A DNA stretch of 64,000 bases from Rhodothermus marinus. Its GTDB lineage: Bacteria; Bacteroidota; Rhodothermia; Rhodothermales; Rhodothermaceae. The number at the start of each line of letters is the position of its first letter. The stretch's first letter is position 1. Positions 1-64,000 of this stretch are shown here, piece after piece. Below the pieces are notes generated by a model. It saw only the letters and a list, made by a program, of their open reading frames with translations. It did not search any database and was not told the origin of the DNA. Made by a program: the position numbers and the translations under genes. Where the stretch lies: the NCBI RefSeq assembly GCF_009936275.1, contig NZ_AP019797.1:3207890-3271889 (forward strand). The letters are read 5' to 3'.

Positions 1-35
1 CGCTCGCGTTGGTTTGAAGAGTTGGGCTCTACTTC

Positions 36-54
36 ACAGAATATTCAATTCTGT
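36..54. promoter_or_regulatory. small dyad upstream of dnaX
   Basis: A perfect 7-base inverted repeat (ACAGAAT / ATTCTGT) with a 5-base spacer lies in the 137-base stretch before dnaX. It could be a weak operator or a chance AT-rich dyad. Nothing else in bases 1-137 was recognised, and no convincing -7 box was found there. Confidence 0.2.
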
Positions 55-137
55 ATCCAGACGCAAGTCGGGCGATCCTTTTGCCCGGCGCGTCGTTCTG
101 AAAAGAAAAACCTGCGTCCCTGACCACGCCCGGCATC

Positions 138-1967
138 ATGCAGGAACAGCGTTATCTGGTAGCCGCCCGCAAGTATCGCCCGCAGCTTTTCCGTGAACTG
201 GTCGCTCAGGAGCACGTAACGGAGACGCTGAAAAACGCCCTTCGTCTGAACCGCCTGGGCCACGCCTATCTGTTCAGCGGCCCCCGGGGCGTTGGCAAGA
301 CGACGGCCGCGCGCCTGCTGGCCAAGGCGATCAACTGCCAGACGCCGCTGGAAGAACGCGAGGACCGCGCCGAACCCTGTCGCCGGTGCGAGGCGTGCGT
401 CGCCTTCGAGGAGGGGCGCAGCCTGAACGTGTTCGAGATCGACGCGGCCTCGAACAACAAGGTTGAGGACGTGCGCGAGCTGCGCGAGACGGTTCGGGTG
501 CCGCCGCAGGGTGCGCGGAAGAAGGTCTACATCATCGACGAGGTGCACATGCTCTCGAACGCGGCCTTCAACGCGCTCCTGAAAACGCTCGAAGAACCGC
601 CGCCGCATGCCCTGTTCATTTTCGCCACCACCGAGCCGCACAAGGTTCTGCCCACGATCCTTTCACGCTGCCAGCGGTTCGACTTTCGCCGCATTCCGGT
701 CGAGGCCATCGTGGCCCGGCTGCGCGAGATCTGCGCGGCCGAGGGCGTCGAGGCCGACGACGAGTCGCTCATGCTGCTGGCCCGCAAGGGAGACGGCGCC
801 CTGCGCGACGCGCTTTCGGCCTTCGATCAGGCGGTCTCGCTCTGCGGCACCACGCTGCGCTACGCCGAGCTGGCGCAGGCACTGGGCGTGGTGGATCTGG
901 ACCTGTACTTTGCGGTGACCGACCACGTCCGCTCGGGCAACGGTGCTGGCATGCTCGCGGTGGTCGAGCAGGTCGTACGATCCGGCTATGACCTGCAGGA
1001 GTTCGCCATCGGGCTGGCCGAGCACCTGCGCAATCTGCTGGTGGCCCGCACCATGCCCGACCTGTCGCTGATCGAAGCGGGCGAAGCCACCCGCCGGCGC
1101 TACGCTGAAGCCGCGCAGGCTTTCGAGGAGGCCGATCTGCTGCGGCTGCTGGGACTGGTGGCCGATCTGGAATCCCGGCTGAAAAGCAGCGCCCAGCCCC
1201 GGTTGCAACTGGAGCTGACGCTGCTGCGCATGGCCAGCCTGCCACATGCCGTCGATCTGCGCCGGGCACTCGACATGCTGGAGCGTCTGGCGCAGACTTC
1301 GCAGTCCCGCCCCAATTCGGACGGCCCTTCACCGACCCGCCCGACCCCCGGACCGGCCGTTCGCTCCACCCCGGCCGCTTCAAAACCACCGCGTTCTGAG
1401 GTAGCGCCGGAGTCTCGGCCACATACTGCTCCTGAAACCACCTCCCTTTTCGGTCCGCCCGCGCTGGAGAGGCTGAAGCACAACCGGCCGGAAGGCTCCG
1501 GCGGACAGGCCGCGCTGGCCACCGCGGAAGCAACGGACGTACTGGTGGCCGAATCCCCCGCCGAACTGCTGGTGGCGCTGCAGGACCGCTGGCCGGAGTT
1601 CGTGCGACGGGTTGCGCAGGTTCGTCGTCATGTGGGCATGGTGCTGGAAGACACCCGACCCGAGTCGATCGAGGGCACCACGCTCTGGGTGTACGTCCGG
1701 GACCCGGCCTACGCCCGGCTGCTCCAGAATCAGGAGAAGTTTCTGCTGCAGCAGCTCCACGCCTTCATGGAGGAGGCGCAGCAGCTCACAGCCCTGCGTT
1801 TCCGATCACCGGAGCCGGTAGACAAAGCGCCCGCGCAGGCGGCACCTCCAACGCCCGAACCAGAGGATCCCACGCTGGTGCTGGAACGCCTGCGGCGCAC
1901 CTCGCCCGTCGTGCAGAAGCTGATCGACCAGTTCGGCTGCGAGCTGTACTGGGGCAACGGCCAATGA
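138..1967 (+). CDS. dnaX: DNA polymerase III subunit gamma/tau
   Basis: Clamp-loader ATPase that opens the beta sliding clamp and organises the replicative polymerase in the cytoplasm. The 609-residue product has a Walker A motif GPRGVGKTT at residues 48-56, the four zinc-binding cysteines typical of DnaX (C67, C81, C84, C87), a Walker B/DEVH segment near 131-138 and the SRC arginine-finger motif at 176-178. A proline/serine-rich linker at about 390-450 leads to the tau-type C-terminal region. The ATG at 138 fits the family N-terminus. I see no obvious A-rich slippery site after the ATPase domain, so a shorter gamma form by frameshifting is not predicted. The dnaX-ybaB-recR order is the classic bacterial arrangement. 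Confidence 0.97.
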   Translation: MQEQRYLVAARKYRPQLFRELVAQEHVTETLKNALRLNRLGHAYLFSGPRGVGKTTAARLLAKAINCQTPLEEREDRAEPCRRCEACVAFEEGRSLNVFEIDAASNNKVEDVRELRETVRVPPQGARKKVYIIDEVHMLSNAAFNALLKTLEEPPPHALFIFATTEPHKVLPTILSRCQRFDFRRIPVEAIVARLREICAAEGVEADDESLMLLARKGDGALRDALSAFDQAVSLCGTTLRYAELAQALGVVDLDLYFAVTDHVRSGNGAGMLAVVEQVVRSGYDLQEFAIGLAEHLRNLLVARTMPDLSLIEAGEATRRRYAEAAQAFEEADLLRLLGLVADLESRLKSSAQPRLQLELTLLRMASLPHAVDLRRALDMLERLAQTSQSRPNSDGPSPTRPTPGPAVRSTPAASKPPRSEVAPESRPHTAPETTSLFGPPALERLKHNRPEGSGGQAALATAEATDVLVAESPAELLVALQDRWPEFVRRVAQVRRHVGMVLEDTRPESIEGTTLWVYVRDPAYARLLQNQEKFLLQQLHAFMEEAQQLTALRFRSPEPVDKAPAQAAPPTPEPEDPTLVLERLRRTSPVVQKLIDQFGCELYWGNGQ

Positions 1968-2022
1968 ACCAGGGCTCCGGCTGCGCGTTCACCTGCTACG
2001 CAACGACCAGTCGGAGAAGCAC

Positions 2023-2367
2023 ATGGACGGCGCGCTGAATCTGGGAGAAGTCTTCGGGAAAGTGATGGAGTTGCAGCAGCGCCTTGCGGAAACGCAACAG
2101 GCGCTGGGCAACCGAACGGTCACCGTGGAGACCGGCGGGGGGATCGTGCGCGTGACGGCCAACGGCCTGCAGCGCATCGTCCGCATCGAAGTGGATCCCG
2201 AAGCCTTCCGCTCTGAAGATCAGGACATGCTGGAAGACCTGATCGTGGCCGGCGTCAACAAGGCGCTGGAGGAAGCGGCCCGGATGGCCCGTGAGGAAAT
2301 GCAGAAGGCAGCCGGCACGCTGCTACCACCCGGCCTGGACATCGACCTGAGTGCCCTGGGACTGTAA
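2023..2367 (+). CDS. YbaB/EbfC family nucleoid-associated protein
   Basis: Small DNA-binding protein (114 aa) of the YbaB/EbfC family, which forms tweezer-like dimers on DNA. The central segment [19 protein letters not shown] and the following [15 protein letters not shown] helix are family hallmarks. It lies 55 bases after dnaX and its end nearly meets recR, so all three are probably co-transcribed. The N-terminal helix is glutamine-rich ([12 protein letters not shown]), as usual. The cellular role of the family is loosely defined (nucleoid organisation, possible link to recombination repair). Confidence 0.93.
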
Positions 2368-2371
2368 CACG

Positions 2372-3019
2372 ATGAGTTTCACCTCGCCTTCGGTCGAAGC
2401 CCTTGTCGAGCAGCTCATGCGGCTGCCCACCGTCGGGCGCAAAACGGCCCAGCGGCTGGCGGCCTACATTCTGAAAATGCCCCGTGAAGAAGTGGAGGCG
2501 CTGGCACAGGCTCTGCTGGCCGTCAAAGAACGCGTGCGCCAGTGCGCTATCTGCTTCAACGTGACCGACGAGGAAGTCTGTGCCATCTGCCGCTCGCCCC
2601 GCCGGGACCACTCCACCATCTGCGTGGTCGAAGAACCCAGCGACGTGCTGGCCCTGGAGCGCACCGGAGAGTACCGGGGCGTCTACCACGTACTGGGCGG
2701 CGTCATCTCGCCGCTGGACGGTATCGGCCCGGACGACCTGCGCATCCGTGAACTCGTGGCCCGCGTGGCGCCCACCAACGGCGACCCCGAGCGGGCCGCG
2801 CTCTATCCGGAAGGTCGTATTCCGCGTGTTCAGGAAGTCATCCTGGCGCTGAACCCCAACGTCGAGGGCGACACGACCGCTTATTATCTGGCGCAGCTGC
2901 TCAAACCGCTGGGCGTGCGCGTCACACGTATTGCCCGCGGCCTGCCCATCGGAGGCGACTTGGAGTATGCCGACGAAGCTACGCTCTCCCGTGCGCTGGA
3001 GGGACGCCTGGCCCTTTAA
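2372..3019 (+). CDS. recR: Recombination mediator protein RecR
   Basis: RecR works with RecF/RecO to load RecA on single-stranded gaps. The 215-residue product has an N-terminal helix-hairpin-helix region ([13 protein letters not shown], residues 18-30), a four-cysteine zinc finger (C58, C61, C70, C73) and a Toprim domain beginning at [14 protein letters not shown], with the G-rich [13 protein letters not shown] segment. The ATG at 2372 is chosen because an upstream in-frame ATG at 2351 would overlap ybaB and add seven non-conserved residues. The gene starts five bases after ybaB ends. Confidence 0.95.
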
Positions 3020-3060
3020 GAAAGGCTCTGTAAAGCCTTGTCGAACTGCACGATTCGGTC

Positions 3061-3091
3061 TTAAAAATGAGCGATTCCGGCCGTATCTTTG
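3061..3091 (+). promoter_or_regulatory. putative Bacteroidota-type promoter for the saccharopine-dehydrogenase-like gene
   Basis: TATCTTTG at 3084-3091 matches the Bacteroidota -7 consensus TAnnTTTG exactly. A TTA triplet at 3061-3063, 20 bases upstream, could be a weak -33 element. The gene start is at 3150, leaving a leader of about 45-50 bases. Predicted from sequence only. Confidence 0.4.
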
Positions 3092-3149
3092 AGCGATCCC
3101 GGATCGTCTTGCCCCGCTTTCCCTGCACGCCATCTGCCTGACGACGACC

Positions 3150-4391
3150 ATGCGCATAACGATCATTGGAGCCGGTGCCATTGGTTCGGCCATCGCTTCG
3201 TTTCTGGTACGTCAGCCTGAAGTAACCCAGGTGCAGGTCTGCGACGCTCGCGCCCGCAACCTGCAGGAACTGCACGATCGGCTGCAGACCAGCCGGCTGC
3301 GCTCCTTCCAGATCGACGCGCGCGATCACGGCGTGCTGGAACCGATCCTGCAGGGAAGCCAGGTGGTCATCAGTGCCGCCCCGCCGCAGCTCAACCCGAC
3401 CCTGGCCCGCCTCTGCCTGGAGCTGGGCGTCAACTTCTGCGACATGGGCGGCAACGACCAGATCGTGCGTAAGGAACTGGACCTGCATGAAGAGGCTGTC
3501 AAACGCGCCGTCTGGATCGTTCCCAACTGCGGCTTGGCCCCGGGTCTGGTGAACATCCTCTGCCTGCACGGCATCGACCAGTTCGACGAAGTCGAAGCGG
3601 CCTATCTGCGCGTGGGCGACGTGCCGCTGGATCCACATCCGTTCAATTTCCGCATTTCCTGGTCGGCGGAAAAGGTGATCGAGGACTACACGAATCCGGT
3701 GCAACTCATTCGTGAGGGCCAGCTGGAGACCGTCGAGCCGTTGACCGGCATGGAGCGGATCCGCTTCGGGGAGCCCTTCGGGGAAATGGAGGCCTTCTAC
3801 ACGGCGGGCGGTCTTTCGACGCTGGCCGAGCAGCTGGCCGGACGCATTCAGGTACTCGACTACAAAAGCGTCCGCTGGCCCTGTCATGCCAGCCAGATGC
3901 GCTTTGTGCTGGGACTGGGCTTTGGCGAGCCGCGTTCGATCGACGTGCGCACGCACCTGACCTACCGCGACGTGCTGGTGCGACGCATGCGCCAGCGGCT
4001 GGGCGGCCACTATGAAGACGCCGTGCTGCTGCGCATCGCCATTCACGGGCGCAAAAACGGCCAGCCCTGCACGCTCCTTTACGAAATGGTCGATCGCTAC
4101 GATCAGGAGCAGCAGATCAGCGCCATGCGCCGCTGCACGGCCATTCCCACGGCCCTGGTGGCGCTCATGATCGCCTCCGGCGAGGTCAAAGGCGGTGGCG
4201 CGCTACCTCCCGAACAGGTGGTACCGCGCGATCGCTTCTACCAGCGTCTCATCGAACACGGCCTGCCGATCGCCCACCGCTGGTACGAGGGCTACGTGGA
4301 CGTCACGCATCCGGACCCCGAGCGCGCCCTTGCCGAACCGCCTGCCTCGGACAAAAAGAGCCGGAAGCGGCAGCCGGCCTCCAGCCGATAG
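3150..4391 (+). CDS. Saccharopine dehydrogenase family oxidoreductase
   Basis: NAD(P)-dependent oxidoreductase of 413 residues. The N-terminus is a Rossmann fold with glycine motif IIGAGAIGSAIASFL, followed by the family segment VVISAAPPQLNPTLARLCLELGV and the strongly conserved CDMGGND and NCGLAPGLVNIL blocks. The C-terminal half is the saccharopine-dehydrogenase C-terminal domain. Family members include saccharopine reductase, lysine 6-dehydrogenase and carboxynorspermidine synthase, and the sequence alone does not settle the substrate. No lysine or polyamine gene is adjacent. The stop codon directly abuts the stop of the convergent SDR gene, with no intervening base. Confidence 0.85.
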   Translation: MRITIIGAGAIGSAIASFLVRQPEVTQVQVCDARARNLQELHDRLQTSRLRSFQIDARDHGVLEPILQGSQVVISAAPPQLNPTLARLCLELGVNFCDMGGNDQIVRKELDLHEEAVKRAVWIVPNCGLAPGLVNILCLHGIDQFDEVEAAYLRVGDVPLDPHPFNFRISWSAEKVIEDYTNPVQLIREGQLETVEPLTGMERIRFGEPFGEMEAFYTAGGLSTLAEQLAGRIQVLDYKSVRWPCHASQMRFVLGLGFGEPRSIDVRTHLTYRDVLVRRMRQRLGGHYEDAVLLRIAIHGRKNGQPCTLLYEMVDRYDQEQQISAMRRCTAIPTALVALMIASGEVKGGGALPPEQVVPRDRFYQRLIEHGLPIAHRWYEGYVDVTHPDPERALAEPPASDKKSRKRQPASSR

Positions 4392-5087
4392 CTAAAAACC
4401 GCGACCGTAGGCCCGGATCACCATCCCGTTAAGCGCGGCACCAGCCGGCGAGCACAGGTAGACGCACAGCTCGGCCAGTTCGGCGGCCGTCACGCCGGAC
4501 CCCTCGCTGCCTTCATCGTACCGGATCACCGAGGGGGCAACGACATGGGCGGTGATGCCCTGCGCCACCAGCTCGCCGCCGACGGCCTCGACCAGCCGTA
4601 CCAGCGCCCCCTTGGCGGCCGAGTAAGCGGCCTGGCGGGCACGACCACGGTCGGCGCCCTGCATCGACGCAAATGCGATCAGCCGTCCGCCGGAGCGCCC
4701 GCGCATCAGACGGGCTGCTTCGCGGAAGCACAGGAACGTGGAGGTCAGATTCGCATCCAGCATCGCCCGCCAGTCGTCCAGCGTCATTTCGAGCAACGGG
4801 CGCTCGTCCCACAATCCGGCTGCGTGCACCAGCACGTCCACGTAGCCAAAGCGGTCCCAGATTTTGCCGAAGCAGGCGGCTACCTGCGCCTCGTCGGCCA
4901 GATCGGCATGAAAAACCGCACCTTCGGCACCTTCCGGAAGCTGAAGGTGCCGGGCCTGCTCGGCCGTGCGCACCACCGCCGCCAGGCGGGATCCTTCCTG
5001 CGCGAAACGCCGAAGCAATTGCTGTCCCAGCCGCCCACCGGCGCCGGTAACCACCACGACTTTATGCGCCAGGGTGTGCGTTTCCAT
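4392..5087 (-). CDS. SDR family NAD(P)-dependent oxidoreductase
   Basis: Short-chain dehydrogenase of 231 residues. Visible motifs are the cofactor-binding TGAGGRLGQ near the N-terminus, the catalytic Ser in ASMQGA and the YSAAKGAL Tyr/Lys pair. The start at 5087 (METHTLAHK) is preferred over an in-frame start 33 bases upstream because the Rossmann strand follows it at the usual distance. It lies 147 bases downstream of the GT4 gene in the same direction, so it may be the last gene of the GH130/GT4 operon or have its own promoter. Substrate unknown; a sugar or keto-acyl substrate is possible. Confidence 0.85.
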   Translation of the reverse strand: METHTLAHKVVVVTGAGGRLGQQLLRRFAQEGSRLAAVVRTAEQARHLQLPEGAEGAVFHADLADEAQVAACFGKIWDRFGYVDVLVHAAGLWDERPLLEMTLDDWRAMLDANLTSTFLCFREAARLMRGRSGGRLIAFASMQGADRGRARQAAYSAAKGALVRLVEAVGGELVAQGITAHVVAPSVIRYDEGSEGSGVTAAELAELCVYLCSPAGAALNGMVIRAYGRGF

Positions 5088-5234
5088 AGTACCTGTCTGT
5101 CTGGTTGAAGCTGCACGCAAGCGTGCATTCGGCCGCGCTGTACGTGTAGAAGCGCCTGTGGCGCCACTTCGCCGTATGGCTTTGCTACATAGGCCGAACG
5201 CACGCCGACAAGATAGGCGTCGCCAGGAAATGGC

Positions 5235-6266
5235 TCAAGCGGCCGAACGGGCCCGGTGCCGACGCAGCACTTCTTCATAGACGCGCAGGTAGTCGTCGAC
5301 CATGCGCTCGCGGCTGAAGCGGCGCTCCACGTAGGCGCGGATTTTCGCACGGTCGAGCTGACGCAGCCGGGGCAATGCGGCCACGGCTTCCTCCACCGTC
5401 TGCACCAGCACGCCGGTTTCGCCGTCCCGTATGATCTCGGGCATCGAGCCGCGCGGACGGGCCACGACGGGGGTGCCGCAGGCCATCGCTTCGACCACAC
5501 TCAACCCGAACGGCTCGTCGAAGTTGATCAGGTGCAGCAGCGCGTAGGCACCACCCAGCAGCCGATCTCGATCGGCCGGTCCCACCGACCCCAGGTACTG
5601 AATCTGCCGGCCGTCGATGAACGGCGCCACCTCCTGCTCGAAGTAGGCCCGATCCTGAATGATGCCGGCCATCTTCAGCGGCATGCCACTCCGACGGGCC
5701 ACCTCGATCGCCTCACGCGCCCCTTTGTCGGGATGCATGCGGCCAAAAAAGAGCAGATAGTCGCCCGGCTCGGTGCGAAGCGTGAACGACTCCAGATCGA
5801 TCCCGTGATACACGGTAGCCACGTAATCCAGGTCGGGATGCCGGTCGGCATTGCTGATCGAGACGTAGTAGGTGCGGCGGTTGTACTTGCGATAGACCGG
5901 CAGAATGCGCTCCGACGAAAAGCCGTGGATCGTGGTCAGCACCGGCGTACGCACCAGGCCGCTGTAGCTCAGCGGTAGAAAGTCGAAGTGGTTGTGGATG
6001 AGATCGAATTCCCCGGCGCGCTCGAACACCTCGCTGATGTGCAGACACTCCCAGACCTTCGGGTCCAGCGAAGGATCCTCTTCGTAGGGGCGCGGGCATA
6101 CGGCAATGAGCCGGGCGCGCGTCTGGGAGTCGGCCGTGGCAAACAGTGTCACGTCGACGCCTCGATCGACCAGCCCCTCGGTCAGCAGCCAGACGACCCG
6201 CTCCCAGGGGCCATAGTGACGGGGCGGCACGCGCCAGGCGATGGGGGCCAGCATGGCGATCCGCAT
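5235..6266 (-). CDS. Glycosyltransferase family 4
   Basis: GT-B fold glycosyltransferase of 343 residues. The N-terminal domain carries a glycine-poor acceptor loop (RHYGPWERVV) and FDLIHNHFDF; the C-terminal nucleotide-sugar domain has LLFFGRMHPDKGAREAI and the GT4 signature EPFGLSVVEAMACGTPVVA, containing the E-x7-E pair. No membrane segment is seen, so the enzyme is cytoplasmic. It lies 3 bases after the single-domain GH130 gene and must be co-transcribed with it. Inference: the GT4 enzyme builds the glycan that the GH130 partners trim or phosphorolyse. Donor and acceptor cannot be told from sequence. Confidence 0.9.
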   Translation of the reverse strand: MRIAMLAPIAWRVPPRHYGPWERVVWLLTEGLVDRGVDVTLFATADSQTRARLIAVCPRPYEEDPSLDPKVWECLHISEVFERAGEFDLIHNHFDFLPLSYSGLVRTPVLTTIHGFSSERILPVYRKYNRRTYYVSISNADRHPDLDYVATVYHGIDLESFTLRTEPGDYLLFFGRMHPDKGAREAIEVARRSGMPLKMAGIIQDRAYFEQEVAPFIDGRQIQYLGSVGPADRDRLLGGAYALLHLINFDEPFGLSVVEAMACGTPVVARPRGSMPEIIRDGETGVLVQTVEEAVAALPRLRQLDRAKIRAYVERRFSRERMVDDYLRVYEEVLRRHRARSAA

Positions 6267-6269
6267 GGC

Positions 6270-7259
6270 TCAGCCTCGGGCCTGTCCGTCGTAGTGACCG
6301 TTCAACAGCCAGTCGAGCAGCTCGCTCAGGCGCGCTTCGGCGACGGCCACGCAGGTATCGGCCGCGCCGTAGTAGAGACGCAGCGTGTCGCCGTCCAGCA
6401 CGTAGCCACAGGGAAACACCACGTTGGGCACGTCGCCGATGCGTTCGTACGGAGCCCGCGGGCCCAGGATCCATCCGGGCGCCCGTCGGATGACGCGCGT
6501 GGGGTTTTCCAGGTCCAGCAGCGCCATGCCCACCCGGTAGATGTCGCCGGCCACCGTGGTGCGCACGCCGTGGTAGATGAGCAGCCAGCCCTCGGGCGTT
6601 TCGATCGGCGGCGGTCCGGCCCCGATGCGCACGTGGTCCCACCAGATGCCCGGCCGCGGCCGCAGCACCACGCGCGGACCGCTCCAGTGCCGCAGGTCCG
6701 GCGACCGGCTCAGCCAGATGGCCGGATGCGTCTCGCGCCGCGTGCTGGAGGTCCGGTGCAGCAGCACCCAGTAGCCCCCGATTTTACGAGGAAAGAGCAT
6801 GCCGTTTTTGTCTTCCGGCGGCATGAGCAGGCCGCGCCGCTCGAAGGTGCGGAAGTCTTCGGTCAGCGCCAGCGCAATGGCCGGTCCTTCCTCCGAAAAC
6901 GCCGTGTAGGTGACCGCATAGCACCCCATCTCCTCCAGCCACACGATGCGCGGATCTTCGATGCCCCAGGATTCTTCGGGCCAGTGCTCCGGATCGGGCA
7001 CCAGCGTCGGCTCGGGATCGATCGTCCAGTCGGTCAGTCCGTTGGGACTCCGGGCCACGGTCAGATGCGACACGCCCCGGTGGTCTTCCACGCGCACCAG
7101 CAGCAGCGTTTCGCCCGTGTCCAGACGAACGGCCGCCGGATTGAAGACGGAGTTGCACGGATAGGGCCAGTCGTCGGCCGTCAGAATCGGGTTCCCCTCG
7201 TAACGTCGAAACAACTCGCCCACCTGCTGGGGCATCGGAAGCACTTCGTAGTCGCGCAT
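6270..7259 (-). CDS. GH130 family glycoside phosphorylase/hydrolase (single domain)
   Basis: A 329-residue five-bladed beta-propeller of the GH130 family, which acts on beta-mannosides, most often by phosphorolysis. The catalytic Asp lies in IEDPRIVWL, and downstream are LLHRTSSTRR and IGAGPPPIETPEGWLLIYHGV-type segments (split here between residues about 195 and 225). No signal peptide, so it is cytoplasmic, as expected of a phosphorylase. It sits between the double GH130 gene (9 bases away) and the GT4 gene (3 bases away). Its propeller closely resembles the first domain of the neighbouring fusion, suggesting an old duplication. Phosphorylase versus hydrolase activity cannot be decided here. 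Confidence 0.88.
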   Translation of the reverse strand: MRDYEVLPMPQQVGELFRRYEGNPILTADDWPYPCNSVFNPAAVRLDTGETLLLVRVEDHRGVSHLTVARSPNGLTDWTIDPEPTLVPDPEHWPEESWGIEDPRIVWLEEMGCYAVTYTAFSEEGPAIALALTEDFRTFERRGLLMPPEDKNGMLFPRKIGGYWVLLHRTSSTRRETHPAIWLSRSPDLRHWSGPRVVLRPRPGIWWDHVRIGAGPPPIETPEGWLLIYHGVRTTVAGDIYRVGMALLDLENPTRVIRRAPGWILGPRAPYERIGDVPNVVFPCGYVLDGDTLRLYYGAADTCVAVAEARLSELLDWLLNGHYDGQARG

Positions 7260-7268
7260 CGTCTCGCT

Positions 7269-9443
7269 TTACAATGCTTTGGTCGTTGCGACTTCAGGTT
7301 CTTCGGCGGCCCGTCGCTCCAGGGCTGCGATCAGCTCGCTCATCGGAATCCGTGCCCCAAAAATGCGGCTGTCGGCCGCCGCATACGGGATGATCAGATC
7401 ACCACGCCATACATAATTTGCACAGGCAAACAGCACATTATCCACACCCAGTTCCGGGTCGCCCACCTTTTCGATGTCGCCGCGCGGCCGCATGAGCGGC
7501 TCCAGGCGGGCTGCGACGGGATCGGGTCGGTTGAAATCCAGCAGCGCCGCCGCCAGATCGTACTCCCGGTGCCCGTCCCAGTCCATGTGTCCCTGATGGT
7601 AGATCATCAGGAAACGCCGGTTGCCCAGCGCGATGGGCGGGCCGCCTGCTCCGATCCAGGAAAGCGCAAACTCCCGGTAGCGGTAGCTGGCCATCAGCAG
7701 GCCCCGACTGTGGAAGGGCCCCTCGGGCCGGTCGGCTTCGGCCAGATGGATGGCCATGGGATGCCGCCCGTAGATGGGGCGGTGCAGCAGCAGCCATTTG
7801 CCATCGACGGGCTCCGGCAGCAGCGCCGCATTTTTGTTGTCCACGTCGTTCACGTCGCCGGGGATCGGGCCGTGCAGTTCCCAGTGCACGAAGTCCTGCG
7901 TGGTGGCCAGGCAGATGTGCACGCGCCCGATGAACGACGGAAAGCGGGAGCGTTCGGTGGTGTAGCCCGTGTAAAACAGGTAGTAGGTATCGCCGATCTT
8001 CGTGCAGCGGGCATCTTCGGCACCAAGATCGTGGAAGACGGCGTCGGGTCGAATGACAGGCTCCGGCCAGCGCCGCACCAGTTCCAGCGTGGGCGTCAGC
8101 ACGGCCAGCCCCAGCGAAGAGGGCGCGTGCCCGGCCGGGCTTCCTTTCGCCCCCTGGGCCCGGTAGATCATCACACACGCGCCGCCGGCCCGGCGGAGCC
8201 GCTCGCGCTCCGGCCCGGTAAGTTGCCAGGCGTCCATGAGCCGCTCCAGCTCCTCGCCAGCCTCCACGAGCACGGCGGCCGGATTCAGCACCACGCGCGA
8301 CTCCCAGGGATGCTGCGGGTCCGGCTCGAGGACGGGTCGTCCGCCATGCAGACGCTCGACCTTGACGGGTGGCGGCGTCTCGATCGTGCGCATGGCCCGG
8401 CCCCGGTCGCTGGGCAACATGTACACCCGGGGCATCGTCCAGCTATGCCGCTGCTCTTCCAGCACGAAATCGACCACGTCCCGCAACGATGCCACCGCAT
8501 GGCCGATCACTTTGTCGGCTGCGCCGTAGTACACGTGCAGCTGGCCATCGATCACCACGGCCCCCTCTGGAAACACGACGTTGGGGACGTCCCCCTCGCG
8601 CTCGAAGGGCAGCTCGGGCTCCAGGATCGGCACGCGAGCCCGGGCGATCGTCCGCTGTGGATCGTCCAGGTCCAGCAGCGCCACCCCGGCCCGGTAGGTG
8701 TAGGTTTCGTCCACCCCGTGGTAGATCAAGAGCCACCCCTCGGGGGTCTCGATGGGCGGCGGTCCGGCCCCGATCTTTTTGCGCTCCCAGCGCCGGGCCG
8801 GACGGAGCGCCACATGCTCGTCCAGGTCGGCCAGGTGCTCGGCCCAGCGCACAGCCGATCGGTGCAGCAGCTCGTCCCAGTCGTCGAAGTAGATGATCTG
8901 AATGTCCGGTTCGATGCGGTGCAGCAGCGCCAGTTTGCCCCGGATGCGACGCGGAAAGAGCGCGGCGTCTTTGTCGCGCACAGGCGGACCGATCACGCCG
9001 TGTTTTTCGACCTGCACGAAGTCGGTCGTCGAGGCCAGCCCGATGCGGACGCCATCGCCGGGACCGAAAGCCGGCGTACTGAGCACCGTGTGTACGATCC
9101 AGTAGCGTCCTTCCAGGAACGTGATGCGCGGATCTTCGAGTCCGTAGCGGTCGAAGTCCTCGCCCGGCGCAAGCAGCGGCGACTCGCGCCAGGTGAAGTG
9201 CACGCCGTCGGTGCTCGTGGCGTAGCCGAGCGAGGAGATGTAGGGCTCGAAGCCATAAGCTGGCTCGCCGGGTCCCGAATTCGGCAGCGGAAAGCGCCGA
9301 TAGCCGGCCGGAACGGCCCGGAAGACAAGATGCACGCGCTCTCCGTCGTACCAGGCGCCCGGATTGAATACGGCGCCCGAGGCCCACGCCAGCTCGGCGC
9401 GGGGCGTCAGCACCGGAACGGCTGTCCGTCGAAACAAGGCCAT
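7269..9443 (-). CDS. Tandem double-domain GH130 protein
   Basis: A 724-residue protein made of two complete GH130 propellers, about twice the family's normal length. Domain A (about 1-325) has LEDPRITFL, LLHRIEPDIQ, the GAGPPPIETPEGWLL block and VPNVVFPEG. Domain B (about 370-715) has AEDARCTKI, LLLHRPIYGRH, IGAGGPPIALGN and VDNVLFACANYV, and carries an extra helical insertion (about 40 residues, rich in E and R) after its NPAAVLV strand. Both domains keep the E-D-[PA]-R catalytic segment. No signal peptide. First gene of the operon, start ATG at 9443 without a clear Shine-Dalgarno; a hairpin lies just upstream. Domain B is much more diverged from the single GH130 than domain A is, so the two halves may have different substrates. 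Confidence 0.88.
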   Translation of the reverse strand: MALFRRTAVPVLTPRAELAWASGAVFNPGAWYDGERVHLVFRAVPAGYRRFPLPNSGPGEPAYGFEPYISSLGYATSTDGVHFTWRESPLLAPGEDFDRYGLEDPRITFLEGRYWIVHTVLSTPAFGPGDGVRIGLASTTDFVQVEKHGVIGPPVRDKDAALFPRRIRGKLALLHRIEPDIQIIYFDDWDELLHRSAVRWAEHLADLDEHVALRPARRWERKKIGAGPPPIETPEGWLLIYHGVDETYTYRAGVALLDLDDPQRTIARARVPILEPELPFEREGDVPNVVFPEGAVVIDGQLHVYYGAADKVIGHAVASLRDVVDFVLEEQRHSWTMPRVYMLPSDRGRAMRTIETPPPVKVERLHGGRPVLEPDPQHPWESRVVLNPAAVLVEAGEELERLMDAWQLTGPERERLRRAGGACVMIYRAQGAKGSPAGHAPSSLGLAVLTPTLELVRRWPEPVIRPDAVFHDLGAEDARCTKIGDTYYLFYTGYTTERSRFPSFIGRVHICLATTQDFVHWELHGPIPGDVNDVDNKNAALLPEPVDGKWLLLHRPIYGRHPMAIHLAEADRPEGPFHSRGLLMASYRYREFALSWIGAGGPPIALGNRRFLMIYHQGHMDWDGHREYDLAAALLDFNRPDPVAARLEPLMRPRGDIEKVGDPELGVDNVLFACANYVWRGDLIIPYAAADSRIFGARIPMSELIAALERRAAEEPEVATTKAL

Positions 9444-9461
9444 GGTTCTTGCTGAAGGCTT

Positions 9462-9478
9462 TTCGCAAAGCCTGCGAA
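9462..9478. promoter_or_regulatory. hairpin/dyad in the leader of the GH130 operon
   Basis: TTCGCA and TGCGAA form a perfect 6-base inverted repeat with a 5-base spacer, ending 18 bases before the start codon of the double GH130 gene. Its place in the leader is compatible with an operator or an mRNA hairpin close to the ribosome site. Seen in sequence; function is inference. Confidence 0.35.
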
Positions 9479-9549
9479 TCGCCTACCGCCCGGCTCGTGT
9501 TCCAAGGAGTCGCGACCGGGCTGCTCCTTTTTACAGGAAGGTTGCGACG

Positions 9550-9587
9550 AAAAAATGCCGGGGTCCGGCACGAAGCCGAACCCCGGC
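9550..9587 (-). terminator. intrinsic terminator of the GH3 gene
   Basis: On the minus strand a near-perfect 13-base stem (9575-9587 pairing with 9557-9569, one mismatch) with a 5-base loop is followed by a T-rich tract (9550-9556). It lies downstream of the GH3 stop codon and separates that gene from the GH130 operon. Confidence 0.85.
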
Positions 9588-9615
9588 CCAGGGACCCCGC
9601 AGACGTCCGGGGTAT

Positions 9616-11463
9616 TCAGTAGGTCAGGCCATAGCCGAAGGGAAACAGCGGATCATAGTCTTCGTCGCCCACGTTGATGGGGATCTGATCCATCGAGCGC
9701 GGCCAGGAGAACGGCAGCTTACCGGTCGGAGCGTAGTCGCCAAAGAGCACGTCGGCCACGCCATCGCCTTCGCTGCCCGGAAGCCAGGCCGCGATGAAGG
9801 CGTCGGCCATTTCGAGCACGTCGTTGATGATCATCGGGCGCCCGGAGATCAGGATCACCACCACGGGTACGCCGGCTTCTTTCAGGCGCCGCACCACGGC
9901 CACGTCGTCCGGATCGAGCGACAAATCGGAGCGATCGCCCAGAAACTCGGCGTAGGGCCGCTCGCCGATCACCGCGATGGCCACGTCGGCGCCGGCCGCA
10001 CCGGAGCCATCTTCCGAGTAGGTCACCTCGGTACCGGGTGCCACCGCCTTCCGGATGGCTTCCAGGATCGTGGTGCCTTCGGTGATGTCGCCGCTTCCGC
10101 CCTGCCAGTCGATCGTCCAGCCACCCGCCTGATAGCCCAGGTTGTCGGCGTGCAGCCCGGCCACATGGATACGGCCGAGGTCTTTGGCCAGCGGCAACGT
10201 CTGGTTTTCATTCTTCAGGAGCACCAGCGATTTGCGCACCGCCTCGCGGGCCACGGCCCGGTGCTCAGCCGAACCGAACTTCGCCCACAGACTCCGATCG
10301 GCGAACACGTGCTCGGGGCCATCCATCAGCCCCATGGCGAATTTGACGCGCAGGATGCGCAGCACGGCGTCGTCGATGCGCTCCATGGGCACCCGCCCTT
10401 CTTCGACCAGCTCTTTCAGAAGCTGGAAAAACTCGCGGTAGCGAGTGGGCACCATGGCCATGTCGATGCCCGCATTGATGGAAATCTCGATGGCCGTCTT
10501 GTAGTCGGGATGGACCTGATCGATGGCATTGTAGTCGGAAATCACGATGCCCTCAAAGCCCAGCTCGCCCTTCAGCACGTCGGTGAGCATGTACTTGTGG
10601 CCGGTCATCTTGACGCCGTTCCAGCTGCTGTAGGACACCATGATCGAGCCCACGCCGGCCTGGATGGCGTCGATGTAGGGCCGCACATGAATGCGGCGGA
10701 ACGTGGCCTCGTCCAGCCGCACATCGCCCTGATCCAGCAGCGCCCCCTGCGGCCCACCGGTGCCGAAGGCCGTACCGCCGTCGCCGGCAAAGTGCTTGGC
10801 CGAGGCCAGCACGGCCAGCGGGTTGTTCAGCCCGCCATTCTGCAGGCCGCGCACGGCCGCCGCACCCAGCGTGGCCACCAGTTCCGGATCTTCCGAGAAG
10901 CTCTCGTAAGTGCGGCCCCAGCGTTCGTCCCGCGCCACGGCAATGCACGGCGCGAAATTCCAGTGAATACCGGTGGCCCGCATTTCGATGGCCGTAATGC
11001 GATAGACCCGCTCCACCAGGTCCGGGTCGCGCGTGGCTCCCAGCCCGATGTGGTGCGGAAAAACCACGGCTCCCTCGACGTTGCTGTGGCCGTGCACGGC
11101 GTCGATGCCGTAGAGCAGCGGAATGCCCAACCGCGTGCGCAGCGCAATGGCCTGCAGGCTGTCGTACACCTCGGTCCAGGCCTCCAGGCTGTTACCGTCG
11201 GCCGGATCCGAATTGCCGCCGCTCAGAATGGAGCCCAGGTGGTAGGTCTGGATGTCGTAGGGATCCTGGAGAAAGGCCTGTTCGGCCTGAATCATTTGAC
11301 CGATTTTCTCCTCCAGGGTCATCTGTGCCAGCAGGGCGCGGGCCTGCTCGTCGTAACTGGAGAGCGGAGGAAACGCGGCCGTCGAAGGGGGTTGCTGCTC
11401 CGCTTTCTGACAGCCGGCCGCTACGAGTCCAAGCATAAGGCAGCCGATTACCAGGTGCTTCAT
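9616..11463 (-). CDS. Glycoside hydrolase family 3 beta-glucosidase-type lipoprotein
   Basis: Exo-acting GH3 enzyme of 615 residues that would release sugars from the non-reducing end of beta-glucans or xylan-derived chains. The N-terminus is a lipoprotein signal ([18 protein letters not shown]), placing the enzyme outside the inner membrane. The catalytic nucleophile is D310 in [10 protein letters not shown], and KHFAGDGGT and [12 protein letters not shown] are classic GH3 blocks. The protein ends at FPFGYGLTY, a normal end for GH3 enzymes without a fibronectin domain. The start at 11463 is chosen for its lipobox. It is followed by a strong terminator, so it is a single-gene unit. Confidence 0.93.
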
Positions 11464-11622
11464 GGCTTCCGGAAATTGGGGTGGTTTCAGGGCTTCAGTC
11501 CAGCCTTCCACCCACACAAAGACCTTCAGACAGGCTGGGTTCACCAGGCTTGATTCAAGTCAAATTACTTTACAAAAAAGCCGACACAAACGCAACCCCT
11601 GCGTCCCTACCCTTCCGACCGG

Positions 11623-11907
11623 CTACGAGCACCGGCATCGTGGTTCAGCTTTCCGGGCGGGCATCTCCGGAAGGGACAGGCCACGGACGCGCATTTTTTC
11701 CAGCAGCGCCCGCCACTGTGCCGCCAACCAGGCCGGATCCTCTTCATCCGGAGCCGCTACAGCATCCCAGAGCTGCTGCAGCGACCGAAACAGCGCCCGG
11801 TGCTGTGCGTCGGCCTCCAGCCATTGTTCGACGCGCTGCTGCACGGCTTCCGAAGCCTCGCCGGCCAGGTAATCCACCAGATTTTGCCAGCTAACCGTAG
11901 GCGCCAC
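11623..11907 (-). pseudogene. truncated FecR-type anti-sigma factor (N-terminal domain only)
   Basis: A 94-residue product resembling only the cytoplasmic N-terminal domain of FecR-like anti-sigma factors: residues 6-30 (NLVDYLAGEASEAVQQRVEQW) and the following RALFRSLQQLWDAV helix. Full FecR proteins are over 300 residues, with a transmembrane helix and a periplasmic FecR domain; neither is present here and no other frame downstream supplies them. It directly follows the ECF sigma gene (44 bases), the usual place for FecR. Either a decayed gene or a retained soluble sigma-binding domain. The expected TonB receptor is missing; the next gene is the GH3 lipoprotein. Confidence 0.6.
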
Positions 11908-11951
11908 CGACGGCTTTTTCTGGATTAAGACGCCGAACAGCGGCTACAACC

Positions 11952-12566
11952 CTATTGGGCCAGAAAAGATGCCAGACAGGCCCGGAGGTATTTGACGGCT
12001 TCGGTCAGCTGGTTACTCACCGTCTTGGGCGAGACCCCCATAATCCGGGCAATTTCTGCATAGGTGAAGCCGCGTTCGCGATGCAACAGAAAGGTCAACC
12101 GCCGACGCTCCGGAAGGGAGGCGATGGCCTGCTCCAGAGCTTGCCGAAACTCTTCGGCCTGCAGGCGCTGGAGACCGTCGGGATCGCCACACGTTCGATG
12201 TACGGGGAGTTGCAGCCCATCGACCTGCCATCGACGCCGCAGTTGCTGTCGGCGCCGAAAGTTGAATGCCTCGTTGCGCACGGCCTGATAGAGGTACAGC
12301 CGGAGCGAGTGCGTGGGTTGCCAGCGCTGGCGCCGCTCCCAGATGCGCAGAAAGACCTCCTGGACCACCTCATACGCCGCCTCTTCGTCGCCCAGCACAC
12401 CCTGCGCAAAGCGACAGAGCCGACCGTAGTAGCACCGAAACAGTTCGGCATAGGCTTCGCCGTCTCCCTGTCGGATGCGCCGGATCCAGTCGTACTCCTG
12501 GGCCGACAGCGAACCGACGCGCGTGTCCGACGATGTCGAGGTTTGCCCGGGCTGCACCAAGGCCAT
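11952..12566 (-). CDS. ECF RNA polymerase sigma factor (FecI-like)
   Basis: Alternative sigma factor of 204 residues. Region 2 is visible as DGEAYAELFRCYYGRLCRFAQGVLGDEEAAYEVVQEVFLRIW (quoted in two parts: DGEAYAELFRCYYGRL and EEAAYEVVQEVFLRIW), and region 4 as LPERRRLTFLLHRERGFTYAEIA followed by the helix-turn-helix GVSPKTVSNQL. The start at 12566 is preferred over one 42 bases upstream because region 2 then begins at a typical distance. This group in Bacteroidota usually controls nutrient-uptake loci through FecR and a TonB receptor; here its partner is truncated. Confidence 0.9.
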   Translation of the reverse strand: MALVQPGQTSTSSDTRVGSLSAQEYDWIRRIRQGDGEAYAELFRCYYGRLCRFAQGVLGDEEAAYEVVQEVFLRIWERRQRWQPTHSLRLYLYQAVRNEAFNFRRRQQLRRRWQVDGLQLPVHRTCGDPDGLQRLQAEEFRQALEQAIASLPERRRLTFLLHRERGFTYAEIARIMGVSPKTVSNQLTEAVKYLRACLASFLAQ

Positions 12567-12599
12567 GCGCTGAAAGTTGAACCGATTTATGACCGACAG

Positions 12600-12780
12600 A
12601 TTATCCACTCAGCTTTCTTTCACCGGGATTTCAACATATAATCTCATATTGGCAAAATCAATCCCCTTTTTCGTCTCCATTCTTTTGATTTTCTATATTT
12701 CATTTATTGAATCGATTCATTTATTGCAAATTTTATCTTTCTTCACAATATACAATCCTCTGCCGTCTCTTCGCCCTCTT
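12600..12780. other. AT-rich intergenic segment
   Basis: The spacer between the divergent ECF sigma and RNA methyltransferase genes (12567-12843) is strikingly AT-rich at 12600-12780 in an otherwise GC-rich window. It is 277 bases long and should hold the promoters of both genes. Several T-rich runs are present but no unambiguous -7/-33 pair stands out. An in-frame upstream extension of the methyltransferase across this stretch encodes a low-complexity hydrophobic peptide and is not considered coding. Confidence 0.5.
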
Positions 12781-12843
12781 CCGAGAACAAAGCGCGCGCA
12801 CGCCTGTTTGCGTGCACCCCGTGCATCTGTTCAACAGACGACC

Positions 12844-13758
12844 ATGGAGCTGCCCACCGCGTTCATCCGATATCGGCCCATTGTGGACGACTGGGAAGCG
12901 TTTGTGGCGGCGCTCCGGCGGCCGCTGCCGGTGTGCGTGTGGACCAACACGCTGCGCACCACGCCCGAACAGGTGAAAGCCGCGCTGGAGGCCGAAGGGC
13001 TGAAGCCGGAGCCGCTTGCCTGGCGCTCTGATGCTTTTCGGCTGCCGCCCGACAGCCAGCCCGGCAACCGCTTGGCCTACGTGCTGGGACACTACCACGT
13101 GCAGGAAGAGGTCTCGCTGCTGCCGGTGCCGCTGCTCGACCCGCAACCCGGCGAGCGTGTGCTGGACCTCTGCGCGGCCCCCGGTGGCAAAACGGCCCAG
13201 ATCGCCGTCCGCATGCAGAACCGGGGTACGGTCGTGGCCAACGACCGCAACCCGCTGCGCCTGCGTCAGCTCTCGGGCACGATCGAGCGCCTGGGGCTGC
13301 TGAACGTCACTACCACACTGCACGACGGGGCCGACTATCCTCTGGAGAGCGGTCCGTTCGATCGCGTGCTGGTCGATGTGCCCTGTTCCTGCGAGGGGAA
13401 TTTCCGGAAGGATCAGCAGGTAGCCGATGCGTTTGCCGGGGCACCGGAACTCTGCGGGTTGCAGACGGCGCTACTACACCGGGCCGTGACGCTGTGCCAC
13501 CCGGGCGGCCGCATCGTCTACGCTACATGCACGTTCGCCCCTGAAGAGAACGAACTGGTTGTCGATACCGTACTCCAGCGCTGGGGCGAAGCCCTGCGAC
13601 TATTGCCGGCCCGTCTCGAAGGCTTCCGGGGTGCGCCGGGCCTCACCGAATGGAACGGCCGGCGCCTGCATCCTTCGCTGGAGCTGGCGCTGCGCGTCTG
13701 GCCGCACCTGAACGACACGGGTGGTTTCTTTGTAGCCGTACTCGAACGACAGGCCTGA
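12844..13758 (+). CDS. RsmB/NOL1/NOP2/sun family m5C RNA methyltransferase
   Basis: S-adenosylmethionine-dependent RNA cytosine-5 methyltransferase (304 aa) acting on rRNA or tRNA. Motif I is LDLCAAPGGKTAQIA; motif IV DVPCSCEGNFRK and motif VI ATCTFAPEENE carry the two cysteines that mark m5C enzymes. The ATG at 12844 opens the conserved N-terminal region; upstream in-frame sequence is AT-rich intergenic DNA. The product lacks the C-terminal PUA-like domain of RsmF-type enzymes, which appears to be supplied by the next gene, starting one base after this stop codon in another frame. Confidence 0.92.
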   Translation: MELPTAFIRYRPIVDDWEAFVAALRRPLPVCVWTNTLRTTPEQVKAALEAEGLKPEPLAWRSDAFRLPPDSQPGNRLAYVLGHYHVQEEVSLLPVPLLDPQPGERVLDLCAAPGGKTAQIAVRMQNRGTVVANDRNPLRLRQLSGTIERLGLLNVTTTLHDGADYPLESGPFDRVLVDVPCSCEGNFRKDQQVADAFAGAPELCGLQTALLHRAVTLCHPGGRIVYATCTFAPEENELVVDTVLQRWGEALRLLPARLEGFRGAPGLTEWNGRRLHPSLELALRVWPHLNDTGGFFVAVLERQA

Positions 13759-13759
13759 A

Positions 13760-14275
13760 ATGAACGGGACACCGGAACTGCAACAGGCGGTCAAGATCGT
13801 CGATCCGACGCCGTACTTTCGCTATCTGGAAGAGCGCTTCGGGATTCCGCCGTCCACGTTCGACGGCTACGTGCTCGTGCAGCCGGGCCGCAAGAAGGTC
13901 TACATCGTGACGGCCGATCACCGTCCGCCGGCCCACCCGCGTCCCCGCACCGTGGGTCTTCCGTTTCTGCGCATTTACCTGAAGTTTCCCAAGCTTTCGA
14001 CGGCGGCGGCTCAGCAGTTCGGCCACGCCGCCACGCGCAACGTGATCGACGCCGACGCGCGCCAGGCCGAGGCGTTTCTGACCCGCCGGGATTTTCGGGT
14101 GCGCCCGGAGCAGTTGACCCACTGCACCGGCCGGGGCTACGTGCTGGTCCGCTATCAGGGCCACACGCTCGGCGTCGGCTTTCTGATTCCGGAGGAAGCA
14201 GGCGGACGCGTCGAGAGCATGCTGCCCAGGTCCTGGGCGCGCGATCCGGCTTCGTTCAGTCTGACGGCACCGTGA
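13760..14275 (+). CDS. PUA-like RNA-binding domain protein, probable partner of the upstream methyltransferase
   Basis: A 171-residue protein resembling the C-terminal RNA-binding region of RsmF-type methyltransferases: the segment GRGYVLVRYQGHTLGVGFL, followed by ESMLPRSWA, matches the family's PUA-like pattern (glycine turn, beta strands, then LPRSW-like end). It begins at an ATG two bases after the methyltransferase stop, in a +1 frame relative to it. This looks like a split gene in which catalytic and RNA-binding domains are made separately. The 3' end overlaps the convergent amine-oxidase gene by 20 bases. Function is inferred from weak similarity and context. Confidence 0.6.
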   Translation: MNGTPELQQAVKIVDPTPYFRYLEERFGIPPSTFDGYVLVQPGRKKVYIVTADHRPPAHPRPRTVGLPFLRIYLKFPKLSTAAAQQFGHAATRNVIDADARQAEAFLTRRDFRVRPEQLTHCTGRGYVLVRYQGHTLGVGFLIPEEAGGRVESMLPRSWARDPASFSLTAP

Positions 14276-15611
14276 CCGGCTCGCCGGCAAGTGCTGTCAG
14301 CAGATCCCGGGCAGCCCGATAGCCGCTCTGGAGGGCGCCCGCCACGGTGGCCGATTCCTCGAGATCGGTGGCCTCGCCGGCCAGGAAGATGGTATCCTCG
14401 ATAGGCCGGCACAGGGTTCGGCGCGCTTCGAGTCCACCCGGACGCACGTAGCTGTAGGCCCCCTGCGCGAACGGATCGCGCTGCCAGTCGTGCAGGCAGG
14501 CGCCGATCAGGTATCGGCCCGGATCACGCACGCCAGAGATGCGACCGATCGTGCGCAGCGCTTCCTGAATGATCTCCTCGGCCGGCCAGTCGTGCAGCCG
14601 CCAGGCGGCCGGTCCCCCGGCCCATGCCAACAGCACCGGCACATGCAGCGGCAGCGGATGCCAGATCGTGGTAAAGCTTTCGTCCGGGGCGTGCACGAAG
14701 GCCAGTTCCCGGAACGATGCGTTGCGCTCCCAGAAGGCTTCCCGAAAGCACAGGTTGACGCGCACGGCCGCTCCCATGCCCAGTTGCGCCAGCGCCGTGC
14801 GCCAGCGTTCGGGAAGCGGTGGGTCGAACCGAAGTGCAAATTCACCCTCGTCCCGGAGGAGCGGGAGCGGCACGGTCAGCACCAGTGCCCGCGCGCGAAA
14901 GCGGCGCTTTTTTCCCGCCTGTTGTGCCTCGACCTCGACATGTCCGGGCTCCCAGCGCACCGTGTGGACGATCGTCTGCAGATACACATGCACCCGTTCG
15001 GGGTCGAGACTGCGGTACAGCGCCGCGACCAGCCGGTCGTATCCCCCCAGCGGACGAAACTGCGGGTAATCGTCGGCCTCGTCGCCACGCAGACGCCAGT
15101 CCTCGGCCAGCGCCTGCACGCTGAGCTGCTCGGAATCGGCCGCTTCGAAGCCCTCGGCCACGATGCGGGCCATTGCCCGCGTGGCGATCAGCTCGTCGCC
15201 GGACAGGTCCTGTTCCAGAAAAGTGGAAAAGGCGCGATCCGGGGCTTTCGGATCCGGCAGCCGCTCCAGCATGGGGCGAAGCGTCTGGAGCAGGTCGATC
15301 GCCTGCATCCGCCCGTCCAGAAACAGCCCGTGCACTTCCGGAACGCGAATCAGGCCGATGCCGGCCCGCCGGAGCCATTGCAGGGTGACGGCCGGGCGAC
15401 CGTGTACGAATTCGGCTCCCAGCTCCACGGGCACGGGGAAAATCGGATCGCGCCAGGTGCGAATGCGGCCGCCGATCCGATCGCGGGCCTCCAGCAACCA
15501 CACAGAAAGGCCGGCCCGCCCCAGCGCTTCGGCTGCGGCCAGGCCGGCCGCGCCGGCGCCCACCACGATCACATCCTGATGGGGCCGGCGCTCCCTGACG
15601 GCGCGTGTCAT
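14256..15611 (-). CDS. Flavin monoamine oxidase family protein
   Basis: FAD-dependent amine oxidase of 451 residues. The N-terminal dinucleotide motif VIVVGAGAAGLAAAEALGRAG is followed by the family-specific EARDRIGGRIRTW, and the C-terminus carries the second FAD motif IFLAGEATDLEESATVAGAL. No signal peptide is seen, so it is cytoplasmic. Substrates of the family include primary amines, polyamines and amino acids, and relatives include carotenoid desaturases; sequence does not identify this one. It lies two bases after the ferritin-like gene and is probably co-transcribed with it. Confidence 0.87.
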   Translation of the reverse strand: MTRAVRERRPHQDVIVVGAGAAGLAAAEALGRAGLSVWLLEARDRIGGRIRTWRDPIFPVPVELGAEFVHGRPAVTLQWLRRAGIGLIRVPEVHGLFLDGRMQAIDLLQTLRPMLERLPDPKAPDRAFSTFLEQDLSGDELIATRAMARIVAEGFEAADSEQLSVQALAEDWRLRGDEADDYPQFRPLGGYDRLVAALYRSLDPERVHVYLQTIVHTVRWEPGHVEVEAQQAGKKRRFRARALVLTVPLPLLRDEGEFALRFDPPLPERWRTALAQLGMGAAVRVNLCFREAFWERNASFRELAFVHAPDESFTTIWHPLPLHVPVLLAWAGGPAAWRLHDWPAEEIIQEALRTIGRISGVRDPGRYLIGACLHDWQRDPFAQGAYSYVRPGGLEARRTLCRPIEDTIFLAGEATDLEESATVAGALQSGYRAARDLLTALAGEPVTVPSD

Positions 15612-15613
15612 GC

Positions 15614-16063
15614 TCAGTGTTCCGTCATGCCACGCAGCAGCTTCTCGGTCTCCTCCTTGTGGCGCGTCTCGTCGCTGATAATCTCTTCCAGGTCGTTCAC
15701 CAGCCCGTAGTCACCGAAGGCCTCGGCCTGATTGCGCCGCTGCACATAGCGGGCGATCGTCTCCTCTTCGGCCTTCAGGACCTCCTCCAGCATGGCCCGG
15801 TTGCTTTCCACCAGTTTCACTGGCGCCGGTTTGGTGGTGGGCAGACCACCCAGCGCCGTGATTTTGTTGGCCAGAAACTGCGCATGGCGCAGCTCTTCCG
15901 GAATTTCTCCTTCAAAGAACTCCTTCAACAGCGGCCGATGGATGCCGCTCGTCATGGCGGCATACGTGGTGTACATCATGATGGCCTGGTACTCGTGCGC
16001 CAGGTCTTCGTTGAGCCCTTTGATGAGCTGCTCCCGCGTGACTTCTTTGACTTCCGTTTCCAT
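15614..16063 (-). CDS. Ferritin-like diiron protein
   Basis: A 149-residue four-helix protein of the ferritin-like superfamily. Diiron ligands are visible in order: E in LAHEYQAIMMYT, ExxH in PEELRHAQF, E in AEEETIARY and the final E/H group DETRHKEE. Likely roles are iron storage or oxidative protection, or rubrerythrin-like peroxidase activity; there is no rubredoxin domain. The start at 16063 (METEVKEV) is preferred because GGTG precedes it at a suitable spacing; an ATG 18 bases upstream lacks a ribosome site. Probably shares a transcript with the downstream flavin amine oxidase, which makes hydrogen peroxide. Confidence 0.83.
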   Translation of the reverse strand: METEVKEVTREQLIKGLNEDLAHEYQAIMMYTTYAAMTSGIHRPLLKEFFEGEIPEELRHAQFLANKITALGGLPTTKPAPVKLVESNRAMLEEVLKAEEETIARYVQRRNQAEAFGDYGLVNDLEEIISDETRHKEETEKLLRGMTEH

Positions 16064-16169
16064 GGTTTTCACCGTCGGCATGATTTGATCGGTCTGGTTC
16101 CAGGGTCCGGTTATAGATATGCCCGGCTTTCCGCAAAGTTTGCCGGAATCCGCAGACGTTGCGGAAAGA

Positions 16170-16934
16170 TTACAGGTCCAGCCGGGCCCAGACGGGCGCA
16201 TGATCCGAGGGCTTTTTCCCCTTGCGTTCTTCCCGATGCACGCCGGCTTCCGTGCAGCAGGCGGCTACCGGAGGCGTCGCCAGCAGGTGGTCGATCCGGA
16301 GCCCGTCGCCCCGGGGGAAGGCCAGGTTGCGATAGTCCCACCAGGTGAACGGGCCCGGACCTTCGTGATGAAGCCGGATCAGATCGACCAGGCCCCAGTC
16401 GATCAGTTTGCGGAAAGCCGCCCGTACCGCTTCGTGAAAGAGCACGCTGTCGGCCCAGGCTTCGGGAAAGGCGACATCGCGGGGCTCCGGCGCCACGTTG
16501 AAGTCGCCGGCCAGCAACAGTGGCGTCTCGGGCGAAGCCGCTCGCTCCAGGTAAGCCCGCAGGCGGTCGAGCCAGCGCAGCTTGTAGTCCCAGGCCTCGG
16601 ACCCGACGGTCCCACCGTTGGGCACGTAGACGCTGCAGACGACGAGTCGGTCGCCGCACCGCGCCTGCAGGAAGCGGGCTTCCTGCTCGCCGTCGAGGCC
16701 GCGCCGCACGTCCTGCAGGGGCAGCCGACTCAGGATGGCCACGCCGTTATAAGCTTTCTGGCCGAAGACGGCCAGCTCGTAGCCACGTTCGCGAAACGGA
16801 TCGGCCGGAAAGTCGGCATCAACGACTTTGGTCTCCTGCAGGCACACAATGTCGGGTTCCGTACGATCCAGCCACTGCAGCACCCGCTCCAGGCGGGCGC
16901 GGATCGAATTGACGTTCCAGGTAGCGACGATCAT
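16170..16934 (-). CDS. xthA: Exodeoxyribonuclease III
   Basis: AP endonuclease/3'-5' exonuclease for base-excision repair (254 aa). Motifs: ATWNVNSIRARL at the start, CLQETKV with the metal-binding Glu, LLLAGDFNVAP, and the C-terminal GLRIDHLLAT and PSDHAPVWA containing the catalytic Asp-His pair. The length is normal for the family. Its start codon overlaps the end of ispE by four bases, so translation is probably coupled with ispE. Confidence 0.94.
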   Translation of the reverse strand: MIVATWNVNSIRARLERVLQWLDRTEPDIVCLQETKVVDADFPADPFRERGYELAVFGQKAYNGVAILSRLPLQDVRRGLDGEQEARFLQARCGDRLVVCSVYVPNGGTVGSEAWDYKLRWLDRLRAYLERAASPETPLLLAGDFNVAPEPRDVAFPEAWADSVLFHEAVRAAFRKLIDWGLVDLIRLHHEGPGPFTWWDYRNLAFPRGDGLRIDHLLATPPVAACCTEAGVHREERKGKKPSDHAPVWARLDL

Positions 16935-17788
16935 GACGCATTTTCGGGTTGTCCATGCCAGCTACGCAGACCGCGTGCGCGGGCTTCCTCGGCCACCCGC
17001 CGCGCAGCCTCCGATTCGGTGAAGACACCGAACAGTGCCGAGCCCGATCCGGAGAGCGCCGCATAGACGGCCCCGGCCTCCAGCAGCCACTGCTTCAGGG
17101 CGGCCAACTCCGGATAGCGGGCAAACAGCGGCGCCTCGAAGTCGTTCACGAGCGCCTGTCGCCAGCGTTCCGGGTCGTTGGTGCACACCAGCTCCACGAG
17201 GGACGGCGTGCGGCCGTCGCAAGGCTGCACCAGCCGGTACGCTGCAGCCGTGGCGATGTGAAGCGGCGGCACCACCACGGCCAGGTAGAAGGGGAAGCGA
17301 TACCCGGAAAGCGGCTGCAGCCGTTCGCCACGTCCGGTGGCCAGCGCGGACGGAGCCGGAAGCAGAAAAAACGGCACGTCCGAGCCCAGCGCTGCGGCCA
17401 GCCCGTGCAGCACGTCCGACGCCAGCGACTGATTCCAGGCACGCAGCAGCAACCGCAGGGTAGCGGCCGCATCGCTCGAGCCGCTGCCCAGTCCAGCTCC
17501 GTAGGGTACCCGTTTGTCCAAATGTAGCCATCCCGTCGGCGGTCGCCGCAGCAGTTCGGCCAGGCGCCGGGCGGCCTGCACGCACAGGTTGCGCTCGTCG
17601 GTGGGCAGCGACGGATCGGAGCAGGTAAATATGAAGGAGTCGGCGGGCGTCCACGCCAGTCGGTCGGCCCAGGGAATGCGCAGCAGCACGGTTTCGATGT
17701 CGTGATAGCCGTCCGGCCGGCGTCGAAGCACCCGGAGTCCCAGATTGATCTTGGCTGGCGCGAGTTCTGTCAGGCTTGTTGACAACAA
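16931..17788 (-). CDS. ispE: 4-diphosphocytidyl-2-C-methyl-D-erythritol kinase
   Basis: GHMP kinase of the non-mevalonate (MEP) isoprenoid pathway; phosphorylates CDP-methylerythritol in the cytoplasm. The 285-residue product begins with the family signature LAPAKINLGLRVLRRRPDGYH, followed by KRVPYGAGLGSGSSDAAATL (the ATP-binding GHMP loop) and ends with ALSGSGSALFGVF. The start codon is TTG (17788, with a second TTG directly after it); no ATG is available at a suitable place. It is divergent from the polysaccharide-export gene and shares a 130-base promoter region with it. Confidence 0.94.
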   Translation of the reverse strand: MLSTSLTELAPAKINLGLRVLRRRPDGYHDIETVLLRIPWADRLAWTPADSFIFTCSDPSLPTDERNLCVQAARRLAELLRRPPTGWLHLDKRVPYGAGLGSGSSDAAATLRLLLRAWNQSLASDVLHGLAAALGSDVPFFLLPAPSALATGRGERLQPLSGYRFPFYLAVVVPPLHIATAAAYRLVQPCDGRTPSLVELVCTNDPERWRQALVNDFEAPLFARYPELAALKQWLLEAGAVYAALSGSGSALFGVFTESEAARRVAEEARARGLRSWHGQPENAS

Positions 17789-17804
17789 CTTTCGTGTTGA
17801 TTCG

Positions 17805-17835
17805 TTGCTTCTAACGACGGTTTGTTGTAGCTTTG
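17805..17835 (+). promoter_or_regulatory. putative Bacteroidota-type promoter for the SLBB gene
   Basis: TTG at 17805-17807 and TAGCTTTG at 17828-17835, separated by 20 bases, fit the TTG / TAnnTTTG consensus of Bacteroidota primary sigma factors. The export gene starts about 90 bases downstream. Confidence 0.5.
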
Positions 17836-17930
17836 TTTAAGCGATCCCACCTTCCAATAGTCCGCCTATCGCCTACACGCTACCACAATTTACGCAGATT
17901 GCTCTGAACGCAAAGAGAAGTTTGCTTTCC

Positions 17931-19625
17931 ATGCGTCACATGCGCTGGTCTGGCTTTGTTGGCGGATTTCTGTGGCTGTGGCTTGCCCTTCCACTTTACG
18001 GACAGGAACTTCCACAGCGTCAAGGACAGGCGCTGCCGCTCCAGCGCCTTTTGCAGCAACAACTGGAACGTCCGGCGGAAAGCCTTGCGCTGGAGGGTCC
18101 CGTTGATGCGGCGACTTACCGGGTGGGTCCCGGCGACGTGCTGACCGTCATGATCGGCGGGGCTTTCGGCCAGACGCTGCAGGCCGAAGTGTCGGCGGAA
18201 GGCAAGCTGACACTGGCCGAACTCGGCACCCTGACCGTAGCGGGGAAAACGCTGGCGGCCGTGCGGGATACGGTACGTCGGTTTCTGCAACCTCATTTTG
18301 CCCGGGTCCCGATCGACGTCGTGCTGAGCCGTCCCCGTTCGTTTTATGTGCACATCACCGGCGCCGTCCCCAACCCAGGGCGCGTGCGCACGACAGCAAT
18401 CGCGCGCGTCAGCGACATCCTCGAACAGGCCTTCGCGCCGCTGTCCGATGCAACGACGCCACAAGCAACCGAAGCAACCACGGAAACCCCGGTTGTACCA
18501 TCTGCTGCTTTTTTAAAAGCATATCGAGCGGAGGCTTCTGGGAATTTTGTACCAGCGCTTCGCAACGTGCTGCTTCATCGCAACGGAACGACGCTGCGCC
18601 TCGACTTACTTCGCTATTATACCACGGGATCGCTTGCTCAGAATCCCTACCTGCAGGACGGCGACGTCGTCGAAGTCCCGGCCTTTCACGTGCAACGGGA
18701 CGCCGTTACCATTCAGGGGCCCATTCCTTATCCGGGAGCCTATGACGTGCGCCCCGACGACACGGTCCTGGACCTTTTAGCCGTCGCCGCGGGGCCGGAC
18801 GGCCTGCGCCGCCTCAAAGAAGTTCGCCTTGTTCGTCGGTCAATGCCCCCGCAGCTGATTGCGCTCGACACCCTGCTGGCACATCCAGAACGGGCACCTT
18901 CGCTGCAGGCAGGCGATCGCGTGATTGTTACCAGCACGGAAACGGCTACGGCCGCCGCCTATGGTTTCGTCCGCTATCCCGGGACCTACCCGATCGAACA
19001 CGGAAAGACCACGGTGCGACAACTGATCGAACTGGCCGGAGGTCTTCTGCCGGAAGCCAACCCTCGCGTTGCCTACATCGAACGCACCCGATCCTTCTAC
19101 TTCAAGGGCACCGCCCAGGCCACCGATCTGGATTTCTTTGGCCGGTTCTATCTGCATCAATCCCTACAGGCCAATCGGGTTGTGGTTAACGTTGCGGACA
19201 TCCTGGAAGGAAAAGCTCCCGACCTTCCGCTCTACGAGGGCGACCGTGTGGTTATCCCGAGAGATGAACAGACCGTCTTTGTGACCGGCCATGTGGCCAG
19301 CCCCGGCTATGTCCCCTACCATCCCGGTCAGCCCGCGCGGTACTACATCATGCAAGCCGGAGGCCCGGGTCCTCAAGCCCGTGCCATCTATGTCTTTGAC
19401 GCGGGCACCGGACAGGTTCGCCGTGGACCAGAGGCGCCGGTTTATTCCGGCGATACGATTTTTGTCGATCGACAGCCGGTGGCCGACACCCCGGAAGTGG
19501 CACAACTCGTGCTGAACGACCAGATCTCCCGCCGCCAGCATCGCATTCTGACCGTTCAGACCATCCTTACCGGAATCTCCACCATCGTTGGCATCGTTAC
19601 CGCCTATGCCGCCATCACGCGTTGA
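17931..19625 (+). CDS. SLBB-domain polysaccharide export protein (Wza-like)
   Basis: Outer-membrane/periplasmic export protein of about 564 residues. An N-terminal signal peptide (WSGFVGGFLWLWLALPLYGQ) is followed by the polysaccharide-export domain starting at YRVGPGDVLTVMIGG and by several SLBB-type repeats (for example VHITGAVPNPGRV, VTIQGPIPYPGAYDV, VFVTGHVASPGYVPY). A single hydrophobic helix near the C-terminus (ILTGISTIVGIVTAYAAI) could anchor it. It is longer than classic Wza. Start chosen at 17931; an in-frame start nine bases upstream is equally possible. The next gene, a Wzz-like protein, begins eight bases after the stop, so the two should work together in exopolysaccharide export. 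Confidence 0.87.
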   Translation: MRHMRWSGFVGGFLWLWLALPLYGQELPQRQGQALPLQRLLQQQLERPAESLALEGPVDAATYRVGPGDVLTVMIGGAFGQTLQAEVSAEGKLTLAELGTLTVAGKTLAAVRDTVRRFLQPHFARVPIDVVLSRPRSFYVHITGAVPNPGRVRTTAIARVSDILEQAFAPLSDATTPQATEATTETPVVPSAAFLKAYRAEASGNFVPALRNVLLHRNGTTLRLDLLRYYTTGSLAQNPYLQDGDVVEVPAFHVQRDAVTIQGPIPYPGAYDVRPDDTVLDLLAVAAGPDGLRRLKEVRLVRRSMPPQLIALDTLLAHPERAPSLQAGDRVIVTSTETATAAAYGFVRYPGTYPIEHGKTTVRQLIELAGGLLPEANPRVAYIERTRSFYFKGTAQATDLDFFGRFYLHQSLQANRVVVNVADILEGKAPDLPLYEGDRVVIPRDEQTVFVTGHVASPGYVPYHPGQPARYYIMQAGGPGPQARAIYVFDAGTGQVRRGPEAPVYSGDTIFVDRQPVADTPEVAQLVLNDQISRRQHRILTVQTILTGISTIVGIVTAYAAITR

Positions 19626-19632
19626 CGGCTCC

Positions 19633-20844
19633 ATGACGACCCGGCCTACAACAGACGCTCAGCAGGAGCGCGCCTGGGATGCGCTGCGTAGGCTCTACCG
19701 CGCCCGCCGCCTGATCACCGGGGTCACGGCGGTTGCTGCCATCGGCGCCGTGATCTTCAGCCTGTTGCTGCCCAACTGGTACCGGGCCACCGCACGGGTG
19801 CTCCCCCCGGCCAGCGGCGGACTCAGTCCGCTGGCTTCCCAACTGCTGGGCAATCTGCCCGGCGTCCTGGGCAGCGTGCTGGGCGGTAGCAACACGGCCG
19901 GCTACGAGCGCTACCTGAGCATCCTCTCCAGCCGCACGATGTGCGAGCGCCTGGTGGACCATTTCAACCTGGTGGCGGTCTACGGGCTGGAGGAGAAAAA
20001 GCATCCACGCGAAGCTGCGATCGAAGCACTGAAAGAGAACGTCTCGTTCGATGTCGATCCGGACTTCGAGTATCTGGAAATTTCCGTACTCGATCGCGAC
20101 CCGCAGCGGGCGGCCGAGATGGCCAATTTCATGGTGGAAGAACTCAATCGCATCAATGCCGACCTGCTGACGCAGAGCGCTCGACGCTACCGCCAGTACG
20201 TCGAGCGCCGCTATCACGAAGCGCTGGCCCGGCTCGACTCGGTGCTCGACGCCCAGGAGGCCTTCCACAAACGGTATGGCCTGTTCGATCTGGAGGCGCA
20301 GGCGCAGGGTTTTCTGGAATACGTGGCCACGCTGCGCGCCGAAGCGCTGCAGACCGAAATGCAGTACGAGGCGCTCCGCGCGCAGTTCGGCGACGACAAC
20401 CCGCAGGTGCGCGTGCTGGCCGATATGAAGGCGACGGCCGAACGGCGCTACCGAGAAGCCCTTGAAGGCCAGGAGCGTCTGCTGCCCGTCCCGCAGCAGG
20501 AAATCCCCTCGGCCCTGCGCCAGTACTTCGACCTGGAGCGCGAGCGCCTGCTGCAGACCCGTATTCTGGAAGTGCTGGCCCCGCTGTACGAGCAGGCCCG
20601 CTTCGAAGAGGAGCGCCGCGTCGAAGCCGTGCAGGTGGTCGATCCGGCCGTGCCCCCCGTCAAAAAAGCCTGGCCCCGCCGTTCGCTCATCGTGCTGGGT
20701 ATCACGCTGGCGGCCTTCGCGCTGTCCGTGTTGCTCGTACTGGCGCACGGCTGGTGGCAGGAGCAGCGCGAACTGCTGGACCGGCACGTTCTTCAACACC
20801 CGAGCGTGGCCGCTCCGCAGGTACCTTCTGGCGAGACGAAGTAA
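19633..20844 (+). CDS. Wzz/GNVR-domain chain-length determinant protein
   Basis: Inner-membrane polysaccharide co-polymerase of 403 residues. Two membrane helices flank a large periplasmic coiled-coil region: one near residue 30-50 (ITGVTAVAAIGAVIFSLLL) and one near the C-terminus (SLIVLGITLAAFALSVLLVL), with the PxxPxxPxx-type motif VDPAVPPVKKAWPRR before the second. There is no tyrosine-kinase domain, unlike Wzc. The start at 19633 lies after the SLBB stop; upstream in-frame sequence overlaps that gene. No kinase, polymerase or further glycosyltransferase gene is close by. Confidence 0.88.
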   Translation: MTTRPTTDAQQERAWDALRRLYRARRLITGVTAVAAIGAVIFSLLLPNWYRATARVLPPASGGLSPLASQLLGNLPGVLGSVLGGSNTAGYERYLSILSSRTMCERLVDHFNLVAVYGLEEKKHPREAAIEALKENVSFDVDPDFEYLEISVLDRDPQRAAEMANFMVEELNRINADLLTQSARRYRQYVERRYHEALARLDSVLDAQEAFHKRYGLFDLEAQAQGFLEYVATLRAEALQTEMQYEALRAQFGDDNPQVRVLADMKATAERRYREALEGQERLLPVPQQEIPSALRQYFDLERERLLQTRILEVLAPLYEQARFEEERRVEAVQVVDPAVPPVKKAWPRRSLIVLGITLAAFALSVLLVLAHGWWQEQRELLDRHVLQHPSVAAPQVPSGETK

Positions 20845-20910
20845 CTTCTCTGCGGTTGCTTCGTATTTTCTGAAGTCGGCTTTTCCTGTCCACGCAACCG
20901 TGAACGGGCT

Positions 20911-22161
20911 ATGTGGCTGCTCCTGCTCTTCGGCCTGCTACTCGCGCCGCAACCCGACTCGACGCGCGACGAAACCCTGCCGGGCCTGCACCTGCGCCCA
21001 TCCGTCTGCGCGGAATTCTGGGAACTGGACTGCCGCCGGCCGCGACCGCTGGCCGCCTTCGCGGGCGACTTCCCGCATCGCTGGCCCTTCCGTGAAACGG
21101 CCCTGTACCGCTCGCTACCGGGCCTCCGCTACAACCGGGTAGAAGGGCTGGTGCTGGGCCTGGGCACCGAGCCGCTGGAATGGACCGAATACGACCGCGT
21201 GCGTCTGGTCGGTCAGTTGGCCTATGCCTTCGCGCTGCGCCGCTGGCGCTACGAAGTCGGGGCCGAAACGGTGCTCAATCCGGCCCAAAGCGAGGCGTTC
21301 TACCTCAAGCTGGGCGGTGGCTACTACCGCACCACCCGCACCGATGACCTGTGGAAGACCGCCCCGCTGGAAAACACGCTGGCCGCCTTCTTCTTCGGCA
21401 ATGACTTCTATGCGCTCTACTACGAAACGGAGGGCTGGCAGCTCTATGCCGTGCAGCGGCTGACGCGCTATGCCCAGCTGGGTCTGGGCTTCCGCGCCGA
21501 AGACCACCGGGCGCTGCCCCAGAAAACCCGATGGGCGATGTTCGACCACCAGGCCGCCGAGGTCAACCAGCCCGCCCGTGAAGGCCGCCGGCAGGCGGTC
21601 GTGCTGACGCTGGATGCCGGACGCATTCTCGCCTACAGAGACCTGCCCGCCGGCTGGGCGCTGCGTCTGCAGGCGGAACTGGGCCGCGGTCTGGGCGGCG
21701 ATTTCTCCTACAACCGCTACGTGGCCGACGGACGCCTCTACCTGTTCACCGGCCGCCACAGTCGCCTGAACCTGCGCCTGCGCGGCGGCTGGGCCGACGA
21801 CGCCGCGCCCATTCAGCAGCAGTTCTTCCTGGGCGGTATCGGATCGGTGCGCGGCTATACCCAGAACAGCTTGCTCGGCACGCGGATGCTGCTGGGCAAT
21901 GCCGAGCTGGTCGTTCAGGGCGTCTCGCTGGTGCCCGGCAAGGTGATCGAAGATCTGGTCTTTCTGGCCTTTGTGGATGCCGGCTGGGTCAACGCCTTCG
22001 GCACCGACGCTTTTCGGACGCAGGACCTGCTGAGCGCGGCCGGCATCGGGCTTGGCTTCGACGAAGGGCGGAGCGTGCGCCTGGAGCTGGCCTGGCCGTT
22101 GCGCGACCTCGGCCAGGGCTACCGGCCTTCACTCTGGTTCCGCATCAGCCCGGCGTTTTAA
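20911..22161 (+). CDS. Outer-membrane beta-barrel protein of the BamA/D15 type
   Basis: A 416-residue predicted outer-membrane barrel. It starts with a short hydrophobic signal (MWLLLLFGLLLAPQ), has alternating amphipathic strands throughout, and carries the D15/BamA hallmark QQFFLGGIGSVRGYTQNSL near residue 305-325. It ends in an aromatic residue (RISPAF), the usual barrel-assembly signal. It lacks POTRA repeats, so it is shorter than BamA or TamA. It follows the Wzz-like gene by 66 bases and may form part of the same secretion unit or be an independent translocase or patatin-type barrel. Confidence 0.8.
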   Translation: MWLLLLFGLLLAPQPDSTRDETLPGLHLRPSVCAEFWELDCRRPRPLAAFAGDFPHRWPFRETALYRSLPGLRYNRVEGLVLGLGTEPLEWTEYDRVRLVGQLAYAFALRRWRYEVGAETVLNPAQSEAFYLKLGGGYYRTTRTDDLWKTAPLENTLAAFFFGNDFYALYYETEGWQLYAVQRLTRYAQLGLGFRAEDHRALPQKTRWAMFDHQAAEVNQPAREGRRQAVVLTLDAGRILAYRDLPAGWALRLQAELGRGLGGDFSYNRYVADGRLYLFTGRHSRLNLRLRGGWADDAAPIQQQFFLGGIGSVRGYTQNSLLGTRMLLGNAELVVQGVSLVPGKVIEDLVFLAFVDAGWVNAFGTDAFRTQDLLSAAGIGLGFDEGRSVRLELAWPLRDLGQGYRPSLWFRISPAF

Positions 22162-22234
22162 CATGGGATCGGTGATTTACCGGTGCATGAGGGTACCGCA
22201 CCCCATGTGGCATACGTGATCCGGTGGGTATGAT

Positions 22235-22314
22235 CGGGCGGACACAGCGGTCCGCCCCTACGGGATAGGGAAAACGTCAAGGATCTGGTAGGGGCGCACC
22301 GCCGTGTGCGCCCG
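22235..22314. repeat. inverted-repeat element (REP/MITE-like)
   Basis: Two 27-base arms, 22235-22261 and 22288-22314, are near-perfect reverse complements (four mismatches or fewer), both ending in GGGCG and CCCCTAC-type blocks, separated by 26 bases. Outside them, further complementary blocks (CGGTGGGTAT near 22222 with ATAACCCACCG near 22347, and a looser GCATGAG/CTCGCATGC pair) suggest a longer dyad of about 150 bases. It fills most of the 275-base gap between the barrel gene and tRNA-Val. Resembles dispersed extragenic palindromes; copy number cannot be judged from one window. Confidence 0.65.
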
Positions 22315-22403
22315 TGCTTTCTCGCATGCACTATTCCGGAAATCGTATAACCCACCGACACGGGCCGGACAGACCGATCGCAGAAGGGTTGTTGCCTTCC
22401 AGC

Positions 22404-22431
22404 AAAAAAAACCGCCACCCTCCGGTGGCGG
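22404..22431 (-). terminator. intrinsic terminator downstream of tRNA-Val
   Basis: On the minus strand an 8-base GC-rich stem (22424-22431 with 22412-22419) and a 4-base loop are followed by eight T residues (22404-22411). It lies directly after the tRNA gene. Confidence 0.92.
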
Positions 22432-22436
22432 GCAGG

Positions 22437-22510
22437 TGGGCCCTAGTGGATTCGAACCACTGACCTCTCGCGTGTGAGGCGAGCGCTCTAAACCGCTGAG
22501 CTAAGGGCCC
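22437..22510 (-). tRNA. tRNA-Val (anticodon CAC)
   Basis: A full cloverleaf can be drawn on the minus strand: acceptor stem GGGCCCT/AGGGCCC, D-arm around GCTCAGCGGTTTAGAGC, anticodon stem CTCGC/GCGAG with loop CTCACAC giving anticodon CAC, and T-arm AGTGG-TTCGAAT-CCACT. The discriminator base is A. The CCA end is not encoded; CCT follows instead, so CCA must be added after transcription. Confidence 0.95.
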
Positions 22511-22553
22511 GTTTTTTCAGGCGTCCTATAGTACGACGTTTTACCGGCACCTG

Positions 22554-23183
22554 TCAAGGTGCTCCATGGCTTCTTTGCACGAAGCGCATGGTCTGGAGCG
22601 TGTCGTAATGAATCGGCGCACGGTCCTTTCGGTTCCACGCGGCCGACAGCGCCCAGTCGGGCTGATACGAACCCGGCAACACCCGACGCTCGGCGCGCAC
22701 CGGCGCAAGCGCTTCGAGTCGGAACGCAGGAACAGGTTCCGGTCTGGCAGCCTGCACCACGACGCCGGGCAGCTCTGCTTCCTGCTCCAGGTAGAGCAAA
22801 ACGCCGGTACACATCCCCAGAATCACCAGCAGTGCCACCGCCGAGGCCAGCATTGTGGCGCTACGCAGCGGCAGGCTCAGGTACTCCAGCGACCGCTGCT
22901 CCCGCATCATCTCGCAGGCCAGCCGCTGCCGCAGCCGTGCCTGAAAGCCATCCGGTGCCCGCAGCCTGCAGGCGCCATGCTGGCAGAGCAACTGCCGCGT
23001 CCGGCACAGACATTCTACGTGGTGTGCCAGCGTCGGATTGGTGCGCAGGTACTCCTCGAATACCTGCCGCACGGCCGGATCCATCGTCCCGTCCACATAC
23101 TCGCACAACAGCTCATCCAGATCGCTGAAGGGACAGTCCTGCTCCGGCTGCGATGAGTCGGGATCGTGGTAATCCTCACGCAT
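22554..23183 (-). CDS. Membrane-anchored anti-sigma factor (zinc-finger type)
   Basis: A 209-residue protein with an N-terminal cytoplasmic domain (LDELLCEYVDGTMDPAVRQ then HHVECLCRTRQLLCQHG, a cysteine/histidine group like the ZAS anti-sigma fold), one transmembrane helix (TMLASAVALLVILGMCTGVL) and a C-terminal outer part. Predicted to hold the sigma factor encoded just upstream in the same direction. The start at 23183 (MREDYHD) fits better than one 66 bases upstream in the intergenic hairpin region. Confidence 0.75.
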   Translation of the reverse strand: MREDYHDPDSSQPEQDCPFSDLDELLCEYVDGTMDPAVRQVFEEYLRTNPTLAHHVECLCRTRQLLCQHGACRLRAPDGFQARLRQRLACEMMREQRSLEYLSLPLRSATMLASAVALLVILGMCTGVLLYLEQEAELPGVVVQAARPEPVPAFRLEALAPVRAERRVLPGSYQPDWALSAAWNRKDRAPIHYDTLQTMRFVQRSHGAP

Positions 23184-23225
23184 AGGCCACCAGACGCTGC
23201 AAGTTACACCCCTGCTTTTACGCCA

Positions 23226-23257
23226 AAGGGCCGGCAGGAGTGTTCCCACCGGCCCTT
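23226..23257 (-). promoter_or_regulatory. hairpin between sigma and anti-sigma genes
   Basis: A perfect 9-base stem (AAGGGCCGG / CCGGCCCTT) with a 14-base loop sits between the sigma stop (23279) and the anti-sigma start (23183). The T tract after it is short, so it may be a partial terminator or mRNA-stability element that lowers anti-sigma expression relative to sigma. Confidence 0.45.
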
Positions 23258-23278
23258 CACTTACGACAACGGTTGGCG

Positions 23279-23956
23279 TTAGGATTCCTCGGGCATCGGA
23301 TAAACGTCCTTGAGCAGTGCCTGCAGCTTCGTCCGACCCCGGTTGATCCGGCTTTTCACCGTACCCATCGGCAGGCCGGTGATCTCCGCGATCTCCTCGT
23401 AGGAAAGCTGCTGCACATCGCGGAGCACCACCACCTCCCGGAATTCCTCCGGGATCTGCTTGAGCGCTTCCTGGATGTAGCGGTCCTGGATGGTGCTCTC
23501 GGTGTGCCGGTCCGGGGCGAACGTCTCGTCCGGGATCTCGACCTCGTATTCCTCTTCGTCCCGGTTCACCGACTGCAGGGAGTACACACGACGCCGCTTG
23601 CGCTTCCGGTACTCGGAGCGCGCCAGGTTACCGGCGATCGTGTAGAGCCAGGTCGAGAACTTCGCAATCCGGCGATAGGAATGCCGGTTGCGATACACGC
23701 GCATAAAGGTCTCCTGCAGGAGGTCTTCGACTTCCTTCGGATCGCCCAGGAACCGGTACAGATAGTTGGCCAGCGGATCCTGGTACCGGCTCACCAGGAT
23801 GTCGAAGGCCTCCACCGTTCCCGCCTGAAACAGCGACATGAGGTCCTCGTCGCTCAGGCGCTGGAGTTCCTCATAGCGCGCCTTGTTTTCTTCGGACGGC
23901 AACCGCTGCAGCGCCTCCCTGCGCAACACCACCCGCTCTTTCTGCTGAATGTTCAT
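23279..23956 (-). CDS. ECF RNA polymerase sigma factor (SigE/RpoE-like)
   Basis: Alternative sigma factor of 225 residues. Region 2: DILVSRYQDPLANYLYRFLG and DLLQETFMRVYRNRHSYRR; region 4: IPEEFREVVVLRDVQQLSYEEIAEITGLPMGTVKSRINRGR (quoted as LSYEEIAEITGLPMGTVKS), a clear helix-turn-helix. An unusual charged N-terminal extension of about 40 residues precedes region 2. It is followed by a membrane anti-sigma gene, so it likely answers an envelope or redox signal. It lies 31 bases after holA in the same direction. Confidence 0.93.
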   Translation of the reverse strand: MNIQQKERVVLRREALQRLPSEENKARYEELQRLSDEDLMSLFQAGTVEAFDILVSRYQDPLANYLYRFLGDPKEVEDLLQETFMRVYRNRHSYRRIAKFSTWLYTIAGNLARSEYRKRKRRRVYSLQSVNRDEEEYEVEIPDETFAPDRHTESTIQDRYIQEALKQIPEEFREVVVLRDVQQLSYEEIAEITGLPMGTVKSRINRGRTKLQALLKDVYPMPEES

Positions 23957-23987
23957 CGCCAGTCGATCAAGGGTTTGTTTTCAGAAT

Positions 23988-25043
23988 TCAGGCCGCCTGT
24001 TGCAGCGGCGCCCGGCAGGCCGCCTGCACCTGCCGGAGCAGCAGGTGCAGCACCAGGCGCGGATCGCGCTGGCTCCCCCCTTTCAACTCCACGTCGGCCG
24101 CCAGCAGCGCCGCCAGCACGCGCCGGATCGCGTCGCCTCCGTACCGGCGGGCACTCTGCAGGTATTCCTGCAGAAAGTACGCCGGCACGCCGATGCGCCC
24201 GGCCAGCGCCTGGTTCGACAGACGCTGCCCCTGGCAAAGTGTCAGTCGCCAGAGCTTCGTGAAAAAAGTTGTCAGAAACGACACGATCCGGAGCGCCTCG
24301 CTGCGCGGATTCGACGCATGTTGCAATAATTGTTCCACTATGTAGACTGCGTCTGAATAACGTCCCTCCCCTACCGCCCGCTGCAGTTCGAAGATATTGT
24401 AGCTGCGCGTCTGTCCACTGACAGTAACGATGTCATCCAGCGTTAACGTATGCCGCGTGCCCGCGTAGGCAAACAATTTCCGGAGTTCCTGCACGCCGGC
24501 CTGCAGGTCGGTCCCGACGTACTCGGCCAGGCGTTGCAGCGCCTCGGGCTCGAGCCGGTAGCCTTCGCGCTCGGCGTAGCGGGCCAGCCAGCCGGGGACC
24601 TGGGCCAGACGCAGCGGCCGCAGCTCGGCCCAGACCGCATGCTGACGCAGCGCCCGGTAAGGCTGCGCGTTCAGGTTGGGCCGTCCGCTACAGGCCAGCA
24701 GCACAATGGCCTGCGGATTGGGCCGTTCGGCGTAAGCCGCAAACAGCCGGTTTTCGCGCAGGCTGTCGAAGTTGCGGACGATCACCACCCGATGCGGCGC
24801 CATGACCGGCAGCCCCTGACACAGGGCCAGCACGGCGCGAGCCTCCGTCTCGTCGCCGTAGACGATGTCCAGGTTGAACGCCCGCAGCTCGGGCGGCAGT
24901 GCGTGTTCGATGAGCAGTTGCTGGAGCGTGTCGATCAGAAACGACTCTTCGCCGTAGATGAAATACAACGGGGCGAAGTTGCCGTGCTGAAAGGCCACCT
25001 CCAGTTGCTCAAACGACAGTCCCCCGGTCTGCTGTCCCATCAC
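23988..25043 (-). CDS. holA: DNA polymerase III subunit delta
   Basis: Clamp-loader delta subunit (351 aa), which wrenches open the beta clamp. Visible features are the N-terminal YFIYGEESFLIDTL (degenerate P-loop region of HolA), the RVVIVRNFDSL strand, and the domain II/III helices LAEYVGTDLQAGVQELRKL and NIFELQRAVGEGRYSDAV. Length and order match the family. The start ATG at 25043 has a second ATG directly after it. It complements dnaX at the start of the window. Confidence 0.9.
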   Translation of the reverse strand: MMGQQTGGLSFEQLEVAFQHGNFAPLYFIYGEESFLIDTLQQLLIEHALPPELRAFNLDIVYGDETEARAVLALCQGLPVMAPHRVVIVRNFDSLRENRLFAAYAERPNPQAIVLLACSGRPNLNAQPYRALRQHAVWAELRPLRLAQVPGWLARYAEREGYRLEPEALQRLAEYVGTDLQAGVQELRKLFAYAGTRHTLTLDDIVTVSGQTRSYNIFELQRAVGEGRYSDAVYIVEQLLQHASNPRSEALRIVSFLTTFFTKLWRLTLCQGQRLSNQALAGRIGVPAYFLQEYLQSARRYGGDAIRRVLAALLAADVELKGGSQRDPRLVLHLLLRQVQAACRAPLQQAA

Positions 25044-25165
25044 CCTGTTGGTGCCGCCTCCGTGTTTTTCATTACATCGGCCGGACCTTCACACTTTCTT
25101 AAGAGAAAGGTAGAAAAACAAGACCCCGACCACAAGGCCCTGCCGAAATTGCAGCGTTGTTGCAT

Positions 25166-25693
25166 TCAGACCACCGGGCGGGGCCGGCCGGGCAGGTGGG
25201 CGGCGTGCAGCCGATAGGCCAGCGCCCGCAGCAGTTCGGTGTCGTGCTGGATGATGAAATAGGCGTAGCGGTAAAGGTCCCAGGATTCTTCGCCGCAACG
25301 GGTCGTCCGTTCCCAGACCTCCGGGGGCGTCTGCCGGAGCGATGCGACCAGCTCCCGACGCGCCTGCTGCAGACGCTCCAGAATGACGGGCAGCGGATGC
25401 GCGTTCCAGTCCTCGGCCTCCTGCAGCACGCGGTCGTCCGGGAGCGCCAGCGCTTCGGTCTGTCCCGCCACCAGCGCCCGGATCGTCGGCAGAAACACCC
25501 GTTCGTCGGCCGCCGCCAGGATGCCGTAGGTTTCCCGCAGCGACGGCTCTTCCGGAAGCGGCCGTGCCGTCTGCAACGGCTCCGGCACCAGGTCGATGAC
25601 CTGCTGCAGCGCTTCGATCTCGCGCAGCAGATGGGCCAGCTGGTCGATCAGCGCGGCGCGCAGTTCGGCTTCGTCCCGTGGTTTTCCGGCCAT
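25166..25693 (-). CDS. DinB-like four-helix protein
   Basis: A 175-residue helical protein with resemblance to the DinB/YfiT superfamily of putative metal-dependent enzymes: an acidic/aromatic segment EAEDWNAHPLPVILERLQQARRE and a C-terminal FIIQHDTELLRAL helix. The usual three-histidine set is not fully recognisable, so activity is uncertain. No membrane segment or signal. It stops 122 bases before holA in the same direction and begins one base after the end of nuoI, implying co-transcription with that gene. Confidence 0.6.
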   Translation of the reverse strand: MAGKPRDEAELRAALIDQLAHLLREIEALQQVIDLVPEPLQTARPLPEEPSLRETYGILAAADERVFLPTIRALVAGQTEALALPDDRVLQEAEDWNAHPLPVILERLQQARRELVASLRQTPPEVWERTTRCGEESWDLYRYAYFIIQHDTELLRALAYRLHAAHLPGRPRPVV

Positions 25694-25694
25694 T

Positions 25695-26387
25695 TTATCC
25701 TTCGGCCCGCACGCCGCCCCACGACCGCTCCGCCGCGACCGGCTCCTCGGGCCGCAGGTGCGTGCTTTTGAGTTCTTCCATCCCCTCTTCTTCCAGCAGC
25801 CACTTCAGGAACGGCCGGTCCTTCAGGCTGTGCAGGTTGTTCTCTTTCCGGAATTCCCAGTGCTGGCCGTACTGCGGATCTTTGTAGCGATCAAGCCACT
25901 CCAGGCGATCCTTCAGGCGCTCGGCCGGCACCAGCAGCTTCTCCAGCCCGAAGATGGCCTCGTCGCGGCTCTGAAACGTCAGGTCGTATTCCTTCGACAT
26001 GACGATGGCCTCTTCGGGACAGACCTCCTCGCAGTAGCCGCAGTAGATGCACCGCAGCATGTTGATCTCGAACCAGGCCGGCTCGCGCTCCTTCACATCG
26101 TCCACCTCCTTCGCCTGCATGGAGATGGCCAGCGGCGGGCAAGCCCGGGCGCACAACCCGCAGGCCACGCAGCGCGGTCGCCCGTTTTCCTCGACGAGCA
26201 CCGGCCGCCCCCGGTAGCTGTCCGGCGGATACCACAGTTCGTCCGGATACTGGAACGTGTACAGCGGCGAGCGCATCTTGCGCCAGGTGTAGGCCAGCCC
26301 CTGTACGACGGCCGGCAGGTAGAGCCGCTCCCAGAAGTTCAGCTTGCGCTCGTTGGGCGAGGCCAGATTGACAGGCTTTCCGGGCAT
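25695..26387 (-). CDS. nuoI: NADH-quinone oxidoreductase subunit I-type ferredoxin
   Basis: Complex I subunit I (230 aa), which carries clusters N6a and N6b on the cytoplasmic arm. Two 4Fe-4S motifs are clear: [13 protein letters not shown] and [13 protein letters not shown], each C-x2-C-x2-C-x3-CP, in the usual NuoI spacing. The N-terminal segment [11 protein letters not shown] fits the membrane-facing helix of NuoI. It is about 60 residues longer than minimal NuoI at the C-terminus. No other nuo gene is nearby, so complex I genes are dispersed or this is a paralogue. Confidence 0.85.
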
Positions 26388-26461
26388 GGGTCGTGCGCGT
26401 TGGGTTCGTCCGAAGCACCGGGCGGTAAACGTCGAAGCAGGCCGCCAGGGTTCGCCATTCG

Positions 26462-27766
26462 CTACTTTTCCCGAAACACCAGCGTCAGCGGCACGCCCTC
26501 GAAGCCGAACGCCGCCCGGATCTGCTTTTCCAGATAACGCCGGTACGGCTCTTTGATACCCTCGGGATAGTTGCAGAAGAACGCGAACACGGGCGGTGCC
26601 GTCTCGACCTGCGTCACGTACTTGATTTTCACCGGCCGTCCCCGGTAGGTGGGCGGATGCTGCTGCCGGATGGCTTCCTGCAGCACTTCGTTGAGCTGGC
26701 TCGTAGCGATGCGCTGCTGCCGGTTTTCATAGACGCGCAGCGCCTCTTCGAGCACACGGTGAATCCGCTGGCGCGTCTTCGCCGAAATGAACACCAGCGG
26801 TACATGCTGCCAGGTCGGAAGCCGGTAACGAATGGCTTCCTCCCATTCTTTCATCGTGTTGGCGTCTTTTTCAATCAGGTCCCATTTGTTCACCACCAGC
26901 ACCATGCCCTTGCGCAGCTCCTCGGCCTGGCGCAGGATGCGGATGTCCTGGGCGGTGAGTCCTTCCGTCGCGTCGATCAGCGTGATGGCCACGTCGCACG
27001 CGCGCAGTGCCCGCTCGGTGCGCAGCGTGGCGTAAAACTCGATGTTTTCCCGGATGCGGGAGCGGCGGCGCAGTCCGGCCGTGTCGACCAGCACGATCTC
27101 CCGGCCGTAGTACTTGAGCACGGAATGGACGGCGTCGCGCGTGGTACCGCTGATGTCGGTCACAATCGAGCGTTCCTGTCCGAGCAGCGCATTCGTCAGC
27201 GACGATTTGCCCACGTTGGGACGTCCGACGATGGCCAGCCGCGGCCGCTCGTCGCTTTCGGCCTCGCCGTTGCGTGCCGGAAGCCGCTTCACCAGCGCGT
27301 CGAGCAGCTCGCCGGTGCCCCGACCGCTCAGGGCGCTGATCGGATAGACCTCGGACAGGCCGAGCTGGTAAAACGTGCTGGCCTCCCAGGTGCGCTCGTC
27401 GTTGTCGGCCTTGTTGGCCACCACGAAGACCGGCTTGTCCGTGCGCCGCAGCAGCTCGGCCAGCGCGTCGTCCAGATCGGTCACGCCGGTGGTGACGTCC
27501 ACCATGAACAGGATGGCGTCGGCCTCCTCGATGGCGATCTGCACCTGTTCGCGGATCGCCTGCTCGAAGATGTCCGACGAGTTGGGGACGTAGCCCCCGG
27601 TGTCCACCACCGAGAAGCGCACGCCGTTCCATTCGGCCGTGCCGTAGACGCGATCGCGCGTCACGCCCGGCTGGTCGTGCGTGATGGCCTCGTGCGAGCG
27701 CGTCAGTCGATTGAAGAAGGTGGACTTCCCGACGTTGGGCCGTCCCACAATTGCAACCAGCGCCAT
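26462..27766 (-). CDS. der: Ribosome biogenesis GTPase Der
   Basis: Essential double-GTPase (434 aa) for 50S subunit assembly. First G domain: [16 protein letters not shown] and DTGGYVP; second: [25 protein letters not shown] and [11 protein letters not shown]-terminal KH-like domain from about residue 350, with [16 protein letters not shown]. The order is diagnostic of Der (EngA). It lies 74 bases upstream of nuoI in the same direction. Confidence 0.96.
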
Positions 27767-27832
27767 CGCTCCACTCCACAGAAGTTTGGTCCGGCGCGTA
27801 GAAGCCCGCAGCCGGCGATTTCGTTCCCGCCG

Positions 27833-28645
27833 TTACCGACGCCCCCGGTGTTCGAGATGCAGGGCACGGAAGAGCATGTAGGCGGCCTCGCCGGTTTCCC
27901 GCGTGAAGACGTAGTTGATGCCGGCACCCACGGCCAGTCCGGCCAGCGGGATGAGCTGGCCCAGTTTGCGACGCGCCAGGTTTTTGACCAGCTCGCGGGG
28001 CAGGTGCCGGTTCTGCTCGCGCACGAAGTCGCGCGTGCGTCCCTGATAGGAAGCCCCCCGCGCCAGAAGCGCGGCCGCCACGCTCACCTCCCGCCAGGCC
28101 GCCTGTCGGGCCTCGGACGTGCCGGCCGCCGCCGCATTGAAGATGGCCAGCACCAGCGGCCGGTACACCGGATCCTGCACCCGGAAGCCGTAAACCGCCC
28201 CGATCTGCTGAATCAACCGCAGGTTGATCCCGAAAAGCAGCGGCACGTCGGCCGCCGCCAGCGTAAAGCCGCCCAGACCGGTTCCGGCCCCTTCGAGCGC
28301 GGCCAGCACGGCATGTTGGCCGAAGAAGCTGCGCGCCACCGGATCGAGCCGCTCCAGCGGTTCGGTGCGCAACGCCTCGATCCGATCGGCCGCCACGCCC
28401 GCCTTGCGCACGGCCTCCAGCACGTACTGCTCGTTGAAGGTCCAGCCCGCCACGTCGTGCAGCGTCTCCAGAAAGCGGGCCACCGCCGCGTCAAGTTGCG
28501 CCCGCCAGTCGGCCGGCGTCACGCGCTCGACAAGCCAGTCCACCGGACGCATTGCCCGATCAAAAACCTCCTGCCACAGCGGCCCCCCGGAACGCACCCA
28601 GCGCTCGATCTCCCGTCGGGCAGCTTCCTCGTAGGTCAGCGGCAT
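27833..28645 (-). CDS. EcsC family protein
   Basis: A 270-residue protein matching the EcsC family: the N-terminal motif LTYEEAARREIERWV, the central VLAALEGAGTGLGGFTLAAADVPLLF glycine-rich hydrophobic segment (quoted as GAGTGLGGFTLAAADVPLL), and the C-terminal LIPLAGLAVGAGINYVFT. The family is named after Bacillus EcsC and is linked to export or surface roles, but its biochemical function is unclear. Possible membrane association through the two glycine-rich hydrophobic stretches. Confidence 0.82.
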   Translation of the reverse strand: MPLTYEEAARREIERWVRSGGPLWQEVFDRAMRPVDWLVERVTPADWRAQLDAAVARFLETLHDVAGWTFNEQYVLEAVRKAGVAADRIEALRTEPLERLDPVARSFFGQHAVLAALEGAGTGLGGFTLAAADVPLLFGINLRLIQQIGAVYGFRVQDPVYRPLVLAIFNAAAAGTSEARQAAWREVSVAAALLARGASYQGRTRDFVREQNRHLPRELVKNLARRKLGQLIPLAGLAVGAGINYVFTRETGEAAYMLFRALHLEHRGRR

Positions 28646-28703
28646 GGCACAGACCGATTGTTATGGCATGCGCTGTACGAAAGATGCCGTCCCGGAGTTG
28701 CGC

Positions 28704-29513
28704 TCACCGAATCAGCCAGAGTCCGAGCAGCCCCACCAGGAAGCAGTAGTAGGCGAAATACTCCAGCCGGCCCCGCCGCACCACCTGCAGCAGCATCTTG
28801 ATGGCCGCCACGCCCGAAACGTAGGCCGCCACGGTCCCGAGAACCAGCGGCACCATGCCGATCGATTCGGGTGAATCGAGCAGCTCGATTCCTTTCAGCA
28901 GCGTGGCTCCCAGCACCACGGGCAACAGCATGAGAAAAGAAAAATCGGCGGCGCGCTCGGGCCGGACGTTCTGATAGATGGCCGCGCAGATCGTGGAACC
29001 CGATCGCGAAATGCCTGGCAGCATGGCGGCCGACTGGGCCACGCCCACCACGAACGCCTTCAGCGGCGACAGATCGCCGTCCGGATGCCGCCGCAACCGG
29101 GTCAGCACCAGCAGCACACCGGTTACCACCAGCATGCCCGCCGCAAAACGTGGATGCTCGAACGTCTGCTCGATCCAGTCGCCCAGCAGCACATAGACCA
29201 GCCCGGTAGGGATCATCGTGATCAGGATCCAGACGGCCAGCCGGAATGGGTCACGCTCCCGGTAGCGTGCCGGCCACTCGGCCGGACGCGGCAGCGCCGT
29301 CCACACTTCGCCCACGATGGCCCCTACCCGCTTTCGATAGACCGTGAGAATGCTCAGCACCGTCCCGAAGTGCACGAATACCTCGAAGGTCACGCCGCCC
29401 GGATTCAGCCCCAGCACGTACTGGCCGAGCACCAGATGACCGGACGACGATACCGGCAGAAACTCCGTGAGCCCCTGCAACAGACCCAGAATCAGGGCTT
29501 CCCACCAGGACAT
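28704..29513 (-). CDS. uppP: Undecaprenyl-diphosphatase
   Basis: Integral membrane phosphatase (269 aa) that recycles undecaprenyl pyrophosphate for peptidoglycan and polysaccharide synthesis; confers bacitracin resistance. Signatures: GLTEFLPVSSSGHLVLGQ near the N-terminus and PGISRSGSTICAAI in the middle, with about eight hydrophobic segments. The start at 29513 (MSWWEALILGLLQG) is preferred to the ATG six bases upstream. It lies 58 bases upstream of the EcsC gene in the same direction. Confidence 0.95.
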   Translation of the reverse strand: MSWWEALILGLLQGLTEFLPVSSSGHLVLGQYVLGLNPGGVTFEVFVHFGTVLSILTVYRKRVGAIVGEVWTALPRPAEWPARYRERDPFRLAVWILITMIPTGLVYVLLGDWIEQTFEHPRFAAGMLVVTGVLLVLTRLRRHPDGDLSPLKAFVVGVAQSAAMLPGISRSGSTICAAIYQNVRPERAADFSFLMLLPVVLGATLLKGIELLDSPESIGMVPLVLGTVAAYVSGVAAIKMLLQVVRRGRLEYFAYYCFLVGLLGLWLIR

Positions 29514-29592
29514 GATCACTGTCGGCGTTTTTGCGTGAACGGCCTAACTTACACGCCGCCGGTCTTTCGTGCCAGGCAGCGGCCCGTGTTCT

Positions 29593-31266
29593 TCAAGAAT
29601 TTTCCGCCTGCACCGCTTCGGGCGGGCGAGGCTCCACCAGCAGCACCTCTTCCCGCTCGAAAACGACGGTGCCCGGATCGGCTCCGCGTGGCTTGCGCAC
29701 GTACTTGCGCGGCACGACCACGACGGGCACCACGCTGCTACCCCGCGCCTTGCTGAAGTAAGCCGCCAGCGAAGCAGCCCGTTCGAGCACCCTGCGGTCG
29801 GGCTGGCGGTTGCGGCCGGGCACCCGCAGGATCACGTGCGAGCCGGGCACGCCGCGCGCGTGCAGCCACAGATCGTGCTTGCGGGCGTGATGGAAGGTCA
29901 GTTCGTCGTTCTCTCGAGCGTTGCGGCCGATCCACGCTTCGAAGCCGCCACCCAGCGGCACGCGCCGGAACGCCGGCATGGCTTCCGGCGCTTTCCGGCC
30001 GGTTCGGCCGATGCCCAGCGCGGCCAGCTCGTCGGCATGGCGTTGCCGGAAAGCCCGCAGCGCCGCCATCGTGTCGATCTGCTCCAGCTCCGCCAGCAAT
30101 GCCTCCAGCCGGGGAATCCGCTGGCGGACGTCCTCCAGCCGCTGGCGGAGCGCCTCGCGCTCCTGGCGGGCCTGCCGGGCCTGCTCGTAGTACGCCTGCG
30201 CGTTCTCGACGGCCGCGCGCGTGGGGTCGAGCGGAATCCGCACGGGCGCGCCGTCGCCGAACCAGTCGGGCAACTCCACCACCTCGGCCCCGGGCGGCAC
30301 CTGATGCGCCTGCGCCATGAGCAGGTGTCCCCAGCGCTCGTACTGCTCGGCCCGGTCGGGCGCGGCCAGCGCGGTTTCCAGCACCTGTTGCTCCCGGCGG
30401 GCCCGTTCAACCGCGGCTTCCAGCGCCTGACGAAGCGGCTCGTAAGCCTCCTGGAAAGCCCGCACGGCCAGCTCGCGCCGCACGGCCGCGTGTACCGCCG
30501 CATCGACCGAATCAAACGCCTCACAGGGCAGGTGCGCCAGATGAGCCAGCGGAATCAGGGCAAAGTGGGTCGTCCATCGATCGACCCGGTACAGCCGGGG
30601 TGCCGGACGGGCCAGCTCCGCTTCGAGTGCGCGTCCAGCCTCGTAGAGACGCCGAAGGTCCTCCTCGTCGCAATCGGCCGGCGACGATGCCTGCACACCC
30701 GCCCGGAAGACCGTCTCTTCGGCCAGCAGCGCGTCGAACAGCGGGAAGGCCGCCGCCACGGCCTGCGCAATCGACTTTCGATCGGTACGCCAGCGTGCTC
30801 GAAACGCCTCGAACGAGCTGACTTCTGGAGCCGGACGCGGTGCCGGCGCCTGTTGTCCCTGCCAGGCTTCATCCTGCTGAAACGCCGCCCGCACCCGCCC
30901 GTCGGGCGCCACCCAGAGCACGTTCGGACGCGGACCGTAGAGCCAGCACTGAAACCAGGAGCCATCGTCCAGCTCGAAAAACAGCACGCGGTCCCGTTCG
31001 GCCACGCGCACGTCGCGCAGCGTGCGGCCCAGTGCTTCCTCGAACAGGGTGGCGACGTTGCGACGCGCCCGGCTGTAGCCCTCGACGCGAAAGATGTAAC
31101 GAAAGGCACCCGTCGAGATGCGCACCATCCACTCGGCCTCGGGCCGGGCAAAGGCCAGCACCAGCTCGTCGCGCACCTGCGAGAAGGCGTCGCCCAGCAG
31201 GCTGCCCGGTAGCTCGCGGCGCCACGCGTCGGCCAGCGCCCGCAACGTGTAGTAAGTGAGCAGCAT
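29593..31266 (-). CDS. NFACT/Rqc2 family ribosome-quality-control protein (RqcH-like)
   Basis: Multi-domain protein of 557 residues. In Bacillus the RqcH homologue recruits tRNA-Ala to stalled 50S subunits and adds alanine tails. The NFACT-N region (about 1-260) contains the RDR triad in VAERDRVLFFELDDG, matching the Asp-Arg pair needed for tRNA binding. A coiled-coil middle (about 270-420) and the NFACT-R domain follow, with HHARKHDLWLHARGVPGSHVIL. Older annotations call it fibronectin-binding protein. Moderate identity to the model proteins is assumed; the overall order fits. Confidence 0.85.
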   Translation of the reverse strand: MLLTYYTLRALADAWRRELPGSLLGDAFSQVRDELVLAFARPEAEWMVRISTGAFRYIFRVEGYSRARRNVATLFEEALGRTLRDVRVAERDRVLFFELDDGSWFQCWLYGPRPNVLWVAPDGRVRAAFQQDEAWQGQQAPAPRPAPEVSSFEAFRARWRTDRKSIAQAVAAAFPLFDALLAEETVFRAGVQASSPADCDEEDLRRLYEAGRALEAELARPAPRLYRVDRWTTHFALIPLAHLAHLPCEAFDSVDAAVHAAVRRELAVRAFQEAYEPLRQALEAAVERARREQQVLETALAAPDRAEQYERWGHLLMAQAHQVPPGAEVVELPDWFGDGAPVRIPLDPTRAAVENAQAYYEQARQARQEREALRQRLEDVRQRIPRLEALLAELEQIDTMAALRAFRQRHADELAALGIGRTGRKAPEAMPAFRRVPLGGGFEAWIGRNARENDELTFHHARKHDLWLHARGVPGSHVILRVPGRNRQPDRRVLERAASLAAYFSKARGSSVVPVVVVPRKYVRKPRGADPGTVVFEREEVLLVEPRPPEAVQAENS

Positions 31267-31320
31267 AACACCCGTCCGCGGCGATTCGGCCGCGTGAACG
31301 GCCGAGCGCAGGCCGGGATC

Positions 31321-31650
31321 CTATCCGCGTCGCTGGCGACGTTCGACCGCCACCGAAAGCCCCCAGATCAGCGCCCAGGCGACGGCCATCCACCACCAAC
31401 GTCCTATCAGCAGCGCGAGTACGTTGATGCCGTAAAGCACGTGAAACAGCGCTTCCGGCGCGCTGCGTCGCATGCGGGGCAGGTGCGGCGCCGCCAGCAA
31501 GGCGCCCAGCTTGAGCAGCAGCATGAGCGGCGTGTAGACGAGCACGATCCAGCGCGCCCAGGGCAGCGCCGGGATCGCAGCCAGCACGATCACCACCGTG
31601 ACGACGACGTCCAGCAGCGCCTCTTTGAGCCAGCGCCCCATGGCTCCCAT
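31321..31650 (-). CDS. small integral membrane protein of unknown function
   Basis: A predicted 109-residue membrane protein with three hydrophobic segments: LLDVVVTVVIVLAAIPAL, IVLVYTPLMLLLKLGALLA and LLIGRWWWMAVAWALIWGL. It ends in a basic tail. I do not recognise a family. The start at 31650 is chosen because upstream in-frame sequence overlaps the divergent OsmC gene's promoter and lacks hydrophobic pattern. It lies 54 bases downstream from the NFACT gene's start and in the same direction. Confidence 0.6.
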   Translation of the reverse strand: MGAMGRWLKEALLDVVVTVVIVLAAIPALPWARWIVLVYTPLMLLLKLGALLAAPHLPRMRRSAPEALFHVLYGINVLALLIGRWWWMAVAWALIWGLSVAVERRQRRG

Positions 31651-31808
31651 CGCATTGCCATTCGTTTGCCCGCAATATCGCCCATTTCGACCGGCGGTAA
31701 AACGCCCCGCCCGCTTTTTCCCGGTTCTTCCACGTCGTGCCACGTTGCACCAAACCGCCGGAATCCCGATTTTGCATGGCACAAATCCGAACCATCCCGA
31801 CCGCGATC

Positions 31809-32285
31809 ATGAAAGCCCGCCTCAAATATGTCGAAGGACTGACCTTCATCGGACAGGCCGGCTCCGGCCACTGGACCGTGCTCGACTCCGGATACGGGGG
31901 ACGTCCGTCCGGGGCCACCAGCCCGATGGAAATGGTACTGCTGGCACTCATGGGCTGCTCGGCCATGGACGTCGTCTCGATCCTGGAGAAAATGCGTGCA
32001 CCGTTCACCGACCTGCAGGTGGAAGTGGAAGCCGACCGGGCCGAGACCCACCCGCGCGTCTACACGCGCATTCACCTGACCTACCGCGTCTTCGGACGCG
32101 ACCTGAAGCCCGAACAGGTGGCCCGCGCCGTAGAGCTCTCACAGGAGAAGTACTGCTCCGTCAGCGCCATGCTGCGCCCCACCGTCCCCATCACCTACGA
32201 AATCTGGATCGAAGATCCGGAAACCGGTCAGCGACAGGCGGTCCCCTTCGCCCGGAAGCCGGACGACGCGCCCGCCTCCGGGTGA
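31809..32285 (+). CDS. OsmC family protein
   Basis: A 158-residue protein of the OsmC/Ohr superfamily. The signature is SPMEMVLLALMGCSAMDVVSI, with the active-site cysteine, and a second cysteine in EKYCSVSAML. These two cysteines are the peroxide-reducing pair in the family. It therefore probably detoxifies organic hydroperoxides. ATG 31809 (MKARLKYVEG) places the first strand correctly; an ATG 33 bases upstream is possible. Divergent from the small membrane protein. Confidence 0.88.
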   Translation: MKARLKYVEGLTFIGQAGSGHWTVLDSGYGGRPSGATSPMEMVLLALMGCSAMDVVSILEKMRAPFTDLQVEVEADRAETHPRVYTRIHLTYRVFGRDLKPEQVARAVELSQEKYCSVSAMLRPTVPITYEIWIEDPETGQRQAVPFARKPDDAPASG

Positions 32286-32364
32286 CCCGCCTGACGGAAC
32301 CGCCAATCCGGAACAGCATCGAAGCAAAACACCTGATCTCTACGCCTCGAGCCTTGAATGGGCC

Positions 32365-32583
32365 ATGAAACTGCTGGAGCGCATCGTGCTGGATCCCGAA
32401 ATTATGGGCGGCAAGCCTACCATTCGGGGAACGCGCATTACGGTAGGCACCATTCTGAACCAGCTGCGCTTCCAGAGCCGGGAGGAACTCCTGCAGGACT
32501 ATCCGGAATTGACGCCTGAAGACATCGACGCCGCACTGGCTTACGCCGCCCTTCTCGCTGAAGAAAGAGAAATGCCCCTTTGA
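32365..32583 (+). CDS. DUF433 family antitoxin
   Basis: A 72-residue protein of the DUF433 family: MKLLERIVLDPEIMGGKPTI is followed by RGTRITVGTILNQL and the acidic YPELTPEDIDAALAYA. DUF433 proteins have a winged-helix-like fold and pair with PIN-like toxins as the antitoxin. Its stop codon overlaps the start of the following gene, the coupling typical of toxin-antitoxin operons. Confidence 0.85.
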   Translation: MKLLERIVLDPEIMGGKPTIRGTRITVGTILNQLRFQSREELLQDYPELTPEDIDAALAYAALLAEEREMPL

Positions 32584-32942
32584 AGGTGCTAATCGACATG
32601 AACCTTTCGCCCAGATGGGTAGCCTTTCTCAGGGCGAATGGAATTGAAGCTGTTCGATGGTCCGAAATAGGCAAGCCGGATGCTCGAGATGTCGAGATTT
32701 TTTGTTTTGCTGAAAAACATGGCTACGTCATTCTGACTCATGATCTGGACTTCGGGACGCTGCTTCGTTATTCAAAGCAGACCAGACCCAGCGTGGTCGT
32801 ACTGCGTGATCTGGACCTGAGACCGGAAGTAAGCGGCCCACTTGTGCTACAGGCACTGACCCGGACCGAAGAGGTCCTCCGACAGGGAGCGCTTGTGGTG
32901 GTCCCCTCAAAAAAGGTTCGCGTTCGTCCGCTCCCATTCTGA
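32580..32942 (+). CDS. DUF5615 PIN-like toxin
   Basis: A 120-residue PIN-like protein with the family motifs MKVLIDMNLSPRWVAFL at the start, DVEIFCFAEKHGYVILTHD in the middle (acidic residues for metal binding) and RPSVVVLRD later. Expected RNase toxin of the DUF433 pair. The start codon is TTG at 32580, overlapping the antitoxin stop (TTGA); an in-frame ATG six codons later is less likely because it removes the first strand. The region has noticeably lower GC than the flanks, suggesting acquisition by transfer. Confidence 0.82.
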   Translation: MKVLIDMNLSPRWVAFLRANGIEAVRWSEIGKPDARDVEIFCFAEKHGYVILTHDLDFGTLLRYSKQTRPSVVVLRDLDLRPEVSGPLVLQALTRTEEVLRQGALVVVPSKKVRVRPLPF

Positions 32943-32985
32943 AGAATACAGGCCCTTCCAAACGAAGCTGACGCGTCCTATTTGT

Positions 32986-33771
32986 TCACCTAGGCGCACC
33001 GCCGCGTTGCAGGCGCTCCCAGAGGAGCACGCCGGCCTTCTGGACGCTGCGCAGGTAGAAGACGGCCCGAAGTGTGGCCTTCCATTCCGGCGAGAGATCT
33101 CCGTGTCGTCCCTGGCGGGCCAGCCGGTCGCGCTGCGCATGGTAAAGCGCAATGGCCGCCGCCACCGAAATGTTGAAGCTCTGCGTGAAACCCACGATCG
33201 GGATCACGCAGCGGGCGTCGGCCATCGCCAGCAGTTCTCGCGAGACGCCTTCCACTTCGTTACCGAAAACCAGCGCCGTCGGCATCGTGAAGTCAAACGT
33301 GTCGATCGGTTCGGCTTCCTCCAGCGCCGTGGCGACGATCCGGTAGCCGGCCGCCTTCAGCACGGGCACGGCTTCGGCGGCCGTCGGCCACATCCACACG
33401 TCCAGCCACTTGTCGGCCCCCTGGGTGGTACGCTCGGACGTCTTGTACTTCTGCACCTGGCCCTTGATGATCCCGAAGCCCTGATACCCCAGCGCCTCGG
33501 CCGAACGCATGACGGCGCTGACGTTGCCCGTGTTGGCCAGTCCTTCGACGACCGGCACCACCGTATAGGTGCGTCCGTCGAGCACCTGCTCGATGCGCTG
33601 GCGGCGGCGCTCGGTGAGGTACGGCTGCAGCCACGCCACGATCACGTCCGGCGACACGCCCTGCAGCCGCGCCGCCAGCGCCTCGGGATCGGTCAGATGC
33701 CCCTGCTGGGCCGCCGCCTGAAAGACCCGCGCCAGTTCCTGTTGCAACCGTGCTTCCGGCGTCAGCAGCAT
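32986..33771 (-). CDS. TrmH-family tRNA/rRNA 2'-O-methyltransferase (SpoU)
   Basis: SPOUT-class methyltransferase of 261 residues. The three family motifs are present: NTGNVSAVMRSAEALGYQG (motif 1), LVFGNEVEGVS (motif 2) and IPIVGFTQSFNISVAAAIA (motif 3), forming the knotted SAM site. An N-terminal helical extension and the QVLDGRTYTVVPVVEGLAN segment match the TrmH tRNA Gm18 enzyme best. Substrate assignment is inference. Confidence 0.88.
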   Translation of the reverse strand: MLLTPEARLQQELARVFQAAAQQGHLTDPEALAARLQGVSPDVIVAWLQPYLTERRRQRIEQVLDGRTYTVVPVVEGLANTGNVSAVMRSAEALGYQGFGIIKGQVQKYKTSERTTQGADKWLDVWMWPTAAEAVPVLKAAGYRIVATALEEAEPIDTFDFTMPTALVFGNEVEGVSRELLAMADARCVIPIVGFTQSFNISVAAAIALYHAQRDRLARQGRHGDLSPEWKATLRAVFYLRSVQKAGVLLWERLQRGGAPR

Positions 33772-33897
33772 CGTCCGGTAAAAAATGCGTTACGAGCCCG
33801 CTTCCGGCCCTCTTGCGCTGTTCCGGGCCGGACACCCACCTGCGGGTGCGCCGTAGATTAAGGCCGTCCCTTCCAAAAAACAAACGGAAAACGCGTT

Positions 33898-34614
33898 ATG
33901 GAGCTTCGGGATAAAGTGGCCGTCGTGACCGGCGCCAGCAGCGGGCTGGGCCGGGCCTTTGCGATTGCGCTTGTGCAAAAAGGCGCGCACGTGTACGGAC
34001 TGGCCCGGCGCGTCGAGCGTCTGAACGCGCTCCGCGACGAACTGGGCCCCCGCTTCCATCCGATCGCCTGCGACGTGACGCGGCCCAACGACGTCGAGGC
34101 GGCCTTTCAGCGCGTGATCCGCGAGGCCGGTCGTCTGGACATCCTGATTAACAATGCGGGGCTGGGCAAAATGGGGCCGGTCGATGAGCTTTCGCTGGAA
34201 GACTGGGACGTGCAGATGAACACGAACCTGCGCGGCGTCTTTCTCTGCACGCGCGCGGCCGTGCCTCAAATGAAAAAACAGAACGTCGAAACCGGCTTCG
34301 GTGGACACATCATCAACATTGCTTCAATAGCCGGCCTCATCGGCAATCCTAACCTGAGCGCCTACAATGCTACCAAGTTTGGCGTGCGGGGCTTTAGCGA
34401 GGCCATCATGAAAGAGTTGCGCAATGATGGCATCAAGGTAACCTGTGTGTACCCAGGCTCGGTGGCTACCGAGTTCTTCGAAGTAGCCGGGATGCGCGGA
34501 GCCGATCGCCCGGTTACGCCCGAACAGGTAGCGCAAACCATCCTGCACATTCTGGAGACCGACGACAACTACCTGATCTCCGAGGTGGTCATCCGGCCAC
34601 TCCGACCGCGGTGA
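33898..34614 (+). CDS. SDR family oxidoreductase
   Basis: Short-chain dehydrogenase of 238 residues. NADP-binding loop VVTGASSGLGRAFA, NNAG motif in DILINNAGLG, catalytic NIASIAGLIGNPNLSAYNATK containing Ser, Tyr and Lys. The VYPGSVATEFF end is typical of the 3-oxoacyl-ACP reductase-like branch. Substrate unknown. It is followed by a strong terminator. Confidence 0.88.
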   Translation: MELRDKVAVVTGASSGLGRAFAIALVQKGAHVYGLARRVERLNALRDELGPRFHPIACDVTRPNDVEAAFQRVIREAGRLDILINNAGLGKMGPVDELSLEDWDVQMNTNLRGVFLCTRAAVPQMKKQNVETGFGGHIINIASIAGLIGNPNLSAYNATKFGVRGFSEAIMKELRNDGIKVTCVYPGSVATEFFEVAGMRGADRPVTPEQVAQTILHILETDDNYLISEVVIRPLRPR

Positions 34615-34620
34615 TAAGCA

Positions 34621-34660
34621 GGCGGAGGGGTCCGGCTCGGACCCCTCCGCCGTTTCTATC
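34621..34660 (+). terminator. terminator of the SDR gene
   Basis: A perfect 14-base stem (34621-34634 with 34638-34651), 3-base loop, followed by GTTTCTATC. The stem is symmetric, so it could also act on transcripts of the convergent M56 gene, though the T tract is weak in that direction. Confidence 0.8.
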
Positions 34661-34674
34661 GGGACCACCCGCGT

Positions 34675-36021
34675 TTACTTTGCGGCGTTTTCTCCAAGTT
34701 GAAACACCACCGGAAGGGCCATGCGGACGGCGACGGGAAGGCCGTCCTTCTGCGCGGGTTTGAAGCGGACTTCCTGAAGCGCCTGCAGCACGGCCTGGTC
34801 GAGCGCTTCATGCACGCCGCGGACGACGCGGGCATCGCGCACGCGTCCGGTTTCGTCCACCACGAAGCTGACGATCACTCTGCCTTCAATGCCCTGCTCG
34901 CGGGCGGCTTCAGGGTAGTGAATCTTTTCGTAGAGGGCCTGCAGGCCGCCGATCAGCTCGGGCATCACCACGCCCTGCAGCTCTTCGGGCGATTCGAGCA
35001 CCTTGCCCGCGGCCTGTGCCGTGGTCGCCTCGGTCTGCGATTGCACGGGCGTGTCGGGCACGTCGGTGCAGGCCAGCAGTCCGGTCAGTCCGATCAGCGC
35101 GCCGAGAAGCAGCAGCCGCACCCGGCGCGGCGCGAGCGATTGGACAGGTTGCATCATGGCCTCCATGCGTTGTTTGAGGGTGGATTTTCTCAGAAGGGAC
35201 AGGCTCAATTCCGGTGCACGTTGCGCCTGGAGCAGCGTCGTCAGCAACAGCCGGGCGTAGCCGGCGGGCGAGGCGATCCGCGCCGCCAGCACCGCCCGAT
35301 CACAGAGCACCTCGCGGAGCAGCTCCAGCCGCCGCCGGTAGCCCCAGAGCAGCGGATGAAACCAGAACAGCGTCAGCACCAGCTCCTCCCCGAGCTGCGC
35401 CCGGAAGTCGCGCCGCTGCAGGTGGACCAGTTCGTGCCAGAGCATCGGCCGTCGCGCCTGTGGATCGGTCAGCGCCAGCTCCGGCACAACCACCGTCGGG
35501 CGCCGTCCACCCATCGAAAAGGGCACCCGGCCGCCCACCAGCAGCCGCACCGGCCGGCGAAGGCCCAGGCGCTCGGCCATCTCGGCCACTTCGGCCGCCA
35601 GCTCGGGCGGCGCCGGACGGCACCGCCTCAGGTAGCGCCGCAACCGCACCCAGCGCACCCCGAGCGCCGCCAGACGCACCGCCACGCCCAGCAGCCACAC
35701 GAACAGCACCAGTTGTCCGACCGCCACCAGCCCCTGCGCGCTGCCCCCTTCGGCCGGGGCCGACACGACCTGCGCGCCGAGCCAGACCAGCACCTCGGGC
35801 GGCTCAGCCCGCCAGAACGCCACTTGCGGAAGCAACGTCAGCCGCAATCCGTAGGCCAGGAGCCCCAGCGGCAACGCATAGAAACCCGCCTGCAGCAGCG
35901 CGTAGGCCGCCTCGGGCCACCTGCGCATCACGCGGCGGACGCTCAGTAGCAACAGCAGCGCGGCCGCAGTCCAGAGCCCCAGCAGCCACGCGCCTTCCAG
36001 CCAGAATTCACGCGGCATCAT
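34675..36021 (-). CDS. M56 family (BlaR1-like) metallopeptidase with TonB C-terminal domain
   Basis: A 448-residue membrane protein. Four hydrophobic helices precede and follow the M56 peptidase core, whose zinc site is WHELVHLQRRDF (HExxH). After a further transmembrane/lipoprotein-like segment (VRLLLLGALIGLTGLLACTD), a C-terminal TonB domain follows (YPEAAREQGIEGRVIVSFV ... ARVVRGVHEALDQAVLQAL ... VRFKPAQKDG). It overlaps the blaI-like gene by 14 bases. In BlaR1 the peptidase cleaves the BlaI repressor upon a signal. The TonB domain instead of a beta-lactam sensor suggests a different input. No penicillin-binding motif is seen. Confidence 0.87.
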   Translation of the reverse strand: MMPREFWLEGAWLLGLWTAAALLLLLSVRRVMRRWPEAAYALLQAGFYALPLGLLAYGLRLTLLPQVAFWRAEPPEVLVWLGAQVVSAPAEGGSAQGLVAVGQLVLFVWLLGVAVRLAALGVRWVRLRRYLRRCRPAPPELAAEVAEMAERLGLRRPVRLLVGGRVPFSMGGRRPTVVVPELALTDPQARRPMLWHELVHLQRRDFRAQLGEELVLTLFWFHPLLWGYRRRLELLREVLCDRAVLAARIASPAGYARLLLTTLLQAQRAPELSLSLLRKSTLKQRMEAMMQPVQSLAPRRVRLLLLGALIGLTGLLACTDVPDTPVQSQTEATTAQAAGKVLESPEELQGVVMPELIGGLQALYEKIHYPEAAREQGIEGRVIVSFVVDETGRVRDARVVRGVHEALDQAVLQALQEVRFKPAQKDGLPVAVRMALPVVFQLGENAAK

Positions 36022-36391
36022 CGCTTTCCTCCAGTTTTTCGATCAGCCGTTGCAGTTCGGCCAGCTCCTCCGGGCCGAGCGACTCCTGGCGCACAAGCGT
36101 CTGCACCAGCTCCAGCGGCGAGCCGAACACCTTGTCCACCAGCCGCTTCAGCAGATCCGACTTGAATTCCTCCGGCGGCACCGCCGGCCGGTACACGTAC
36201 ATGCGCCCCTGCTTGCGAAAAGTCAGATAACCCTTGTCGGCCAGGTTGCGCATGACGGTCATCACCGTCGTGTAGGCACGGTCGCCGCCCAGGCGGGCGT
36301 GCACGTCGGCCACCGACGCCTCGCCCAGCTCCCAGACGACCTGCAGGATCTCCATTTCCGTTTCGCCAAACGGCACCAGTGCACGACGCAT
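36008..36391 (-). CDS. BlaI/MecI/CopY family transcriptional repressor
   Basis: A 127-residue winged-helix repressor: FGETEMEILQVVWELGEASV, VHARLGGDRAYTTVMTVMRNLADKG and YLTFRKQGRMYVYRP are the family's DNA-binding blocks; the C-terminal helices mediate dimerisation and are the cleavage target of BlaR1. It has a strong ribosome site (GGAGG seven bases before the ATG) and overlaps the M56 gene, so the pair forms a self-regulated unit. Confidence 0.93.
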   Translation of the reverse strand: MRRALVPFGETEMEILQVVWELGEASVADVHARLGGDRAYTTVMTVMRNLADKGYLTFRKQGRMYVYRPAVPPEEFKSDLLKRLVDKVFGSPLELVQTLVRQESLGPEELAELQRLIEKLEESDDAA

Positions 36392-36432
36392 AGCACAACC
36401 TCCGGATTTTTCAATGTCAAGTTACGCTTTTA

Positions 36433-36461
36433 ATCGTACTAAAATGATCGTAAAAAGTCAA
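36433..36461 (-). promoter_or_regulatory. promoter/operator of the blaI-M56 operon
   Basis: On the minus strand TTGACT (36456-36461) and TACGAT (36433-36438) are separated by exactly 17 bases, a good -35/-10 pair. A direct repeat of TACGAT occurs at 36447-36452 inside the spacer, and GCGTAAC follows downstream, so a repressor site overlapping the promoter is likely. It lies in the 158-base region shared with the divergent esterase operon. Confidence 0.55.
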
Positions 36462-36549
36462 GTCCTTCCTGCAATTTTTTTGCGGCATGGGGTTGTGCGG
36501 ACGAGGTCGTGTCTACAGAAGAGAAGCGTTCCGTCATCGAAGCTGTCCG

Positions 36550-37899
36550 ATGCGTACCGGAATTCCTGTCGTCGTCCTGCTGTTCGGGCTGGGCGTTGCC
36601 GCGAACGTCGCGGCCCAGTGCCCGGATACGACCGGGTGGGCGGCCATCGCCCGGGCGAGCCGGGCCGATCATCAGCGCATGCTGGAGCTACTCGGCATCG
36701 ATCGGCTGCGGCCCGGCCCTTCGCCTCAGGAAGCCAACACCGACGAAGCCAGGGTGCCGCCCTACACCCTGCCCGACCCGCTGGTCACCTTCGACGGTCG
36801 GCGTATCACCACGCCCCGGGAATGGTGGGAGGTGCGTCGCCCGGAGATCGTCGCGGCGTTCGACCGGGAGGTCTACGGCCGCGTGCCGCCCGACGTGCCT
36901 TCGGTACGCTGGGAAGTGGTCAGCACCACCCGCACGGTGCAGGATTCGATCCCGGTCGTCGTCAAAAAGCTGGTGGGCCATGTGGACAACAGCGCCTACC
37001 CGGCCATCGAGGTACACATCGACATGACGCTGGTCACACCGGCCGAGGCCGACGGGCCGGTGCCGGTGATCCTGCATTTCAGCTTTGTCTGGCCGGAGTG
37101 CATGCGGCCGCCCGCCCCACCTCCCGGTCAGCGCACCTGGCAACAGCAGGTGCTGGCGCGGGGCTGGGGCTATGCCGAGCTGTACCCGACCAGTTACCAG
37201 GCCGACCACGGCGCGGGGCTGACCGCGGGGATCATCGGACTTACGAATCGGGGGCGGCCGCGCCGTCCCGACGACTGGGGCGTGCTGCGCGCCTGGGCCT
37301 GGGGTGCCAGCCGGGCGCTGGATTACTTCGAGACCGACCCCACCGTCGATGCCCGGCGCGTGGGCATTGCGGGGCTTTCGCGTTTTGGCAAGGCGGCGCT
37401 CGTGGCCATGGCCTACGATCAGCGGTTTGCGATCGGCCTGATCGGCTCATCGGGCGCCGGTGGCGCCAAGCTGCTCCGCCGCGTCTTCGGCGAGCAGGTG
37501 GAAAATCTGGCCTCGCCCGCCGAGTATCACTGGTTCGCCGGCAACTTTCTCAAATACGCCGGTCCGCTGACGCCCGACGACCTGCCCGTCGATGCACACC
37601 TGTTGATCGCGCTGGTGGCGCCGCGCCCTCTGTTCATCGGGGCCGGCCATCCCGAAGTCGAAGGGCACTGGGTGGACGCCCGGAGCACGTTTCTGGCCGC
37701 CGTCCATGCCGAGCCGGTATATCGACTGCTGGGGAAAGTCGGCCTGGGAACCGACGTCATGCCGCCCGTTGGCGAGCTGCTGGCCCGAGGCGAGATCGCC
37801 TTCCGCATGCATGAGGACGGTCACACGAACGGCCCCAACTGGCCCTATTTTCTGGAGTTCGCCAGCCGTTACTTTGAACCGGATCGAAACGGCCAATGA
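36550..37899 (+). CDS. Glucuronoyl esterase (carbohydrate esterase family 15-like)
   Basis: A 449-residue secreted esterase expected to split the ester bond between 4-O-methyl-glucuronoyl groups of xylan and lignin. A signal peptide (TGIPVVVLLFGLGVAANVAAQ) is followed by the alpha/beta-hydrolase core. The nucleophile S277 lies in the CE15 motif GLSRFGKAAL; HEDGHTNGPNWPYFLEFA holds the catalytic His near the C-terminus. FDREVYGRVPPDVP is another family block. The start at 36550 gives the signal peptide directly. Its stop overlaps the next gene by four bases. Confidence 0.88.
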   Translation: MRTGIPVVVLLFGLGVAANVAAQCPDTTGWAAIARASRADHQRMLELLGIDRLRPGPSPQEANTDEARVPPYTLPDPLVTFDGRRITTPREWWEVRRPEIVAAFDREVYGRVPPDVPSVRWEVVSTTRTVQDSIPVVVKKLVGHVDNSAYPAIEVHIDMTLVTPAEADGPVPVILHFSFVWPECMRPPAPPPGQRTWQQQVLARGWGYAELYPTSYQADHGAGLTAGIIGLTNRGRPRRPDDWGVLRAWAWGASRALDYFETDPTVDARRVGIAGLSRFGKAALVAMAYDQRFAIGLIGSSGAGGAKLLRRVFGEQVENLASPAEYHWFAGNFLKYAGPLTPDDLPVDAHLLIALVAPRPLFIGAGHPEVEGHWVDARSTFLAAVHAEPVYRLLGKVGLGTDVMPPVGELLARGEIAFRMHEDGHTNGPNWPYFLEFASRYFEPDRNGQ

Positions 37900-39125
37900 A
37901 ATTGCTACGTCTTGCCGCCGTCGTCTGCGTGCTGCTTGCGGGCTGTCGCTCCGGCAATTCGCCCGATGCGTCTGCGCCGGAGGAGGTCTGGGTGGGCACC
38001 TGGGCCACGGCACCCCAGCTTGTGGAACCGCACAACATGCCGCCTCCGCCCGGACTGGCCGGCAACACGTTGCGCCAGATCGTGCACGTCTCGCTGGGGG
38101 GCGATCGCCTGCGCGTGCGCTTTTCCAACGAATACGGTAAGACGCCGATGGTACTGCAGGCGGTGCATCTGGCCGACGCCCGGGAAGGAAGCGCCATCGA
38201 TCCGGCCACCGACCGGGCCCTTACCTTCGGCGGGCACCCTTCGGTGACCATCCCGCCGGGCGCGACCGTTACATCCGATCCGTTCGACTATTCGCTGCGG
38301 CCGCTGTCGAACGTGGCGATCACCATTTACTTTGGCGAGGTGCCGGCCGATCTCACCGGGCATCCCGGCTCACGCACGACGTCCTATCTGCAGGAGGGCA
38401 ACGCCGTCGATGCCCCGGAAATGCCCGAGGCGGTTACGTTCGAGCGCTGGTACGTGATCAACGGGATCGATGTGGTGGCCCCGGAGGCCGCCGTGGTGGT
38501 CACGCTCGGCAACTCGATCACCGACGGGCGTGGTTCGGGAACGAACAAGCAGAACCGCTGGCCGGACGAACTGGCCCGGCGGCTGCAGGCCGATCCACGT
38601 ACCCGGCACGTGGGCGTCGTGAACATGGGGATCGGCGGCAACTGTGTGGTCCGGCAATGCCTGGGCCCATCTGCACGCGAACGCTTTGCACGGGACGTGC
38701 TCCATCAGCCGGGCGCGCGCTGGGTGATCGTTTTCGAGGGCATCAACGACATCGGCGGCGCCGAAGGCGGCCTGGAAGGAGCGCTGGCCATGGCCGATTC
38801 GCTCATCGCTGCCTATCGCTGGATGATCGATCAGGCGCATGCCCGTGGCCTTCGTATCTACGGGGCCACGCTACTCCCCTTCGAAGGTGCCTTTTACTAC
38901 ACGCCCGAACGTGAACAGGCCCGCCAGCGCGTGAACGAATGGATCCGCACCAGCGGGGCGTTCGATGCGGTAATCGATCTGGACGCGGCGCTGCGCGATC
39001 CGTCGAATCCCGCCCGCCTGCATCCCGACTGGGACACCGGCGACCATCTGCATCCCAACGAGGCCGGTCATCGCCGCATCGCCGAAGCTATCGACCTGAC
39101 GCTGTTCGTGGACGACGCCCCCTGA
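37896..39125 (+). CDS. SGNH/GDSL family hydrolase lipoprotein
   Basis: A 409-residue lipoprotein with signal sequence LLRLAAVVCVLLAGC. An N-terminal beta-sandwich-like domain (about 30-195) precedes the SGNH catalytic domain: S207 in TLGNSITDGRG (block I), GGNCV (block II), GINDIGG (block III) and the Asp/His pair in DWDTGDHLHPNEAGH (block V). Family members deacetylate xylan or rhamnogalacturonan. ATGA overlap with the glucuronoyl-esterase gene implies coupled translation, so the pair probably debranches hemicellulose outside the cell. Confidence 0.85.
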   Translation: MKLLRLAAVVCVLLAGCRSGNSPDASAPEEVWVGTWATAPQLVEPHNMPPPPGLAGNTLRQIVHVSLGGDRLRVRFSNEYGKTPMVLQAVHLADAREGSAIDPATDRALTFGGHPSVTIPPGATVTSDPFDYSLRPLSNVAITIYFGEVPADLTGHPGSRTTSYLQEGNAVDAPEMPEAVTFERWYVINGIDVVAPEAAVVVTLGNSITDGRGSGTNKQNRWPDELARRLQADPRTRHVGVVNMGIGGNCVVRQCLGPSARERFARDVLHQPGARWVIVFEGINDIGGAEGGLEGALAMADSLIAAYRWMIDQAHARGLRIYGATLLPFEGAFYYTPEREQARQRVNEWIRTSGAFDAVIDLDAALRDPSNPARLHPDWDTGDHLHPNEAGHRRIAEAIDLTLFVDDAP

Positions 39126-39180
39126 AATGGCCGGCCCGGCACCTGCACATGGGCGATTCGCTTTTGCCGGCGAGCGTGCG

Positions 39181-39188
39181 TATTTTTG
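39181..39188 (+). promoter_or_regulatory. putative -7 element for the TRAP binding-protein gene
   Basis: TATTTTTG matches TAnnTTTG and lies 40 bases before the start codon. The -33 region is weak (no TTG at 19-21 bases upstream). Confidence 0.3.
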
Positions 39189-39227
39189 GGAAGCTTCCGG
39201 AAAGACGATCCAACCGAAAGATACGCG

Positions 39228-40349
39228 ATGGAACGTCGGCGCTTTCTGAAAAAGGCCGCGCTGGGTGCGGCGGCCACGGCCGTGCTGGCAGGCTGCGGTA
39301 ATCGGCAGACAGACGAAGGCGGCGCGCCCGCCGTGCAGACGCTGCCCCGTCTGCGCTGGCGGCTGGCCTCGAGCTTTCCACGCGGGCTCGACACGATCTA
39401 TGGCGCGGCCGAGGTGCTGGCCGAACGCGTACGTGCGCTGACCGACGGCCGCTTCGAGATCCGCGTCTACCCGGCCGGCGAGCTGGTGCCGGGCCTGCAG
39501 GTGCTCGACGCCGTGCAGAACGGCACGGTCCCGATCGGCCACACGGCCAGCTACTACTTCATCGGCAAGCATCCGGCGCTGGCCTTCGACTGTACGGTAC
39601 CCTTCGGGCTGACGGCCCGTCAGTACAATGCCTGGCTGCTCGAAGGCGGCGGTCTGGACCTGTTGCGTGAGCTGTTCGCCGAGTTCAACATCGTGAACCT
39701 GCCCGGCGGCAACACGGGCGCCCAGATGGGCGGCTGGTTCCGGCGCGAGATCAACAATCTGCGCGACCTGCGCGGCCTGAAAATGCGCATTCCGGGCATG
39801 GGCGGTCGGGTCATGAGTGAAATGGGCGTGACCGTGCAGGTGCTGGCCGGCGGCGAGATCTACCCGGCGCTGGAACGCGGCGCCATCGACGCGGCCGAGT
39901 GGGCCGGTCCCTATGACGACGAGAAGCTGGGCTTTTATCAGATCGCACCCTACTACTACTATCCGGGCTGGTGGGAGCCCGGTCCGGCACTGACCTTCTA
40001 CGTGAACCGCCGCGAGTGGGAGCGGCTGCCTTCGTTCTACCGGGAGGTGCTCTGGACGGCTGCGCTGGAGGCCAGCCAGACCATGGTGGCCCGCTACGAT
40101 GCCCGTAACCCGGCAGCCCTGCAACGCCTGCTGCAGGCCGGCGTGCAGCTCCGGCGCTTTCCGGACGACGTGCTGCGCGAAGCCGCCCGCATCACCGAAG
40201 AACTGCTCGGACAGGAGCAGGACCCGCTCTACCGTAAGATCTACGAAGCCTACCGCAGGTGGCGGGCGCAGAGCTATCGCTGGTTCGGCACCACAGAGCT
40301 GGCCTACGCGCAGTTTGCCTTCCAGCTACCCTCCTTCCTCGAAACCTGA
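39228..40349 (+). CDS. TRAP transporter substrate-binding protein (DctP/TakP type)
   Basis: Periplasmic or lipid-anchored solute receptor of 373 residues. The N-terminus carries a Tat-type RRRFLKK and a lipobox (AVLAGC). Mature hallmarks are WRLASSFPRGLDTIYGAAE, LRGLKMRIPGMGGRVMSEMG and YPALERGAIDAAEWAGPYDD, the signature of the TakP/lactate-binding branch. The arginine in KMRIPG binds the substrate carboxylate. Probable ligand: a 2-oxo acid or lactate. Its membrane partners lie 1.7 kb downstream in the opposite direction. Confidence 0.9.
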   Translation: MERRRFLKKAALGAAATAVLAGCGNRQTDEGGAPAVQTLPRLRWRLASSFPRGLDTIYGAAEVLAERVRALTDGRFEIRVYPAGELVPGLQVLDAVQNGTVPIGHTASYYFIGKHPALAFDCTVPFGLTARQYNAWLLEGGGLDLLRELFAEFNIVNLPGGNTGAQMGGWFRREINNLRDLRGLKMRIPGMGGRVMSEMGVTVQVLAGGEIYPALERGAIDAAEWAGPYDDEKLGFYQIAPYYYYPGWWEPGPALTFYVNRREWERLPSFYREVLWTAALEASQTMVARYDARNPAALQRLLQAGVQLRRFPDDVLREAARITEELLGQEQDPLYRKIYEAYRRWRAQSYRWFGTTELAYAQFAFQLPSFLET

Positions 40350-40352
40350 GCC

Positions 40353-40928
40353 ATGCCCCACCGCGTCTGCGTCTACTGCGCCGCCAGCCAGCGGGTGGAT
40401 GAGCACTACCGAAAGCTGGCCGAACAGGTGGGCGCGCGGCTGGCACAGGCCGGCTACGAGCTGGTCTACGGCGGTGGCGATGTGGGACTCATGGGCGCGC
40501 TGGCCCGTAGCGTCCACCGGCACGGCGGACGCGTCGTGGGCGTCATCCCCGAAGCGCTCCAGGAGCGCGAGGGCATCGCCTACGAACTGGCCGACGCGCT
40601 CATCGTCACGCAGACGCTTCAGGAACGCAAGGCCGTCATGTTCACGCGGGCCGACGCCTTTCTGGTGCTGCCCGGTGGCTTCGGCACGCTCGAAGAGTTT
40701 ATGGAAGTGCTGACGCTGCGCCAGCTCGGCTACCACCACAAACCCATCGTGCTGCTGAACTACAGGGGATTCTTCGATTTGCTCCTGCGCTTTTTCGAAC
40801 GGCTACGCCGCGAACGCTTCGTGCCGGACCACTGGCCGTTCGCCGTCGCCTCGGACGTGGACGAAGCCTTCGCCCTGCTGGAACGTGCCCTGGCACCTAC
40901 CGATTCCTCCCATGCCGACCGTCCCTGA
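40353..40928 (+). CDS. LOG family protein (TIGR00730)
   Basis: A 191-residue protein of the Lonely-Guy family with the signature motif LPGGFGTLEEFME (PGGxGTxxE) and an N-terminal Rossmann fold (VYCAAS, then YGGGDVGLMGALA). Family members are cytokinin-riboside phosphoribohydrolases or nucleotide-binding proteins in bacteria. Begins three bases after the TRAP binding-protein gene and overlaps the following DinB gene by 17 bases, indicating one operon. Confidence 0.9.
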   Translation: MPHRVCVYCAASQRVDEHYRKLAEQVGARLAQAGYELVYGGGDVGLMGALARSVHRHGGRVVGVIPEALQEREGIAYELADALIVTQTLQERKAVMFTRADAFLVLPGGFGTLEEFMEVLTLRQLGYHHKPIVLLNYRGFFDLLLRFFERLRRERFVPDHWPFAVASDVDEAFALLERALAPTDSSHADRP

Positions 40929-41433
40929 AACCGAACTGGCCCTGCTTCGCACCTGCTACGAGACGCTCGCGACCCTGCTCGACCGCGAAGGCGCGCGCTT
41001 CTTCGAAAAGCTACCGGGCTCCGACTGGACGCCCGCGCAGCATGCCTGGCACGTGGCCGTGGCCAACGGAATGATGTTCAAGGGCATTCGCCTGCTCTGT
41101 GAGGGACGCCACCCGCAGGCCAGACCGGAAGGTGCACCCAACGAGATCGGCCGCCACGTGCTGGCTACCGGCCGGATGCCGCGCGGCCGCGCCCGTGCTC
41201 CCGAAGCGGTGCGTCCCCCCGACACGCTCGACATCACCACACTCCGCGAAGCCCTGCAGCGCAGCCATCAGGGCCTCGAGGCGCTGGCACCGCTGCTTCC
41301 GCGCCTGTCCGCCGTGGTCGAGCGGGCACCCCATCCGTTTCTGGGGTGGCTCAATGCGACGGAGTGGCTGCAGGTTGCCCGCATCCACACGATGCACCAC
41401 CTGCATATCATCGATGAACTCCTGGGAGCCTGA
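40912..41433 (+). CDS. DinB family protein
   Basis: A 173-residue four-helix-bundle protein. The three metal-binding histidines are seen: first in WTPAQHAWHVAVAN, and two in [13 protein letters not shown]. Family members include bacillithiol S-transferases and maleylpyruvate isomerase-like enzymes; activity unknown here. Start 40912 (MPTVPETEL) overlaps the LOG gene by 17 bases; the gene in turn overlaps the esterase start by 20 bases. Confidence 0.82.
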   Translation: MPTVPETELALLRTCYETLATLLDREGARFFEKLPGSDWTPAQHAWHVAVANGMMFKGIRLLCEGRHPQARPEGAPNEIGRHVLATGRMPRGRARAPEAVRPPDTLDITTLREALQRSHQGLEALAPLLPRLSAVVERAPHPFLGWLNATEWLQVARIHTMHHLHIIDELLGA

Positions 41434-42070
41434 GGCGCATCATCTGTCCGTCACCCGTACGGCCCGGTACTACACGCTGGGGCGCCCGGGCCCGTCGGTG
41501 CAGACCTGCTGGTTCGTGCTGCACGGCTACGGGCAACTGGCCGGCTCGTTTCTGGAAGCTTTTCGTCCGCTGGCCGACGCCTCACACCTGTTCGTGGCAC
41601 CGGAGGCGCTGTCTCGTTTCTACCTGGAAGGCTTCTCGGGTTCGGTAGGAGCCTCATGGATGACCCGCGAGGATCGCACGGCGGAAATCGCCGACTACGT
41701 CGCCTATCTGGACGCCCTGCATGCCCGCCTGCAGGCGCAGCTACCGAATGCAGCGCTGCATGTACTGGGCTTCTCGCAGGGTGCGGCCACGGCCTGCCGC
41801 TGGCTCGCGCTCGGACGTGCCCGCGCCCGACGCCTGATCCTATGGGCCGGCGACGTACCCGAAGACCTGCCGGCCGAAGCGACCCGCCGCCTGCCCACGC
41901 CTGAGCTGGTCTTCAGCACCCGCGACCGGCTGATCGACGCGGCGCGCCGCCAGCAACTCGTGGCGCGCCTGACCCGACTGGGCCTGCACCCCGTCGTGCA
42001 CCTGTTCGACGGTGGCCACCGCCTGCACGAACCGCTGCTGCGCGAGCTGCTCAGCGCACGGCCCAGTTGA
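41414..42070 (+). CDS. Phospholipase/carboxylesterase family alpha/beta hydrolase
   Basis: A 218-residue alpha/beta hydrolase: [11 protein letters not shown] (oxyanion hole), nucleophile serine in [13 protein letters not shown], Asp in STRDRLID and His in DGGHRLHEP. The cytosolic carboxylesterase branch acts on short acyl esters. Starts inside the DinB gene (20-base overlap) and its 3' end overlaps the convergent TRAP permease by 20 bases. Confidence 0.83.
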
Positions 42071-43373
42071 CCATTTCCGGAAACAGAATGATCAGCAGCA
42101 GGCCGACGAGCTGAATCAGAATGAAGGGCACGGCGCCCCGGTAGATCTGGGCGGTGGTCAGCTCGGGCGGCGCCACACCCCGCAGGTAGAACAGCGCAAA
42201 CCCGAAGGGCGGCGTCAGAAACGAGGTCTGCAGGTTCATGCCCACCATCACCCCGAACCAGACCAGGTCGATCCCAAGCGCCCGGGCGGCCGGCACCAGC
42301 AGCGGCAGGATGATGAAGGCGATCTCGAAAAAGTCGATAAAGAAGCCCAGAATGAAAATGGCCAGGTTGGCAACCACCAGAAAGCCGACGATGCCGCCAG
42401 GCAGGTTCGTCAGCAGTTCCTCGATCCAGATGTCGCCGTAAAGGCCGTAGAAGACCAGCGAGAAGGCCGTCGAGCCGATCAGCAGAAAGACCACCATGGT
42501 GGTCAGGCGGGCGGTTTCGTCCATCGACGCCCGCAGTGCCTCGAACGAGAGCCGCCGGTTCAGCAGCGCCAGCACCATGGCACCGACGGCCCCCAGCGCG
42601 CCGGCCTCGGTGGGCGTGGCGATTCCGGCAAAGATGCTCCCCAGCACGAGCAGGATGAGCACCAGCGGCGGGAGCATAACGAGCACCACGCGGCGGGCCA
42701 GCTCACGCCCCGGCACGTTCCGGACCGAACGCGGCAGTGCCGGTGCAGCTTTCGGCTTCAGCAGTGCCACACCTGCCGCATAGAGCGCGTAGAGTCCGGC
42801 CAGCGCCAGACCGGGCACGAGCGCGCCCAGAAACAGATCGCCCACCGACACGCCGAGCTGATCGGCCAGCACGACGAGCACCACGCTCGGCGGAATGATC
42901 TGGCCCAGCGTACCCGAGGCGGTGATAATGCCGGCCGCCAGCTCTTTCGAGTAGCCGTAGCGCAGCATGACCGGCAGCGAGATCATGCCCATGGCCACCA
43001 CCGAGGCTCCGACGACGCCCGTGGCAGCGGCCAGCAGTGTGCCCACGAACACGACGGCCAGCGCCAGCCCGCCCCGCAGCGGCCCGAACAGCATCCCGAT
43101 CGTCTGCAGCAGGTCCTCGGCCAGCCGGGATCGCTCCAGCACCGTGCCCATGAAGATGAAAAACGGGACGGCCAGCAGCACGTAGTTCGACATGATCCCG
43201 AAGGCCCGATCGGGCAGCGCAAAAAGCAGGCTCCAGTCGAAGTAGCCCAGCGCCACGCCGATCCCTGCAAAGATCAGCGCCGTACCGCCCAGCGCAAAGG
43301 CCACCGGGTAGCCCGAAAAGATGAGCACCAGGGCCGTGAGAAACATCAACGGAGCCAGCCAGTCGCCGCTCAT
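42051..43373 (-). CDS. TRAP transporter large permease (DctM type)
   Basis: A 440-residue polytopic membrane protein with about twelve hydrophobic segments. Signatures: [69 protein letters not shown] (quoted as [20 protein letters not shown]) and [18 protein letters not shown]. Imports a carboxylate using a sodium gradient with DctQ and the periplasmic binding protein. It overlaps the small-permease gene by four bases. Confidence 0.93.
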
Positions 43374-43924
43374 ACTTTTCCGAGGCCGTCCTGACGGGTT
43401 TCAGCTTCCAGTTGACGCAACCGGGCAATCTGGTGGATCAGCATCGAGACGCCCTGCAGCGCCAGCAGCACGAAGGCGACCGGTAGCATTGCCTTCAGCG
43501 GATAGCGGGGCAGGCCGCCCGGATCCGGCGACATCTCTTTCACCGTCCACGAATTGACCACCCAGCCCCACGACACCCAGAGCACCAGCCCGCAGAAAGG
43601 CAGCAGGAAAAGCACCGTGCCCAGCAGGTTGATCCAGGCGCGGGCCCGGGGCGAAAGGCGGCCGTAGAACACGTCCACGCGCACGTGCGCGTCCCGCTGC
43701 AACGCGTAGGCGGCTCCCAGCAGAAACACCAGGCTGAACAGGTACCACTGCAGCTCAATGTAGAAGTTCGAACTCAGCCCGATCCCGGTATAGCGGTCCA
43801 GATAGCGCACCACGGCATTGTAGGCGCCTACCAGCACCATGAGCAGCACCAGCCAGTAGACCAGCCGGCCCACCCACAGGTTGAGCCGATCGATGGCCCG
43901 CGCCAGTTTCAGCCAGTGTTCCAT
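43370..43924 (-). CDS. TRAP transporter small permease (DctQ type)
   Basis: A 184-residue protein with four hydrophobic segments ([60 protein letters not shown] and [20 protein letters not shown]). The [19 protein letters not shown] segment is the DctQ hallmark. The start at 43924 ([12 protein letters not shown]) fits the first amphipathic helix. Co-transcribed with DctM (4-base overlap). Confidence 0.9.
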
Positions 43925-43998
43925 GGACGGATGCGGCTTACCGCATGTCGTGCCCGGAGCATAACGGATTTCCACCAGATTTGCAAGGCGGTGGATGC

Positions 43999-44026
43999 AA
44001 AAAAGCCCCTGCAACGGTGCAGGGGC
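43999..44026 (-). terminator. terminator downstream of the ferredoxin gene
   Basis: A 9-base perfect stem (44018-44026 with 44005-44013) and 4-base loop followed on the minus strand by six T residues. It separates the ferredoxin from the TRAP permease genes. Confidence 0.85.
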
Positions 44027-44048
44027 CTGTTGGTGCCTTTTCCAGAAG

Positions 44049-44405
44049 CTATTGCTGTGCCGGAGCGTCCCAGGTCAGGATGTCCTTTTCCGACTTAGGC
44101 CGGTTGCGCCACTCCTCGGCATCGGGCAGCGGTCCCTTCTTCTCGGTAATGTTGTAGCCCATGGCCTTCCACTGCTCGGCCAGGTACCGATTCCACTCAA
44201 TGTAGTGCTGCCACTCCTCCGGCACCTCGTCGTCCGGATAAATGGCCTCGACCGGACAGGTCGGCACGCAGGCGTTACAGTCGATGCACTCGTCCGGATG
44301 AATCGCCAGAAAGTTCGGCCCTTCGTAGAAGCAATCGACCGGGCAGACTTCGACGCAGTCGGTGTACTTGCAGTTGATGCAGGGCTCGCAGACAACGTAC
44401 GGCAT
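44049..44405 (-). CDS. fdxA: Seven-iron ferredoxin (FdxA type)
   Basis: A 118-residue ferredoxin close to the Azotobacter FdI type. The N-terminal [19 protein letters not shown] carries the 3Fe-4S/4Fe-4S cysteine pattern and is followed by [15 protein letters not shown] and [15 protein letters not shown]. The C-terminal extension ([17 protein letters not shown]) is normal for the family. A soluble low-potential electron carrier; partner not identified. Expressed from a single-gene unit with its own terminator. Confidence 0.93.
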
Positions 44406-44580
44406 GACGACCAGCGTTCGGGGTTAACGGATCCGATCAGAATATACGGTGTACAGGGTTGCGTATGCTAACGATTTTTGCAGGCAAACGACTTTCTTTC
44501 GACGGCCGGGGTTCCCACTGGCGCAGCGTCCGAAATTTTGTTTAATTGCAGCCGGGCAAACCGTAGTCTGAAAAACCGCC

Positions 44581-45003
44581 ATGAAAGAGACCATTCGCAC
44601 GATAGCGCTCATCGCGCACGACGGCAAGAAGGCCGACATGGTGGCCTTCGCCATGCAGCACCGCGACCTGCTGGCCCGCTTCGAGCTGGTAGGCACCGGC
44701 ACGACCGGCAAACTGCTGGAGGAAAAAGTGGGCCTTCGCGTGCGGCGCTTCCTTTCGGGGCCGCTGGGCGGCGACGTGCAGATTGCCGCGCGCGTTGTGA
44801 CCGGCGACATCCACGCCGTGTTCTTCTTCGTGGACCCGCTCGACAAGCACCCGCATGACCCCGACATTCAGACGCTCATGCGGGCCTGCAACGTGCACAA
44901 CGTACCGCTGGCCACCAACCCGGCCACCGCACACTACATCCTGACCAGCCAGGCGCTGCAGAGCGTCGAAGCCGGTGCGGCCGATGAGTCGTCCGGCACC
45001 TGA
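44581..45003 (+). CDS. mgsA: Methylglyoxal synthase
   Basis: Converts dihydroxyacetone phosphate into methylglyoxal as a phosphate-limited bypass of lower glycolysis. The 140-residue protein has IALIAHDGKKADMV, GTGTTGKLL (phosphate loop), and the catalytic FFFVDPLDKHPHDPDI, followed by CNVHNVPLATNPATA. The stop codon is two bases from the convergent ruvB stop. Confidence 0.94.
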   Translation: MKETIRTIALIAHDGKKADMVAFAMQHRDLLARFELVGTGTTGKLLEEKVGLRVRRFLSGPLGGDVQIAARVVTGDIHAVFFFVDPLDKHPHDPDIQTLMRACNVHNVPLATNPATAHYILTSQALQSVEAGAADESSGT

Positions 45004-45005
45004 GT

Positions 45006-46028
45006 TCAGTCGAACAGGCTACCCGTGCGGGCCGGTGGGGTCAGGCCGAAGTGCTGATAGGCACGGATCGTCGCCACGCGGCCGCGGGGCGTGCGCTCCA
45101 GGAAGCCCTCCTGGATCAGGTAAGGCTCGTAGACTTCTTCAAGCGTGCCGGGATCTTCGCCCACGGCCACGGCCAGCGTGTTGAGTCCGGTGGGTCCGCC
45201 GCCGAACTTCTCGATCAGCGTGCGGAGCAGGCGCACGTCCATTTCGTCCAGTCCGGCCTCGTCCACGTCGAGCGCTTCCAGCGCCATGCGGGCCACCTCG
45301 CGCGTGATGCGGCCGTCGCCCTTCACCTCGGCAAAGTCGCGCGTCCGCCGCAGCAGGCGATTGGCGATGCGCGGCGTGCCCCGACTCCGGCGGGCGATCT
45401 CGTAGGCGCCCTCCTCGTCGATCTCGACGCCGAGGATCCGCGCCGAGCGCAACACGATCTGCTGCAGGTCTTCCGTCCGATAGTAGTCGTACCGAAATTC
45501 GATGCCGAAGCGAGCCCGGAGCGGCGCCGTCAGCAATCCTTTGCGCGTGGTGGCGCCGATGAGCGTGAAAGGCGGCAGCCGGAGCTTGACGCTCCGCGCA
45601 TTGGGACCACTGTCGATCAGAATGTCGATCCGGTAGTCCTCCATCGCCGAGTAAAGGTACTCCTCGACGACCGGGCTGAGCCGATGGATCTCGTCGATAA
45701 AGAGCACATCGCCCTCGTTCAGATTGGTGAGCAGCCCGGCAATGTCGGCCGGTTTTTCCAGCACGGGCCCGCTCGTGGTGCGGATGCGGGCGCCCATCTC
45801 CTCGGCGATAATGTAGGCCAGCGTCGTCTTGCCCAGGCCCGGCGGCCCGGAAAGCAGTACGTGGTCCAGCGTCTCGCCCCGCTGCAGGGCGGCCGTGATG
45901 AACACACGCAGGTTATCTTTGATCTTCGGCTGGCCGATAAATTCTTCAAGGCGGCGCGGCCGCAACGCCTTTTCGTAGTCTTCTTCGGCGTGCTGCGGTA
46001 GCGGACGCAGTAGACCGGGTTCGCGCAT
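45006..46028 (-). CDS. ruvB: Holliday junction DNA helicase RuvB
   Basis: AAA+ motor (340 aa) that drives branch migration with Ruv[20 protein letters not shown], Walker [12 protein letters not shown], Walker B FIDEIHRL, sensor 1 GATTRKG and the C-terminal winged helix with [15 protein letters not shown] are all present. Start 46028 (MREPGLLRP) is chosen over an ATG 15 bases upstream. A GTGTCA/TGACAC dyad (46076-46093) lies upstream and may be a regulatory site. Confidence 0.96.
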
Positions 46029-46139
46029 CGTCGGCCCTCTCACGGTTTGCGTTCTGGCTCAAAATAAAACCGATAGTGTCAACGGTCTGACACCGCCGGG
46101 GTTTACCGCAAAAATAACAACGCAAGAGCGCGAAGATCG

Positions 46140-46168
46140 TTGACAAAGCGCCCGAATCGCCCTACGTT
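46140..46168 (+). promoter_or_regulatory. putative promoter giving a near-leaderless transcript of the DUF3109 gene
   Basis: TTGACA (46140-46145) and TACGTT (46163-46168) are 17 bases apart. The start codon lies ten bases after the -10-like box, so a transcript from here would have almost no leader. Confidence 0.45.
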
Positions 46169-46177
46169 AAAGGCATC

Positions 46178-46771
46178 ATGTTTGCGGTTGACCACATACT
46201 CATTTCCGACAGCGTCCTGGAGGCGCCTTTCGCCTGTCAGCTGCAGGCGTGCCGGGGCGGCTGCTGTGTGCAGGGCGAATCGGGTGCCCCCCTGGAGCCG
46301 GGCGAGCGCTACGTGCTGGAGGCGCTCGTGCCCGAGCTGGCGCCATCGTTGCGCCCCGAAGCGCAGGCGCTCATTGCCGCCCGTGGCCCCTGGGAGAAAG
46401 TCGGGGCCGACCGCTATGCCGTCCGCTGCACTTCGGACGGCGCCTGCGTCTTCGCCGTCTATGACGAAGCGGGTATTGCCCGCTGCGCCATCCAGCAGGC
46501 CTACGAGCAGGGGCGCATCGACTTTCCCAAGCCGATTTCCTGCCACCTGTACCCGCTTCGGGTGGAACGCCGCCAGGGCTTGGAAATTCTTCATTATGAA
46601 AAAATTCCGCTGTGCGACGCGGCCCGAGCGCACGGCGCCCGCTGCGGCATCAGCCTGGTAGATTTTCTGGAAGCGCCGCTGGTGCTGCGCTACGGCCGCG
46701 CCTGGTACGAACGCTTTCGGACCCTGTGGAACGAACGCCGCCGGCTCCTCGGACTGGCGGCCCAATCCTGA
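46178..46771 (+). CDS. DUF3109 family cysteine-rich protein
   Basis: A 197-residue protein of the DUF3109/YkgJ-like type. It has eight or more cysteines in a metal-cluster-like pattern: CQLQACRGGCC near the N-terminus, CTSDGACVF, RCAIQQA, SCHLYPLRV, LCDAA and RCGIS. The pattern suggests binding of zinc or an iron-sulfur cluster. Its function is unknown. It is 16 bases upstream of rpoN and likely co-transcribed with it. Confidence 0.8.
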   Translation: MFAVDHILISDSVLEAPFACQLQACRGGCCVQGESGAPLEPGERYVLEALVPELAPSLRPEAQALIAARGPWEKVGADRYAVRCTSDGACVFAVYDEAGIARCAIQQAYEQGRIDFPKPISCHLYPLRVERRQGLEILHYEKIPLCDAARAHGARCGISLVDFLEAPLVLRYGRAWYERFRTLWNERRRLLGLAAQS

Positions 46772-46787
46772 CGGGAGGGACGGAGCC

Positions 46788-48356
46788 ATGCTGAAACTCA
46801 AGCAGGAACAGAAGCTGCAGCAAAAGCTCTCGCCGCAGCAGATCCAGTACATCAAGCTGCTGCAGCTCCCCACGCTAGCCCTGGAGCAGCGCATCAAGGC
46901 CGAACTGGAATCCAATCCGCTGCTGGAAGAAGGCCCGGAAGAAGAGGAAGAAACCCCGCTCGAAGAAGCCCTCGACGAAACGCCCGAAACGGCCGAGGCC
47001 GAAGCGACTTCGGAGACGACAGAGACCGAAGAGGAAACCGCCGAAGAAGCGACCTCCACCGAAATCGAAGAAGAAATCGACTGGGAAGAACTGTTCAACA
47101 ACGTCGACGACCTTTACGGTTACAAGGCGCGCGTGGACCGCACCGACGAAGACGAAGAGCGGCGTGAGCTTCCCCTCCCGGCCCGTCCCTCGATGATCGA
47201 GCACCTGCGCGAACAGCTCGTCCTGCTCGACCTGAACGAAACCGAGCGCCTGATTGCCGAGCAGATCATCGGCTCGATCGACGAAGACGGCTACCTGCGG
47301 CGCCCGCTCGAGTCGATCGTGGACGACCTGATGTTCACTTACGGCGTCAGCGTAACCGAGGAGGACGTCGAGCGGGTGCTCAAGCAGATTCAGCGGCTCG
47401 ATCCCGTCGGCATTGCCGCCCGCGATCTGCGCGAGTGCCTGATCGTCCAGCTCGAGGCCATGCCCGAAGACACGCCCGGTCGCGAAGTGGCGCTTCGGAT
47501 GCTTCGCGAGGCGTTCAAGGACTTCGCCATGAAGCACTTCGAGGCGCTCCAGCGCAAGCTCGGCGTCTCGGAAGCGGAACTCAAAGAAGCCTACGACCTG
47601 ATCCAGCACCTCAATCCCAAGCCCGGCGAAGGCGGCGACGTAACGCCCCAGCAGAACTACATCGTCCCGGACTTCACCGTCACCTACCAGGACGGGGAAT
47701 TCATCATCACGCTCAACAGCCGCAACGCGCCGCAGCTCCGCATCTCGCGCCGCTACCGCCAGATGCTCGAGCAGATGGCCGCCGAGAAGAAGAAAGGCAA
47801 GCGCACCAATGGGCTGGACGAACAGACCCGGGCTTTTCTCAAAAACAAGCTGGAATCGGCCCGCTGGTTCATCAACTCGATCAACCAGCGGCGTCAGACC
47901 ATGCTTAAAGTGATGAAGGCCATCGTCGAGCTGCAGGAAGACTTCTTCAAGTACGGCGAAGGCCACCTCAAGCCCATGATTCTCAAAGACGTGGCCGATC
48001 GCATCGGAATGGACATTTCCACGGTCAGCCGCGTCGTCAACGGCAAGTACGTCCAGACCGACTTCGGCGTCTATCCGCTGAAGTATTTCTTCTCCGAAGG
48101 ACTGGCCACCGAAAGCGGCGAAGAGGTTTCCAATCGGGAAGTCAAGGCGCTCATCCAGCGCATGATCGAACAGGAAGACAAGCGCAACCCGCTTTCGGAC
48201 CAGAAAATCGCCGAGCTGCTGGCCAGGCAGGGATTCAAGATCGCCCGTCGGACGGTAACCAAGTACCGCGAACAGCTCGGCATTCCGGTGGCCCGTCTCC
48301 GACGCGAGATCGTGCTGGACGATCAGCAGGAAAAGGAAGCTGCGAGCGAAAAGTAA
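46788..48356 (+). CDS. rpoN: RNA polymerase sigma-54 factor
   Basis: Sigma-54 of 522 residues, needed for activator-dependent promoters. Region I is the glutamine- and leucine-rich LKQEQKLQQKLSPQQIQYIK; a long acidic region II (residues 48-102, mostly E, T and D) follows; the core-binding and DNA-binding parts include MGMDISTVSRVVNGKYVQTD (residues 403-422, helix-turn-helix region) and the RpoN box at RRTVTKYREQ. Strong ribosome site GGAGGGACGGAG upstream. No sigma-54 activator is seen in the window. Confidence 0.95.
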   Translation: MLKLKQEQKLQQKLSPQQIQYIKLLQLPTLALEQRIKAELESNPLLEEGPEEEEETPLEEALDETPETAEAEATSETTETEEETAEEATSTEIEEEIDWEELFNNVDDLYGYKARVDRTDEDEERRELPLPARPSMIEHLREQLVLLDLNETERLIAEQIIGSIDEDGYLRRPLESIVDDLMFTYGVSVTEEDVERVLKQIQRLDPVGIAARDLRECLIVQLEAMPEDTPGREVALRMLREAFKDFAMKHFEALQRKLGVSEAELKEAYDLIQHLNPKPGEGGDVTPQQNYIVPDFTVTYQDGEFIITLNSRNAPQLRISRRYRQMLEQMAAEKKKGKRTNGLDEQTRAFLKNKLESARWFINSINQRRQTMLKVMKAIVELQEDFFKYGEGHLKPMILKDVADRIGMDISTVSRVVNGKYVQTDFGVYPLKYFFSEGLATESGEEVSNREVKALIQRMIEQEDKRNPLSDQKIAELLARQGFKIARRTVTKYREQLGIPVARLRREIVLDDQQEKEAASEK

Positions 48357-48361
48357 TTCGC

Positions 48362-49663
48362 TCAACCGGCGGTCCGCTCCGGGCGCAGCGTGCGCACCTC
48401 CATCTGTGCCCGGCGCAATCCCACGGTGAACGTGCTCCCTTCGCCGACGCGACTTTCGACGGTCAGCGTGCCGTCGATCAGGTGCAGCAACCGCTGCGCC
48501 ACGGTCAGTCCCAGTCCGGCTCCCTCGTGTGTACGGTTGATCCCCATCGAGCCCTGCTCGAACGCCCGGAAAAGCCGTTGCAACTCGGCCGGATCGATGC
48601 CCGGACCGGTGTCGCGCACGTCCACATACAGCCGATCGTCCTGCTCCCGGAGTTCGATGTGCACGCCGCCCTCCTGCGTGAACTTGACCGCGTTCTCTAC
48701 AAGGTTATAAAAAACGGTGTTGAGCGCTTCCGCGTCGGCATACACATAGACCGGCTTTTCCGGACAACTGCAGGTGATCGTCAGCCCTTTTTCCTGCGCC
48801 TCTTCCTGCAGCTCTTCCAGAATGGGATGCATCACCTCGCGCAGATCAACCAGGCCGGGCTTGAGCCGGAGCCGGTCTGCTTCGATCCGGGCCAGCAGCA
48901 CCAGATTGGTCAGCAGGTGGAGCAATCGACGCCCGCTGTGCTCCACGATCTGCACGAACTCCCGCAGCTCCTCCGGCGCTTCTTCGTTCAGGATCTGCGC
49001 GGCGCCCAGGATGCCGGCCAGCGGCGTACGTAGCTCGTGGTGCATGTTCGACAGCAGCGTGTTGCGGAACTGCAGCGCCGCCTCGGCCCGTTGGCGCGCC
49101 TCGTCCAGCGTTTCCTGCTGCTGCATCAGCGTCCGCAGGACCAGGTAGATTGCAATACCAATTCCGGCCGTTGCCGTTGCCAGAATCGCCGGCGAGACCA
49201 CCGGATCCGGGACCCAGAGGCTACCCAGCGCAATCAGCAGCGTCCCGAAGGCCAGGTAGGCGCCCAGCGGTTCGGGCCGCCGCAGCCCGAGCCCGTAGAC
49301 GATCCCGGTCCCTGCATAGACAAAGAGATAGTCGATCACATAGTTAGGCGTCAGGTGGTTGACCAGCGCCAGCACCCCGAACCAGAGCGAAATGGCCCAG
49401 GTCAGCGTGCAGGCGACCGCGGCCAGGTGCGTCCGGATCCAGGCGATCCGGTAGGAAAGCAGCACCACCGCCAGCACCGCGCCCCCGATCACCAGACGTA
49501 GCCAGAGCGGATCCCAGGCCGTGGGATCGGTCACGCGATGCACGAACCAGAAACCCACGGCCATGACAAAGGTCAGCCAGCCCAGAAGCCGGTAGGTACG
49601 CAGCAGCCACGCAGGCGGCTCGACGTGTACGATGGCGGTTTCCGCCTTCGCGGGAGGCTTCAT
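48362..49663 (-). CDS. Membrane sensor histidine kinase (orphan)
   Basis: A 433-residue histidine kinase. The N-terminal half has about six hydrophobic segments (for example LLGWLTFVMAVGFWFV, LVIGGAVLAVVLLSYRIA) without a large periplasmic domain. HisKA H-box: SNMHHELRTPLAGILGAAQI; HATPase: N-box VFYNLVENAVKFTQEG, G1 DVRDTGPGID and G2 GAGLGLTVAQRLL. No response regulator is adjacent, so its partner lies elsewhere. Convergent with rpoN (5 bases between stops). Confidence 0.9.
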   Translation of the reverse strand: MKPPAKAETAIVHVEPPAWLLRTYRLLGWLTFVMAVGFWFVHRVTDPTAWDPLWLRLVIGGAVLAVVLLSYRIAWIRTHLAAVACTLTWAISLWFGVLALVNHLTPNYVIDYLFVYAGTGIVYGLGLRRPEPLGAYLAFGTLLIALGSLWVPDPVVSPAILATATAGIGIAIYLVLRTLMQQQETLDEARQRAEAALQFRNTLLSNMHHELRTPLAGILGAAQILNEEAPEELREFVQIVEHSGRRLLHLLTNLVLLARIEADRLRLKPGLVDLREVMHPILEELQEEAQEKGLTITCSCPEKPVYVYADAEALNTVFYNLVENAVKFTQEGGVHIELREQDDRLYVDVRDTGPGIDPAELQRLFRAFEQGSMGINRTHEGAGLGLTVAQRLLHLIDGTLTVESRVGEGSTFTVGLRRAQMEVRTLRPERTAG

Positions 49664-49743
49664 GTAAACCGCACTTGTTTCAGAAGCAGGGCGTATCTTA
49701 TGCTAATATCGGCCGCTGATGTGCTAACGATAAACACAATCCC

Positions 49744-51294
49744 ATGGCGACGTCAAGCACTTTGGCTTCCGCCGAGCCCCGATTGACTATGGCCGAGCGT
49801 CAGGCGTTGCTGGAAGCGCTTCGCACCCGATTTCTGGGCCTGCACACTACCTATCGCCTGGCCAACGGCCGTCAGGCCCGCCGGATCTACCTCGACAGCG
49901 CCGCCTCCAACCTGCTCTGGGAGCCCGCCGCCCGCGTTGCCCACCAGGCGCTTCAGCACTACGCGAACACGCACTCCCAGCTTCACTTCGGCGCCCGCAT
50001 CATGACGGCGCTCTACGCCGAAGCCCATCAGGCGGTGCTCGACTTTCTCCAGGCCGACAACCGCTACACGGCCATCTTCTGCGGCTACGGTGTGACGGCC
50101 TGCCTGAACCGCATCGCGCGCGTACTGGCCCGCCGCCGCCCGGATCGCGACGTGGTGATCACCACGATTATGGAGCACCACGCCAACGACCTGCCCCACC
50201 GCAAGCACGTAGGCCGGGTGGTCCATGTGCCTGTGGAGAAAGACCCGGACGGCGAGGCCGGCAAAGTCGACATGGCCCGCCTGCAGGAAGCCATCACCCG
50301 CCACGCCGATCGGCTGAACTACGTGGCCATTACGGCCGCCTCGAACGTAACGGGCATCGTCAATCCGGTCCATGAGATCGCCCGAATGGCCCACGCCGTG
50401 GGCGCTTACGTCGTGGTGGACGCCGCCCAGTCGGCGGCCCACCTGCCGCTGGCCGTCGACCCGGGTGACCCGGAGGCCGCGCTCGACGTGGTGGTGCTCA
50501 GCGGTCACAAAATCTACACGCCCGGAAGCCCCGGCGTGCTCGTGGCACGCAAGGAACTGTTTCTGGGCCAGGAGCCCGAAGAAGTGGGCGGCGGCATCGT
50601 CTCGTTCGTGGACACCACCCGCTACGAGATCCTGCCCCACCTGCCCGAGCGCGAAGAAGCCGGCACGCCCAACCTGCCGGGGGCCATTGCGCTGGGCGCC
50701 ACACTCCGCCTGCTGCAGCACATCGGCATGAACCTGATCGCCGAAGACGAACGGCGGCTGACCCAGTACGCGCTCGACCGGCTGAGCCGGATCCCCCGCC
50801 TGCACATCTACGGCTCCCACCGGCTGGAAATTGCCGAACGCATCGGTGTGATCACCTTCAACCTGTACGACCTGCCGCATGGACTGGTCACGGCCGCACT
50901 GAACGACTACTTCGGCATTGCCGTTCGCAACGAATGCTTCTGCGCCCAGCCGTTCGTCCGCCAGCTGCTGGGCATTGCCGACGCCGAAGGCCGGGCGCCC
51001 GATAGTTGCCTCGACACCTGCTCGCCCCGCGAGCAGCCGGGTATGGTGCGCATCTCGCTGGGCCTCTACAACACGACCGATGACATCGACGCGGCCGTCG
51101 AGGCGCTCACCGATCTGGCCCGGCGTCCCGACTTCTACCGACAGCAGTATGAGCCCGTACCCGGTAGCCGGGGCGACTGGCGCCACCGGAGCTTTCGCTT
51201 TGAGCCGAAACAGGTGTTTTCCATCGAACAGGCGGTCCGGCAATTGATCGACGCGCTGCGTAACGGCGCAACCGGTTCGGACACCCAACCGTAG
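49744..51294 (+). CDS. Aminotransferase class V-fold PLP enzyme (cysteine-desulfurase-like)
   Basis: A 516-residue PLP enzyme. IYLDSAASNLLW at the N-terminus, EHHANDLPHRKH, VDAAQSAAHLPL (PLP-binding Asp) and SGHKIYTPGSPGVLVA, with the PLP lysine at K256. The C-terminal RNECFCAQPFVRQLL has cysteines in the place of the SufS/NifS loop, so a desulfurase or selenocysteine-lyase role is possible, but kynureninase-like and isopenicillin-epimerase-like members share the fold. It is longer than SufS by about 100 residues. No Suf genes are near. Confidence 0.83.
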   Translation: MATSSTLASAEPRLTMAERQALLEALRTRFLGLHTTYRLANGRQARRIYLDSAASNLLWEPAARVAHQALQHYANTHSQLHFGARIMTALYAEAHQAVLDFLQADNRYTAIFCGYGVTACLNRIARVLARRRPDRDVVITTIMEHHANDLPHRKHVGRVVHVPVEKDPDGEAGKVDMARLQEAITRHADRLNYVAITAASNVTGIVNPVHEIARMAHAVGAYVVVDAAQSAAHLPLAVDPGDPEAALDVVVLSGHKIYTPGSPGVLVARKELFLGQEPEEVGGGIVSFVDTTRYEILPHLPEREEAGTPNLPGAIALGATLRLLQHIGMNLIAEDERRLTQYALDRLSRIPRLHIYGSHRLEIAERIGVITFNLYDLPHGLVTAALNDYFGIAVRNECFCAQPFVRQLLGIADAEGRAPDSCLDTCSPREQPGMVRISLGLYNTTDDIDAAVEALTDLARRPDFYRQQYEPVPGSRGDWRHRSFRFEPKQVFSIEQAVRQLIDALRNGATGSDTQP

Positions 51295-51399
51295 ACGCGG
51301 TTAGACACCGGGCACGCTCGGAAGCCTGATGGATTTTCGGCCCGAATTTTGTTTAGACTTCGTGAAGAACGAAAGGAAGAACCCAACCGGTTGCAAGCC

Positions 51400-51654
51400 A
51401 TGCGCGCCACGAAACAACGTCTTGCCGGTTCGGCACTGGCCCGCCTGTTCGCCTACTACCTGACCGGTCGCATTGCCGAAACCCAGTGGCGACAGCTTTC
51501 GCGCCTGCTGGACGCCCGTACGGCCACACCGGAAGAACGCGAGGCGATGGCCGCCTTCTTCAGCGATCTGCTGCAGGAGCGCGGAGCTGAAGTCCGCATC
51601 CCGCGTCTGAAGGAATTTCGCGAACTGCTGGCGACCGCGCGCATGGCCGTATAG
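51400..51654 (+). CDS. small hypothetical protein
   Basis: An 84-residue, helical, arginine- and alanine-rich protein (MRATKQRLAGSALARLFAYY at the start). No recognisable family. Start 51400 is chosen; an in-frame start 51 bases upstream is possible. It is followed by an intrinsic terminator and preceded by an AATTTTGTTTA stretch that could act as a -7 box, so it seems to be an independent unit. Confidence 0.55.
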   Translation: MRATKQRLAGSALARLFAYYLTGRIAETQWRQLSRLLDARTATPEEREAMAAFFSDLLQERGAEVRIPRLKEFRELLATARMAV

Positions 51655-51681
51655 ATTTTCCGCCGCGTGGCTTATTTTTCC

Positions 51682-51712
51682 GCCGAACCCCCTGCAGGGT
51701 TCGGCTTTTTAT
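51682..51712 (+). terminator. terminator after the small hypothetical gene
   Basis: A 9-base perfect stem (51682-51690 with 51697-51705) with a 6-base loop followed by TTTTTATTT. Confidence 0.88.
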
Positions 51713-51746
51713 TTCCCAAAAAGCCTGCACGAATCCGAAACGGACC

Positions 51747-52688
51747 ATGCCCATGCAGCTTCCCGAAAGCGCTTCGATCTGTGAGGTCGGTCCACGCGAC
51801 GGCTTTCAATACGAGCCGACCTTCATCCCCACCGAGCGTAAGGTGGCCGTCATCGAGCGGCTCGTTGCGGCCGGTGTGCGCCGTATTCAGGTAACCTCTT
51901 TCGTGCACCCGAAGTGGGTTCCCCAGATGGCCGACGCCGAGGAGGTCTGCCGCCGCCTGCCCGACCGGGACGACGTGATTTTTTCCGGACTGGCCCTGAA
52001 CGTGAAGGGCGTCGAGCGGGCCCATGCGGCCGGACTTCGCTACGTGGATCTGTCGATCGCCACGCACGACGAGCACAGCCTGGCCAACGCGAACATGACC
52101 GTGGCCGAGGCCGTCCGTCAGGCCGAGGCCATGATCCGCCTGGCCCATCATTACGACATGCAGCCGCAGCTCGGACTCCAGACCGTCTTCGGCTACAAAC
52201 AGCCCGGCGACACGCCGCTACAGCGCATCCGTGAGCTGGCCCGCCGATTCGTGGACCTGGGCCTCGAGTCGTTCTCGCTGGCCGACACGACCGGCATGGC
52301 TCATCCCGTTCAGATTCAGGAGTACGTGGAGGCCGTGCGCGAAGAGATCGGCGACACGCCGCTCGTGCTGCACCTGCACGACACGCGCGGCATGGGGCTG
52401 GCCAATGTGCTGGCGGCCCTGCAGTGCGGCGTCACGCGCTTCGACACCTCGCTGGGCGGGCTGGGCGGCTGTCCCTTCATCCCCGGCGCCACGGGCAACA
52501 TCGCCACCGAAGACACGGTCTACATGCTCGAGGCCATGGGCGTGCGCACGGGGATCGACTACCGCCGCGTGGCCGAGCTGGCGCTCGAACTCGAAGCGTT
52601 CCTGGGGAAGGAACTGCCCGGCCGCCAGACGCGCCTGCTGGCCCGCCAGCGGGCCCTGGCCGCGTCCGAATCGCGCCCCTGCTCCTGA
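51747..52688 (+). CDS. Hydroxymethylglutaryl-CoA lyase-type enzyme
   Basis: A TIM-barrel lyase of 313 residues. EVGPRDGFQYEP at the N-terminus contains the metal-binding Asp; LADTTGMAHPVQIQEYV and HLHDTRGMGLAN provide the His pair; GGLGGCPFIPGATGNIATED carries the active-site Cys loop of HMG-CoA lyase. It would cleave HMG-CoA to acetyl-CoA and acetoacetate in leucine catabolism. Related condensing enzymes (such as hydroxy-acid aldolases) cannot be excluded. Convergent with gcvP, 6 bases between stops. Confidence 0.88.
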   Translation: MPMQLPESASICEVGPRDGFQYEPTFIPTERKVAVIERLVAAGVRRIQVTSFVHPKWVPQMADAEEVCRRLPDRDDVIFSGLALNVKGVERAHAAGLRYVDLSIATHDEHSLANANMTVAEAVRQAEAMIRLAHHYDMQPQLGLQTVFGYKQPGDTPLQRIRELARRFVDLGLESFSLADTTGMAHPVQIQEYVEAVREEIGDTPLVLHLHDTRGMGLANVLAALQCGVTRFDTSLGGLGGCPFIPGATGNIATEDTVYMLEAMGVRTGIDYRRVAELALELEAFLGKELPGRQTRLLARQRALAASESRPCS

Positions 52689-52694
52689 GCCCGC

Positions 52695-55565
<2,871 letters not shown>

Positions 55566-55708
55566 AGCGTTGTGCTCCACTTCATCAAAACCCGGTCGGT
55601 AAATGTCTGAACGCCTGTTCGAGTTCAGGTTTGGCGGATTCTTCAGAAGTATTCCGGCACCTGACCGAAAAACTACGGGTAAAGTATGCCTCTAGAAAAT
55701 TTCAATCA

Positions 55709-56932
55709 ATGTGGGTGCGCATGAACGTAACCGTTGTCGTTCCGCCGCCGTTGCGGGGTACCGATCCGGACTCGTTTGCCGAACGCACGGTTCGAGAGCG
55801 CTGGCCGCGCATTGTGGCCCAGACGATTCGCGAAAACGACTTTCCCGAAGCGGTCAACGAGCGGCTGTGGGCACTGCACCGGGAGCTGCCGGACGGCCCC
55901 ATCCGTCCGATTCAGGATCCGGGCGCCCCGGATCTGCCGCTCTGGGATGAGTGGGTGGCCCCACATCTGGGTGAAACCTGGGCCTCGGCACCCTGGCTTT
56001 TTACCGAACACTACCTGTACCGGCGCATCCTCGAAGCGACCGGCTATTTCCAGCCCGGTCCTACCTATCTGCATGATCCGTTTCGGAAGCAGAAAACGGA
56101 AGCACTGGATCCGGCCGCCGAGGCCGTGATTGTGCTGGCCCGTGCCGCCAACGAGCGGGCCACGCAGCCGGAGCTGGCCCGCGCCCAGTTGCCCCTGCTG
56201 GTACGTACGGCGCTCTGGGGCAATCAGATCGACCTGAGCATGTGGTCGGCCGACGAAGCGCCCCGTCACCTGGGCACCGATCGGGAAACGGCCCACCTGC
56301 TGGCCGACGACACCGACGCGCTGCTGGCCCACCTCGAAGCGGTGGCACCGGCCCGCATCGACCTGCTGGCCGACAACGCCGGCTTCGAGCTGCTGTGCGA
56401 CCTGGTGCTCGTCGATGGCCTGCTGGCGGCCGGCTACGCCCACACCGTCGTACTGCACCTGAAGGCGCACCCCACGTTCGTCTCCGACGCGATGATCGCG
56501 GACGTGCTGGAGACGCTCGACATGCTAGCCGCCGCTCCAGATTCCGCTCCCCGCGCTCTGACCGAACGCCTGCGTGGCTATCTGGCGGCGGGACGTCTTC
56601 GCCTTTCGGACAGCTTCATCTGGAACTGTCCGCTGCCCATGCGGGCCTTCCCGAAGCTTCCGCTGGCCGATCTGGCCCGCTCCGACCTGGTCATCGCCAA
56701 AGGCGACGCCAACTACCGCCGCCTGGTGGACGACGCCCACTGGCCCTTTACGACGCCTTTTGCCGAAGTGGTAGCGTACTTTCCGGCACCGCTGCTGGCG
56801 CTGCGCACGCTCAAAGCCGAAGTGGTGGTGGGACTCGACGAAGCGCGCATCCGCGAAGTCGCCGCGCAGGACCCGGAGTGGATGACAAATGGTCACTGGG
56901 GCGTGATTCAGTTCTACCGCCCTGCCCGCTGA
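55709..56932 (+). CDS. ARMT1-like damage-control phosphatase (DUF89)
   Basis: A 407-residue member of the DUF89 metal-dependent phosphatase family, whose members hydrolyse damaged or surplus sugar phosphates. Family metal and substrate motifs: DNAGFELLCDLVL, LHLKAHPTFVSDAM and LVIAKGDANYRRL (GDxNYRRL). The start at 55709 or 55721 gives the typical PPPLRGTDPDSFAERTV N-terminus; the longer in-frame opening from a TTG at 55631 is not conserved-looking. Convergent with rnc, 3 bases apart. Confidence 0.87.
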   Translation: MWVRMNVTVVVPPPLRGTDPDSFAERTVRERWPRIVAQTIRENDFPEAVNERLWALHRELPDGPIRPIQDPGAPDLPLWDEWVAPHLGETWASAPWLFTEHYLYRRILEATGYFQPGPTYLHDPFRKQKTEALDPAAEAVIVLARAANERATQPELARAQLPLLVRTALWGNQIDLSMWSADEAPRHLGTDRETAHLLADDTDALLAHLEAVAPARIDLLADNAGFELLCDLVLVDGLLAAGYAHTVVLHLKAHPTFVSDAMIADVLETLDMLAAAPDSAPRALTERLRGYLAAGRLRLSDSFIWNCPLPMRAFPKLPLADLARSDLVIAKGDANYRRLVDDAHWPFTTPFAEVVAYFPAPLLALRTLKAEVVVGLDEARIREVAAQDPEWMTNGHWGVIQFYRPAR

Positions 56933-56935
56933 ACC

Positions 56936-57718
56936 TCAGGTGCCGTCTTCCTCGACCGTTTCGGTCGCCTGCAGGCGGGCGAGCGCCTCCCGGGCGGCCT
57001 GCTGCTCGGCCTGTTTCTTACTGCCAGCCGTGCCCCGACCCAGCCGTCGGTTGCCGATCCAGGCCTCCACGGTGAAGGTCCGGGCATGGCTGGGTCCCTC
57101 TTCGGCCACCACGCGATAGCGCGGCTGCGGCCACCCCCGCGCCTGGGCGAATTCAAGCAACAGGCTCTTGTAGTTGTCCGGCCGCCGGGCCAGCGCCTCC
57201 AGATCGAGCGGCGCCAGCAGCGCACGCTCCACGAACGCGCGCGCGGCCTCCAACCCCAGATCCAGATAGATCGCCCCGACGAGCGCTTCGAACGCGTCCG
57301 ACAGAATCGAATCGTTGTCCCGTCCGCCGGCCCGCTCCATGTTTTCACTCAGCCGCACGTGCGCGCTCAGTCCCAGCCGACGGGCGGCCTGCGCCAGCGC
57401 CTCGCGATTGACCAGCTTGGCCCGAAGCCGGGTCAGGAAGCCCTCGTTGCGATCCGGGAAGTGCTCGTACAGATAGGCCGCCACAACGAAGCCCAGCACG
57501 GCGTCGCCCAGAAACTCCAGCCGCTCGTTCGAATGCAGATGACTGTCGGGCTGCCCGCGCAGCACGCTGCGGTGCGTCAGCGCCTGTTCATAGAGCGCGG
57601 CATTACGGACCGGAAGGTCCGTCAGGTGCCGCATGATTTCCAGCGTCTCGGTTGTCTCCGGCGCCGTCGTTTCGGCCGGTTGCAGCCACCTCTGCAGTCG
57701 CTCCAGCAATCCTCTCAT
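56936..57718 (-). CDS. rnc: Ribonuclease III
   Basis: Double-strand-specific RNase for rRNA maturation (260 aa). The catalytic signature NERLEFLGDAVLGFVVA holds the metal-binding Glu and Asp; NDSILSDAFEALVGAIYLD is the second acidic cluster. A C-terminal dsRNA-binding domain follows (FAQARGWPQPRYRVVAEEGP, GSKKQAEQQAAREAL). A 30-residue N-terminal extension is longer than in E. coli. Confidence 0.96.
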   Translation of the reverse strand: MRGLLERLQRWLQPAETTAPETTETLEIMRHLTDLPVRNAALYEQALTHRSVLRGQPDSHLHSNERLEFLGDAVLGFVVAAYLYEHFPDRNEGFLTRLRAKLVNREALAQAARRLGLSAHVRLSENMERAGGRDNDSILSDAFEALVGAIYLDLGLEAARAFVERALLAPLDLEALARRPDNYKSLLLEFAQARGWPQPRYRVVAEEGPSHARTFTVEAWIGNRRLGRGTAGSKKQAEQQAAREALARLQATETVEEDGT

Positions 57719-57862
57719 GTCGGTTCACCCGAAACTTCTTTTCAAAGATACGAGACCCGGCGAAAAGATCCTGTAACGCCCAGCCACACGGAGAAACTTC
57801 TAACTGGCTGAACTTTTGCTTTTGATAAAGTACTGCTCACAGCGAAAAAATTCGTGCAGCTT

Positions 57863-59173
57863 ATGGCACAGGATCGTCCCCGGGTGGTGATCGTGGGCGC
57901 CGGCTTTGGCGGGCTGACACTGGCGCGGGCGCTGCGCCGTGACCCCGTCGAAGTGGTGCTGATCGACCGCCAGAACTACCACACCTTCCAGCCGCTGCTC
58001 TACCAGGTGGCCACGGCGGGCCTGGAGCCGGAAGAAATTGCCCACGCCGTGCGCGGCATCTTTCAGGGACGCCGCAATTTCCGCTTCGTCATGGGGACGG
58101 TGGTGGGCGTCGACTGGAACGCGCAGGCGGTGCTGCTGGAAGATGGCGACCGCATCGGCTTCGACTATCTGGTGCTGGCCACCGGCGCAGTTACCCATTA
58201 CTTCGGCATTGACGGCGCTGCGACACATGCTTTTCCCTTGAAGACCCTTGAAGATGCCATTGCCCTGCGCAGCCACATTATCCGCCAATTCGAGGAAGCC
58301 GATCGCCATCCGGAACGCATCCGGGAAGGCTTGCTCAATATTGTAGTGGTAGGAGGAGGGCCGACCGGCATCGAAATGGCAGGGGCCCTGGTGGAATGGT
58401 TCGAGCTGGTCTTCCGCAAAGACTATCCGCATCTGCCTATGAATCGGGCCCGGGTGCTACTCGTCGAGGCGCTCGATACGGTCCTGGCCACTTACGATGA
58501 GCGGCTCCAGCAGTACGCCCGCCAGCAGCTTCGCCAGCGTGGCGTTGAACTCCATCTGGGCGATCCGGTGGCCCGGGTCACTTCGGAAGCTGTTTACCTG
58601 CAGAGCGGCGAACGCATTCCTACACGGACGGTCATTTGGGCCGCTGGCGTACGCGCCAGCCCACTGGCCGACCGGCTGGGGCTGCCGCAGACGCGCGGCG
58701 GGCGCATCGAAGTAGAAGCAGACCTGCGCGTGCCCGGCTATCCGAACGTGTTTGTCATTGGCGACCTGGCCGCCAGCCGCGACGAAGAAGGACGCCTGCA
58801 TCCTCAGATGGCACCGGTAGCAATCCAAGGGGCACGACATGTCGCCCGGCAGATTCAGCGTTTGCTGCAGGGGCAGGAGACCGAGCCGTTTCGCTACCAT
58901 CATCGGGGCACGATGGCCACCATTGGTCGCCATGCCGCTGTAGCCGAGCTGAAAGGAGGCGTGCGCCTGACGGGTCCGCTGGCCTGGTTTGCCTGGCTGG
59001 CCCTTCATCTGGTCCAGCTCATCGGCTTCCGAAACCGGCTCCAGGTGCTTATCAATTGGGCCTGGAACTACTTCACTTACGACCGCAGCGCCCGTCTTAT
59101 CTTCCACGTGCAACCCGTCCCGGCTGACTATCTGCCGACGTACACCACTGATCAGACGGCAACCAGCGCCTAA
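57863..59173 (+). CDS. Type II NADH dehydrogenase (NDH-2)
   Basis: FAD-dependent single-subunit NADH:quinone oxidoreductase of 436 residues. The FAD motif is VVIVGAGFGGLTLARAL, the NADH motif is IVVVGGGPTGIEMAGAL, and YPNVFVIGDLA is the third family block. The C-terminal amphipathic region (LAWFAWLALHLVQLIGF, then NWAWNYFTYDRSARL) is the membrane anchor of NDH-2. It would deliver electrons to quinone without pumping. Start 57863 chosen; an ATG nine bases upstream is possible. The stop overlaps the convergent antiporter gene by four bases. Confidence 0.93.
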   Translation: MAQDRPRVVIVGAGFGGLTLARALRRDPVEVVLIDRQNYHTFQPLLYQVATAGLEPEEIAHAVRGIFQGRRNFRFVMGTVVGVDWNAQAVLLEDGDRIGFDYLVLATGAVTHYFGIDGAATHAFPLKTLEDAIALRSHIIRQFEEADRHPERIREGLLNIVVVGGGPTGIEMAGALVEWFELVFRKDYPHLPMNRARVLLVEALDTVLATYDERLQQYARQQLRQRGVELHLGDPVARVTSEAVYLQSGERIPTRTVIWAAGVRASPLADRLGLPQTRGGRIEVEADLRVPGYPNVFVIGDLAASRDEEGRLHPQMAPVAIQGARHVARQIQRLLQGQETEPFRYHHRGTMATIGRHAAVAELKGGVRLTGPLAWFAWLALHLVQLIGFRNRLQVLINWAWNYFTYDRSARLIFHVQPVPADYLPTYTTDQTATSA

Positions 59174-61176
59174 GCTTCCGCTACCGAGGGACGCGGCGGG
59201 CGGAATAGGTCGGCGCAGCGGGCGAACTGATCGGCCAGCCCGATGAGCACGAGCCGATCACCGGGTTCGATGCGAAAGTCGCCGGCGGGACTGCCGATCG
59301 TCCGGTTGCCCCGACGCACGGCCAGCACGGTCAGCCCGTAGCGCTGGCGCAGGTTCAGTTCGGCCAGCGTCCTGCCTGCCACCGGTGCGCCTTCGCGCAC
59401 CACGACGGCCCGCGTGTGGAGGCCCTCTTCGTCGAGCCCCTGCAGCACCATCAGGTGGGCTTCCTGAATGCTGCCCCGGAAGATCCGGTAGTCGCCCGAG
59501 CGGATGGCCGCCACCTGCCGCTGAATCTCATCCTCCGGCACGAAGTAGGCCTGTAGCACCTGCGTGAAGATACGCACGGACGTTTCCAGCTCCTCGGGCA
59601 CCACGATGTCGGCACCGGCCCGCTGAAGCGGCTCCACATCCCGCAGAAAGCGCGTGCGCACGATGATCTGAAGCGTCGGGTTCAGAAAGCGCGCCAGTTC
59701 CACGATGCGCCGCGTGGCGGCCTCGTCGTTGATCGCCACCACGCACACCTTGGCCCGATCGATGGCCGCATGCTCCAGGATATGTCGGCGGCTGGCATCG
59801 CCGTACAGGATGGGAATGCCCTCCGCTCGGGCAGCCCGGACCGTGTGCGGGTTCAACTCAATGACGATGAACGGAATGCCCGTCTCCCGGAGCACACGCA
59901 CCAGACGCTGCCCGGCCGGTCCGTAGCCCACCACGATCACATGGTCCTCGAGTGCGGCTTTTTCCGGAGGCGCTTCGGGCGTGGCTCCTTCGCGTCGGAG
60001 CAGTTGCACGTTCAGCCGTCGTCCGAGCGCCATCAGAAACGGCGTGGCGGCCATGAGCAGCACCGTCGCAGCCAGCAGACCCTGCGTGCCGGCCTCCCCC
60101 ATCCCGGCCGGCGTGAGTCCCACGTCGCGCCCGGCCTGCGCCAGCACGAACGAAAATTCTCCGATCTGCGCCAGCGTCAACCCGAGTGCCAGTGCCACCC
60201 GCATCGGGTAACCCAGCAGGCGCGTGGCGGCCGCCGTCGCCAGCACCTTCACCAGCAGCACGCCCAGCACGATCCCCACCACCAGCAGCGGCCGCGCGAG
60301 CACGAACGACACGTCGAGCAAAAGTCCCACCGACACGAAGAAGACGGCATTGAACAGCGCCTTGAGCGGGAGAATCTCACTCAGGGCGTATTCGCTGTAG
60401 GTGCTTTCGCTGACGACCAGCCCCGCCAGAAAGGCGCCCAGCGCCAGGCTGACGCCGAACAGACTGGTCACCCAGGCCGTCCCGAAGCAGATGGCCACCA
60501 CCGACAGCAGAAACAGCTCATGGCGGCGCGTGTGGGCGATGCGTTCCAGCAGCCAGGGGACGAGCCGGCGGGCCAGCACGAGCACGCCGCCCACGACCAG
60601 CAGCGCCTCGCCGAGCGCTCGGAGCGTCTCAAGCGCCGAGCCGTGCCCGCCGCCCAGCACGGGCACCAGCAGCACCATGGCCACAATGGCCAGATCCTGG
60701 AAGATCAGCATGGCTACGGCCAGGCGCCCGACCACCGTGTCGGTCTCCTGCCGATCGCTGAGCACGCTCAGCACGATCGCCGTACTGCTGAGCGCCACCA
60801 GAAAGCCCGTAAAAAGCGCCGCACGCACATCGATGCCCAGCGCCAGCGACAACCCGAGTACGACCAGCGTGGTCAGCCCCACCTGCAACCCGCCCCCCAG
60901 GAGCAGTTCGCGCCAGATGCGCCGGAGCTGGTCCAGCTTGAACTCGATGCCGATCGTGAACAGCAGCAGGATGACGCCGATCTCGGCCGTGTTCTGGATG
61001 AGCGTCTCGTTGCGGACCAGCCCCAGCACGCCCGGCCCGATCAGCACGCCGGCCAGCAGAAACCCCACGATCGGCACCAGCCGGATCTGGTAGCACAGAT
61101 AGGCGATCAGGACGCTCGTCACCACGAGCGCCACCAGCTCCCCCAGGAATGGCAAGGCAACGCCGGCCAGCAGCAT
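59170..61176 (-). CDS. CPA2 family monovalent cation/proton antiporter with TrkA domains (KefB-like)
   Basis: A 668-residue membrane protein: about twelve hydrophobic segments (to residue 385), then a TrkA-N/RCK domain beginning VIVVGYGPAGQRLVRVL (NAD-binding glycine motif) and a TrkA-C domain near the C-terminus (VVREGAPVAGRTLAELNLRQ). Exchanges K+ or Na+ for H+ and may be gated by nucleotide binding. It begins four bases after the SbtB-like gene, so it belongs to the bicarbonate-uptake operon. Confidence 0.92.
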   Translation of the reverse strand: MLLAGVALPFLGELVALVVTSVLIAYLCYQIRLVPIVGFLLAGVLIGPGVLGLVRNETLIQNTAEIGVILLLFTIGIEFKLDQLRRIWRELLLGGGLQVGLTTLVVLGLSLALGIDVRAALFTGFLVALSSTAIVLSVLSDRQETDTVVGRLAVAMLIFQDLAIVAMVLLVPVLGGGHGSALETLRALGEALLVVGGVLVLARRLVPWLLERIAHTRRHELFLLSVVAICFGTAWVTSLFGVSLALGAFLAGLVVSESTYSEYALSEILPLKALFNAVFFVSVGLLLDVSFVLARPLLVVGIVLGVLLVKVLATAAATRLLGYPMRVALALGLTLAQIGEFSFVLAQAGRDVGLTPAGMGEAGTQGLLAATVLLMAATPFLMALGRRLNVQLLRREGATPEAPPEKAALEDHVIVVGYGPAGQRLVRVLRETGIPFIVIELNPHTVRAARAEGIPILYGDASRRHILEHAAIDRAKVCVVAINDEAATRRIVELARFLNPTLQIIVRTRFLRDVEPLQRAGADIVVPEELETSVRIFTQVLQAYFVPEDEIQRQVAAIRSGDYRIFRGSIQEAHLMVLQGLDEEGLHTRAVVVREGAPVAGRTLAELNLRQRYGLTVLAVRRGNRTIGSPAGDFRIEPGDRLVLIGLADQFARCADLFRPPRPSVAEA

Positions 61177-61180
61177 TCGC

Positions 61181-61483
61181 TCAGACGTATTTGTCGCCCC
61201 GCACGACCTCGACCGGCTGGGCGTACACGATCACCGCATAGTACTGAAAATAATGCTCGGCAATGTGCTCGATGATCCGATCGGCCACCTCGGGACTGAC
61301 GATCGTTTCGATTTTCACGTTGTGGCCCTCCCATTCGCTGGCGCGCACGCCGCGCGACCCTTCGCCGGACACTTCGGTCAGCGTGTAGCCGCGGGCGCCC
61401 AGCTCTTTCAGCTCGCGTAGCAGCCGCTCCTGCAGCACGCGTTCGGCCACGATGGTTACCAGCTTGAGCGTTACCGTCAGCAT
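61181..61483 (-). CDS. PII-like regulator of the SbtB type
   Basis: A 100-residue PII-superfamily protein. ELGARGYTLTEVSGEGSRGVR matches the SbtB pattern (GxGYTxxxxxGxGSRxVR), quoted here as GARGYTLTEVSGEGSRGVR; the following SEWEGHNVKIETIV segment replaces the uridylylated T-loop tyrosine of GlnB. SbtB binds adenine nucleotides, including cAMP, and gates SbtA. Cyanobacterial SbtB ends with a CGPxGC redox loop; this protein ends at RGDKYV without cysteines. Start 61483 is 4 bases after the SbtA stop. Confidence 0.87.
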   Translation of the reverse strand: MLTVTLKLVTIVAERVLQERLLRELKELGARGYTLTEVSGEGSRGVRASEWEGHNVKIETIVSPEVADRIIEHIAEHYFQYYAVIVYAQPVEVVRGDKYV

Positions 61484-61487
61484 GGGC

Positions 61488-62447
61488 TTATCCTCCGATC
61501 CATTGTGCCAGAGCAAAATACAGCGGGATTCCCAGCGTCAGGTTGAACGGGAAGGTAATGCCCAGCGAAGCCGTCAGGTAGAACGTCGGGTTGGCTTCGG
61601 GAAGCGAGATGCGCACGGCGGCCGGCGCTGCAATGTAGGACGCGCTGGCCACCATGGCGCCCAGCACCGCACTTCCTCCCACCGACAGCCCGGCCCAGTG
61701 GCCCAGCACGACGGCCAGCGCGCCGTGCAGGATGGGCATCACAATGCCGAATCCCACCAGAAACGCCCCCACTTTCTTCAGATCGCGCAGGCGCCGGGCA
61801 GCCACCAGCCCCATCTCGAGCAGGAAGAGCGTGAGCGCCCCCTTGAAGCCGTTCACAAAAAAGGGCTCCACCTGCTTGAGCCCTTCCATACCCGACAGAT
61901 ACCCGATGACCAGTCCACCCACGAGCAGTACCACACTCCGACCGGCCAGCACTTCGTGCAGCCCCTCGCGCCAGGAGCCGTGATGGTTCGAGCGCGTGAA
62001 GGCGATCATCAGCGCCACCACGATGGCCGGCACTTCGAGCATGGCCACCAGCGCCGGCATGAACCCTTCGGCCGGATTGCCCTGAAGCTGCCCGAAGGCC
62101 TGTGCCGCGATAAACGTCACGGCCGAGACCGAGCCGTAGTGCGCCGCGATGGCCGCCGCGTTGATCCGGTCCATGCGGCCGATCTTGCGCAGCACCACGT
62201 ACGACGTGATCGGCGTCAGCATGCCCAGCGCCAGCGTCACCAGCGCCGGCCAGATCACCACGGCCCAGGGCGTGTGGCTCAGCTCGGCCCCGCCCTTGAG
62301 CCCGATAGCCAGCAGCAGGTAGATCGAAAGCGCCTGGTAAAGCGGCTCGGGAAACGAAAGATCGCTGCGAATCAGCTGGGCAATGATACCAAGGGCAAAG
62401 GCCAGAACGATGGGCGAGAGCAGGTTCGTCAGCAGGATCTCCAGCAT
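61488..62447 (-). CDS. SbtA-type sodium-dependent bicarbonate transporter
   Basis: A 319-residue polytopic membrane protein closely following the SbtA pattern: NLLSPIVLAFALGIIAQLIR, ALSIYLLLAIGLKGGAEL, HYGSVSAVTFIAAQA, MPALVAMLEVPAIVVALMIA and SYIAAPAAVRISLPEANPTF. In cyanobacteria SbtA imports bicarbonate with sodium. The homologous five-helix repeats are visible by hydrophobic spacing. Lies between nhaA (61 bases upstream) and the SbtB-like gene (4 bases downstream). Confidence 0.88.
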   Translation of the reverse strand: MLEILLTNLLSPIVLAFALGIIAQLIRSDLSFPEPLYQALSIYLLLAIGLKGGAELSHTPWAVVIWPALVTLALGMLTPITSYVVLRKIGRMDRINAAAIAAHYGSVSAVTFIAAQAFGQLQGNPAEGFMPALVAMLEVPAIVVALMIAFTRSNHHGSWREGLHEVLAGRSVVLLVGGLVIGYLSGMEGLKQVEPFFVNGFKGALTLFLLEMGLVAARRLRDLKKVGAFLVGFGIVMPILHGALAVVLGHWAGLSVGGSAVLGAMVASASYIAAPAAVRISLPEANPTFYLTASLGITFPFNLTLGIPLYFALAQWIGG

Positions 62448-62508
62448 AGAACGGTTCCGGCTGGTTCACAGTAGCCGGCCGCCCAACGGCCCACGCTTTC
62501 TTCATGTT

Positions 62509-63858
62509 TCACTCCGAAAGGGCTTCGGCCTGTTGAATTTTTCGTGCCCTTGCCAGAAACACCCAGCCGAGCAGCCCGGCCAGCAGCGAAGCGCCCAGAA
62601 TGCCCAGCTTGGCCTGATCCAGCAGCAGCGGGGTAGGAAAAGCCAGCCCGGCGATGAACAGCGCCATCGTGAACCCGATGCCGCACAGACATCCCACACC
62701 CAGCAGCTGGCCCCAGGTCACGCCGGCCGGTAGTTCGGCCAGTCGCAGGCGCACCGCCAGCCAGGATGCCAGCAGCACGCCGATCGGCTTGCCAAGCAGC
62801 AGCCCCAGCACCACCCCGAGCGTGACCGGGTGCGTCAGGCTGAGCCCGCTGTCGCCCCCGAGCACCACGCCCGCATTGGCCAGCGCAAACAGCGGCATGA
62901 TGCCGTAGGCGACCAGGCCATGCAGTCCGTGCTCCAGGCGCGTCAGCGGCGCCTCGACCCGCTCGCAGGCCTGCTCCAGCGAATAGACCGCGTCGCGCTG
63001 GTCCGCGCTGAGCAACCGACCCGTGCCCGGATTTTTACGGAATACGTCCAGTAGCCCCTGCACCTCGCGCAGAAACGCCGCGCCGTCGATCTCCCGGCGG
63101 GCGGGAATCGTCAGGGCCAGCAGCACGCCGGCCACCGTGGCGTGCACGCCCGACTTGAACACGGCCAGCCAGAGCAGCACCCCCAGCAGACCGTACACCC
63201 AGAGCTGGCGCACGCCCAGCAGGTTGCACGCCCAGAGCAACCCCCAGACGACGGCGGCCGCCAGCAGCGCACCTACCGACAGATCGGCCGTGTAGAACAG
63301 CGCGATCACCAGCACGGCCCCCAGATCGTCCACAATGGCCAGCGCCGCCAGGAACACGCGCAACCCCACGGGCAATCCGCGCCCCAGCAGGGCGAGCACG
63401 CCCAGCGCAAAGGCGATGTCGGTGGCCATCGGAATTCCCCATCCGCGCTCGCCCGCGCCGCCCGCATTGAGCGTCAGGTACAGCAGCGCCGGCACGATCA
63501 TGCCCCCGATCGCCCCGGCTATCGCCAGTCCGGCCTTGCGCGGCGACGACAGCTCGCCCACCAGCAGCTCCCGCTTGATCTCCAGGCCCACCAGCAGGAA
63601 AAACAGCACCATCAACCCGTCGTTGATCCAGTGGAGCAGCGACTTGGAAAGCGCCGCTCCTTCGGGGCCGATGGTCCACTTCATCTCCCAGAGTGCCCGG
63701 TACGTCTCGCCCCAGGGCGAATTGGCCCAGACCAGCGCGATCACGGCACTGAGCAACAAAAGAGTGCCGCTGGCCGCCTCGGTGTGAAAGAACTCCTGAA
63801 AGGGACGAAACAGGCGATCCGTAATACGAGAACCACGCTCCTGCATATTATCCGGCAT
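62509..63858 (-). CDS. nhaA: Na+/H+ antiporter NhaA
   Basis: A 449-residue antiporter. The ion-binding aspartates are in [17 protein letters not shown] and [38 protein letters not shown] is another NhaA hallmark. About twelve hydrophobic segments. It expels sodium in exchange for two protons. Two starts are possible (63858 or 63846). It opens the minus-strand ion-transport cluster with SbtA, SbtB and CPA2, and begins 22 bases after the end of a partial upstream gene. Confidence 0.94.
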
Positions 63859-63880
63859 TTGTGTTCTGGAATTCAGTCGT

Positions 63881-64000
63881 TCACGCTTCCGGTAAGGCTT
63901 CGTCCGGCTCCGAACCGGCCGGCATAGGCAGGCGACGCCGCTCGCTTTCGAGCAGGAGCCGACGCAGCGCCTCGGCGTCGGGTGCCATCAGCCAGGCCTG
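63881..64000 (-). CDS. C-terminal fragment of an unidentified protein (cut by the window edge)
   Basis: An open reading frame enters from the right edge and ends with TGA at 63881-63883, giving 39 residues ([19 protein letters not shown] and an acidic tail). Too short to identify. It runs in the same direction as nhaA and may be its operon leader. Confidence 0.5.

What the first reader, a model, noticed from the sequence alone, without database searches (positions are those of the whole stretch)
7269..9443. Tandem GH130 fusion with a diverged second domain and an inserted helix
Two complete propellers in one chain are unusual for GH130. Both keep the E-D-[PA]-R segment. Domain A is nearly co-linear with the separate GH130 gene downstream, while domain B differs in its active-site border (GGPPIALGN in place of GPPPIETPEG) and has a charged insertion of about 40 residues. 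This suggests that domain B has changed specificity or is regulatory.
Basis: seen in the sequence. Interest (0 to 1): 0.55.

Follow-up and report, generated by a model that had tools for sequence, protein, structure and literature searches.

The report
Fused pair of mannoside-cleaving enzyme domains
One protein joins two sugar-cutting domains that related bacteria make as two neighbouring proteins beside a sugar importer; the odd second half looks like a working enzyme of a little-studied kind, not a spare part.

Summary
In detail: 7269-9443 (-) is one 724-aa chain with two complete GH130 domains. A two-domain GH130 gene in this cluster is already mentioned in print for Rhodothermus marinus (PMC6987092).

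Tools add three points. (1) In what was searched the fusion is restricted: the window's genome and its six congeners, two genomes of one other genus, and one contig. In other Rhodothermia the same A and B domains are separate, nearly always adjacent genes, mostly at the end of an ABC sugar-importer operon; the window's genome keeps such an unfused paralog pair. (2) Domain B is a distinct GH130 clade. It keeps the catalytic Asp, the mannose-binding residues and the beta-1,2 marker Lys in 28 of 28 sequences, but has Trp in all 28 where seven reference chains have Lys/Arg. (3) In one congener domain A has lost its catalytic residues (17 of 78 otherwise invariant positions changed) while B is untouched (0 of 81). 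That argues against B being regulatory or decayed.

Best reading: a bifunctional cytosolic pair of beta-1,2-mannoside enzymes with complementary roles, comparable to Teth514_1788/1789. A looks like a phosphorylase; B's exact reaction is open. The "inserted helix" is a two-helix feature of the whole B family. I found no activity data for either domain.

The parts
7269..9443 (-). Fused gene AB: two GH130 domains, 724 aa (PMC6987092 predicts that the genes around the GH3 gene are intracellular)
   Evidence: orthologs; PMC6987092 section read
8442..9443 (-). Domain A (chain residues 1-334), GH130 nearest to Teth514_1788/1789 beta-1,2-mannoside phosphorylases; key residues N27, D104, K158, R176, K223, H242, D310
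8397..8441 (-). Linker between the domains, about chain residues 335-349
   Evidence: inferred from the domain limits; weak resemblance to the linker of genus g25 seen by eye
7272..8396 (-). Domain B (chain residues 350-724), distinct GH130 clade; key residues N387, D477, K537, R555, H616, D691; W596 in place of a Lys/Arg
8181..8264 (-).
6270..7259 (-). Gene C, separate GH130 protein, 329 aa, 9 bases after AB; sister of the beta-1,4 type (TM1225, RaMP2, Uhgb_MP) but with Lys at the beta-1,2 marker position; absent in congener G001
5235..6266 (-). GT4-type glycosyltransferase, 343 aa, 3 bases after C
4392..5120 (-). Short-chain dehydrogenase downstream, found at the fused locus in all six congeners as well
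9616..11544 (-). GH3 gene upstream (Rmar_2616/RmBgl3C ortholog by gene order); not seen at the fused locus of G005, broken into three frames in G006
   Evidence: PMC6987092
9557..9587 (-). Terminator-like hairpin (13 pairs, tail with T6) between the GH3 gene and AB
   Evidence: consensus match only

Best explanation
AB is a bifunctional cytosolic enzyme made by fusing two GH130 enzymes that act on the same imported beta-mannoside. Domain A is an exo-acting inverting beta-1,2-mannoside phosphorylase: Asp104 is the proton donor; Lys158, Arg176 and Lys223 hold phosphate and the +1 sugar; products are alpha-mannose 1-phosphate and a shortened chain. Domain B is a second exo-acting beta-mannoside enzyme of a separate GH130 clade, with the same -1 subsite and the same beta-1,2 marker Lys, but with Trp596 replacing one basic residue of the presumed phosphate site. 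It most likely removes mannose from a different chain length or acceptor than A, as Teth514_1788 and Teth514_1789 divide the work. SHOWN here: fold (B, as a confident model), domain limits, conservation of catalytic residues, pairing of A and B genes in importer operons, decay of A but not B in one congener, absence of the operon's own A and/or B copies in four of the seven genomes of the genus, all of which have AB. INFERRED: substrate, direction of reaction, division of labour, that AB serves the importer.
For: Both halves are GH130. The best solved relative of A and of B is Teth514_1788; the model of B (pLDDT 86, pTM 0.88) has Teth514_1788 as top fold match, Z 36.7 over 298 residues. Residues aligned to the mannose-binding Asn28, Asp92 and Asp281 of Teth514_1788 (named in PMC4264767) are kept in 28 of 28 B rows, and in 27 of 28 A rows; the decayed A of G001 loses two of the three. 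The Lys that marks beta-1,2 specificity (BT3780 Lys199, PMC4599007) aligns with K158 in A and K537 in B and is kept in 28 of 28 rows of each. Of 16 full-length unfused B genes in the class, 15 lie directly after an A gene and one has a single gene between. Of these 16 pairs, 12 show a solute-binding protein, two permeases and a conserved 480-aa protein (U480) upstream on the same strand, and so do both fused genes of genus g25; three more pairs lie too near a contig end to show it, and one (G122) shows no importer in 16 kb. U480 occurs in 20 of 244 class genomes and all 20 also have B; B occurs in 23 (Fisher p 2e-26, not corrected for shared ancestry; in four Rhodothermus genomes the only B is the fused one elsewhere). 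Solute-binding protein, two permeases, U480 and ATPase are present in 7 of 7 Rhodothermus genomes, but the operon's own GH130 copies are both present in G000, G001 and G004, only A' in G002 and G005, and neither in G003 and G006, while AB is in all seven. In another phylum (Gemmatirosa plasmid) two adjacent GH130 genes sit beside U480 and the same kind of importer.
Against: W596 replaces a residue that is Lys/Arg in seven of seven reference chains other than the hydrolase, so B may not use phosphate in the usual way, or at all. That this site binds phosphate is my mapping by sequence spacing onto BF0772 K212, recalled and not read in a paper. The fused copy in Rhodothermus is not directly beside the importer but beside C and a GT4 enzyme, which could mean another substrate or a biosynthetic role. 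A's NCBIfam score for the beta-1,2-mannobiose phosphorylase model (390.6, whole chain) is below that model's cut-off of 450. In G001 A is dead yet the fused gene is still intact, so A's catalysis is dispensable at that locus. One B row (L039) has Thr at Y615 and two lack H619. G292 and G242 have B without an A gene beside it, and the truncated G375 case has importer genes but no U480. I saw no activity data for any A or B member.
Confidence: 0.5

Rival explanations
1. Domain B is an active GH130 enzyme but not an ordinary phosphorylase: with Trp596 at the usual Lys/Arg site it transfers mannose to another nucleophile (a sugar acceptor, a larger phosphate such as a nucleotide, or water).
For: W in 28 of 28 B rows, fused or not, including two distant ones; a distinct clade. 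In a Sphingomonas plasmid copy of the importer cassette the second gene beside GH130 is a DUF1861/GT108 protein, whose Leishmania relatives are titled GDP-Man-dependent mannosyltransferases or mannose phosphorylase.
Against: B keeps the other two basic residues of the presumed site (K537, R555), has Gly, not Glu, at the column of the hydrolase base Glu268, and its fold is closer to GH130 (Z 36.7) than to GT108 (Z 24.5).
Confidence: 0.27
2. The cluster is biosynthetic: AB and C, with the GT4 enzyme 3 bases after C, build or turn over a beta-mannan or glycoconjugate from alpha-Man1P or GDP-mannose (reverse phosphorolysis).
For: AB, C and GT4 are separated by 9 and 3 bases. No importer gene was found at the two Rhodothermus fused loci searched for it (L086, L115), and in all seven genomes the importer ATPase lies elsewhere. 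Thermoanaerobacter shows its GH130 genes in a cluster with a GT4 gene and a mannose-1-phosphate guanylyltransferase (PMC4264767, passages).
Against: Elsewhere A and B lie in importer operons. In Roseithermus strain RA two GH130 genes tagged close to two sugar permeases rise about 4-fold on xylan-supplemented medium and those permeases rise too (PMC7409140, passages), which fits uptake and breakdown; that these are the A and B orthologs is inferred from gene order only.
Confidence: 0.15
3. Domain B is regulatory or a structural remnant.
For: B is diverged and carries an extra two-helix segment.
Against: Catalytic Asp, mannose-binding Asn and Asp, marker Lys, Arg and His are kept in 28 of 28 B rows; in G001 B has 0 of 81 and A 17 of 78 otherwise invariant positions changed (Fisher p 2e-6); unfused B genes stay in importer operons.
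Confidence: 0.05

Closest known systems
Teth514_1788 and Teth514_1789 (GH130, Thermoanaerobacter; 1,2-beta-oligomannan and beta-1,2-mannobiose phosphorylases)
   Same: Two GH130 beta-1,2-mannoside phosphorylases of one organism with different chain-length preference (PMC4264767), consecutive locus tags; nearest solved relatives of A and of B; same -1 subsite residues and marker Lys
   Different: Separate genes, and the two proteins are each other's sisters in my tree (99/98), whereas A and B are two different clades; B has Trp at the basic site and the two-helix segment
R. marinus RmBgl3C (Rmar_2616) cluster, PMC6987092
   Same: Same gene order GH3, two-domain GH130, GH130, GT4 (rfaB), SDR, saccharopine dehydrogenase
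   Different: In the section and passages read, the GH130 genes get one sentence and a figure legend; nothing there on the nature of the second domain, its unfused relatives or the decay of A in a congener
GH130 beta-1,2-mannosidases BT3780 / BACOVA_03624 (GH130_NC)
   Same: Same fold; the catalytic Asp and the beta-1,2 marker Lys align with B
   Different: Those are secreted hydrolases with a Glu pair and without the three basic residues (PMC4599007); B has Gly at the Glu268 column and keeps two basic residues
GT108 / DUF1861 (Leishmania MPT enzymes)
   Same: Five-bladed propeller, some members acting on beta-1,2-mannan (PMC8950772, passages); a bacterial DUF1861 gene stands beside GH130 in a Sphingomonas version of the cassette
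   Different: B has no Pfam DUF1861 match at E up to 1, and its fold match is weaker (Z 24.5 against 36.7)

Membership tests
GH130 (domain B) | Score over Pfam PF04041 cut-off (26 bits) | tested here: met
   92.2 bits alone
GH130 (domain B) | GH130 five-bladed propeller fold | tested here: met
   AlphaFold2 model pLDDT 86; the first 21 rows listed by VIA-align are GH130 enzymes or their sequence relatives, Z 31.8-36.7, the next row is 24.5
GH130 (domain B) | Catalytic Asp and -1 subsite Asn and Asp | tested here: met
   N387, D477, D691 in 28 of 28 rows
GH130 mannoside phosphorylase (domain B) | Three basic residues around phosphate | tested here: inconclusive
   K537 and R555 kept, the third presumed site is W596 in 28 of 28; which three residues bind phosphate is mapped by spacing and recall, not read
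GH130 mannoside phosphorylase (domain A) | Three basic residues around phosphate | tested here: met
   K158, R176, K223 in the window; 28, 27 and 28 of 28 rows, the exception being G001; same mapping caveat
beta-1,2-mannobiose phosphorylase (NCBIfam NF052550) | Score over the curated cut-off (450 bits) | tested here: not met
   390.6 bits for the whole 724-aa chain, best stretch in A
beta-1,2-specific GH130 | Lys aligned with BT3780 Lys199 | tested here: met
   K158 (A) and K537 (B), 28 of 28 rows each; C also has Lys, while TM1225, RaMP2 and Uhgb_MP have Arg
GH130 hydrolase type (BT3780) | Glu227/Glu268 pair | tested here: not met
   At the Glu268 column B has Gly in 28 of 28; Glu227 lies nearest B's R555 by hand, the automatic alignment placed it elsewhere
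GT108 / DUF1861 (domain B) | Pfam PF08950 match | tested here: not met
   not among Pfam matches of B at E up to 1
CAZy GH130 numbered subfamilies | Membership of one of the roughly 16 network-defined subfamilies | not testable with these tools
   PMC10461819 (passages) states they exist; CAZy sequences are not held here
Phosphorylase activity | Phosphate-dependent cleavage giving alpha-Man1P | not testable with these tools
   needs purified protein

The most novel reading that the evidence does not exclude
Domain B founds a new functional type within GH130: a beta-1,2-mannoside enzyme whose phosphate site is rebuilt around an invariant Trp, so that it uses another nucleophile or acceptor. The A+B pair, as two genes or one fused chain, would then be a two-step device that passes an imported beta-1,2-mannoside from one active site to the other, with B rather than A as the indispensable half.
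Probability: 0.17. Interest if true: 0.62.

Novelty: new variant of a known kind. Interest (0 to 1): 0.42.

Why it matters
GH130 enzymes cleave and make beta-mannosidic bonds by way of mannose 1-phosphate. A conserved, mostly importer-linked GH130 clade with a Trp at a site that is basic in all seven reference chains other than the hydrolase is a direct target for finding a new specificity or reaction; no PDB chain closer than about 33% identity turned up for it. The fused form, together with a congener whose A half has died naturally, gives a ready comparison for separating the two roles. It also links a little-known 480-aa family (U480, relative of PDB 7tem) and an ABC importer to GH130 enzymes in three phyla.

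Tried and rejected
Rejected: chance or spurious frame (orthologs in 7 of 7 genomes of the genus). Not favoured: two independent fusions in Rhodothermus and genus g25. In the B tree all fused rows are one side of a branch (90/81) and in the A tree too, but weakly (73/43); one origin is likelier, not shown. Rejected: GT108 filing of B. PF08950 passes its cut-off in 0 of 394 phylum genomes; 7 of 394 have weak matches below it. No Rfam match at gathering score in 3000-13000. Promoter scan: 1 site found, 1.0 expected, none before AB; terminator-like sites 10 found, 4.6 expected.

Led nowhere: AlphaFold2 of the full chain from a single sequence (pLDDT 32), so the mutual arrangement of the two domains is unknown. 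A joint alignment of fused and unfused rows put B rows on A, so B was modelled alone. One scan of viral contigs with exact peptide patterns of A found nothing. Adding generic GH130 genes to the family tree failed because my pattern found none in 18 loci, so that tree has 25 rows, two references in it (Lin0857, Uhgb_MS) being partial. L006 was translated on a wrong strand or frame. dN/dS between congeners is near saturation for G001 and not used as proof of relaxation.

Literature: full-text searches (12 of 65 listed), all in one open-access library. I read PMC6987092 in passages and one section; PMC4599007 in passages and one section; PMC4264767, PMC8950772, PMC7409140 and PMC10461819 in passages. 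Only PMC6987092 mentions this gene cluster in what I read. Absence of a paper on domain B is limited to those searches.

Rows dropped: the B fragment of G375 is in none of the B counts, so 25 of the 26 class B matches were used, plus the L039 contig, G292 and G242 = 28. The A gene of G531 was left out because a run of N splits it (one search shows the same contig). G292 and G242 were left out (26 B rows there).
Full report
WHAT IS THERE. The minus-strand gene at 7269-9443 encodes 724 residues. Pfam finds GH130 twice, and each half passes the curated cut-off alone: A 182.9 bits, B 92.2 bits, cut-off 26. Gene C (6270-7259, GH130), a GT4-type glycosyltransferase (5235-6266) and a short-chain dehydrogenase follow; a GH3 gene precedes. 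Gaps are 9 bases AB to C and 3 bases C to GT4. A 13-pair terminator-like hairpin with a T-rich tail lies between GH3 and AB (9587-9557), so GH3 may not be co-transcribed with AB. Among the six congeners the GH3 gene is not seen at this locus in G005 and is broken into three frames in G006, and C is missing in G001; GT4 and the dehydrogenase are there in all six.

WHO ELSE HAS IT. The window lies in a 3.43-Mb single-contig genome. The neighbour G004 has a contig of 3,261,604 bases, which I recall as the R. marinus DSM 4252 chromosome; a contig of G005 has the same length as a record titled Rhodothermus sp.. The fused gene is in 7 of 7 genomes of the genus (the window's own and six others) at 78-100% identity, and in G036 at 57%; G502, of the same genus as G036, also has it. 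A contig labelled Pimelobacter carries it too (L039), but its rows join genus g25 with 100/100 support in both trees, so that label is probably a binning error. In the class, 23 of 244 genomes have a B-type domain at E up to 1e-40; 9 of these 23 are fused. In a sample of 394 phylum genomes, B-type domains outside the class turned up in G292 and G242; full-length B-type matches score 377-721 bits, other listed GH130 matches under 100. A pattern scan of the named genome collection returned 8 loci.

THE UNFUSED FORM. Elsewhere A and B are separate genes, and the window's own genome has an unfused paralog pair at 410264-412408 of its contig, 63% identical. Of 16 full-length unfused B genes in the class, 15 directly follow an A gene; in Roseithermus one LamG-domain gene lies between. 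Of these 16 pairs, 12 show a sugar-binding protein, two permeases and a 480-residue protein, here called U480, upstream on the same strand; a PorV-like outer-membrane protein and a UgpC-type ATPase often stand in the same stretch. U480 of L106 has no Pfam match at E up to 5 but matches PDB 7tem, titled a putative exported protein YPO2471 (217 bits). U480 is in 20 of 244 class genomes (E up to 1e-30), all 20 of which have B. In genus g25 the fused gene itself sits in this operon, right after U480. Not every B fits: G122 shows no importer within 16 kb, the contigs of G031, G010 and G423 end too near to tell, G375 has importer genes, A and a B fragment but no U480, and G292 and G242 have B without A beside it.

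A TELLING SERIES INSIDE THE GENUS. All seven Rhodothermus genomes have the binding protein, both permeases, U480 and the ATPase. The operon's own GH130 genes are both present in G000, G001 and G004, only A' is there in G002 and G005, and neither in G003 and G006. All seven have AB. The simplest reading is that AB can stand in for the operon's pair; this, and that absence means loss, is inference.

WHICH HALF MATTERS. In G001 the fused gene is intact (724 codons, no stop), but its A domain has changed 17 of 78 positions that are invariant in the other 27 A rows. They include the catalytic Asp (D to E), the Arg of the LHR motif (to His), the His of YH (to Cys) and the -1 subsite Asp (to Asn); its B domain has changed 0 of 81. 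Fisher's exact p is 2e-6; positions are not independent, so this is a guide only. Gene C is also missing there: GT4's start codon lies 8 bases after AB's stop codon, and the genome has no C-like GH130. G001 keeps the unfused pair. So in that lineage A and C are expendable at this locus while B is held.

WHAT B IS. With nine sequences AlphaFold2 gives a confident model of B (pLDDT 86, pTM 0.88). Its best match is Teth514_1788, Z 36.7, rmsd 2.4 over 298 residues, 33% identity; GH130 enzymes and their sequence relatives fill ranks 1-21, then GT108 follows at Z 24.5. In a 25-row tree B is a clade of its own (100/100) on a long stem; A, C and seven references lie on the other side of that branch, with BT3780 as chosen root. 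The branch that unites A, C and those references is not strongly supported (87/72). C is sister to TM1225, RaMP2 and Uhgb_MP (98/94).

THE ACTIVE SITE. Using Asn28, Asp92 and Asp281 of Teth514_1788 (PMC4264767, passages) and Lys199 of BT3780 (PMC4599007, section and passages), the aligned residues in B are N387, D477, D691 and K537, all in 28 of 28 rows. R555 and H616 are also invariant; Y615 is Thr in one row and H619 differs in two. Position 596 is Trp in 28 of 28. At that column A has K223, and the seven references other than BT3780 have Lys (Teth514_1789, TM1225, RaMP2, Uhgb_MP) or Arg (Teth514_1788, Lin0857, Uhgb_MS, the last titled a mannoside synthase); BT3780 has Leu. That this is the K212-like phosphate residue of BF0772 is my mapping by spacing and recall. 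B has Gly at the column of the hydrolase base Glu268. So B looks catalytic, is neither a textbook phosphorylase nor a textbook hydrolase, and its reaction must be measured.

THE INSERT. The two-helix segment (chain residues 394-421) is exactly as long in 28 of 28 B rows, fused and unfused; it belongs to the clade and not to the fusion.

OTHER PHYLA. A Gemmatirosa plasmid has two adjacent GH130 genes, U480, binding protein, permeases and ATPase. A Sphingomonas plasmid has ATPase, LacI regulator, U480 (annotated hypothetical), binding protein, permeases, GH130 and a DUF1861 gene; its DUF1861 protein matches the Leishmania MPT structures (6q50, 177 bits), and 6q50 is listed as GT108. So the cassette can carry two mannoside propellers, the second of varying kind. 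These are the only two plasmid records with U480, not a survey.

EXPRESSION LEAD. In Roseithermus sacchariphilus RA with beechwood xylan, GH130 genes AWN76_014035 and AWN76_014055 rise 4.00- and 3.90-fold, and permeases AWN76_014015 and 014025 rise too (PMC7409140, passages). Gene order suggests these are the A, B and permease orthologs; this was not verified by sequence.

WHAT IS ALREADY IN PRINT. PMC6987092 (section read) describes the same cluster in R. marinus and says that one of the two GH130 genes contains two domains. A full-text search for four phrases such as "tandem GH130" gave no paper. The two-domain gene itself is therefore known; the nature of B, its unfused operon form, the invariant Trp and the dead A domain were not in the passages I read.

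VERDICT. A real, conserved fusion that is known but, in what I could read, unstudied. Best explanation: two complementary beta-1,2-mannoside enzymes in one chain, B being an active member of a GH130 clade for which I found no characterised member. Interest moderate.

Noticed in passing
L086 7567-9738 (genome G001): Fused gene with a catalytically dead A domain and an intact B domain; the neighbouring gene C is missing.
   Followed up: yes
L106 5276-6709, L084 5778-7223, and relatives: U480, a conserved 480-aa protein that looks exported by eye; all 20 class genomes that have it also have domain B (20 of 23 B genomes have it). Related to PDB 7tem (YPO2471); no Pfam family over cut-off in three copies scanned.
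   Followed up: partly
L119 8899-15430 (Sphingomonas plasmid): Importer cassette with U480, GH130 and a DUF1861 gene; DUF1861 matches the GT108 enzymes of Leishmania, so a bacterial GT108 relative stands next to GH130.
   Followed up: partly
L120 5642-13511 (Gemmatirosa plasmid): Two adjacent GH130 genes followed by U480, binding protein, permeases and ATPase, unannotated in the collection.
   Followed up: partly
window 6270-7259: Gene C groups with beta-1,4-mannoside phosphorylases but has Lys, not Arg, at the position said to mark beta-1,2 specificity.
   Followed up: partly
window 9557-9587: Terminator-like hairpin between GH3 and AB, at odds with the published prediction that the GH3 gene is co-transcribed with this cluster.
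   Followed up: partly
L039: Contig labelled Pimelobacter (Actinomycetota) whose GH130 fusion and neighbours match Rhodothermia genus g25; probable mis-binning.
   Followed up: partly
window 5988-9455 (+): 1155-codon antisense open frame over the GH130 genes; most likely a shadow of GC-rich coding sequence.
   Followed up: no
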